A stretch of 35,538 bases of DNA from Geodermatophilus chilensis (GTDB lineage Bacteria; Actinomycetota; Actinomycetes; Mycobacteriales; Geodermatophilaceae), in contig NZ_NVPT01000031.1 of the NCBI RefSeq assembly GCF_002802985.1, positions 1 to 35,538 on the forward strand, written 5' to 3'. The notes under the pieces are model-generated. The model did not search any database and was not told where the DNA came from. It saw nothing but the letters and a program-made list of their open reading frames with translations. Both the position numbers and the translations under genes were made by a program. The stretch's first letter is position 1; every line of letters begins with the position of its first letter. Below are positions 1 through 35,538 of this stretch, in pieces.

Positions 1-1
1 G

Positions 2-79
2 GCCATGATCGGGCTGATGGCCCGCCGACTCGCACCGGCTCCCGGCCGCCGTCCCTGGCAGCCAGCACGAGCTTCCTGA
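2..79 (+). CDS. Possible C-terminal end of a gene entering from the left
   Basis: An open frame enters from the window edge and stops with TGA at 77-79. It encodes about 25 residues, Arg/Pro/Ala-rich (AMIGLMARRL near its start), as is common for the cytoplasmic tail of an actinobacterial membrane protein. The only support is codon plausibility and the strong hairpin that follows at 116-133, which would suit a gene ending here. The family cannot be told from this fragment, and it may be a chance frame. Confidence 0.25.
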   Translation, partial: AMIGLMARRLAPAPGRRPWQPARAS

Positions 80-115
80 GCCCTTTCTCAACACGTTGTC
101 AGCCGGCTCCGGACC

Positions 116-133
116 GGGCCCCGTCCGGGGCCC
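116..133. terminator. GC hairpin between convergent gene ends
   Basis: GGGCCCC and GGGGCCC form a perfect 7-bp stem around a 4-nt GTCC loop. It lies between the end of the left-edge reading frame (79) and the stop of the minus-strand metallophosphoesterase (262). There is no T tract, as is usual for terminators in very GC-rich actinobacteria. Confidence 0.4.
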
Positions 134-261
134 GTGAGCCGGTGGGGTGGTCGACGGCTTCGCAGCGACGGTGGCCCGGCGTCGCGGATGCCGTCGCACT
201 GGGCCTGAACCCTGCGCCGAGGAGGGACCATCCGCGTGCGGGGTCCCTCAGCCGCAGTGGT

Positions 262-1050
262 TCAGGGCCGGCCCCCGAGGACCCGGTCGACGATCCGGCG
301 GGCCATCATGCGGACCCGGCCTCGCACCCGTGGCGGCGCGTACAGACAGCGATCGGGGAGGCGCAGCTCCTGGAGTACGCGTCGGCTGGACTCCACGTCG
401 TAGTCGAGCCGGAGGAACTCGACGCTGCTGGAACTGCTGTCGTACAGGGCGCACCGCGCGCGAGGTCGGCGCTCACGCTGCCGGGACTGGCCGACGCTAC
501 CCGGATTGAGCAGGCGGGCGCCTCCTGGCAGGAGAAGTCGGCCCTGCGCGGGGACTGCTCCCTGACCCGCGACCACGCACCACTGCCGGTGGGTGTGGCC
601 CAGGACCAGCGTGTCGCTCCGAGGAGCCTCTACCGGCATCCGGCGCAACAGTTCCTGCGCGCGCGGCTCGTCGACGACGTACTCCTCGGGACTGTCCAGC
701 GAACCGTGGGTCATGAGGATCGTGTCCGCCTGCAGTCTCAGCGGCAGCGACTCGAGGAACGCCCGGACGTCGGCCGAGAGCAACGACCGGGTCAACTCGG
801 CGCTGCGGCGGGCCATCGGGGGGAACCGCGTGGGCGGCAGCCGGTCGAGGACGAACAGGTCATGGTTCCCGGCCACGCAGTGAGCACCGGCCCCAGCCAG
901 CAGCTCGACGCACTCGTTGGGCCGGCCGCCATAACCCACGAGGTCCCCGGCCACGAGCAGCCGCTCAGCCCCTCGGTCCTCGAGGAATCCGAGGACCGCC
1001 TGCAACGCGGAGTGGTTCGCGTGCACATCCGAGAGCAGGCCGATCCGCAT
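262..1050 (-). CDS. Calcineurin-like metallophosphoesterase (YfcE/MJ0936 type)
   Basis: The product is a 262-residue soluble two-metal phosphoesterase. All metal-binding blocks of the superfamily are visible in order: DVHAN (D-x-H), AGDLVGYGG (G-D), AGNHD (G-N-H-D), a single His in MTHGS, and GHTHR (G-H-x-H). The substrate could be a phosphodiester, a nucleotide or a phosphoprotein. The ATG at 1050 is chosen because its product begins directly with the first metal motif and AGGAGG sits at 1063-1068. A TTG at 1092 would add 14 residues without a site. It follows the ATP-grasp gene on the same strand after a 173-nt spacer and may be co-transcribed with it. The family is certain, but the link to polysaccharide synthesis rests only on position. 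Confidence 0.88.
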   Translation of the reverse strand: MRIGLLSDVHANHSALQAVLGFLEDRGAERLLVAGDLVGYGGRPNECVELLAGAGAHCVAGNHDLFVLDRLPPTRFPPMARRSAELTRSLLSADVRAFLESLPLRLQADTILMTHGSLDSPEEYVVDEPRAQELLRRMPVEAPRSDTLVLGHTHRQWCVVAGQGAVPAQGRLLLPGGARLLNPGSVGQSRQRERRPRARCALYDSSSSSVEFLRLDYDVESSRRVLQELRLPDRCLYAPPRVRGRVRMMARRIVDRVLGGRP

Positions 1051-1223
1051 CAGCTGTCCCGTCCTCCTCACCGGTGCAGGTTCTGGGGACAACGGCGGAC
1101 GTGACTCGCCGACGAAGTCGGTTCACACCATGGCCGGGGGTCCAGGCCGAGAACGCTGGTCACGGGACGACGGTAGGTACAGCTGACACCCATCCATGGA
1201 GTGACAGGCTGTCGCCCGACCTC

Positions 1224-2531
1224 TCAGCCACGGTCGTCGGGCTTCGATGACCGTCCCCGCCGATGCTCCGGGACGTGTTCGCGGATCCAGGCCCCACCGG
1301 CCGCGAACAACGGGAGCGGATCGTTCCACGCCCAGAATGCCTTCGCGTCGCAGTTTGCGGCCCAGACCAGCCACCGCAGCAACGGCACGCCGGCCTGCCT
1401 CGCGGCCAGAACGTCCTTGGGGTGGACCCAGGTCGCAGTGGTCGCGCGGTCGGTCGGGTTGCCGACCCATCGACCACCGATCAGATCCGCGTACACCATC
1501 GCCGGGAGATTGACTCCCACTCTGGCCCCCAGGTGGTGCCAGAGACTGAAACGGGCGTTGATCTCCAAGAGGTACAGCTCCCCATGGGATGAGCGCTTGA
1601 AGTCGAACTTGGCCACCCCACACAGCCCGATCTCGTCGATCAACTTCCTACCGAGGTCCCTGACGTCTGGAGCTTCGGTCAGAGCCAACGCCGTGGAGTG
1701 CCCGAACTCGGCGGGGAGAGTACGGATCTTCCGGCCGGTGAACTCGCCCCGGATCGAACCTCTGCCATCCACGTACACGTGGTAGCTCTCGATCGCGGAC
1801 TCGGGGCCGTCGACACACTCCTGGACGATGAACCGTTGGTCCGACCCTCGGAACCGCTCAGCGAGAGTCCTCAGCTCCCCGAGATCATCGACGCGGAGGG
1901 CCTTGGCAAGCTCAGCGGACGCCCACGTCCTGCTGCGCAGAGCCGGCTTCACGATCAGAGGGAAGACGCGCGCGTCGTAGTCCACATCCGCGAACGCCGC
2001 GGCCGACTCGACGACATGGGTGACGGGAACCGGAAGCGACAGCCGCCCACTCAGGGCGCTGAAGCGCTGCTTGTCCGACACGTCCTCGACCAGATCCGGC
2101 GATGCGACGACGAAGCGGAAGGTCGGTTCGAGCTGAGACCGGTAGCGGGATGTGAAGACCAGAGCTTGATCCGAGCAGAAGAACAGCACCGGCGGGTCGC
2201 CCTGGCGACGACCGAGCTCGAGGAGGCGCTCGAGCAACTGCTCGCTGCACTGCTCGATGGGGAGGTCCCAGTCCCAGTCGAAGGCCTTCGTGGCGAACCG
2301 CGAGTACTGCGCTTCATCATGATGAGGCGCGACGACCACAGAGGGGATTCCCGCGATGGCGAGCGCGCGGATCACCTCCACGCAGCCCGACCCGATCACG
2401 ACTGCGAGCGGCTGTGGACGGTCATGCGCCCCACCGGAGGGGACGGTCTGCAGAACCTGCAGCCGTTGGGCGGTGAACCCGTCGGATACTTCTCGAGGTC
2501 CCCCCGAGTCGGCTCTCGGTGCTCGCTGCAT
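1224..2531 (-). CDS. ATP-grasp carboxylate-amine ligase family protein
   Basis: The product is a 435-residue ATP-grasp enzyme. Such proteins activate a carboxylate as an acyl phosphate and join it to an amine. Residues about 41-150 form the pre-ATP-grasp Rossmann-like domain (AVVIGSGCVEVIRALAIAG). The ATP-binding Lys lies in PLIVKPA (K195), a hinge segment is FIVQEC (about 234-239), and the magnesium site is LLEINARFSLWH (E323, N325). The fold resembles the PylC, D-aspartate ligase and carbamoyl-phosphate synthase-like group, but the exact substrate cannot be read from the sequence. The ATG at 2531 has an AGGGAG site seven bases upstream. Ligases of this kind occur in capsule and exopolysaccharide loci, where they may add amino acids to sugars or wall peptides. 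That role is an inference. Confidence 0.8.
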   Translation of the reverse strand: MQRAPRADSGGPREVSDGFTAQRLQVLQTVPSGGAHDRPQPLAVVIGSGCVEVIRALAIAGIPSVVVAPHHDEAQYSRFATKAFDWDWDLPIEQCSEQLLERLLELGRRQGDPPVLFFCSDQALVFTSRYRSQLEPTFRFVVASPDLVEDVSDKQRFSALSGRLSLPVPVTHVVESAAAFADVDYDARVFPLIVKPALRSRTWASAELAKALRVDDLGELRTLAERFRGSDQRFIVQECVDGPESAIESYHVYVDGRGSIRGEFTGRKIRTLPAEFGHSTALALTEAPDVRDLGRKLIDEIGLCGVAKFDFKRSSHGELYLLEINARFSLWHHLGARVGVNLPAMVYADLIGGRWVGNPTDRATTATWVHPKDVLAARQAGVPLLRWLVWAANCDAKAFWAWNDPLPLFAAGGAWIREHVPEHRRGRSSKPDDRG

Positions 2532-2971
2532 GAGGCGGCTCCCTCATCGCTGGCCGGTCCTGCGGACAGCGCTCAGTGTGCCTCCGCTGGATCCACCGTG
2601 ACGTGCTTGCGGCCGCGGTTCGGAGCTCCATCGCCCCCGCCCTCGGCCACGGCGACCCGCAGGTCCCACCGGGTGGCGTCCGGGCGGCCGCAACCCGGGT
2701 CCAGGGTGGCCACGCGGCCGACCTCGGGGGAGCGTCCTCGATGTGCAGGGCTTCGGCGCCTACCACGTCGACGACGGGGTCGTGGCGCGGGCCGGGCAAT
2801 CAGAGCTGCGAGGGTCCGCCCGGAGGACCCCGCGGACCTGTTGGCCTCCCAGCCACCCATCCTGATCAACACAGGTTCGGAGACCTGCTGGGTCCAGTCG
2901 CGCAGCAGCCCGGTAGCGGGCCGCCGCGCGACTGGACCGACGTCGCCGCCCAGGTCGAGCAACCGGGCGGA
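2532..2971. other. 440-nt spacer without a defensible gene
   Basis: This interval separates the ATP-grasp gene from the lysozyme-like gene upstream of it on the minus strand. Several frames are open, but none has a ribosome site, a recognisable domain or convincing codon use. A short plus-strand stretch around 2737-2800 reads like a decayed coding segment (GFGAYHVDDG) with no start. It may be a gene remnant, which would fit an island with reshuffled cargo. Confidence 0.4.
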
Positions 2972-2991
2972 AGCCGGCGACCTCGCCGGCT
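2972..2991 (-). terminator. Perfect 9-bp hairpin at the end of the lysozyme-like gene
   Basis: AGCCGGCGA (2972-2980) pairs perfectly with TCGCCGGCT (2983-2991) around a 2-nt CC spacer. The hairpin begins inside the TGA stop of the minus-strand gene (2993-2991), the place of an intrinsic or pausing terminator. There is no T tract. Confidence 0.6.
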
Positions 2992-4091
2992 CAGCCTCCC
3001 CGAGTGGCCGTGGGTGGAGTCCCAGCGGCGGACGGCCACTGCAGCCACGGCTTGGTCCGTTCGTACTCCAGCACCTCGTCCGTATACCCACGCCACGTCG
3101 ACTCGGCCGGATCGCCGGAGAAGTGGACGCCGATGCAGGCTTCCAAGTTGCCGCGGAGTTCCGGGTACCACATGGCGCCGTCGTAGCAGGCCCTGCGGAG
3201 CCCCATGGCCCAATCGGCGTTGAAGGCTGTCGATGAAGAGGAGTTGGGATACGCGCCCCACACCGTCGTCTTCATCTGGTAGAGCCCGTACGACTCTCCC
3301 TCGTCACCGACGACGGACTGCCACCAGGTGGTCTCGATCACCGCCTGCGCCCGGTTGAGGTCGGTGGGAAATCCCCATTTGCACGAGGCCCACTGGATGA
3401 TCTCGTCGGTTGTGCCAGTGAAATCGCCGTCGACGCGGCCTCGATAGGCGGGCCCATCGGCCTCAGCGGTGGACCACGAGGCCATGCCGTAGGGGGCGGG
3501 ACCCGTGGGAGGGGTGCCGTTCGCCGTCGCGTTCTCCGGCCTCGGCTCCCACTGGTCGCGCTGCACCCGGGCCGCGCACTCCTCACCTGATGGGAGGGAA
3601 CTCCCCGGCGACAGGAGCGGGAACGAGCCACCGACCGCAACCTCACCGCCAGCAGTCGAGGTCGGCTGTGTCGGCGCCGAGGCCGAGTCGTCCGCCGCCG
3701 ACGAGGTGGAGGAACCGGCCGGCGCAGCGGTTGAGCCGCTCTCTGCCGGGAGGACTGGCGGCTGAGCGGGAGAACCGGCCGGTGCACGCTCGTCGGCTGG
3801 GGCGGCAGCCGCCGGTACGGCGGAGTTCGATCGAGGTGTCGCCGTGGGCAGCGCCTCACGCGCGACTGAGGAGGCACGGCTCAGGCGGGACGCCGCTGCG
3901 CGCGCCGCTGAAGCGCGACGCTCCTTCTTCGCAGCCGCTTCTTCCAGGGCTGAACTGGACAGCGGCTCGGGTTCAGGGACGGAGGTCGCGGCCTGCGTGC
4001 CCGCCAGTACGAGCAGTAGCAAGACGAGGCTGACGATCCATCGGGTCGACCTAGCCTTCTTCTGGACGCGGTGGCGCTTCACAGTGCGCAC
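2991..4091 (-). CDS. Secreted/anchored lysozyme-like (SLT-type transglycosylase) protein
   Basis: The product has 366 residues. A basic N-terminus and a hydrophobic segment (about 17-35, IVSLVLLLLVLAG) form a signal peptide or anchor. A long Ala/Ser/Pro-rich linker follows, then a C-terminal lysozyme-like domain. In that domain AQAVIETTWW places a Glu at about residue 253, followed by ESYGLYQMK (about 266-274). This matches the catalytic Glu and the G-L-x-Q motif of soluble lytic transglycosylases. It probably cleaves peptidoglycan or polysaccharide outside the membrane, perhaps opening the wall for export. The GTG at 4091 is preferred (a second GTG lies at 4082) because a good promoter ends about 25 nt upstream. 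The frame stays open to 4478, but that extension would run through the promoter and is Arg-rich without domains. Confidence 0.75.
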   Translation of the reverse strand: MRTVKRHRVQKKARSTRWIVSLVLLLLVLAGTQAATSVPEPEPLSSSALEEAAAKKERRASAARAAASRLSRASSVAREALPTATPRSNSAVPAAAAPADERAPAGSPAQPPVLPAESGSTAAPAGSSTSSAADDSASAPTQPTSTAGGEVAVGGSFPLLSPGSSLPSGEECAARVQRDQWEPRPENATANGTPPTGPAPYGMASWSTAEADGPAYRGRVDGDFTGTTDEIIQWASCKWGFPTDLNRAQAVIETTWWQSVVGDEGESYGLYQMKTTVWGAYPNSSSSTAFNADWAMGLRRACYDGAMWYPELRGNLEACIGVHFSGDPAESTWRGYTDEVLEYERTKPWLQWPSAAGTPPTATRGG

Positions 4092-4115
4092 CGAATACGA
4101 TTGAGCACACTGGGT

Positions 4116-4144
4116 AAGATAACGACTGTGTAACGGAGCGTCAA
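4116..4144 (-). promoter_or_regulatory. Sigma-70 type promoter of the lysozyme-like gene
   Basis: On the minus strand a -35 box TTGACG (4144-4139) and a -10 box TATCTT (4121-4116) are separated by exactly 17 nt. This predicts a start of transcription near 4109 and a leader of about 18 nt before the GTG at 4091. It is the best vegetative promoter match noticed in the window. Confidence 0.6.
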
Positions 4145-4598
4145 CTCCGTCCCACACCCGCAGCGAGACGCCCAGGCCGCACCTGGACCGACGGCCAGGG
4201 CGGAACACCAGGTGGACGGCGGCCCCCAGACCCCCCAGAGCGATCCGCGGACGGTTGGCAGGTCTCGGCCGACGCAATTGGGCGAGGCTGCGACAGAGCG
4301 GTTCGGCGCGGCGCCTGTTCCGGCTGCGCGGCCACGACGCGGACGGCGAGAGGCTGCCATCGACCGACCGGCACGAAGCCTCAGCAGGTGCGATTGCGCG
4401 TAGTCGATCACGGTGGACACTTCCGGTCGGCGAAGACTCCCGCGGCGCGCATTTGGGTTGACGGTCCATCTTTGACACATCAGTGTCACAACGGCACGAG
4501 TCGGGGAAGCGGAATGGCGGCTTCAGCCCTAACCAATGCTGGTAGCGCGGCCTGAGCCGTCACTCATACTGCCCGGCCACGTCCCACACGGAGGACTC
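4145..4598. other. 454-nt divergent intergenic region
   Basis: This region lies between the promoter of the lysozyme-like gene and the sugar-transferase transcription unit. It holds an inverted repeat at 4473-4488 next to two TTGAC-type -35 candidates (4458-4463 and 4472-4477), neither with a convincing -10 box. No coding frame here has a ribosome site or a recognisable domain. Confidence 0.4.
4473..4488. promoter_or_regulatory. Operator-like inverted repeat TGACAC-N4-GTGTCA
   Basis: TGACAC (4473-4478) and GTGTCA (4483-4488) form a perfect 6-bp dyad with a 4-nt ATCA spacer. The dyad lies upstream of the initiating glycosyltransferase and overlaps TTGACA at 4472-4477. It has the size and symmetry of a dimeric repressor site. 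Which regulator binds it is unknown. Confidence 0.4.
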
Positions 4599-4853
4599 AT
4601 GGGGGCTCAGCGCAGACGACGCCGCAGGGTTCGCCACGGCTGCCGCAGGTCCCAGCATGCCGCCTTCATCGGCGGCGTTCGCGGCGATGTCTCGCCCAAG
4701 ACACGAGCAGGAACCTGGTCGCACATCGTCCGCGTCGCGGCGGCGACGGACGAGGCTGCGCGTGATGCCGGTGACGGGATCCCCGCTGACGCCGGGCCGC
4801 TCGGCGTTCAGAGCGGCAGGCGTTCCAACCTGACCCCAGCGGCCGCCTCATGA
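4599..4853 (+). CDS. Small Arg-rich ORF coupled to the sugar transferase (uncertain)
   Basis: The frame encodes 84 residues. The ATG at 4599 follows GGAGG at 4590-4594 with a 4-nt spacer, and the stop overlaps the next ATG as ATGA (4850-4853), the usual sign of translational coupling. The N-terminus is strongly basic (six consecutive Arg after MGAQ) and the remainder shows no domain. About 80% of third codon positions are G or C, lower than in the neighbours. It could be a leader ORF that controls the downstream transferase, a gene remnant, or a chance frame. Confidence 0.35.
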   Translation: MGAQRRRRRRVRHGCRRSQHAAFIGGVRGDVSPKTRAGTWSHIVRVAAATDEAARDAGDGIPADAGPLGVQSGRRSNLTPAAAS

Positions 4854-5539
4854 GCAGTGCGGCGTTCTCGGCGGGAGGAACCACGGCTTCTGATCGACCA
4901 CGTGCGGGCAGACAGCGCAGCTGGGAGGCGGCCCCCCGTCGAGGGCTGGACATCATCGGCGCTGCCGCCGTCCTGGTGCTCACGGCCCCCTTGTCCCTGG
5001 CCATCGCCGTCTGGGTCCGGCTGGACAGTCCCGGTCCGACGCTCCTCCGGCAGCAGCGGGTGGGCCTCGGGCGGCGCCCGTTCACCTTCTACAAGTTCCG
5101 CTCCATGCGCGTCGGCGTGGACGACGGGGCGCATCGCGCACTGATCGCCGCGGAGCTGCGCGGCGAGGACACGTGCCGCGGCGGCAGCACGAAGATCGAG
5201 CACGATCCCCGGATCACCCGCTCGGGCCGCTTTCTGCGGCGGACCAGCCTGGACGAGCTGCCTCAGCTGTTCAACGTCCTCCGCGGCGACATGTCGCTGG
5301 TCGGGCCGAGGCCCTGCCTGGACTGGGAGGCCGACATGTTCCCGGCGAAGTATGCCGAACGATTCAGTGTCCGCCCTGGCGTGACGGGTCTCTGGCAGGT
5401 GAGAGGCCGCAGCACCATGGGGACGCTGGACATGCTGGAGCTCGACCTGGAGTACGTGCGCGACCGGCGGCTGGGACGCGACCTGTCGATCCTCATCGCC
5501 ACGATTCCAGCCCTGTTGCGTGGGGACGGCGCCCGATGA
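4850..5539 (+). CDS. Undecaprenyl-phosphate sugar-1-phosphate transferase (bacterial sugar transferase family)
   Basis: The product has 229 residues. It is the polyprenyl phosphate phosphoglycosyltransferase that puts the first sugar phosphate on the lipid carrier and so starts the repeat unit. There is a single N-terminal hydrophobic segment (about residues 33-55, DIIGAAAVLVLTAPLSLAIAV), the arrangement of the short monotopic enzymes rather than the long WbaP type. The family blocks are clear: FYKFRSMR, then SLDELPQLFNVLRGDMSLVG followed by PRP, and a C-terminal PGVTGLWQVRGR. The Asp-Glu of LDELPQ belongs to the conserved catalytic core of the family. The gene leads a plus-strand run of five genes that continues to 11002. 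The sugar transferred cannot be told. Confidence 0.9.
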   Translation: MSSAAFSAGGTTASDRPRAGRQRSWEAAPRRGLDIIGAAAVLVLTAPLSLAIAVWVRLDSPGPTLLRQQRVGLGRRPFTFYKFRSMRVGVDDGAHRALIAAELRGEDTCRGGSTKIEHDPRITRSGRFLRRTSLDELPQLFNVLRGDMSLVGPRPCLDWEADMFPAKYAERFSVRPGVTGLWQVRGRSTMGTLDMLELDLEYVRDRRLGRDLSILIATIPALLRGDGAR

Positions 5540-6629
5540 ATCCCATTCCGGCCCGGTCCTGCATGCCGTCCGCCGGGATTCCCTGCCTGTGACCGCGGTC
5601 CAGCGTGTGGATCCCCGCACCCATCCCCTGTGGCACGAGTTGGCCAGCGGCCCGGGGGGCAGCCTCTTCACGTCCCCGCCGTGGATCACGGCCGTCAGCG
5701 ACACGTACGGCTTCACGCCCTCGGCACGGGTCAGGGTGGACGACTCCGGGAGCCCGGACGCCGGGGTCGCCTGGATCGACGTGAACGACCTGCGCGGGCA
5801 GCGACGCGTGGCTCTGCCCTTCTGCGACCGAGCCGACCCCATCGTCGAGGACCTGACCTCGTGGCAGGCGGTGGCGGCCGACGCGTTGGGCGACGAGGTC
5901 CCGCTCAACCTCCGGTGCCTCGACACGTCGCCGGCCGTCGAGGACCCGCGCTTGAGCACCATCGGGGAGGCGGCGTGGCACGCGACCCCGCTGACCCGGT
6001 CGCTGGACGAACTGCACGCGGCGTTCCGTCCGCAGACCCGGCGGAACATCGCGACAGCGGAGCGAGCCGGCGTGGAGGTGATCCTCAGCGCCGAGGCCGA
6101 GGCGGTGCGGGAGTACCACCGGCTCCACGTCGAGCTCCGCAAGCGCAAGTACCGACTGCTCGCCCAGCCGCGCGAGTTCCTCGATCGCATCTGGAAGGCC
6201 TTCTCCCCTGCAGACGCCATCCGGACCGCGCTCGCCATGGTCGACGGTCGACCGGTCGCCGGCGCGCTGTACCTGGTCTGGCAGGACACCGCGTACTACA
6301 AGTTCGGCGCCTCCCAGGTGGAGTTCCTGCCGCTACGGCCGAACGACGCCATCCACTGGCAGGTGATCCGGTGGGCCCACGGTCGGGGGCTCCGGATGCT
6401 CGACTGGGGGTTGTCCGATCTGGATCAGCCCGGGTTGGGCAGGTACAAGCGCGGATGGGCCAGCGTGGAAGGCCGGATCCGCACGCTCAACGCCGGAGGG
6501 CCGCCTCTCGGCCGCCGGACCGACGTGGAGGAGACCCTGGCTGCGATCACCGACCTCCTCACCGACCCTTCCGTGCCGCAGGCAGTCACCGCGCGTGCCG
6601 GGGCGGCTCTGTACCGGTTCTTCTGCTGA
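5520..6629 (+). CDS. GNAT/FemAB-like acyltransferase (BioF2-like, Acetyltransf_6)
   Basis: The frame encodes 369 residues from GTG 5520, overlapping the previous gene by 20 nt. A GTG at 5589 would give 346 residues and avoid the overlap, so the start is uncertain. The second half carries the family core: FRPQTRRNIATAERAG (about 165-180), a helical segment HRLHVELRKRKY, MVDGRPVAGALYL, and MLDWGLSDLDQPGLGRYKRGW. This pattern is typical of the acetyltransferase-6 and FemAB-related proteins of exopolysaccharide loci. Such enzymes transfer acyl or aminoacyl groups, and here the likely target is a sugar of the repeat unit. The donor and acceptor are not visible. Confidence 0.75.
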   Translation: MGTAPDESHSGPVLHAVRRDSLPVTAVQRVDPRTHPLWHELASGPGGSLFTSPPWITAVSDTYGFTPSARVRVDDSGSPDAGVAWIDVNDLRGQRRVALPFCDRADPIVEDLTSWQAVAADALGDEVPLNLRCLDTSPAVEDPRLSTIGEAAWHATPLTRSLDELHAAFRPQTRRNIATAERAGVEVILSAEAEAVREYHRLHVELRKRKYRLLAQPREFLDRIWKAFSPADAIRTALAMVDGRPVAGALYLVWQDTAYYKFGASQVEFLPLRPNDAIHWQVIRWAHGRGLRMLDWGLSDLDQPGLGRYKRGWASVEGRIRTLNAGGPPLGRRTDVEETLAAITDLLTDPSVPQAVTARAGAALYRFFC

Positions 6630-6631
6630 CC

Positions 6632-8536
6632 ATGCGCCTACGCCTACATCTCCATTGCACCCGAAGGCCCGGGAGAACGACTGCGCCCGGCCTGGGTGCC
6701 TCCACGGCGGGCTCGCTCTCGGTGGTCGTCTGCACCACCCCCGGCGAGACCAGGCTCGGAGAGTGGGACGACCTGGTGCGCTCACACCCTCTCGCCGATG
6801 TCGCGCAGCTCTCGGCATGGGCACGCATCCGCAGGCTCGCCGGATACGGCGCGATGTACGTCCTGGTGGTCCATGGCGAGCGGTTGGTGGGCGGCGCGCA
6901 GATCATGGTGCGTCGCATGCCAGGGCTGGGCATCCTTGGATACGTCCCGTACGGCCCGGTCGTGTCGTCCGCCGACGAGGAGCCGGACGCCGTGCAGGAC
7001 ACGATCGCGGACACGCTGGCACAGCTGGGCCGGCGTCGCTTCCGCATGTTGTTCGTGCAACCACCTGAGGGCGCCGAGCGCGCCTCCCAGGCGTTGCTGG
7101 ATCGTGGATTCCGGGACTCCGACGCGGATGTCGCCCCGGCCGCATCACTGCACGTCGACCTCAGTCTCGACGAGGCCGAACTGCGGGCCAATCTCAGCAA
7201 GCGGCTGCGGACCTGGACGAGGTCCTGGGAAAGGCGTGGGGTGACGGTCCGCCGGGGGTATGAAGAGGACGTCCCGATGCTCGCCGGACTGCTTGCCGAG
7301 ACAGCCCAGCACCAGGGCTTCACCCCGTTCGGCGTCGACTACCTGCGCACGATGTACCAGGAGCTGGCCCCTGCGGGACACCTCGTCGTCTTCGTCGGTG
7401 AGGTCGCCGGCCGTCCCGTCGCGATGGCCGTGTTCACCGCCTGCGGCACGGTGCTGAAGCTCCGCCTGGTCGGCCTGCATCGCTCCGACGAGGAGCGGCG
7501 GCTCTATGTAGCGGCTGCGGTGCACTGGGGCGCGATGAAGTGGGCCAAGGAGAATGGCTACCGCTGGTTCGACTTCGGGGGAGTGTCGCCGACGTCGGTA
7601 CCCGCGCTGATGTCGGGACGCCGGGCGGACCTGGACGCGCTATCGGGCCCGGACTGGTACAAGGCCCGCTTCGGGGGCCAGGTGTTCCGGTACCCACAGC
7701 CCGTGGAGATGATCTCCTCCCCGATCCTGCGAGCCGGTTACGACCTGGCGCGCCGGTCCGCTGCCGGACGCCAGATCGTCTCCTGGGTGAAACGCAGGTC
7801 TCGCACCGGATCCCACGCACTCAGCCGAAACCGGCGGACCCGGTATCTCCTCCGGAGGACCACAGTGATCAATCTCCTGTTCGAGAGAGCCGTGAAGCCT
7901 CCCTACATCACAGCCAGGCAGTTCGCGACGAATGTCCTGTTCGACAGGCGCTACCACGTCGACACTGCTGGGGTGATGAGCTGCGCTGACCTCGGCCTGT
8001 CGGATCCCCGATCCGTGCGGTACATGCCCGCCGGGGTGACGAACCTGCGTCGGATCCTGCCGCCTCGGGAGGTGTCCGACGAGGATGTGTTCATCGACTT
8101 CGGCTCCGGCAAGGGCCGCGTCGTGCTGCAGGCAGCCCTGTACTACCGGGTCCGGCGGGTGTACGGCGTGGAGCTCTCCGAGCGCCTGCACGAGATCGCC
8201 CAGCGCAACCTCGAAGTGTGCCAGGACCGGCTGCGCTGCCGTGACGTGCGGCTGATCCGGGCCAACGCGGCCGACTTCGAGATCCCCGACGACGTGACGG
8301 TCGCCTTCTTCTACAACCCGTTCGTCGGCGAGGTCTTCGAGACCGTCATCGCGGGGTTGTTGACGTCCGTGGACCGTCATCCCCGTCGGCTACGGATTGT
8401 CTACGGCAATCCGGCAGAGGAGGCTGCACTGCTTCGAACCCGCCGGGTGCGGCCGGTCCGCACGCTGCGCGGGTGGCGCCCCGGCAGGGAATGGGCGCGA
8501 TCCAACTCCTTCCGGTTGTACGAGGTGACTCCGTGA
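6632..8536 (+). CDS. FemAB-like aminoacyltransferase fused to a SAM-dependent methyltransferase
   Basis: The product has 634 residues with two enzymes in one frame. Residues about 25-390 are FemAB/FemX-like (lipid II aminoacyltransferase fold): SAWARIRRLAGYGAMYVLVV, LSKRLRTWTRSWERRGV, GEVAGRPVAMAVF and GYRWFDFGGVSP. Residues about 412-634 are a class I methyltransferase with motif I FIDFGSGKGR (about 487-496), VYGVELSERLHEIAQRN and FFYNPFVGEVF. The ATG at 6632 lies 2 nt after the previous stop. A GTG at 7865, residue 412, has a perfect GGAGG six bases upstream (7854-7858), so the methyltransferase may also be made alone (223 residues). FemAB proteins of this class aminoacylate wall precursors or sugars, and the second domain may methylate the same product. 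Confidence 0.8.
   Translation: MRLRLHLHCTRRPGRTTAPGLGASTAGSLSVVVCTTPGETRLGEWDDLVRSHPLADVAQLSAWARIRRLAGYGAMYVLVVHGERLVGGAQIMVRRMPGLGILGYVPYGPVVSSADEEPDAVQDTIADTLAQLGRRRFRMLFVQPPEGAERASQALLDRGFRDSDADVAPAASLHVDLSLDEAELRANLSKRLRTWTRSWERRGVTVRRGYEEDVPMLAGLLAETAQHQGFTPFGVDYLRTMYQELAPAGHLVVFVGEVAGRPVAMAVFTACGTVLKLRLVGLHRSDEERRLYVAAAVHWGAMKWAKENGYRWFDFGGVSPTSVPALMSGRRADLDALSGPDWYKARFGGQVFRYPQPVEMISSPILRAGYDLARRSAAGRQIVSWVKRRSRTGSHALSRNRRTRYLLRRTTVINLLFERAVKPPYITARQFATNVLFDRRYHVDTAGVMSCADLGLSDPRSVRYMPAGVTNLRRILPPREVSDEDVFIDFGSGKGRVVLQAALYYRVRRVYGVELSERLHEIAQRNLEVCQDRLRCRDVRLIRANAADFEIPDDVTVAFFYNPFVGEVFETVIAGLLTSVDRHPRRLRIVYGNPAEEAALLRTRRVRPVRTLRGWRPGREWARSNSFRLYEVTP
7854..7867 (+). promoter_or_regulatory. 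Internal ribosome binding site and GTG start inside the fusion gene
   Basis: GGAGG at 7854-7858, a 6-nt spacer and GTG at 7865-7867 lie in frame at the exact domain border between the FemAB and methyltransferase parts. This could yield the methyltransferase as a separate protein, or it could be a relic of two once-separate genes. Confidence 0.45.
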
Positions 8537-8564
8537 TCCCCGCCCTCCTGCTCATCGACCTCCG

Positions 8565-9554
8565 ATGATGCCCCGCAGCGGCCCGGCGCCCGATGACTCG
8601 AGCGCGTCGCTCCCCGGGATCCCGGCAGCGGCGTCACCCGCCCAGCCCAGGACCGACGATGGCCGGGAACCTGGACAGGATCGACGGGCCAGACTGCATG
8701 CCGCCCCGGGACACGGCCTGACCAGGGCACAGTGGCTTCGTCTCGCCTTGCTGGCCATGGTGATCACACTGCTGGGCGGGGTCGTCGGTTATGTCGGCTC
8801 GTTGCTGCTGCCCGAGCAGTACGCGGCTCGCGCGGAGCTGCACTACAACCTGGCGCAGGCCAAGCCGAACGAGCTGCTGCGCGAGGACCGCACCCTGAAC
8901 ACCCAGCTGGTGGTGCTCCGCAGCCGCACGCTGCTCGAGCCGATCGCATCGGCGAACGGGCTGACCGCCGAGGAACTCGGCGGACAGGTGACCGCGATGG
9001 TTGTCCAGAGCAGCGAGGTCATCCAGGTCGAGGTCCGGGACTCGTCGAGCGCGCGCAGCCAGCGGCTGCTGGAGCAGCTCACGGCCGGCTATCTCGCGCT
9101 GGCGAATACTCCCGATGCTCCCGATGAGGACATCGACACCGAGTCCGTGGAGGCGCAGCTCCGGGAGGTACGGGACCGTCTGGGCAGGCCGGGCCTCTCG
9201 ACGGACGAGGCGGAGATCCTGGCCCTGCGGGAGGCGTCGCTTCTCGGGCAGCTCGACTCCATGGAGCTCGCCGCGCAGGACGCAGCCACCGTGTTGACCC
9301 CTGCGTACTCCGTGCCGGATCCCGTCAGCCCACGGCCACGATTTGCGGCAGCGACCGGAGCGCTCACCGCCTTGCTGCTCGCAGCGGGGGCGGTCGCGTT
9401 CCTCGCGCGGCGGTGGACGGGGCACGCGGGGTCGACGGATCCGGTGACGGTGCTCGCGCCTCCCACGGCTGTTCCCGGGCGCGGGCCCGGCGGCGCACGG
9501 GGCGCTTCGGTCACTGCTGCACCGGGTCCCGTCGACCGTCCCGCATCGCTGTGA
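8565..9554 (+). CDS. Wzz-like chain-length determinant / polysaccharide co-polymerase
   Basis: The product has 329 residues. It shows the classic topology of the family: a cytoplasmic N-terminus, a membrane segment at about 57-82 (WLRLALLAMVITLLGGVVGYV), an extracytoplasmic helical domain rich in heptads and acidic residues (about 85-255), and a second membrane segment at about 265-285 (FAAATGALTALLLAAGAVAFL). No tyrosine-kinase domain or Walker motif follows, so it is the non-kinase type. It should set the polymer length with the Wzy polymerase, whose GTG overlaps its stop by 4 nt (9551-9554). No strong ribosome site precedes the ATG at 8565, so the start could be slightly different. Confidence 0.8.
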   Translation: MMPRSGPAPDDSSASLPGIPAAASPAQPRTDDGREPGQDRRARLHAAPGHGLTRAQWLRLALLAMVITLLGGVVGYVGSLLLPEQYAARAELHYNLAQAKPNELLREDRTLNTQLVVLRSRTLLEPIASANGLTAEELGGQVTAMVVQSSEVIQVEVRDSSSARSQRLLEQLTAGYLALANTPDAPDEDIDTESVEAQLREVRDRLGRPGLSTDEAEILALREASLLGQLDSMELAAQDAATVLTPAYSVPDPVSPRPRFAAATGALTALLLAAGAVAFLARRWTGHAGSTDPVTVLAPPTAVPGRGPGGARGASVTAAPGPVDRPASL

Positions 9555-11002
9555 CGGCGACCGCCGAGGTCGACCGTCTGCAGCCGTCCCTCCGGGCCCC
9601 CGGCCGTCGCACCGCTACGTTCTCGCTCGCCGCTGCCGCGCTGGCCGGCCTGATGGCTGCACTGACCGGGCCGATGACCGGGGTGGTCGCCGCGGCGCTC
9701 GGGCTCTTCGCATTGACGGCATGGCGTCCGATCACCGCGACCTACGTCTACCTCGGCACGCTTCCCTTCATCGCCGGGATCCAACGCGGCGATCTGATAC
9801 CCCTGCTCCGTCCGAACGAGGCCCTGCTGGTCGTGCTGACTGCCGGCGTGTGCGCCGGCGGATACGCCCGGTTCCTCATGGGCCGCCCGCTCGCGTTGCG
9901 CCTGCGTCCGCTGGACCTGCCACTCGCGACCTTCGTCATGCTGGCCACACTGTGGCCCGTCGTCTCCCTGATGTTGCGTGGCGCGACCCCGAAGGGGACC
10001 GAGCTCATTGCGTTGCTCCCGGCGGTGAAGCTCGCCGGGCTCTTCCTCCTGGTCCGCATCACCGTGCGCACGGCCGCTCAACTCCGGCGCTGCATCCGTC
10101 TGGTCATCTGGACCGCGGCAGCCCTCGGAGGCATCGCCGTGCTGCAGACGTTGGGCGTCCGTCCCGTGCTGTCCCTCCTGGGCACCTACTGGGGTATTGA
10201 CGCAGGACTCCCGGAATCCAGCGCCCGCGGCTCGGCGACACTCGGGCATTCGATCGCCACTGGCGACTACATCCTGATCGGCCTCGGCCTTCTCATCGCG
10301 GCTGCCGTCCGCGGCCTGATCGGGCGCAAGGAGCGGCTCCTCCTCGGCTTGGTCCTCGGGACGGGGCTACTTGCCTCCGGCCAGTTCTCCACCTGGTTGG
10401 CAGCGCTCGTGGCCGGCGGAATCGTCGCGTACCGGATCCCGGAGGTGCGGCGCCGGGCGATCCGCTTCGCCCCCCTCGCTGCGTGCGCGCTCGTCATCGG
10501 TGCTCCGGCTGTTCTCGGTCGGCTGCAAGGCATAGACGGCGAACTCGGCGTACCGCAGAGCTGGCTCGTCCGCTGGGACAACGTGACCTACCTCTACCTG
10601 CCGCCCCTCTTCGAGGACTACGGATTCGTGATCGGGGTCTCCCCGGACTCCGTGCTCATGGCCCCGGACATCTGGCGGGACGTCATCTGGATCGAGTCGG
10701 GATACCTCCAATTCTTGTGGATCGGCGGGATCCCGTTGCTGGCCGGCTTCATCTGGCTCTCGGTTGCCGTGCTGCGCCACGCGCATGACGTCGCCAGCCG
10801 ACGCGACGCCCTCGGCGCCTGCGGAACCTGTATCGAGATGGCCTGGGGTGTGCTCATGGTCGTCTCGGTCTTGGACCCGCACATCTTCCTACGAGGCACG
10901 GGGGACCTTCTGTTCAGCCTCGTTGCGCTCACCAGCGGCAGGCTCCTCGATGACGAAAGAGCGCGAGGCTCGACTCGACCACGCACGGACGCCCAGGCGT
11001 GA
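9551..11002 (+). CDS. O-antigen polymerase/ligase family membrane protein (Wzy-like)
   Basis: The product has 483 residues and about ten to twelve hydrophobic segments over the whole length, for example AAAALAGLMAALTGPM, LVVLTAGVCAGGYARF and LLLGLVLGTGLLASGQFSTW. A large outer loop near residues 340-395 contains PQSWLVRWDNVTYLY. This layout is that of Wzy polymerases and O-antigen ligases. The start GTG at 9551 overlaps the wzz-like stop as GTGA, so the two are translationally coupled, and the frame upstream of it belongs to the shadow of that gene. It should polymerise lipid-linked repeat units at the outer face of the membrane. It is the last gene of the plus-strand run and meets a convergent glycosyltransferase after 273 nt. 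Confidence 0.82.
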   Translation: MTATAEVDRLQPSLRAPGRRTATFSLAAAALAGLMAALTGPMTGVVAAALGLFALTAWRPITATYVYLGTLPFIAGIQRGDLIPLLRPNEALLVVLTAGVCAGGYARFLMGRPLALRLRPLDLPLATFVMLATLWPVVSLMLRGATPKGTELIALLPAVKLAGLFLLVRITVRTAAQLRRCIRLVIWTAAALGGIAVLQTLGVRPVLSLLGTYWGIDAGLPESSARGSATLGHSIATGDYILIGLGLLIAAAVRGLIGRKERLLLGLVLGTGLLASGQFSTWLAALVAGGIVAYRIPEVRRRAIRFAPLAACALVIGAPAVLGRLQGIDGELGVPQSWLVRWDNVTYLYLPPLFEDYGFVIGVSPDSVLMAPDIWRDVIWIESGYLQFLWIGGIPLLAGFIWLSVAVLRHAHDVASRRDALGACGTCIEMAWGVLMVVSVLDPHIFLRGTGDLLFSLVALTSGRLLDDERARGSTRPRTDAQA

Positions 11003-11275
11003 CATGCGGTCGACCCGCTGTGTGCTGTGGCACGCCCGCGGTGGATGAGGGAGCAGGACGCTGTGAGCCGCGAGCCGGAGTCAGGAGAGCCACGTGCATC
11101 TCTGGGCAGGTGCCGTTCGCCTTCGCGTGGATGCTGTCGCTCGTGCGCCGGTCGCCCTCGGCGACCCTGTGTTCGACTCGGCGCCAGCCCGACCGGAACA
11201 CGCCTTCGATCGACGAGAGTGAGCCCGCAGGTCCACCATCGGCTCGGACCCCGCCCGTCGACACCGATCCCACGA

Positions 11276-12343
11276 TCACGAGCCCTGCGAATTCCTCCTG
11301 TCTGCCGACTCCTCGCCAGTGACGGAGCACTCCGTCGGCAACGTCGACCGAGGCACGGCCACGTCCAAGGAGCGTTCGGGCATGCGAGCCGGAACCGGTC
11401 GACGCGGATTCTGCATCCGACGTACCGCCCGCATGTACATGTGCCAGGCGACCTTCCACAGCACGAGTGGTGCGTAGTCCGGGTTGGTGCGCAGCAGGTT
11501 GGCGAATCCCACGAGGTCATGGTGTCGGATCAGCTGGGAGATCGTGTGCTTGGCGACGGATGCGCGTGCGTGGCGGTGATGGCGCCGCAGAGCAGCCGAG
11601 ACTCTCCGGTCAGTGATGACGGTCGGATCGGACAGTAGCGCCCGTGAGCTCGTGACATGCTGGGAGATGACCGCGTCTGGACTCAATGTCAGTGAGTTGG
11701 CGTGCCTGAGGTAGAGGTAATAGCCCTCCGGGAGCTGCCTCCAGCGAGCTCCTGCGGCAAGGAGCCGGACGTAGAGGTAGTAGTCCTCGGTCACGCGGAG
11801 TTCGGTGTCGTACCACATCTCCTGCGCCGCGAGGAAGTCGCGTCGAATGACTGGCTTCAGCAGCCCGAGGTCGTAGCGGATGAACTCGGCCAGGGTGAGC
11901 CAGTACGGTTCACGGCGGCGCAGGCCGACCCAGCCGGAAAGACTCCAGTACTCCAGGGCATTCGTGTCGGTGCGGGACTCGTTGATGAACAGAAGGTCAT
12001 CGCAGACGACATCGGCGCCGTCCGAGGCCAGCAGCAGCGCTTCAAGTCTTCGTGGAAGCCATGTGTCATCCGCATCGAGCAGGGCGATCCAATCACCGGA
12101 GGCCAGCGCAATGGCGCGATTCCGACTGACCGAGACACCACAGTTCTTCACGTTCTTGACCACTCGGACTCGCCGGTCCTCCTCGGCGATGCGTAGTGCT
12201 ACGTCAAATGTCCCGTCGGCCGATCCGTCGTCGACGACGATCACCTCGAGGTCCCACTCCGTCTGGGCGAGCGCGGAGCGCACTGCCCGCTCCAGAAAGT
12301 CCTCGGCGTTGTACGCGGGGATGATCACGCTCACCTTGGCCAC
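11276..12343 (-). CDS. Family 2 glycosyltransferase (GT-A fold)
   Basis: The product has 355 residues. The N-terminal GT2 domain is complete: VSVIIPAYNAEDFLERAVRS, LEVIVVDDGSADGT, NCGVSVSRNRAI and the metal-binding D-x-D in LLDADDTWLP. Further on, ELRVTEDYYLYVRLL places the usual catalytic-acid region. It transfers a nucleotide-activated sugar to the lipid-linked repeat unit on the cytoplasmic side. GTG 12343 is taken, with GTG 12334 as the alternative, because the domain starts at once. The open frame further upstream to 12601 is Arg-rich and has no homology. The gene points against the polymerase and flippase genes around it, so it has its own promoter in the divergent region to its right. 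Confidence 0.86.
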   Translation of the reverse strand: MAKVSVIIPAYNAEDFLERAVRSALAQTEWDLEVIVVDDGSADGTFDVALRIAEEDRRVRVVKNVKNCGVSVSRNRAIALASGDWIALLDADDTWLPRRLEALLLASDGADVVCDDLLFINESRTDTNALEYWSLSGWVGLRRREPYWLTLAEFIRYDLGLLKPVIRRDFLAAQEMWYDTELRVTEDYYLYVRLLAAGARWRQLPEGYYLYLRHANSLTLSPDAVISQHVTSSRALLSDPTVITDRRVSAALRRHHRHARASVAKHTISQLIRHHDLVGFANLLRTNPDYAPLVLWKVAWHMYMRAVRRMQNPRRPVPARMPERSLDVAVPRSTLPTECSVTGEESADRRNSQGS

Positions 12344-12655
12344 TTCCCGAGCGTAACGTCGGCAGCGCCGTCTGGGCTGCTGATCCGCAGATGACCTGAA
12401 AGGTCGCCACGACCCCATGGACCTGCGCAGACATGGACTCTCGCTCGTACCGGTGCGGCCGGTCGGGCCTTGGGAATCGGGCACGGCGACGTGCGCTGGC
12501 CGACGAAGGGTGAAGTTCGTCGATGTGCACGCCCGACGGTTCCGGGACCTCCCCAATGCGCGTGGCTGTGCCATCCTGAGGCGGCCCCAGCGCCCCGTCA
12601 CCTTCTCGTCCGCTCCCGTCCGCTCCCCGCCAACGTCCTGCGCTGGCCGAAGCGC
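12344..12655. other. 312-nt divergent promoter region between GT2 and GT4
   Basis: The start regions of a minus-strand and a plus-strand glycosyltransferase face each other across this interval, so promoters for both must lie here. A small dyad GACCT-GAA-AGGTC occurs at 12393-12405. No clear -35/-10 pair and no coding frame with a ribosome site were found. Confidence 0.4.
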
Positions 12656-12666
12656 AGGAGGTTGAA

Positions 12667-13779
12667 GTGACCGTCGACGACGGGAGACGACGCAGTCTCG
12701 TCCTGGCGCCTGCGTGGCCAGGACAGCCGAGTGCCGACGAGCTCATGCGATCGGCCAAGGCGGGAGAGCGACCGCGGACCGACTACGTGGAGTTGGCCCA
12801 TGCCATCGACGCAGACGTGATGGACATGGCGTATCTGGTCAACAGGGCGACCTGGCTCGCTCGAGCGGTCATGAGACGCAGCGGGACCGTTCCCGCTCAG
12901 GTCATCGAGGCGTTCCTGCTCCGTCGCCGCTACCGGCACATCATGGCAAGAGCCGACCGGCTGGGGCTCCCGTTGGCGGGGTTGTTCAAGCTGGCGCGTT
13001 CGCGTCGTGACCTCGTGCTGGTCTCCGTGTGGTTGTCCCCGCGCAAGAAGGCCGTGTTCCTGCGCCCACTTCGGGTGCACTCGCACCTCAAGGCGATCGT
13101 CAACTACAGCAGCGTGCAGATGCACCACGCAGCCGAGCGCCTCGGCGTTCCCCGCGCCAAGCTGCACCACGTCCTCATGCAGGCTGACGAGCGCTTCTGG
13201 CGCCATGACGGCAGGCCCTCCGAGAATCTCGTCTGCGCGGTCGGCGCCGAGGCGCGGGACTACGGCACACTGCTGGAGGCCGTCCGAGGCCTTGATGTGC
13301 AAGTCGAGATCGCTGTCGGCAGCAGTGTGTTCCGCAGCGGCGACGCGGCGCTCGACCTCGGCCCCACCTTCGGCTCCATCCTCGCATCCGATCTCCCACC
13401 CAACGTCCGGCTCCGACAGCAGCTCGACCACCGTGAGCTCCGGGACCTGTACGCGCGAGCCCGGCTCGTGGTCGTCCCCCTCCAGGACGTGGACTTCGAT
13501 GCGGGGGGCACGGTCATCTGCGAGGCGATGATGATGGGCAGGCCTGTAGTAGTGACTCACGCACGAGGACAGGCCGACTTCATCCAGCATCGTGAGACCG
13601 GGATGTACGTGCCTCCCGCAGATCCACGGGCCCTTCGCCTGGCCCTCGAGCACCTGCTCACCAACCGTGAGGAAGCTGAGCGGATGGGGAGAGCGGCCAA
13701 GCGGTTCGCCGAGGCGCATCTGACCCTGGACGGATGGGTCGCGGCCATCGCCGAGATCATCCGGGCGCAGGCTGACTGA
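12667..13779 (+). CDS. Family 4 glycosyltransferase (GT-B fold)
   Basis: The product has 370 residues. The C-terminal nucleotide-sugar-binding domain shows the GT4 pattern: RLRQQLDHRELRDLYARARL, VVVPLQDVDFDAGGTVICEA (the E-x7-E-like region) and GRPVVVTHARGQADFI. The N-terminal domain is more diverged, with AWPGQPSADELMRSAKAG. GTG 12667 is well supported by AGGAGG at 12656-12661 and a 5-nt spacer. It should add a sugar to the growing repeat unit in the cytoplasm. It stands alone on the plus strand between two spacers, followed by the flippase after 154 nt. Donor and linkage are unknown. Confidence 0.84.
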   Translation: MTVDDGRRRSLVLAPAWPGQPSADELMRSAKAGERPRTDYVELAHAIDADVMDMAYLVNRATWLARAVMRRSGTVPAQVIEAFLLRRRYRHIMARADRLGLPLAGLFKLARSRRDLVLVSVWLSPRKKAVFLRPLRVHSHLKAIVNYSSVQMHHAAERLGVPRAKLHHVLMQADERFWRHDGRPSENLVCAVGAEARDYGTLLEAVRGLDVQVEIAVGSSVFRSGDAALDLGPTFGSILASDLPPNVRLRQQLDHRELRDLYARARLVVVPLQDVDFDAGGTVICEAMMMGRPVVVTHARGQADFIQHRETGMYVPPADPRALRLALEHLLTNREEAERMGRAAKRFAEAHLTLDGWVAAIAEIIRAQAD

Positions 13780-13933
13780 GCGTGGCGATGCTGACCGCGA
13801 GCGCTCGAGCCGCCCCTCACCGCCTCCTGGGAGGCGACGCGGTGGTGGACGTCAGCATGAGCGCGACCTGCCACTCCGGCATGCCGGCTGACTCACCTGC
13901 GGAACGGCGAGGGGCGAGGTCGGGTGAGGCGCC

Positions 13934-15349
13934 GTGACACCTGCTCCCGAGCCAGGAGGCTTCCGGCAGAAAGTACTACGAGGAGGTCGCTACCTCGTCC
14001 TGCGCCAGGCAGCAGGGCTCGCCATCGGAGTGGGAGGCGTGCTGCTCCTGACACGGCTGATCGGGCCCGCCAACTACGGCGTGTACGCGGGCGCACTGGC
14101 GATCGTCACATTCGTAGCAGACGTCGCCAGGCTCGGGGTCGAGGTGTATCTGGTTCGCAGGGAGCAGGAACCTGACCGGTTCGTCTACTCCCAGGCATTC
14201 ACCTTGCTCTTGCTCGGCGGAGCGGCGGTGGCCGCCCTCTCGGTCCTCGCTCAACCGCTGCTTCGCTTGTGGTTCGAGGACGAGCGGTTCATCACTCCCT
14301 TACAGGCCCTCTTCCTCGCGATCCCGCTGGTGCTGATCTGCCAACCAGCTTTCGCCGCGCTCGAGCGCGACCTCGACTTCCGCAAGGTCGCAATCCTCGA
14401 GCTGGTCGGTCAGCTCATCTTCTATACGGCGGCGATCTCTCTCGCGCTTCTCACCAAGAGCGTCTGGGGCCCGATCGTGGGCTTCTGGCTCTGGCAGACC
14501 TGGCTGGTCGTGGGGAGCTTCTGGGCGGCTCGACTCCGACCGGCGCTCGTATGGTCCCCCGTGCTGGTGCGAGAGATGCTCCAGTACGGCCTGAGCTATT
14601 CAGGGGCCAACTGGATCTGGAGCGCTCGATTGCTGGTGAACCCCCTCATAGTGGGGCGGTATCTCGGGCCCGAGAGCGTCGCCTACGTCAGTCTCGCGAC
14701 GCGTCTCGTCGAAGTCGCTTCCTTCGTCCGCACGGCGACCTGGCGCTTGTCGATCGCTGCACTGGCCAAGCTGCAAGGCGACGCCGGTCGCCTCCGTCGC
14801 GCCATCGACGAGGGGACGACGTTGCAGGTACTCGGCGTTGCGCCCTTTCTGTGCGTCGGCGCCATCGGGGTCACGTGGCTCCCTGACCTGCTCGGTCAGT
14901 CGTGGCACCCAGTGATCGGGATCTTTCCCTTCATCTCCCTGGCTGCCCTCACCAACGCCATGTTCAGCATGCACTCGTCCGTCCTGTACGTGCTGAAGCG
15001 AAACCGCCAGGTCGCCGTCTTCCACCTCACCTGCGTCGGACTCCTCGCCGGGTGCGCCCTGATCCTCGTGCCGGCGTTCGGATTGATCGGGTACGGCCTC
15101 GCCGAGGTCGGGGCGATGGCCTCCTACGCCGTGCTCCATCGGCAGGTCACGAGGCTGTTCCCGCTCCGGTACCGCACCAGCGCGCCCTGGTTCTTCGCGC
15201 TTGCTCCACCCATCTTCGTCTCCCTGGTACCACTTCCCTACGCGCCGTTGTTGTTCGTCCCAGTCGTTGTCCTGCTGTCTCTCACTCGTTACCGCAGGAT
15301 CCTGGCTCGCTACTTCCGGCAGATCCGTCCGCGGGCTGCCGAGGCATGA
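13934..15349 (+). CDS. Wzx-like flippase (polysaccharide transport, MOP/PST family)
   Basis: The product has 471 residues and about twelve to fourteen membrane segments. The N-terminus VLRQAAGLAIGVGGVLLL, then TRLIGPANYGVYAGALAI, matches the start of PST-type flippases, and LERDLDFRKVAILELVGQ is the typical loop after the fourth segment. It should turn the lipid-linked repeat unit to the outer side for the Wzy polymerase. GTG 13934 has GAGG at 13926-13929. The segment before it (13780-13933) contains a 12-bp palindrome, CCGGCATGCCGG at 13876-13887, that might be a regulatory site. Family and length (usual 420-500) agree. Confidence 0.88.
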   Translation: MTPAPEPGGFRQKVLRGGRYLVLRQAAGLAIGVGGVLLLTRLIGPANYGVYAGALAIVTFVADVARLGVEVYLVRREQEPDRFVYSQAFTLLLLGGAAVAALSVLAQPLLRLWFEDERFITPLQALFLAIPLVLICQPAFAALERDLDFRKVAILELVGQLIFYTAAISLALLTKSVWGPIVGFWLWQTWLVVGSFWAARLRPALVWSPVLVREMLQYGLSYSGANWIWSARLLVNPLIVGRYLGPESVAYVSLATRLVEVASFVRTATWRLSIAALAKLQGDAGRLRRAIDEGTTLQVLGVAPFLCVGAIGVTWLPDLLGQSWHPVIGIFPFISLAALTNAMFSMHSSVLYVLKRNRQVAVFHLTCVGLLAGCALILVPAFGLIGYGLAEVGAMASYAVLHRQVTRLFPLRYRTSAPWFFALAPPIFVSLVPLPYAPLLFVPVVVLLSLTRYRRILARYFRQIRPRAAEA

Positions 15350-15722
15350 GACGACCACGCTCGAAGACGACCTCTGAAGATCTGGGGGCCGACCGACCTT
15401 CCTGGGGCCGCGGCACTCCGACCACCACAGTGGGTTGCTCACTCCCCGACGGGCGCAGGCGCTGATGAGCGTGAGGGTCCGCGCGGGGCAGGACGGATCA
15501 GCGAACGACTCGACGACACAGAGTCTGCATCGGCCGCCCTCCCTGAAGTGCCACAGGCAGCTCCCCGCGAACGCACACGACACCCGGCACACACCTGGCG
15601 CTCAGCATCGAGAGGCGAGCCCGGTCCCCCACAGCCTCGATCAGCTCGAGCCGGCCCCAAGAGGTTGACCTCGGCACGAGGCCCGCTGGAACGGATCGCG
15701 CCCGTACCCCGCACCGACGCGG
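15350..15722. other. 373-nt spacer between convergent genes, no gene seen
   Basis: The flippase (plus) and the GH5 gene (minus) end towards this interval. The reading frames in it lack ribosome sites and known motifs. The translation just beyond the GH5 stop was checked for a continuation of the glycosidase barrel, and nothing resembling strands 7 and 8 was found in any of the three frames. Confidence 0.4.
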
Positions 15723-16985
15723 TCAGTAGCCCGACTCCTCCGCGTAGGCCAATTCCATGGCGTAGGAATTCCCATCACCGCGCTTCCAGTAGTGATGGGC
15801 TTCGTACTTGACATTGTCCTCAGGGTCCTCGATCCACGCCTGGGGATGCTGCTCAGGCCACTCGCCGGCGTGAGAGTACTGATAGCCGGCCACCATGATG
15901 AGCGTGTCGTCGCCGGCCGTCCGGATGGCAGTGACCGCGGCCTGCGAAGCCTCCTCCCACACTTGCGCGGGGGATCTGCCGTCGACCTCGGGCAGGTTCG
16001 ACGGCTCGTTCATGAGGTCGTAGGCCAAGACGCCAGGATCCTCGCGAAAGGCCTCGCTGAGCCGGCGCCACAGGTCAGCGAAGTCATCCTGACTCAGCTC
16101 GTCCGAACCTATGGCCCGGCGCACCCCGTGGGTCCCCTCGATGAGGTGGTAGGCGCCGTAGTTGTGCACGTCGAGGATGACCTCGAGACCCGCAGCATGC
16201 GCCCGGCCGACGGCCCCTCGTAGACGGCCGAGTTCCTCCTGATCGAGCTCTTCACCCAGTGCCGGTTGGATGCGCTCCCACCGAAACGGCAGGCGCACCG
16301 TGTCGATCCCCTCGGAGGCGAGGTAGTCGAAGGACTCCTGACTGTCGTATCGATAGTCCCTGCCATACTCGCCCGGGTTCTCGTTCGAGAACACGGTCAC
16401 CTCATCAGTGCTCCCCGGGGCGCCGAACTCGCCCCCGCTGACGTTCACCCCGCGCGGCTCGTTGCCGTCCCGAGCATGCCGTGCCACGAGTTCCCCCGTC
16501 GGCGTGGTGATCGCGAGCGGTCCACCGTTCGGTCCGTGTGTGAAGGGGGAATAGACGTAGTCGGAACCCCACCATTCTCCCGACGACCACACATCCACCC
16601 AGAGCCCAGCCTCGTCGGCCTCCTCGAACCAGCGCTCTGCCAGCCGGAGCCACCGTTCGACGTCCCCGTCGTTCGGTATCCCGACCTCGCCGACGTAGCC
16701 CTCGACACCGTTGCGGGCGAGCCAATCCGTGAACACCTCGAGCTCCGACACGACGCGGCGTTGGAGGGCATCCTCTTCAGCCTGCCGCTCCTCTGCCGGA
16801 GCGGGCTGGCGCGACCCATCGTCCGCGAGGTGGCGGGCGCTGAACCACCACAAGCCAGTGGCTCCGACCAGCGCGACCACGAGCGTCAGCGCCGCGAGCG
16901 CGCCCCGCCAGGACGCCTTGCGTGCGGCAGGACCCGGAGCATCATCCTGCCCGCCGGGGCGCCGTACCGCTGTGTTGCCGATCAC
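15723..16985 (-). CDS. Membrane-anchored GH5-type glycoside hydrolase with permuted barrel order
   Basis: The product has 420 residues with one membrane segment (about 27-49), so the enzyme faces outward. Glycoside hydrolase family 5 motifs are present but in an unusual order. First comes GYVGEVG (E100, resembling the strand-7 nucleophile) with WVDVWSSGEWWG (strand-8 Trp, W133). Then follow GVNVSGGEFG, TVRLPFRWERIQP (R231), ILDVHNYG (H274), YDLMNEPSN (N326 and acid/base E327) and YEAHHYW (H398, Y399). The protein ends at AYAEESGY, where family members normally go on to strand 7. The start is GTG 16985 with TACAAT at 16994-16989 just upstream. It probably trims or releases the exopolysaccharide, like the cellulases of cellulose loci. 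Confidence 0.8.
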   Translation of the reverse strand: MIGNTAVRRPGGQDDAPGPAARKASWRGALAALTLVVALVGATGLWWFSARHLADDGSRQPAPAEERQAEEDALQRRVVSELEVFTDWLARNGVEGYVGEVGIPNDGDVERWLRLAERWFEEADEAGLWVDVWSSGEWWGSDYVYSPFTHGPNGGPLAITTPTGELVARHARDGNEPRGVNVSGGEFGAPGSTDEVTVFSNENPGEYGRDYRYDSQESFDYLASEGIDTVRLPFRWERIQPALGEELDQEELGRLRGAVGRAHAAGLEVILDVHNYGAYHLIEGTHGVRRAIGSDELSQDDFADLWRRLSEAFREDPGVLAYDLMNEPSNLPEVDGRSPAQVWEEASQAAVTAIRTAGDDTLIMVAGYQYSHAGEWPEQHPQAWIEDPEDNVKYEAHHYWKRGDGNSYAMELAYAEESGY

Positions 16986-16988
16986 AGC

Positions 16989-16994
16989 ATTGTA
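16989..16994 (-). promoter_or_regulatory. -10 box upstream of the GH5 gene
   Basis: TACAAT on the minus strand lies only 3 nt before the GTG at 16985, so the mRNA would be leaderless or nearly so. No good -35 box was found at the expected distance. Confidence 0.35.
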
Positions 16995-17422
16995 TCGTGT
17001 CCGTCGAAGGCAGGGCCCCGCTCACGGTTCCGCCCACCGAGGTGGCGGCGGCCCGTTCCGCAGGCTGGTGAGAGCGGCGAGGCGAGGGCGCCACGGATGC
17101 GGGGGCTGTCCACCGTGGGACGTCGGTCCGGTCCGGACTCCCGGCGAGCCGCAGACCGACCGCACCGAACCGAGGTCGACGTCCCCAGCAAGGGACGGTG
17201 GTCACTGGTGGATGGTGCCGGTTGTCGGCGCGGCGCGGTACCGGCCCGCCGGGCTCCGTCTCCTGGCCGTCGAGCGTGGTGCGAGACCGCCGTCTCCCGG
17301 TGTCCGCGTACGCGGATGGCTTCGCCATGATGTAGCGAGCGACCTGCGTCTCCGCTCATCGCTACGCTCCTGGAGCCGCTGGGGGCACGACGCTCCAAGT
17401 CCATGACAGCGTTGGAGAGGCG
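16995..17422. other. 428-nt divergent intergenic region with several inverted repeats
   Basis: This region separates the GH5 gene from the Alg13/14-type transferase. It contains a perfect 14-bp palindrome at 17303-17316, a small hairpin ATGGC-TTC-GCCAT at 17316-17328, and GTAGCGA at 17332-17338 with its complement TCGCTAC at 17359-17365. No coding frame here has support. Confidence 0.45.
17303..17316. promoter_or_regulatory. 14-bp perfect palindrome, possible operator
   Basis: TCCGCGTACGCGGA reads the same on both strands. It lies 107 nt before the ATG of the GT28-type transferase, beside further inverted repeats. It may be a dimeric-regulator site or part of an mRNA leader structure. Confidence 0.35.
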
Positions 17423-18367
17423 ATGACGACTCTCTTCGTGGCCTCGACCGGCGGCCACCTGAACGAGCTCGTCACGCTCGCCCCGCGACTGGTGCCCCGT
17501 GACGACGACATCCTCTGGGTCACCCATGACACGCTGCAGAGCAGGTCGCTGCTCGGAGACTCGCAGACCGTCTTCGTGCCCGACCTCGGTTCCCGGGACC
17601 TCCCGGGGACAGCGGCGATGGCCCTGCGGGCCTGGAGGATCCTGCACGAGTACCGACCCGAGCGCGTCCTGAGCACCGGTTCGAGCATCGCGGTGGCTTT
17701 CCTGCCAACGGCTCGCACGTTGGGGATGGCGTGCCATTACATCGAGTCCGGAACTCGGGTGACCGGGCCATCGGTGACCGGTCGCATCCTTCAGCACATC
17801 CCTGGCGTCCACTGCTACACCCAGCACGCACAATGGGCGTCGGGCCGGTGGTCCTGTGCCGGGTCGATACTCGACGGCTTCGAGCAAGAGGCGGTGAACG
17901 CGGCGCCACGGTTGGACCGCGTCGTCGTGACCCTGGGCAGCTGGCGGCAGCCCTTCCGCCGCCTGATCGAGCACTTGATCCCCCTCCTGCCGATTGGAGC
18001 GGAGGTGCTCTGGCAGACCGGCCACACCGACGTCAGCGGTCTGGTGGATCGACCTACCCCGTGGCTGTCGGCAGCCGAGCTGCACGTGGCCATCAGGAAA
18101 GCCGACCTGGTGGTCACGCACGCCGGGATGGGGGCTGTGCTCGACGCCCTCGATGCCGGCCGCTGCCCTGTGGTGGTGCCGCGCGTGCAGGAGCACGGCG
18201 AACAGATAGACGATCACCAGGTCGAGTTGGCCGCCGAACTGGGGCAACGGGGACTGGCCGTGGTGAGCGAACCGGGTGCGCTCACGACAGCAGCTCTGCT
18301 GGATGCCGCGAGCCGGCGCATCACCCGAAGTAGCGATCCCCGCCCGTTCCTCCTCGCACCGCCGTAG
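17423..18367 (+). CDS. Alg13/Alg14-type glycosyltransferase (GT28-like, EpsE/EpsF fusion)
   Basis: The product has 314 residues in two halves. Residues 1-160 resemble Alg14/EpsE, the membrane-associated acceptor half (TLFVASTGGHLNELVTLAPR; LSTGSSIAVAFLPTAR; CHYIESGTR). Residues about 165-300 resemble Alg13/EpsF, the nucleotide-sugar half (VVVTLGSWRQPFRRL; ADLVVTHAGMGAVLDALDAG; CPVVVPRVQEHGEQIDDHQ). The pair is encoded by two genes in many bacteria and is one protein here. ATG 17423 has GGAGAGG directly upstream (17412-17418). It should add the second or a later sugar to the lipid-linked intermediate. The stop is TAG (18365-18367), which matters because TAG is read as selenocysteine in the neighbouring operon. 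Confidence 0.85.
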   Translation: MTTLFVASTGGHLNELVTLAPRLVPRDDDILWVTHDTLQSRSLLGDSQTVFVPDLGSRDLPGTAAMALRAWRILHEYRPERVLSTGSSIAVAFLPTARTLGMACHYIESGTRVTGPSVTGRILQHIPGVHCYTQHAQWASGRWSCAGSILDGFEQEAVNAAPRLDRVVVTLGSWRQPFRRLIEHLIPLLPIGAEVLWQTGHTDVSGLVDRPTPWLSAAELHVAIRKADLVVTHAGMGAVLDALDAGRCPVVVPRVQEHGEQIDDHQVELAAELGQRGLAVVSEPGALTTAALLDAASRRITRSSDPRPFLLAPP

Positions 18368-18799
18368 GAGCCGAAGGAGGCCAGGTCGAACCACCCGCTC
18401 GCGGATCAGGACGGCCCCACCGAGCAGCTACCCCAGCGCGCCTCGCCGATGGCGCCTCGCTGTGCGCGGGGCAACGCGACAGCGTCGCCCCAGGCAAGGC
18501 AGTGCGGCCCGAAGCCGAGTGACGTCATCCGGACTGGTGCCGCGGCCAGCGGCCGTTTCAACGCGACCGGGCGGCGTGGCTGAAGGAGGTCGGCCCAGCC
18601 GGGCCGCCATCCCAACCGCGAGATGGTCGATCTGCCCACCACCAGGTCACCGGGCTCGAGCGCCTGCAGGTGAGCCTCCGTGACCGCCTCCTGCCGCACC
18701 GAGCGGTGCGCCGATCGGGTCCCACACCGCATACCCGATGACGTACCCCAGGACGACGACCGGCGGCGCCGGCACCGCGACGACGAGGACGGCCACACC
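18368..18799. other. Spacer between the exopolysaccharide and formate dehydrogenase blocks
   Basis: About 430 nt lie between the TAG stop of the transferase and the tail of the formate dehydrogenase operon. The interval overlaps a doubtful small minus-strand ORF (18647-18802). It was searched by eye for a selenocysteine tRNA: no long-variable-arm tRNA fold and no CTA anticodon loop could be drawn. No integrase, insertion sequence or tRNA end marks the border. Confidence 0.4.
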
Positions 18800-18802
18800 C
18801 AT
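18647..18802 (-). CDS. Possible 51-residue small membrane protein
   Basis: The frame encodes 51 residues from ATG 18802 and begins with a hydrophobic stretch (about residues 2-29, VAVLVVAVPAPPVVVLGYVI). That would form one membrane helix, followed by a Gly/Ala/Arg-rich tail. It lies 31 nt after the NrfD-like gene on the same strand, so it could belong to the formate dehydrogenase operon. GAAGG touches the ATG with no spacer, so the ribosome site is poor, and it may be a chance frame. Confidence 0.25.
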   Translation of the reverse strand: MGVAVLVVAVPAPPVVVLGYVIGYAVWDPIGAPLGAAGGGHGGSPAGARAR

Positions 18803-18833
18803 CCTTCGGCCGGCCCCGCCAACCGCACCGCCG

Positions 18834-19871
18834 TCAGCGGGTGACGGAGGGCGCGTGGCCGTTCTCCCGCGCGGCGAGCCGCTCGCGCTGCGGGACGACG
18901 GTGTACTTCGGGTCCCTGGCGCTGGCCATGCCCGCCTCGAACACGCCGAAGCGGGTGAGCAGCGACCCGGCCGCGAGCAGCGCGCCCGCGACGACCGCAC
19001 CCGCGCGCCGCCGTCCGGCGACGACGGTGAGCGCCGCCCCGGCCGCCGTGCAGGACTTGGCCGCCCGCAGCAGCCGGCCGGCCTTGCCCTCGTGGTACGG
19101 CTCGCTGACGATGCCGAACTCGTTCTCGACCCGGTGCATCGCGGCCAGCTCGATCGCCGCGCCGGCCACCGCCATCTTGCGGGACGGGCCGGCCTCCTCG
19201 ACCGGGCTGAGGGCCATCGTCAGGCCCCCGCCGGCGGCCATCCCCGAGGCGCCGAAGACGAACGGCAGCTCCTTGTGGGCGGCGTGCCACGACGGGACGG
19301 CGGTGTTCGAGAACAGCACCCCGGTGTAGGTCGCCAGCGGGCCGCCGAACAGCGCCGCGACCACCCCGCCGAAGCGCTTGAGCCGCGGGAACCAGCCCAG
19401 CAGCTCCACCGCCGCCGTCGCCCCGGCCGCCGCGCTGAACGGCGCCAGGATGTACGAGCCGATCGACAGCGGGGACGTCGGCTTGATCACCCGCAGCATG
19501 TGCAGGAACCGCTCGGGCCGGCCCAGGTCGTGGATGAGGAACACCACCGAGGCGACCGCCGCGCCCCCGGAGACGTACCGGGAGTTGCGGGTCAGCGCCG
19601 GCCGGTCGGTGAGGTCGGCGAGCGCCGCCAGGATCGACGACGAGCCGGCCGCGCCACCGAGGAACAGGTACAGCGGCACGTCCGGCGTCTTCCACACCGG
19701 CGGCTTGATGATCGGCCGGCCGTAGTAGGAGGTGAACTCGGCCTCCTCGACCATCGCCACCTCGCCGCCGGGGCGGCCTCCGCCGCGCCGGCGCCGCTTC
19801 TGTCGCTTCTGCGCCGGCGGTCCGTCCGCCCGCCGCCAGCCGGCCCCCGGCGTCGCGATGCCCTCGGTCAC
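18834..19871 (-). CDS. nrfD: NrfD/PsrC-type membrane subunit of formate dehydrogenase
   Basis: The product has 345 residues. A basic, Arg/Lys-rich cytoplasmic N-terminus (about 1-40) is followed by about eight hydrophobic segments. The family start is clear in WKTPDVPLYLFLGGAAGSS (about 61-79), then VFLIHDLGRPERFLHMLRVI and SPLSIGSYILAPFSAAAG, which are signature blocks of the polysulfide-reductase NrfD family. The protein anchors the complex and passes electrons from the ferredoxin subunit to menaquinone. It replaces the haem-b FdnI subunit of E. coli, because no haem-ligand pattern of FdnI is seen. GTG 19871 has an excellent AGGAGG about six bases upstream. It follows the iron-sulfur gene after 73 nt and is the last firm gene of the operon. 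Confidence 0.85.
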   Translation of the reverse strand: MTEGIATPGAGWRRADGPPAQKRQKRRRRGGGRPGGEVAMVEEAEFTSYYGRPIIKPPVWKTPDVPLYLFLGGAAGSSSILAALADLTDRPALTRNSRYVSGGAAVASVVFLIHDLGRPERFLHMLRVIKPTSPLSIGSYILAPFSAAAGATAAVELLGWFPRLKRFGGVVAALFGGPLATYTGVLFSNTAVPSWHAAHKELPFVFGASGMAAGGGLTMALSPVEEAGPSRKMAVAGAAIELAAMHRVENEFGIVSEPYHEGKAGRLLRAAKSCTAAGAALTVVAGRRRAGAVVAGALLAAGSLLTRFGVFEAGMASARDPKYTVVPQRERLAARENGHAPSVTR

Positions 19872-19944
19872 AGCTCCTCCTCGCTGGCGCTCGTCGGAGC
19901 TGTGCCCAACGGTGCTCTGCTCATGGGTGACCTCGCGAGCTCGG

Positions 19945-21012
19945 TCACCTGGGCCTCCGTGAGCCGAGGACGGCGGACATCGCGACCCCGACGATCATCG
20001 CGGCCGCGGCACCCGCGGCCTTCCACATGGCGGGCAGGTCGCGGGTGGTGACCACCGGGTCCGGCGGCAGCCCGTAGACCTCCGGCTCGTCGAGCAGCAG
20101 GAAGAACGCCCCCGCGCCGCCGACGCCGTCGTCCTCGTCCCGCCCGTAGAGCCGGGCGGTCTCGACGCCCTGCGCCTTGAGCGTGGCCAGCCGCGCATCG
20201 GCGCGGGCCTGCAGCTCGTCGAGGTTGCCGAACTGGATCGACTGGGTCGGACAGGCCGTCGCGCACGCCGGCTGCAGCCCGTCGGTCAGCCGGTCGTAGC
20301 ACATCGTGCACTTGAAGACCCGCCCGTCGTCCTTGCGCTGCTCGATGACGCCGTACGGGCAGGACGGCACGCAGTAGCCGCAGCCGTTGCAGATGTCGCC
20401 CTGGACGACCACGGTGCCGAACTCGGTGCGGAACAGCGCCCCGGTCGGGCAGACGTCCAGGCACCCGGCGTGCGTGCAGTGCTTGCACACGTCCGAACTC
20501 ATCAGCCAGCGGATCTGCTTGTCGGTCCCCGACTGCCCGGTCTGCGGGTCGAACTCCGACAGCGCCTCGGCGTTCAGCACGCTCTGCTGCGCCGTCGCCA
20601 GGCTCTCGTCGTTCGGGCCGTCGGTGACCGAGCGGCCGCTGTCCTGGCGGTCGTCACCGGGCCGGCCGAACGTCGGCATCGGCAGGTCCACGGTGCGGGT
20701 CTGCTCGACGAACGCCACGTGCCGCCAGGAGTTGGCGCCCAGCTGCCCGGTGTTGTCGTAGGACATCCCGGACAGCCCGATGACGTCGCGCACGCCGTGC
20801 GAGTCGTCCATCGGCAGGGTGTTCCACTCCTTGCACGCCACCTCGCAGGCCTTGCAGCCGATGCACACCGAGGTGTCGGTGAAGAACCCCACGCGAGCCG
20901 GGTGGTCGCCGTCGTAGCCGGCCTCGCCCTGCACGTCGGGCAGCGGCCCGAACAGCCGGTTGTCGGGGTCGCGCCCGGTGAAGGCCGGGCTCGCCGAACT
21001 GATCGAGGTCAC
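19945..21012 (-). CDS. fdnH: Formate dehydrogenase iron-sulfur subunit (FdnH-like)
   Basis: The product has 355 residues. Four Cys clusters would bind four [4Fe-4S] centres: CIGCKACEVAC (C50, C53, C56, C60), CKHCTHAGCLDVC, CNGCGYCVPSC, and the split CTMC / CATAC set. This is the FdnH/HybA-type electron conduit between the molybdopterin subunit and the membrane. A hydrophobic C-terminal helix, AAGAAAAMIVGVAMSAVLG, anchors it as in FdnH. An insertion of about 50 polar residues between the first and second clusters (DRQDSGRSVTDGPNDES region) makes it longer than the E. coli protein. GTG 21012 has AGGAGG with a 5-nt spacer and lies 43 nt after the stop of the catalytic subunit. Confidence 0.92.
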   Translation of the reverse strand: MTSISSASPAFTGRDPDNRLFGPLPDVQGEAGYDGDHPARVGFFTDTSVCIGCKACEVACKEWNTLPMDDSHGVRDVIGLSGMSYDNTGQLGANSWRHVAFVEQTRTVDLPMPTFGRPGDDRQDSGRSVTDGPNDESLATAQQSVLNAEALSEFDPQTGQSGTDKQIRWLMSSDVCKHCTHAGCLDVCPTGALFRTEFGTVVVQGDICNGCGYCVPSCPYGVIEQRKDDGRVFKCTMCYDRLTDGLQPACATACPTQSIQFGNLDELQARADARLATLKAQGVETARLYGRDEDDGVGGAGAFFLLLDEPEVYGLPPDPVVTTRDLPAMWKAAGAAAAMIVGVAMSAVLGSRRPR

Positions 21013-21055
21013 GCCGGCCTCCTCTCTCCTGCTCCGGTCCTCACGGTCTCGGTCC

Positions 21056-24000
21056 TCACAGCGTCGATCCCTCGCCGGCCTCGGCCGCGACCGGGTCGCG
21101 GCCGTTGACCCCGACCCGCCCGGACGCGACCCCGGCGCGCTGCCGGTAGCCCTCCACGAAGTCGATGAGCTCCGGGCCGCGCGGACGCCGTCCCGGCCGG
21201 ATGTCGGCGGTGCTGACCTTGTCCTCCTGGATGTGTGTGTTCGGGTCGAGGACGATCCCGAGCAGGTCGTTGGCCGAGTCGCCGGTCGAGATGCCGCTGT
21301 AGGACCAGTGGTAGGGCATCCCGATCTGGTGCACGACCTGGCCGTCCCGCAGCCTGATCGGCCGGATCCGCTCGGTGACCAGCACCTTCGCCTCGATCGC
21401 CGTCCGCGCGCTGACCAGCGTGGCGTACTCGCCGTTGGTCAGGCCGCGCAGCTCGGCGAGCTCCGGGCTGACCTCGACGAAGAACTCCGGCTGGAGCTCG
21501 GACAGGTAGGGCAGCGTGCGGCTCATCCCGCCGGCGGTGTGGTGCTCGGTCAGCCGGTAGGTGGTCACCTGGAACGGGAAGACGTCCGACAGCGGCGGGT
21601 TCTCCCGGTTCCACGGACCCGGGATGCGCTCCACCGTCGGGTTCGCCTGCTGCTTGTACAAGGCGTTCTGGACGACGGACTCCGCCGGCTCGTAGTGCGT
21701 CGGCAGCGGGCCGTCGACCACGCCCGCGGGCGCGAACAGCCACGCCTTGCCGTCGCCCTGCATGACGAACGGGTCGGCACCGCCGATCGCGTCCTGCGCC
21801 CGGGCACCGTCCGGCGGCACGTAGTCCGGCCGCTTGGTCGCCTCGAAGTCCGGGTTGTCCAGACCGGTCCAGCGACCGGCCTCCTCGTCCCAGTAGACGT
21901 ACTTCTTGCGCTCGCTCCACGGCTTGCCGTCGGGGTCGGCCGACGCGCGGTTGTAGAGGATGCGCCGGTTGTACGGCCAGGCCCAGCCCCACTCGGAGGC
22001 CACCGGGCCCTGCTCGCGACCGGGCTTGCGCCGGGCGGCCTGGTTGACCTCGTCGGCGTAGACGCCGGAGTAGATCCAGCAGCCGCACGAGGTCGAGCCG
22101 TCGTCCTTCAGCTCCAGGTAGCCCGACACCGCACGCCCGTCCGGGCCGGTGCCGTTGATCTCCCGCAGGATGGCCTCGGCGCTCGGCTCCTGGTCGTGCC
22201 CGTGGAGCGGGTAGTCCCAGGTCAGGTCGAGCAGCGGGCGGTCCCGCGGGTCGGTGGAGCCGGCCAGCCGCTCGCGCAGGATGCGACCGAGGTGGAAGTA
22301 GAACCACAGGTCGCTCTTGGCGTCGTTCGGCGGCTCGACCGCCTTGTGCCGCCACTGCAGCACCCGCTGGGTCTGGGTGAAGGTCCCCTCCTTCTCCGCG
22401 TGCGTCGCCGCGGGCATGAAGAAGACCTCGGTGCCGATCGTCTCGGGCGCGAGCTCCCCGGTCTCGATCTCCGGCGACTCCTTCCAGAAGGTGGCCGACT
22501 CGATCATCTGCAGGTCGCGGACGACCAGCCAGTCGAGGTTGGCCAACCCGAAGCGGTTCATGCGCCCGTTGGGGTGCCCGACCGTCGGGTTCTCGCCGAC
22601 CAGGAAGTAGCCGGAGACCTTGCCCTTGATCATGTCGGTGATCGTCCGGTACGAGCTGTGGTCGCCGTCGATCTTCGGCAGGTAGTCGAACGCGAAGTCG
22701 TTCTCCGGCGTCGCGGCGTCGCCCCACCAGGCCTTGAGCAGGCTGGTCATGTAGGCGCGCTTGTTGCCCCAGAAGCCGGCCTTGCCGGCCGCGTCGGCGC
22801 AGTACTCGTCGAGGTCGCCGTGCTGCAGCGCGTGCGGCATGGGCAGGTAGCCCGGCAGCAGGTTGTACAGCGTCGGGACGTCGGTCGAGCCCTGGATGCT
22901 CGCGTGCCCGCGCAGCGCCAGGATCCCGCCGCCGGGGCGGCCGATGTTGCCCAGCAGCGTCTGCAGGATCGAGCAGGTGCGGATGTACTGCGCGCCGACG
23001 CTGTGCTGCGTCCAGCCCACCGAGTACACCCACGCCGTCGTCCGCTCGCGGCCGCTGTTCTCGGTCACCCAGCGGGCGACCTGCAGGAAGACCTCCGGCT
23101 CGATGCCGCAGACCTCGGCCACCATCTCGGGCGTGTAGCGATCGAAGTGCCGCTTGAGGATCTGGAACACCGAGCGCGGGTGCTGCAGCGTCTCGTCGCG
23201 CTTCGGCTTGGCCGCGATCGGCGGGCCGCCGCTGCCGGCCGCCTGGGCGTGATCGGTCTTCTTGACCTCGGGGTCCTGCTCCCTGCGGTCCTGCTCCGCA
23301 GCGCCGGCCGGGTCGTCCGAGCCGGAGTGCGGCGGCTCCTCCGGCTCGTACTGCCAGCTGGACTCGTCGTACTGGTTCTTCTCCGGGTCGAACCCGGAGA
23401 ACAGGCCGTCGAGGTCCTCGGAGTCGACGTAGGCCTCACCCACCAGCGCCGCGGCGTTGGTGTAGGCGACGACGTACTCCTTGAAGTACAGCTCGTTGTC
23501 GAGCACGTACCGGATCAGGCCGCCGAGGAACGCGATGTCCGTGCCGATGCGCAGCGGCACGTGCAGGTCGGCGATCGCGCTGGTGCGCGTGAACCGCGGG
23601 TCGATGTGGACGACCTTGGCGCCGCGCGCCTTGGCCTCACTCACCCACTGGAAACCCACCGGGTGGCACTCGGCCATGTTCGAACCCTCGATGACGATGC
23701 AGTCGGAGTTCGCGAGGTCTTCCTGGAAGTTCGTGGCGCCGCCACGACCGAACGAGGCACCCAGACCGGGCACCGTGGCGGAGTGCTATATGCGCGCCTG
23801 GTTCTCGATCTGGATCGCGCCCAGGGCGCTGTAGAGCTTCTTCATGAGGTAGTTCTCCTCGTTGTCGAGGGTCGCCCCTCCGAGGCTCGCTATCCCCATG
23901 GTGCGGTTGACGCGCTTGCCGTCGTTCTCGTCCTGCCAGCCCTTGCGGCGGGCCTGGAGCACCCGGTCGGCGATCATGTCCATCGCCGTGTCGAGGTCGA

Positions 24001-24346
24001 GGTCCTCCCACTCCGTCCCGAACGGACGGCGGTACTTCACCGTCGTCACGCGGGTCGGGCTGGTGACCAGCTGCTTGCTGGCGCTGCCCTTCGGGCACAG
24101 CCGCCCGCGGCTGATCGGCGAGTCCGGGTCGCCCTCGATCTGGACGATCTGCTCGTCCTTGACGTAGATGCGCTGGCCGCACCCCACCGCGCAGTACGGG
24201 CACACGCTCTGCACGACGCGGTCGGCGGTGGCCGTGCGGCTCACCACGTTCTCCGTCGCCTTGCTGCGTGCGGCCGCGCCGCGTCCGAGGGGGTCCGGCC
24301 CGGTCAGCTGCCGGAACACCGGCCACGCGTCGAGCCAGGTCTTCAC
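21056..24346 (-). CDS. fdnG: Formate dehydrogenase catalytic subunit, selenoprotein with TAG-encoded Sec187
   Basis: The product has 1096 residues if the in-frame TAG at 23788-23786 is read as selenocysteine. Residues 1-186 carry the [4Fe-4S] site (C49, C52, C56, C84 in VCPYCAVGC and RGRLCPKG) and end at NQARI. The amber codon then stands exactly where E. coli FdnG has Sec (NQAR-V-U-H), followed by H188 and a perfectly continuing sequence (FGRGGATNFQEDL, then EGSNMAECHPVG). The rest is the molybdopterin-bis-MGD oxidoreductase body and C-terminal cap (HTAGGMSRTLPYLSELQPE, GMPYHWSYSG). The reaction is formate to CO2 with electrons to the iron-sulfur subunit. There is no twin-arginine signal at the N-terminus, unlike E. 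coli FdnG, so the enzyme probably faces the cytoplasm. The GTG 24346 start has only a weak ribosome site. The real stop is TGA. Read without recoding it would appear as two broken ORFs (24346-23786 and 23773-21056). Confidence 0.9.
23741..23788 (-). promoter_or_regulatory. SECIS-like hairpin directly after the amber selenocysteine codon
   Basis: On the mRNA the loop GGUCU (23767-23763) is closed by GUGCCC (23773-23768) and GGGUGC (23762-23757), six pairs including two wobbles. An outer stem of GCCACG (23779-23774) and CGUGGC (23746-23741) closes a 10-nt 3' bulge. The loop begins 18 nt after the UAG. As I recall the E. coli fdhF SECIS, GGUCU stands at the same distance after its UGA and is contacted by SelB. 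Folding energy was not computed. Confidence 0.7.
23786..23788 (-). other. In-frame TAG codon, predicted selenocysteine (UAG recoding)
   Basis: The minus-strand codons read CGC ATA TAG CAC. TAG lies between two halves of a conserved protein that are in the same frame, at the catalytic selenocysteine position, followed by the conserved His. Bacterial selenocysteine is normally TGA. From memory of the literature, UAG-decoding selenocysteine tRNAs and UAG-programmed formate dehydrogenases were described in Geodermatophilus and Blastococcus. Confidence 0.85.
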
Positions 24347-24456
24347 GTGCGCAACTCTGCCACTTGTGCGTCAGCTCGGCGCTGCGGGACCCACCATGTC
24401 CGATGACAACCGTCCGTTGCGGTTCCGCGGACCGCCGTGCGCCGGGCCCCTCCGCC

Positions 24457-24526
24457 GTGATCACGGGGGCGTTGCACCGTCGACCGGCGTGTCGTCGCGT
24501 GTCACCTGCAACGACCCCGTGATCAC
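24457..24526. repeat. Long inverted repeat (20-bp arms, one mismatch)
   Basis: Arms at 24457-24476 and 24507-24526 are complementary in 19 of 20 positions around a 30-nt spacer. Each arm ends in the palindrome GTGATCAC. The element could form a long hairpin or cruciform. The 13-nt string GTGATCACCTCGC at 24519-24531 recurs before the first gpgS-like gene at 28317-28329, so the motif may be a dispersed element or a regulator site. Confidence 0.65.
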
Positions 24527-24678
24527 CTCGCGGTCTCGGGCGGCCGGTTGGGCGGGATGTCGGCCAACCCCCCGATCGACTCGATCGAGGTCGGAGGCAG
24601 ACCGGGAGAGGGGAGGTCCCGCACCCCGGACGTACCCCGCACGGGTCGAACCGGTGCCGGATCGTCGGTGGGGCGGTC

Positions 24679-24684
24679 GATACT
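24679..24684 (+). promoter_or_regulatory. -10 box for a leaderless MBL-hydrolase transcript
   Basis: GATACT is followed by exactly six bases and then the GTG at 24691. Transcription would start at the start codon itself, which is common in actinobacteria and explains why no ribosome site is present. The -35 region is weak. Confidence 0.4.
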
Positions 24685-24690
24685 GGACCA

Positions 24691-25491
24691 GTGGGCGGCC
24701 TGCACCTGCACTTCCTCGGCCACTCGACGGTGCGCGTCGAGTCGGCCGGGCACACGGTGCTGACCGATCCCCTGCTCACCGGGCGGGTCGGGCCGCTGCG
24801 CCGGGTGGTGCCGGCGCCCGCGCCGGAGACGTACGCCGGGGTCGACCTGGTGCTCATCAGCCACCTGCACGGCGACCACCTGCACCTGCCCTCGCTGCGG
24901 TTGCTCGACCCGGACGTGCGGGTCGTCGTCCCCCGCGGCGCCGGGGCGTGGCTCCGGGCGCGGGGCCTCCGGCACGTGGCCGAGGTGCTGCCCGGCGAGA
25001 CGATCACCCACGGTGCGCTGCGGGTCACCGCCGTCCCGGCCGAGCACTCCGGGCACCGCTGGGGCCCGCGGCTGACGCACGGCCCCGACACCGGCGCGGT
25101 CGGCCACCTGGTCGAGGGCGCCGGGCGGACCGTCTACGCCGCAGGCGACACCGACCTGACCGACGCGATGTCACTGCTGGGCGAGCGCGGGGTCGACGTC
25201 GCGCTGCTGCCGGTGTGGGGGTGGGGGCTCACGCTGGGCCCCGGCCACCTCGACCCGGCGGGCGCGGCCGAGGCGGCGGCACGGCTGCGGCCGCGGGTCG
25301 CCGTCCCCGTGCACTGGGGCACCCTCGCGCTGCCCGGTGCCGCGCGGCTGCCGCGGATGCGCCAGCTGCTCACCGATCCGCCGCGCGACTTCGCCGCCGC
25401 GGTCGCCGCCCGCGGCCTGGACACCGCCGTGGTCGTCGCCGAGCCGGGCCGGCCGGTACCGCTGCCGGAGCCCGTCGGGACGACGCCGTGA
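24691..25491 (+). CDS. MBL-fold metal-dependent hydrolase (UlaG/NAPE-PLD-like)
   Basis: The product has 266 residues and is a metallo-beta-lactamase-fold hydrolase. It opens with LHLHFLGHSTVRVESAG and TDPLL, typical of the UlaG-like/UPF0173 group. The metal motif H-x-H-x-D-H is SHLHGDH (H58, H60, D62, H63), a further His lies in PAEHSGHRWG, the bridging Asp in YAAGDTD, and the last His in VPVHWGTL. The substrate may be a phosphodiester or lactone and is not determined. The GTG start has no ribosome site but is fitted by a leaderless promoter. The stop overlaps the GTG of the DedA gene as GTGA (25488-25491), so the two are one transcription unit. It is divergent from the dehydrogenase operon. 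Confidence 0.88.
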   Translation: MGGLHLHFLGHSTVRVESAGHTVLTDPLLTGRVGPLRRVVPAPAPETYAGVDLVLISHLHGDHLHLPSLRLLDPDVRVVVPRGAGAWLRARGLRHVAEVLPGETITHGALRVTAVPAEHSGHRWGPRLTHGPDTGAVGHLVEGAGRTVYAAGDTDLTDAMSLLGERGVDVALLPVWGWGLTLGPGHLDPAGAAEAAARLRPRVAVPVHWGTLALPGAARLPRMRQLLTDPPRDFAAAVAARGLDTAVVVAEPGRPVPLPEPVGTTP

Positions 25492-26113
25492 GCGCGCTCG
25501 CCGCCGGCTGGACCGACGGCTCCATCGGCTACCCCGTCCTCTTCGGCGGCGTGCTGCTCGGCTCGGTGGTGCCCGTCGTGCCCACCGGGGCGGTGGTCGG
25601 CGCGGGCGCGGCGTTCGCCGTGACCGCGCACGAGCTCGACCTCGTGCTCGTCGTACTGGTCGCCACGCTCGGCGCATGGGCCGGTGACCTCATCACCTTC
25701 GCCATCTGCCGGTTCGGCGGGCCGGCGGCGGTCCGCTGGGTCGCCCGCGGTCAGCACGCCGACCGGGTCGAGGAGATCCGTGAGCAGTTCCGGCGGCACG
25801 GCTGGCAGATCATCGTCATCGGCCGGCTGCTGCCCGCGGGCCGCATCCCGGTGCTCCTGGCCGCCGGCGCGCTGACCTACCCGTGGCGGCGGCTGCTGCC
25901 GGCGTCCCTGCTCGCCGCGTTCCTCTGGGCGGTCGCCTACGCCGCCCTCGGCGTGCTCAGCGGCGGGATCTTCGACTCCCCGCTGGTCGCCGTCCTGCTG
26001 GCCACCGTGCTGGTGCTGCTCGTCGGGGCGGTCCTGAACGCGGTCGGCTCGCACCGCCGGCGCACCCCCGACCCGGAGCCCGAGCCCGACCCTCGGCCTG
26101 CGGCCCGGCATGA
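25488..26113 (+). CDS. DedA/SNARE-associated family membrane protein, 3' end probably frameshifted
   Basis: The visible domain is about 200 residues with five hydrophobic segments. Family motifs are GAWAGDLITFAICRFGG and the conserved re-entrant segment VIGRLLPAGRIPVLLAAGAL (R-x3-P-x-G-R type). DedA proteins act as lipid-carrier or phospholipid scramblases; some recycle undecaprenyl phosphate. GTG 25488 overlaps the previous stop as GTGA. The frame has no stop after the last membrane segment and stays open to 28343, across the whole next gene in another frame. A -1 shift in the tail, for example at the C run 26065-26069, would end it at TGA 26111-26113, overlapping the next ATG as ATGA. That is the normal arrangement, so the end given here is the inferred one. 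Confidence 0.7.
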
Positions 26114-28257
26114 CCGCGCCCTCGGGGCGGGTCCTCCAGCGGGGCCGCACGCCGGCGCGCGTCGTCCTCACCTGGGCGGCCAGCACCGCCGCGCTCGTCG
26201 TCCTCGACCGCTGGCTCGGCGCCTTCGACATGCCGTCGTGGTGGCAGCCGCCGCTGATCGCGCTGCTGCTCGGCCTGCTCACCGGCGTCGTGTGGCCGCT
26301 GGTCATGCGGGTCGCGCTGCCGCTGGCCTTCTTCACCCTCGGCCTGGGCAGCTTCCTGCTGCTGGGCGCCGCGGTGCTCGGCCTGTCCTTCCTGGTGCCC
26401 GGCGTGGTCATCGCCGACCTGCGCACCGCGGTCGTCGTCGGCGTCGCCATGGCCGGGGTCTCCGGGCTGGTCAGCAGCGTGCTCGCCCTCGACGAGGACG
26501 AGCTCTTCTTCCGCCGCGCGCGTCGCCGGGCCCGGGGGACGGCGGAGGGCGAGCCGTGCCCGCCCGGCGTGCTGTTCCTGCAGATCGACGCGCTCTCGTA
26601 CGACACCGCCCGCCGCGCCGTCCGCGACGGGTCGATGCCGAACCTGGCCGCCTGGCTGCGCGCGGGCAGCCACGTGCTGACCTCCTGGCACACCGACTGG
26701 AGCTCGCAGACCGGAGCCTCGGTCTGCGGCATCCTGCACGGCTCCAACGCCGACATCCCCGGTTTCCGCTGGTACGACAAGGAGCGCGACCGCATCGTCC
26801 GGGTGTCCTCGCCGACCGACGCCGCCGAGATCGAGCGGTCGCACTCCGACGGCCGCGGGCTGCTGGCCGGCGGCGGTGCCGGCCACGGCAACCTGTTCAC
26901 CGGCGACGCCGAGCACGTCAGCCTCACGATGAGCTCGCTGGCGCACGTCGTCCCCGCCGCCAGCCGGCGCGCGCGGCAGCGGCGCGAGCGGCCCGGCACG
27001 GGCTACTACGCCTACTTCGCCGACCCGGGCAACGCGCTGCGCACCATCGCGGTCTCCCTCGTCGACGTGTACCGCGAGCTGGTCGCCGCCGCCCGCGAGC
27101 GCCGGGACGACGTCCGGCCGCGGATCTCGCGCGGCGGCTTCTACCCGCTGGCCCGGCCGGGGACGACGGTCATCTCCCGCGACGTCGTCGTCTTCGCCCT
27201 GCTGGAGGACATGTTTGCCGGCCGGCCGGTCGCCTACGCGGACTTCCTCGGCTACGACGAGGCCGCCCACCACGGCGGGCTCGAGCGGGCCGACAGCCTG
27301 GCCGTGCTGCACAGCATCGACCAGCAGATCGGCCGGCTGCACCGCGCCGCCCAGCTCGCGCCGCGCGAGTACCACCTGGTCTGCCTCTCCGACCACGGCC
27401 AGACGCAGGGCGAGTCCTTCGCCACCCGGTTCGGGGAGACCGTCGAGCAGCTGGTCGGCCGGCTCTGCGGCGGGCGCGGCGAGCTGCCGGCCGGGCACCT
27501 CACCGGTCCGCGGGACAGCCGGCGGCTCACCGAGGGCTGGCAGGTCGGGGCGGCGCTGGCCGAGAGCGGCGGGCCGATCGCACGCCGGCTGCGCGAGCGG
27601 GTGGAGCGCGCCGAAGGGGTGCCGCACGCGCACGAGCTGCCCGCCGGCCGCGAGGGCCGGGTGCCCCGGGTGGCCCCGGGCGTGGTGGTCGCGGTCTCCG
27701 GCCACACCGCGATGGTCTCCTTCGCCGACATGCCCGGCCAGGTCTCGCTGGAGGAGATCGAGCGACACTGGCCCGCGCTGCTGCCCGGCCTGGTCGACCA
27801 CGACGGCGTCGGCTTCCTGCTCGTGCACTCCGAGGAGCACGGCCCGGTGGTGCTCGGCCGCGACGGGCTGCACCGCCTGGCGACCGGCGAGGTGGTCGGC
27901 GAGGACCCGCTGCTGCCCTACGGCCCGCACGCCGCCGGCCTGGTGGCCCGCGGCTCGACGTTCCCGCACTGCCCGGACGTCGTCGTCAACAGCCGCTACG
28001 ACCCGGGCACCGACGAGGCCTCGGCGTTCGAGCCGCACGTCGGCTCGCACGGCGGGCTCGGCGGACCGCAGCAGCACGCCTTCCTGCTGCACCCGCGCTC
28101 GTTCCGGGCGCCGGGCGAGGTCGTCGGCGCCGAGGCGCTGCACCGGGTGCTGCGCGGCTGGCTGACCGACCTCGGCCACCCCGAACCGACGGGGGACGGC
28201 GCTGCCGTCGGAGCACTCAGCGCGACGGCCCTGCGCTCCTCCGGCATCCGGGTGTGA
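26110..28257 (+). CDS. Holin-like membrane domain fused to an alkaline-phosphatase-superfamily enzyme
   Basis: The product has 715 residues. Residues about 20-125 hold four membrane helices of the phage-holin-4 type (VLTWAASTAALVVL; MRVALPLAFFTLGLGSFLLL; AVVVGVAMAGVSGLVSSVLA). The rest is an alkaline-phosphatase/type I phosphodiesterase domain: FLQIDALSYD (metal D160), SSQTGASVCG (nucleophile candidate T201), SMPNLAAWLRAGS, GYDEAAHHGG, CLSDHGQTQG (metal D and H) and PHVGSHGGLGG (last metal His). It may hydrolyse or transfer phosphate or phosphoglycerol groups of lipids or wall polymers. The outer or inner facing of the catalytic part is not certain. ATG 26110 lies in an ATGA context with the presumed DedA end. 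It probably works with the DedA protein on lipid-linked substrates. Confidence 0.85.
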   Translation: MTAPSGRVLQRGRTPARVVLTWAASTAALVVLDRWLGAFDMPSWWQPPLIALLLGLLTGVVWPLVMRVALPLAFFTLGLGSFLLLGAAVLGLSFLVPGVVIADLRTAVVVGVAMAGVSGLVSSVLALDEDELFFRRARRRARGTAEGEPCPPGVLFLQIDALSYDTARRAVRDGSMPNLAAWLRAGSHVLTSWHTDWSSQTGASVCGILHGSNADIPGFRWYDKERDRIVRVSSPTDAAEIERSHSDGRGLLAGGGAGHGNLFTGDAEHVSLTMSSLAHVVPAASRRARQRRERPGTGYYAYFADPGNALRTIAVSLVDVYRELVAAARERRDDVRPRISRGGFYPLARPGTTVISRDVVVFALLEDMFAGRPVAYADFLGYDEAAHHGGLERADSLAVLHSIDQQIGRLHRAAQLAPREYHLVCLSDHGQTQGESFATRFGETVEQLVGRLCGGRGELPAGHLTGPRDSRRLTEGWQVGAALAESGGPIARRLRERVERAEGVPHAHELPAGREGRVPRVAPGVVVAVSGHTAMVSFADMPGQVSLEEIERHWPALLPGLVDHDGVGFLLVHSEEHGPVVLGRDGLHRLATGEVVGEDPLLPYGPHAAGLVARGSTFPHCPDVVVNSRYDPGTDEASAFEPHVGSHGGLGGPQQHAFLLHPRSFRAPGEVVGAEALHRVLRGWLTDLGHPEPTGDGAAVGALSATALRSSGIRV

Positions 28258-28342
28258 CCTGCGGCAGCACACCCGGTGACGTCCTCGTGAACTCCGTCGT
28301 GCCCCGTGGCGCCGCGGTGATCACCTCGCCGAGAGTGGGCTG

Positions 28343-29317
28343 ATGCGACCCGACGCGCGCGCCTGGTTCGAGACCCGGACCACCGCGGCCCCCTCCCTCG
28401 ACGCGCTCGACCTCGAGGTCCTGCTCCGCGCCAAGCGCCGCGGGCAGCACCGGGTCAGCGTCGTCCTCCCGGCCCGGGACGAGGAGGCGACCGTCGGCGG
28501 GCTGGTCGCCGACCTGCACGAGCAGTGGGTCCAGCGGGCCCCGCTGGTCGACGAGCTGCTCGTCGTCGACTCCGACTCGATCGACGCCACCGCCGCGGTG
28601 GCCCGCGCCGCCGGGGCCGAGGTCGTCGCCGCCGCCGACGTGCTCCCCGGCCACGGCAGCCGCCCCGGCAAGGGCGAGGCGCTGTGGAAGGGGCTGGCCG
28701 CGACCACCGGCGACCTCGTGGTGTTCCTCGACGCCGACCTGCTCGGCGACGTCCGGCACTTCGTACCCGGACTGCTCGCCCCGCTGCTCACCGACCCGCA
28801 GGTCGACTACGTCAAGGGCTGCTACACCCGGCCGCTGGAACTGGGCGGGTCGTCGGTCCCGGCCGGCGGCGGACGGGTCACCGAGCTGACCGCGCGGCCG
28901 CTGCTCGACGCGCTGTGGCCGGAGCTCGCCGGGTTCGTGCAGCCACTGGGCGGCGAGTACGCCGGACGACGGTCGGCGCTGGAGCAGGTGCCGTTCGTGT
29001 CCGGCTACGGCGTCGAGGTGGGGCTGCTGGTCGACCTGCTGCGGCTCTCGGGGCTCGGCGGGCTCGCGCAGGTCGACCTGGGCGTGCGCCGGCACATCTC
29101 GCAGGGGCAGGAGGCGCTGGGCCGGATGGCCGGGCAGGTCGTGTCGACGGTGCTCACCCGGGCCGGGCGCGGGCACTCCGGCGGCCTGCTCACCCAGTTC
29201 CGGCACGACGGCACGGGGTTCGTGCCGCACAGCACCGCGGTCGCCGTCGACGAGCGGCCGCCGCTGGCGACGGTGGCCGAGTACCGGGCGCGGTTGGGCG
29301 ACGTCGTCGTCGGCTGA
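28343..29317 (+). CDS. Glucosyl-3-phosphoglycerate synthase-like protein, first copy (GT81)
   Basis: The product has 324 residues with the full GpgS layout: VSVVLPARDEEATVGGLV, VVDSDSIDATAAVARAAGA (D76, D78), HGSRPGKGEALWKGL, the metal motif FLDADLL (D130-A-D132), GGGRVTELTARPLL and PFVSGYGVEVGLLVDLL. GpgS joins UDP- or ADP-glucose to 3-phosphoglycerate, the first step towards glucosylglycerate. Compared with the second copy it departs from the usual sequence in places (LGGEYAGRRSALEQ, a TVAEYR tail instead of the VERPPM-R ending), so it may have another acceptor or donor. ATG 28343 lies 85 nt after the phosphatase stop. A GTGATCACCTCGC motif stands just upstream at 28317-28329. Confidence 0.8.
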   Translation: MRPDARAWFETRTTAAPSLDALDLEVLLRAKRRGQHRVSVVLPARDEEATVGGLVADLHEQWVQRAPLVDELLVVDSDSIDATAAVARAAGAEVVAAADVLPGHGSRPGKGEALWKGLAATTGDLVVFLDADLLGDVRHFVPGLLAPLLTDPQVDYVKGCYTRPLELGGSSVPAGGGRVTELTARPLLDALWPELAGFVQPLGGEYAGRRSALEQVPFVSGYGVEVGLLVDLLRLSGLGGLAQVDLGVRRHISQGQEALGRMAGQVVSTVLTRAGRGHSGGLLTQFRHDGTGFVPHSTAVAVDERPPLATVAEYRARLGDVVVG

Positions 29318-29411
29318 CACCGGACTCCCCCTGGACCTCGGCTCCTGCTCGCACACGAGAGCGGGGGCCGGGCTTCCGCGGGGGTACCCGTGCGCCGGCG
29401 GCGGAGGGCCC

Positions 29412-29450
29412 GCAGCGCCCGACTCTCCCCTCCGGACAGTCGGGCGCTGC
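29412..29450 (+). terminator. Perfect 13-bp hairpin after the first gpgS-like gene
   Basis: GCAGCGCCCGACT (29412-29424) and AGTCGGGCGCTGC (29438-29450) are exactly complementary with a 13-nt loop. The hairpin lies about 95 nt after the stop at 29317 and 160 nt before the second gpgS gene. It is very stable and probably ends or limits transcription between the two copies. There is no T tract. Confidence 0.6.
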
Positions 29451-29568
29451 CCACCATGCGGGGCAGGGGCTGAGCGGCCGGAGGGTCACCTCCCAGCGGG
29501 AGACCGGACGCGGACAGCGGCCCGCGACGAGCCCTTCTCGTGCATCCTGTCGCCCGACGGGGACCTCC

Positions 29569-29590
29569 GTGCCGACATCGACGTCGGCAC
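29569..29590 (+). promoter_or_regulatory. 8-bp inverted repeat in the leader of the second gpgS gene
   Basis: GTGCCGAC (29569-29576) and GTCGGCAC (29583-29590) flank a 6-nt spacer and end 19 nt before the start codon. The element could be an operator or a leader hairpin close to the ribosome site GGGGGGAG (29599-29606). Confidence 0.4.
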
Positions 29591-29609
29591 CCGGCCTGGG
29601 GGGAGACGC

Positions 29610-30572
29610 GTGCGACCTGACGTCCGCCGCTGGCTCCATCGCCGCACCTTCACCGCCGAGACGTGGCAGGCACCCGACCTGGTGAACGCCAAGGGCACCC
29701 GCGGCGTCACCGTGAGCGTCGTGCTCCCCGCCCTCGACGAGGAACGCACCGTGGGCGCCATCGTGGCCACGATCCGCGAGGCCCTGGTCGAACGCTGTCC
29801 GCTGGTCGACGAGGTGGTCGTCGTCGACAGCGGGTCCAGCGACCGGACGGCGGAGGTCGCGGCCGCCGCCGGCGCCCGCGTCGTCTCCGTCGACACGGTG
29901 CTCCCCCGCCACGGCAGCCGGCCGGGCAAGGGCGAGGCGCTGTGGAAGTCGCTGCACGCGACCACCGGCGAGCTGATCGTCTTCGTCGACTCCGACCTGG
30001 TCGACTTCGACCCGAGGTTCGTCGTCGGCCTGCTCGGCCCGCTGCTCACCGAGCCCAGCATCGGCTACGTCAAGGCGCTCTACGACCGGCCGCTGACCAC
30101 CACCGACGGGATCGTGCCCTCGGGCGGCGGCCGGGTCACCGAGCTGGTCGCCCGCCCGCTGCTCAACGCCTTCTGGCCCGAGCTGGCCGGCTTCGTCCAG
30201 CCGCTGTCCGGGGAGTACGCCGGCCGCCGGGAGCTGCTCGAGCAGGTGCCGTTCGTCTCCGGCTACGGCGTGGAGCTCGGCCTGCTCGTCGACCTGGTGG
30301 CCCTGGCCGGGCTCGACGCGCTGGCCCAGGTCGACCTCGGCACGCGACAGCACACCCACCAGGCCGACGCGGCACTCGGCCGGATGGCCGGGCAGATCCT
30401 GCAGACCGCGCTCGCCCGCTGGCAGTGCACGGGCCGGCCGGAGAGCGAGCTGCTGCAGTTCCTGCGCACCGGCGACGGCCTCGAGGGCGTCACCTGGGAC
30501 GTCGGGGTGGTCGAGCGCCCGCCCATGCGATCGGTCCGCGCCGCCGATCGCCGGGCCGGGGGCCGGTCGTGA
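29610..30572 (+). CDS. gpgS: Glucosyl-3-phosphoglycerate synthase, second copy (GT81)
   Basis: The product has 320 residues. It follows mycobacterial GpgS closely as I recall it: VVLPALDEERTVGAIV, VVDSGSSDRTAEVAAAAGA, HGSRPGKGEALWKSL, VFVDSDL (D127-S-D129), GGGRVTELVARPLLNAFWPE, LSGEYAGRRELLEQ, YGVELGLLVDL, and the ending VERPPMRSVRAADR. It should make glucosyl-3-phosphoglycerate, used for the solute glucosylglycerate or, in mycobacteria, for methylglucose lipopolysaccharide. GTG 29610 has a GGGGAG-type ribosome site. Its stop overlaps the GTG of the next glycosyltransferase (GTGA at 30569-30572), so the two are coupled. No GpgP phosphatase is seen in the window. It is a tandem paralog of the gene at 28343. 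Confidence 0.9.
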   Translation: MRPDVRRWLHRRTFTAETWQAPDLVNAKGTRGVTVSVVLPALDEERTVGAIVATIREALVERCPLVDEVVVVDSGSSDRTAEVAAAAGARVVSVDTVLPRHGSRPGKGEALWKSLHATTGELIVFVDSDLVDFDPRFVVGLLGPLLTEPSIGYVKALYDRPLTTTDGIVPSGGGRVTELVARPLLNAFWPELAGFVQPLSGEYAGRRELLEQVPFVSGYGVELGLLVDLVALAGLDALAQVDLGTRQHTHQADAALGRMAGQILQTALARWQCTGRPESELLQFLRTGDGLEGVTWDVGVVERPPMRSVRAADRRAGGRS

Positions 30573-31774
30573 AGATCCTGATGGACGCCGGCCCCTGGCT
30601 GCCGGTCCCGCCGCCCGGCTACGGCGGCCTGGAGAACGTCGTGGCCACGCTCACCACGGAGCTGCGGGCCCGGGGACACACCGTCGTCCTGGCCTCGGTC
30701 GGCGACTCGACGCTGCCGGTCGACGGCCTGGTCAGCGCCTTCCCCAGCGGCCGGTTCGAGCAGCTCGGCGGGCCGTACCCGCAGGTGGTCGGCACCGCGC
30801 ACGCGCACGAGCAGGTGGTGCTGGCGACCCTGGCCGAGCACGCGCTGGCCGGTGCGCCCTTCGACGTCGTGCACAGCCACGTCGAGGTGGTCGGCCCGGC
30901 GCTGCTGGTCGGCCTGGGGGACGCCGCCCCGCCGACGCTGGCCACGCTGCACTGGGACACCCGCCGCAACGCCGACTTCTGGGCCTCCTTCGACGGCGCG
31001 GGCCGGGTCTGGTTCGCCGGCGTCTCCGACACCCAGGTGGCCCAGGCGCCCGCGGCGCTGCGCGAGCAGGTGGTCGGCGTCGTCCCGCTGTCGGTGCCGG
31101 TCGACGGCCCACCCCCCGTGCCGCGGACGGACCGGTCCGACGCCGTCCTCGTGCTCGCCCGGCTGTGCGAGCCCAAGGGCATCGACACCGCGCTGCGCGC
31201 CTGCCGCGCGGCCGGGGTGCCGCTGGTGCTCGCCGGACCGGTGGGCGGGCTGCCCGACCGGGAGGCGCTGGAGCGGGCCCTGGCCACCCCCGGCCACCCG
31301 GCTCGCTCCCACCCCGACGTCGCGTGGTTCCTCGAGCACGTCGACCGGCACCTCGACGGCGGCTCCGCGCGGTGGATCGGCAGCGTCGGGGGTGCGGCGA
31401 AGGACGAGCTGCTGCGCACCTCCCGCGCGGTGCTGTTCCCCATCCGCTGGGAGGAGCCCGGCGGCACCGCCGTCTGCGAGGCCCTCGCCGCCGGGACGCC
31501 GGTGGTCGCCATGGCCCGCGGCTGCCTGCCCTCGCTGGTGGACGACGGGCGCACCGGCTTCCTCGCCACCGACGAGGCGGGCTTCACCGCGGCGCTGGGG
31601 CGGCTCGACGAGATCGACCCGGAGACCTGCGCCGCCGAGGCCCGCCGCCGCTTCGCCCCCGCCGTGATGGCCGACGGCTACGAGCGGCTCTACGCCGCGA
31701 CGCTGGCCCGCGCGCGCACCCGGTCGCGCACCCGGTCGCGCAGCGCTCTCCCGCGGCGGCTCCCTGTCGGCTGA
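30569..31774 (+). CDS. Family 4 glycosyltransferase coupled to gpgS
   Basis: The product has 401 residues with a GT-B fold. The N-terminus LPVPPPGYGGLENVVATLTT with ELRARGHTVVLAS is the acceptor domain entry of GT4 enzymes, DVVHSHVEVVGPALLVG follows, and the donor domain shows VLVLARLCEPKGIDTALRAC, then LLRTSRAVLFPIRWEEPGG and TAVCEALAAGTPVVAM (the E-x7-E region). The C-terminus ends in Arg/Ser-rich repeats (RTRSRTRSRSALPRR). GTG 30569 overlaps the gpgS stop, which suggests that both act in one pathway. It might add a second sugar to glucosylglycerate, as mannosylglucosylglycerate synthases do, but this is inferred from position only. The stop codon is part of the shared terminator arm. Confidence 0.85.
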   Translation: MKILMDAGPWLPVPPPGYGGLENVVATLTTELRARGHTVVLASVGDSTLPVDGLVSAFPSGRFEQLGGPYPQVVGTAHAHEQVVLATLAEHALAGAPFDVVHSHVEVVGPALLVGLGDAAPPTLATLHWDTRRNADFWASFDGAGRVWFAGVSDTQVAQAPAALREQVVGVVPLSVPVDGPPPVPRTDRSDAVLVLARLCEPKGIDTALRACRAAGVPLVLAGPVGGLPDREALERALATPGHPARSHPDVAWFLEHVDRHLDGGSARWIGSVGGAAKDELLRTSRAVLFPIRWEEPGGTAVCEALAAGTPVVAMARGCLPSLVDDGRTGFLATDEAGFTAALGRLDEIDPETCAAEARRRFAPAVMADGYERLYAATLARARTRSRTRSRSALPRRLPVG

Positions 31775-31805
31775 CGGTCGGCGATTTCCGCGGAAATGGC
31801 CGTCA
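31772..31805. terminator. Bidirectional terminator shared by two convergent genes
   Basis: TGACGG (31772-31777) pairs with CCGTCA (31800-31805), extended by three further pairs including wobbles, around the perfect palindrome ATTTCCGCGGAAAT (31784-31797). The left arm contains the TGA of the plus-strand glycosyltransferase and the right arm contains the TGA of the minus-strand oxidoreductase. Each orientation yields a stem followed by A/T-rich bases, as expected of a two-way terminator. Confidence 0.65.
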
Positions 31806-32774
31806 CGGCCGGACGGCCTCCCCGGTGCGCGCGGACCCCGCGATCGCCACCGCGACCCGGTGGGTGCGCAGCGCCTCGGCGTAGTCGACCAGCCCCTCCG
31901 CCGGCGCACCGCCGGCGAGCACGTCGACGAACGCCCGGTCGACCGCGGTACGCCCGTCGACCCGCGGCTCGCTGCGCCGGGCGCCGTCGGCGGTCGTGAC
32001 GGTCAGCGCGGTCTCGGTGAGCTCGACCGCCGCGCCGTCGCACACCACGTCGAGACCGGCGGCCAGCTTGCCGGGCAGCGAGCAGGCGGCGGTCACCGTG
32101 CCGACGGCGCCGGAGTCGAAGGTGAGCAGCGCGGCGGTCGCGTCGTCGACGTCCCGGCCCTCCGCGGTGGACGGCGCCGCGGTGGCGCGGACCTCGACCA
32201 CCTCGCCGGCCAGCAGCCGGGCCAGGTCCAGCACGTGGGTGAGCTGCTCGACCACCTGCCCGCCGGACCGCTCCCGCCGCGACCACCAGGCCGGTGGCGG
32301 CACCTTGTCCAGCCAGGTGGCGTCGACCAGCCGGGGCCGGTGCGCGGCGCAGACGGCGCGGGCGGCGGCCACCGTGTCCAGGTGCCGCCAGTGGTAGCCG
32401 GTGGCGGTGGGCAACCCGGCCCCGGCCACGGCGCGCGCCACCTCCTCGGCGACCGCGACGCCGGTGGCCAGCGGCTTCTCGACGAAGAAGGGGAGGCCGG
32501 CACGGACGGCGGCCAGCTCGAGCTCGCCGTGCGCGAAGGGCGGCACGCACAGCCAGACGCCGTCCAGCCGCTGGGCGAGCAGCCGGTCGACGTCGTCGAC
32601 CGCCAGCACGCCGAGCTCGGCGGCGAGCGCGTCGGCGGCACCGGGGACGGCGTCGGCGACGCCCACCAGCTCGACGTCGGGGAAGCCGGCCAGCGTCCGC
32701 GCGTGGCGGGCGCCGACACCACCGGCCCCGACGAGTCCGACGCGGACGGGGGTGCCGGTGCTCGGTTCGCCCAT
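31803..32774 (-). CDS. Gfo/Idh/MocA family NAD(P)-dependent oxidoreductase
   Basis: The product has 323 residues. The N-terminal Rossmann domain has VGLVGAGGVGARHARTL (G-x-G-x2-G) and VELVGVADAVP. Then comes the family signature FFVEKPLATG with the catalytic-type Lys in EKP, and TGYHWRHLDTV. The C-terminal domain carries GGQVVEQLTHVLDLARLLAGEV, where the second conserved catalytic residue of the family is usually Asp or His. Members oxidise or reduce sugars, inositols or their nucleotide derivatives. ATG 32774 is taken because it opens the Rossmann fold directly and AGGA lies about eight bases upstream. The frame open to 33137 is Arg/Pro-rich and unrelated. It converges on the gpgS-linked glycosyltransferase, so it is a separate unit. 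Confidence 0.87.
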   Translation of the reverse strand: MGEPSTGTPVRVGLVGAGGVGARHARTLAGFPDVELVGVADAVPGAADALAAELGVLAVDDVDRLLAQRLDGVWLCVPPFAHGELELAAVRAGLPFFVEKPLATGVAVAEEVARAVAGAGLPTATGYHWRHLDTVAAARAVCAAHRPRLVDATWLDKVPPPAWWSRRERSGGQVVEQLTHVLDLARLLAGEVVEVRATAAPSTAEGRDVDDATAALLTFDSGAVGTVTAACSLPGKLAAGLDVVCDGAAVELTETALTVTTADGARRSEPRVDGRTAVDRAFVDVLAGGAPAEGLVDYAEALRTHRVAVAIAGSARTGEAVRP

Positions 32775-32890
32775 GGCGGGGTCCTGCCCCGGCCGCGGAG
32801 CGCGCAACCGCAGGTCGGCCGCGGAACGGGCGTCCCCGACGACCGCACACGCCGCGCGACACGCCGACCTGAGGCACTCTGGGAGGGGTG

Positions 32891-33184
32891 ATGTCGTCGT
32901 CCGCACCGTCCCCGCCGGCCCCGCCGGGCGCGGGACCCACCGTCCGCGACCCGAGCCGTGGCTCCGTGCCGCGGCCGGTGCCCGACGACGACCCGGCCCG
33001 GCGGGCCGACGGCGACACGCCGATCCGCCGGCAGACCACGCTGGCCGGCCCGGCCGGCCACCCCGACGCGACCGCACCATCCATCCTGGTGGAGAGGCGG
33101 GGGCGAGCTGTGCTGGCCGACGGGTCCGAGCGCACAATGGCCGGTGAAGCGGGGCAGACCGTGTTATCTACGGAGCGGAGTTAA
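32891..33184 (+). CDS. Small Pro/Arg-rich hypothetical protein
   Basis: The frame encodes 97 residues from ATG 32891, preceded by GGGAGG at 32881-32886 with a 4-nt spacer, a decent ribosome site. The N-terminal half is Ser/Pro/Asp-rich and disordered (SSSAPSPPAPPGAG). The second half is more regular (SILVERRGRAVLADGSERTM). The stop is TAA at 33182-33184, 10 nt before the TetR gene, and it overlaps the regulator's proposed -10 box. No family is recognised. It may be a real short gene divergent from the oxidoreductase or a chance frame. Confidence 0.4.
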   Translation: MSSSAPSPPAPPGAGPTVRDPSRGSVPRPVPDDDPARRADGDTPIRRQTTLAGPAGHPDATAPSILVERRGRAVLADGSERTMAGEAGQTVLSTERS

Positions 33185-33187
33185 CCT
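33182..33187 (+). promoter_or_regulatory. -10 box for a leaderless tetR transcript
   Basis: TAACCT is followed by exactly six bases and the GTG at 33194, the same geometry as before the MBL-fold gene. No ribosome site is seen for this GTG, which agrees with a leaderless mRNA. Confidence 0.4.
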
Positions 33188-33193
33188 GGCACC

Positions 33194-33886
33194 GTGAGTG
33201 ATGTCATTGACCGGCGCGCCCGCAAGAAGGCGCAGACCCGGACGCTCATCCGCGAGACCGCGCAGCGACTGTTCGCCGAGCGCGGTTTCGAGGCGGTCAC
33301 GATCGCCGACATCGCCGCGGCAGCGGACGTCGCCGTCCAGACCGTCTTCAACCACTTCCCGACGAAGGAGGACCTCTTCTTCGACGGGCACACGCCGTGG
33401 GTGGAGGGCGCCGCGGAGGCGGTGCGCTCCCGCCCGGCGGGCACCGCTCCGCTCGACGCCCTGCACGCCTACCTCGTCGAGCGGGTCGCCGTACACGTCC
33501 GGCAGCTCACCGACCCCGAGGGGCGGACGTTCGACGCCACGCTCGAGGCCTCCCCCGCGCTGCGCGCCCGCGAGCGCGAGCTGCACCACGAGGCGACCGG
33601 GCGGCTCGGCGACGCGCTCTACGAGGTCTGGTCGACCGAGGGCGGCGCCCCGGCGGTCCCCGACGACGTCCGCACGGCCGCCTCGGTGACCGCTGCGGTC
33701 TGGCTGGCCGCCGTCCGCACGCTGATCGTCCAGCACCGCCGGCTGCTCACCGGCCCGGCCGGTGCACTCCTCGGTGACGCCGAGGAGGGCGTCACCCTCG
33801 CCTGCTCGGTCGCCGAGCAGGTGTTCAGCGGGCTCGGCTCGGCGATGTCCCCGCGGGCGAAGGGCGGGCTGCGACCCACCGGCTGA
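33194..33886 (+). CDS. TetR/AcrR family transcriptional regulator
   Basis: The product has 230 residues. The N-terminal DNA-binding domain is typical: RTLIRETAQRLFAERGFEAV, then TIADIAAAADVAVQTVFNHF (the helix-turn-helix, about residues 37-56) and PTKEDLFFDG. The C-terminal ligand and dimer domain is helical and unassigned, so the effector is unknown. GTG 33194 lies directly behind a -10 box (leaderless). It may regulate itself and the small ORF before it. It ends 2 nt from the presumed end of the convergent second TetR gene. Confidence 0.9.
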   Translation: MSDVIDRRARKKAQTRTLIRETAQRLFAERGFEAVTIADIAAAADVAVQTVFNHFPTKEDLFFDGHTPWVEGAAEAVRSRPAGTAPLDALHAYLVERVAVHVRQLTDPEGRTFDATLEASPALRARERELHHEATGRLGDALYEVWSTEGGAPAVPDDVRTAASVTAAVWLAAVRTLIVQHRRLLTGPAGALLGDAEEGVTLACSVAEQVFSGLGSAMSPRAKGGLRPTG

Positions 33887-33888
33887 CG

Positions 33889-34481
33889 TCAGACCGGAGC
33901 GCGTTCCTCGTCGAGCGCGACCACCGGCAGCAGCACCTCGTCCAGCACACGCTGCACCTCGTCGCGACTCATGGGGCCGCGGGCCGAGGTGTAGCGCTGC
34001 ACCAGAAGGCCTCGATGACCGAGCACAGCAGCGCCAGCCGCGCGGCGGGGACCTCGTGCCCCCGCTCGGCCGCCCGGGCGCCGATCGTCTGGACGGCCTC
34101 GGCGAGCGGGCGGACCAGCGCGACCTCCAGGCCGGCGCGCAGGTCCTCCTCGTGGCGGGCCGCGCCGACCAGGCTGGCCGCCGCCCGCTCCTCGCGGTCC
34201 AGCGGCCGGCGCCAGCGGTCGACGAGCGCGGCCAGGTCCTCGCGCAGCGAGCCCTGGTCGGCCGGCACCCGGACCAGCGTGAAGCGGCCCACCGCGGTGC
34301 GCGCCATCGCCGCCATCGTGGGCCAGCGCCGGTAGATACCGGCCTTGCCGGCGTGGGCACGTGCGGCCACGCGGTCGCTGTTGAGCTTGCCCCAGCCCTC
34401 CTCGGCCAGGATGTCGACCGCGACGGAGAGCAGCTGCTCGGACAGTTCGGCGCTCAGTGGACGCCCCGGCGTGCCGCTCAC
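33889..34481 (-). pseudogene. TetR/AcrR family regulator with a frameshift near the 3' end
   Basis: From GTG 34481 the frame gives 170 residues: a helix-turn-helix (GKLNSDRVAARAHAGKAGIY, then RRWPTM) and a C-terminal TetR domain. It ends abnormally with SATPRPAAP after VIEAFW. In the next frame the protein goes on as LVQRYTSARGPMSRDEVQRV and LDEVLLPVVALDEERAPV, the usual kind of C-terminus, to a TGA at 33891-33889. One extra base around 34002-34010 (TTC-CTG in place of TTCTGG) restores 197 residues, the normal length of the family. The restored stop lies 2 nt from the convergent tetR stop, which also favours this reading. It may be a recent natural mutation or a sequencing error. Confidence 0.75.
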
Positions 34482-34625
34482 GCCAGGACCAGGGAGATAC
34501 GGGTCACGGAGTCATCGTGGCGCGCGGCTGGAGTCACCACAACGACGACACCGGCGAGTTCCCGGTTTTTCAGAGATTTCACGTTCCGGAAACAAGGGGG
34601 GTCGTCCGGCCTGTCACCCTGCGCG

Positions 34626-34958
34626 TCAGGCCCCCGCGGCGCTCTCGACCCGGACTCGCAGGCCCGCTCCGTCGTCCACCAGGCGACCCGCGTCCGCCGC
34701 CTCCGCGACCACGCCGTCCCAGCGCTGCCCCCAGTCACCGGCGCCGGCCTGGGGCTCGGCAGCCGCCCGCAGCGCCGCGACGTCCAGGACGCCGGTCTGC
34801 GCGTCCTCCACCCGGCCCAGGCCGGCGTCCCGCAGCACCTGGTCGGCCTCCTCGTCGGTCACCGCACCGAGGGCCAGGTGCACCCCGGTCAGGTCGTCGA
34901 CGTCGACCACCCGCACCTCGGGCCGCTCGTCGGCACCGCCCACCACCTCGACGATCAC
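34626..34958 (-). CDS. Small acidic protein of unknown function
   Basis: The product has 110 residues. GTG 34958 has a textbook AGGAGG with a 5-nt spacer, so the start is firm and the upstream frame to 35123 is excluded. The sequence is rich in Asp, Glu, Val and Ala (ERPEVRVVDVDDLTGVHLAL, TDEEADQVLRDAGL, WGQRWDGVVAEAADAGRL), with a predicted alpha/beta character and no membrane segment or Cys. No family is recognised. It follows menB on the same strand after about 290 nt that contain a terminator-like hairpin and repeats, so it is probably a separate unit. Confidence 0.7.
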   Translation of the reverse strand: MIVEVVGGADERPEVRVVDVDDLTGVHLALGAVTDEEADQVLRDAGLGRVEDAQTGVLDVAALRAAAEPQAGAGDWGQRWDGVVAEAADAGRLVDDGAGLRVRVESAAGA

Positions 34959-35020
34959 GTTGTCCTCCTCGTAGTTCCGATTGCCCCCCTGCAGGGTCCC
35001 GCCGTGGCCCCGGCCCGGGT

Positions 35021-35046
35021 CCCACCCTGAGCTCGCGCAGGGTGGG
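35021..35046 (-). terminator. 9-bp hairpin downstream of menB
   Basis: CCCACCCTG (35021-35029) pairs perfectly with CAGGGTGGG (35038-35046) around an 8-nt loop. It lies between the end of menB and the small acidic gene, both on the minus strand, and suits a terminator of the first. There is no T tract. Confidence 0.5.
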
Positions 35047-35088
35047 GAGGACGGGGTCCTTCCACGGTGGGGGCAGGAGGGTCCTCTC

Positions 35089-35251
35089 TCACACGTGCCA
35101 TGCCCACACACGTGTTCCGCCACGGCTCCGCTCCTCGCTCGCAGAGCTCGCTGCGATGCTCACCGCGCGTCACACGTGCCATGCCCACACACGTGTTCCG
35201 CCACGGCTCCGCTCCTCGCTCGCAGAGCTCACTGCGATGCTCACCGCGGCG
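35089..35251. repeat. Tandem 81/82-bp direct repeat, two copies
   Basis: Copy one (35089-35169) and copy two (35170-35251) differ by one substitution (CTCG versus CTCA in the middle) and one inserted base near the end. A third start of the unit, TCACACGTGCCA, is the 3' end of menB itself (35252-35263), so the duplication copied the last codons and the stop of that gene. The unit also has ACACGTG motifs and GCTCCGCTCCTCGCTC. Confidence 0.9.
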
Positions 35252-35538
35252 TCACACGTGCCAGGGGAAACGGGAGAAGTCCGGATCCCTCTTCTCCAGG
35301 AACGCGTCGCGTCCCTCGACGGCCTCCTCGGCCATGTACGCCAGCCGCGTGGTCTCCCCCGCGAACAGCTGCTGGCCGACCAGCCCGTCGTCGATGAGGT
35401 TGAAGGAGTACTTGAGCATCCGCTGCGCGGTCGGGCTCTTGGCCACGATCCGTCGTCCCCAGTCCAGCGCGGTGCGCTCCAGCTCGGCGTGCGGGACGAC
35501 GCGGTTGACCATGCCCATGCGGTGCGCGTCCTCGGCGG
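35252..35538 (-). CDS. menB: 1,4-dihydroxy-2-naphthoyl-CoA synthase (MenB), C-terminal part
   Basis: The gene is cut by the window end; about 95 C-terminal residues are present. The sequence AEDAHRMGMVNRVVPHAELE, then AKSPTAQRMLKYSFNLIDDG, LVGQQLFAGETTRLAYMAEE and GRDAFLEKRDPDFSRFPWHV is the C-terminal region of crotonase-fold proteins. The GLVGQQLFAGE block, the R-L-A-Y-M run and the ending K-R-x-P-D-x-S-x-F point to MenB rather than to a fatty-acid enoyl-CoA hydratase. MenB closes the second ring of menaquinone from O-succinylbenzoyl-CoA. The stop TGA (35254-35252) forms the border of the tandem repeat. Menaquinone would be the natural electron acceptor of the NrfD-type dehydrogenase in this window. 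Confidence 0.78.
   Translation of the reverse strand, partial: AEDAHRMGMVNRVVPHAELERTALDWGRRIVAKSPTAQRMLKYSFNLIDDGLVGQQLFAGETTRLAYMAEEAVEGRDAFLEKRDPDFSRFPWHV

What the first reader, a model, noticed from the sequence alone, without database searches (positions are those of the whole stretch)
23741..23788. Selenocysteine encoded by UAG instead of UGA in formate dehydrogenase
The catalytic subunit is broken by an in-frame TAG exactly at the catalytic Sec position. Both halves are conserved and in one frame, the next residue is the conserved His, and a hairpin with GGUCU in the loop lies 18 nt behind the codon. The downstream half has no start with a ribosome site. This is stop-codon reassignment by an amber-decoding selenocysteine tRNA. 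I recall this having been shown in Geodermatophilus and Blastococcus, so the phenomenon may be known, but it would normally be annotated as a pseudogene or two ORFs.
Basis: partly seen in the sequence, partly recalled or inferred. Interest (0 to 1): 0.95.

Follow-up and report, generated by a model that had tools for sequence, protein, structure and literature searches.

The report
Amber-coded selenocysteine in formate dehydrogenase
This bacterium most likely reads one UAG 'stop' codon in its formate dehydrogenase gene as the rare amino acid selenocysteine, using a matching transfer RNA; the trick is already published for its bacterial family, so the case looks real but is not new.

Summary
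Confirmed. The formate dehydrogenase alpha gene (24346-21056, minus strand) is open except for one in-frame TAG at 23788-23786, which aligns with the selenocysteine of solved formate dehydrogenases. A GGUCU hairpin loop lies 18 nt behind it. The genome has selA, selB, selD and one tRNASec, with anticodon CUA, in one cluster, and two UGSC-family genes with TAG at the U. Of 58 family loci read, 56 have TAG at this codon; the other two, from one genome, lack the region. Of 20 loci from other families, 18 have TGA and 2 TGC. The hairpin stem covaries. selB itself ends in TAG, so this is context-dependent recoding, not reassignment. Selenium in the protein is not shown.

The phenomenon is published for this family (Mukai et al. 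2016, not held; Santesmasses et al. 2017, passages read): a new member of a known kind.

Outside the window: (i) a Coriobacteriia MAG has a CUA tRNASec and TAG at the apparent Sec codons of grdA and grdB, seemingly an independent switch; (ii) Geodermatophilus sp. LHW52908 has CUA and UCA tRNASec, UAG-Sec genes, a UGA-interrupted AhpD-like gene and one selB.

The parts
21056..24346 (-). formate dehydrogenase alpha subunit, 1096 residues with Sec187 read from TAG (start GTG 24346 not certain)
   Evidence: translation; NCBIfam NF041513 formate_DH_Act 1917 bits; Pfam PF00384, PF04879, PF01568
23786..23788 (-). TAG, selenocysteine codon 187
   Evidence: sequence; alignment to X in 1h0h_A and 6sdv_A, to C in 9qm0_A; TAG in 56 of 58 family loci read
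23789..23791 (-). ATA isoleucine codon just 5' of the Sec codon
   Evidence: ATA in 56 of 56 TAG loci; at all other Ile codons counted in 48 of these genes ATA is 26 of 1968
23756..23774 (-). apical stem-loop of the presumed SECIS, loop GGUCU at 23763-23767
   Evidence: covarying pair +18/+30
19945..21012 (-). iron-sulfur (beta) subunit, next gene downstream
   Evidence: 4Fe-4S dicluster Pfam matches
18834..19871 (-). NrfD-type membrane (gamma) subunit
   Evidence: Pfam NrfD and NrfD_2

Best explanation
The gene encodes a selenocysteine-containing formate dehydrogenase whose Sec codon is UAG. Ser-tRNASec(CUA) is turned into Sec-tRNASec by SelA with selenophosphate from SelD; SelB brings it to the ribosome and binds the hairpin just behind the codon, so this UAG is read as Sec while other UAG codons still stop. 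Codon, tRNA, genes, hairpin and their shared conservation are shown here. Charging, SelB binding and Sec in the protein are inferred from the known bacterial pathway. The family probably descends from UGA users: other families of the order use TGA at this codon and three genera placed in the same family have a UCA tRNASec. That order of events is inference; no rooted tree was built.
For: Single in-frame TAG at the catalytic position. tRNASec(CUA), 65.1 bits against a gathering score of 47, on one contig with selA, selB and selD. Two UGSC genes of this genome read D-TAG-GSC. 101 of 112 family genomes have a CUA tRNASec. In one search every listed FDH match spanning residue 187 contains one TAG (three also contain a TGA). 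Outside the family, 18 of 20 FDH loci read have TGA and 2 TGC (20 picked by me, the two TGC ones because they had no stop); the listed rows, a truncated list, show no TAG without TGA in another family. Stem covariation. Earlier report for this family.
Against: No protein or selenium measurement. ARAGORN calls the tRNA 'tRNA-Pyl'. The hairpin stretch is no more stable than shuffled sequence. The seventh stem pair forms in only 6 of 18 TGA relatives. In G079 both FDH copies have lost codon and hairpin, so the enzyme is dispensable there or the assembly is wrong. Which amino acid is inserted rests on the pathway, not on data.
Confidence: 0.94

Rival explanations
1. A nonsense mutation: the gene is a pseudogene or two separate ORFs.
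For: Standard ORF calling gives two pieces, 186 and 905 aa.
Against: TAG at the same codon in 56 of 58 family loci read, down to about 62% protein identity (L170); covarying hairpin; CUA tRNASec in 101 of 112 family genomes.
Confidence: 0.01
2. UAG is read as pyrrolysine.
For: ARAGORN names the tRNA 'Pyl'.
Against: The tRNA matches the tRNA-Sec covariance model above its gathering score and lies with selA, selB and selD; the site is the Sec site of FDH; relatives have TGA or TGC there. pylS and pylBCD were not searched for.
Confidence: 0.01
3. UAG is read through, but largely with serine or another residue, so the enzyme is a mixture.
For: Release factor 1 competition and incomplete conversion of Ser-tRNASec are possible; nothing here measures efficiency.
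Against: Complete selA/selB/selD set and covarying hairpin.
Confidence: 0.04

Closest known systems
UAG-coded selenocysteine of Geodermatophilaceae (Mukai et al. 2016, Angew. Chem.: not held, known by recall and through citing papers; Santesmasses et al. 2017, PMC5330540: passages read)
   Same: tRNASec with CUA; FDH and UGSC-motif genes with TAG at the Sec site; same family.
   Different: Another genome of the family. Added here: family-wide counts, genera with UCA, covariation test, and cases outside the window.
UGA-coded bacterial formate dehydrogenases (1h0h, 6sdv; E. coli FdnG/FdhF recalled)
   Same: Sec at the same catalytic site, hairpin just downstream, SelA/B/C/D.
   Different: Codon UAG and anticodon CUA instead of UGA and UCA.
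Pyrrolysine recoding of UAG
   Same: An amber-decoding dedicated tRNA.
   Different: Different tRNA type, enzymes and target proteins; here a hairpin and SelB.

Membership tests
Bacterial SelB/SECIS-dependent selenocysteine insertion | in-frame stop codon at a catalytic Sec/Cys site | tested here: met
   TAG, TGA or TGC in one column; X or C in solved structures
Bacterial SelB/SECIS-dependent selenocysteine insertion | stem-loop immediately downstream of the codon | tested here: met
   stem with GGUCU loop, covarying; energy z-score not significant
Bacterial SelB/SECIS-dependent selenocysteine insertion | selA, selB, selC, selD in the genome | tested here: met
Bacterial SelB/SECIS-dependent selenocysteine insertion | selenocysteine in the protein | not testable with these tools
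   needs mass spectrometry or 75Se labelling
UAG-Sec variant of Geodermatophilaceae | tRNASec anticodon CUA | tested here: met
UAG-Sec variant of Geodermatophilaceae | TAG at the Sec site of FDH and UGSC genes | tested here: met
UAG-Sec variant of Geodermatophilaceae | genome belongs to the family | tested here: met
   G000 is unnamed; the tool puts it in one genus with G058 and G062, whose sequence is found in records titled Geodermatophilus sp. LHW52908 and Geodermatophilus sp. DSM 45219
Pyrrolysine system | pylS and pylBCD genes | not tested
   no search made

The most novel reading that the evidence does not exclude
The Sec codon is changeable and two Sec codons can coexist. The UGA-to-UAG switch happened at least twice independently (Geodermatophilaceae; a Coriobacteriia MAG with TAG in grdA and grdB), and in Geodermatophilus sp. 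LHW52908 (G058) one SelB serves both a native tRNASec(CUA) for UAG genes (FDH, UGSC) and a transposase-adjacent tRNASec(UCA) for a UGA-coded AhpD-like CFYU protein that starts about 0.3 kb away.
Probability: 0.55. Interest if true: 0.75.

Novelty: new member of a known kind. Interest (0 to 1): 0.42.

Why it matters
The window gene is one more instance of a published code variant. It matters for annotation, since standard ORF calling splits this 1096-residue subunit in two. The comparison adds testable material: genera of one family with UCA and with CUA tRNASec, an apparent second lineage that switched codon, and a genome that seems to use both codons. With these one can ask what SelB, the SECIS and the release factors require of the Sec codon itself.

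Tried and rejected
Second in-frame stops: one search lists '1 TGA, 1 TAG' in FDH of G024, G009 and G029. A fresh alignment of each showed only the TAG at residue 187. The TGA was not located; I take it to be the natural stop beyond the aligned end.

Stability of the hairpin: the energy test gave no support; covariation was used instead.

A rule that ATA or A must precede the Sec codon: invariant in FDH TAG loci, but both UGSC genes of this genome have GAC-TAG, so it is not general.

Mobile source of the G058 UGA gene: no match in phages; 327 plasmid records match, all under 60% identity.

Dehalococcoidia CUA tRNASec (L289): 60 kb around its selB showed no read-through ORF that passed a motif filter of mine; left as a lead.

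CUA pattern hits that are not tRNASec: L345 matches RF00005, generic tRNA; L291, L337 and L350 have no CUA tRNA by ARAGORN.

A first search for the Sec site in L082 and L091 by exact motif found nothing; it was settled by alignment and by reading the junctions.

Not done: a genome-wide list of UAG-Sec genes, pylS or release factor 1 searches, a rooted tree of the codon switch, a structure model.

Full report
What is in the window. The minus strand carries a formate dehydrogenase gene set: alpha 24346-21056, an iron-sulfur subunit 21012-19945 and an NrfD-type membrane subunit 19871-18834. Alpha matches NF041513 formate_DH_Act at 1917 bits. It is interrupted once, by TAG at 23788-23786; read through it has 1096 residues with TAG at 187. 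In the three alignments to solved chains shown the aligned letter is X in 1h0h_A and 6sdv_A and C in 9qm0_A. That X stands for selenocysteine is inferred from the chain names and established knowledge.

Machinery. The tRNASec model gives 8 matches in the genome, two over the gathering score of 47. The best, 65.1 bits, has anticodon CTA; ARAGORN calls it tRNA-Pyl. The other seven, including the second one over the cut-off (48.2 bits, Ser-TGA), are read by ARAGORN as Ser (three), Gly, Leu, Thr and Met tRNAs. On the same contig lie selB, selA and, beside the tRNA, selD, each over its NCBIfam cut-off. The genome has two UGSC-family (PF24696) matches, each with one TAG, at D-TAG-GSC. Both are followed by a predicted hairpin, not tested against shuffles.

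SECIS. From +15 to +33 there is a stem with a GGUCU loop. In the 56 TAG sequences the seven pairs form in 55 or 56; in the 18 TGA sequences six pairs form in all 18 and the outermost in 6; in the two TGC sequences three of the seven (third, fourth and seventh from the loop) are broken. Pair +18/+30 joins third bases of a Val and a Gly codon: GU 36, CG 10, GC 7, UA 3, always paired; shuffled mean 35.5 of 56, none of 20000 reaching 56; with identical stem-loops counted once 12 of 12, mean 6.1, 8 of 20000. Among the TGA sequences alone the test is weak (18 of 18, mean 15.8, 274 of 20000; distinct ones 11 of 11, 2161 of 20000). The sequences are related, so these are not probabilities. Folding energy alone is not significant.

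Family. Of 112 family genomes, 101 have a CUA tRNASec: 100 from the 101 CUA tRNAs (G037 gave two) plus G058. Seven had only a UCA one read: G066, G068, G069 (g5), G070 (g6), G072, G073, G074 (g7). In four, 72-82% complete, none was identified: the two G071 matches read were tRNA-Ser; the matches of G067, G097 and G098 were not read. FDH at E<=1e-100 is found in 100 of 112; the seven UCA-only genomes are among the 12 without, so the switch was not seen within FDH. Every listed match spanning residue 187 contains one TAG (three also a TGA). Read base by base, 56 of 58 family loci have ATA-TAG; the other two, both from G079, have deletions that end at the same place downstream and remove codon and hairpin. 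For UGSC, 54 of 112 genomes match; by my count of the 95 listed places 72 contain one TAG, 23 no stop and none a TGA.

Other families. In 298 genomes of the order (family members included), 206 have FDH at E<=1e-150. The rows listed for other families, a truncated list, contain TGA or no stop; one (G321) has a TGA and a TAG. I read 20 loci, picked to span families: 18 TGA, 2 TGC.

A pattern scan of the genome contigs (84,980 species by the tool's description) for CUA tRNASec-like sequence gave 94 stretches, 91 of them with a CUA tRNA by ARAGORN. Most titles are Geodermatophilus, Blastococcus, Modestobacter, Klenkia, Trujillonella or Goekera. The pattern fixes two stem bases and the T loop, so CUA tRNASec of other shape would be missed.

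Recoding, not reassignment. selB and the window ORF 17423-18367 end in TAG.

An apparent independent case. L354, from a Coriobacteriia MAG (JAUNNF010000009.1), G+C 0.35, has a CUA tRNASec (64.2 bits) that overlaps the end of selB by 16 bases; selA precedes and a selD-like gene follows. On the same contig grdA has ECFV-TAG-TSAG and grdB TST-TAG-GTCTRCGA; Pfam GRDA 266 bits, GRDB 556 bits, the latter ending one residue before the TAG. That these are the usual Sec sites is recalled. Of 56 ORFs kept on the contig 14 end in TAG. Against: folding after the two TAGs gave only weak hairpins, so a SECIS is not shown; it is a MAG; whether it also has a UCA tRNASec was not tested. The listings, of which I saw titles and abstract beginnings, name no such case; Mukai 2016 could not be read. 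A Dehalococcoidia chromosome (L289, OX638292.1) also has a CUA tRNASec match (50.9 bits) and selB; no Sec gene was located.

A genome that may use two Sec codons. G058 is Geodermatophilus sp. LHW52908 (L283 lies letter for letter in L084). It has a CUA tRNASec, FDH with TAG, UGSC with D-TAG-GSC and one selB over the cut-off. It also has a UCA tRNASec of 81.8 bits, the best, near an ORF matching DDE_Tnp_1_assoc. 315 nt from it starts an AhpD-like ORF with CFY-TGA. That protein is over the cut-off of TIGR01926 but under that of NF041238 AhpD_rel_CFYUT (51.7 of 175 bits). In the other 19 of 20 loci fetched the aligned residue is Cys. A hairpin is predicted after the TGA, not tested against shuffles. 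On the same contig a 2.7-kb flank matches five same-genus genomes at 89-91% over about 0.7 kb and less well elsewhere; the first 6 kb have G+C 0.62-0.66, the rest 0.70-0.79 except the 133-base tail, as for an acquired island. Whether both codons are read is not shown.

Literature. PMC5330540, passages: three Geodermatophilaceae tRNASec with CUA; FDH and UGSC as reported by its reference 56; AhpC with Sec-TAG in Blastococcus saxobsidens DD2. PMC5133445, passages: UAG in Blastococcus. PMC10778597 and PMC8124441, passages: UAG and other Sec codons, citing earlier work. PMC13188914, passages: UGA as the Sec codon; no hit for Geodermatophil or Blastococcus. Passages of PMC7609411, PMC5756416 and PMC8318568 added nothing on this family.

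Verdict. Observation and interpretation hold; the phenomenon is known for this family.

Noticed in passing
L354 (JAUNNF010000009.1, Coriobacteriia MAG); on contig G359:C6 grdB 4895-6208, grdA 10289-10795, selC 15597-15693: CUA tRNASec with selA and selB and TAG at the apparent Sec site of both grdA and grdB: an apparently independent UGA-to-UAG switch.
   Followed up: partly
L083 (G058:C17, Geodermatophilus sp. LHW52908), tRNASec 1173-1263 (-), ORF 1579-2157 (+): UCA tRNASec and a UGA-interrupted AhpD-like CFYU gene in a genome whose other Sec genes use UAG, with a single selB over the cut-off.
   Followed up: partly
L289 (OX638292.1, Dehalococcoidia) 2742-2827 (-): CUA tRNASec match, 50.9 bits; the genome has selB, but no UAG-Sec gene was located.
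   Followed up: partly
window 23791-23789 and the FDH loci: The Ile codon before the Sec codon is ATA in 56 of 56 TAG loci and ATT (15) or ATA (3) in 18 TGA loci, never the common ATC; the two Cys loci have a Val codon. Elsewhere in 48 of these genes ATA is 26 of 1968 Ile codons. Cause unknown; the UGSC genes do not share it.
   Followed up: partly
L082 and L091 (G079:C12 and C4): Both FDH copies of this genome have deletions around the Sec codon with the same downstream end and different upstream ends; gene loss or assembly error.
   Followed up: partly
L020-L025 and L028 (genera g5, g6, g7): Genomes placed in the same family with a UCA tRNASec; no FDH at E<=1e-100, their Sec genes are unknown.
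   Followed up: partly
L345 (JAPPNV010000098.1) 54-140 (+): A generic tRNA with anticodon CUA in a Rhodospirillales MAG, possibly an amber suppressor.
   Followed up: no
L290 and L280: Geodermatophilaceae-type CUA tRNASec in records titled Jatrophihabitans MAG and 'Bacillus sp. AZ43'; the second shares sequence with family genome G030, so the titles are probably wrong or the first is mis-binned.
   Followed up: partly
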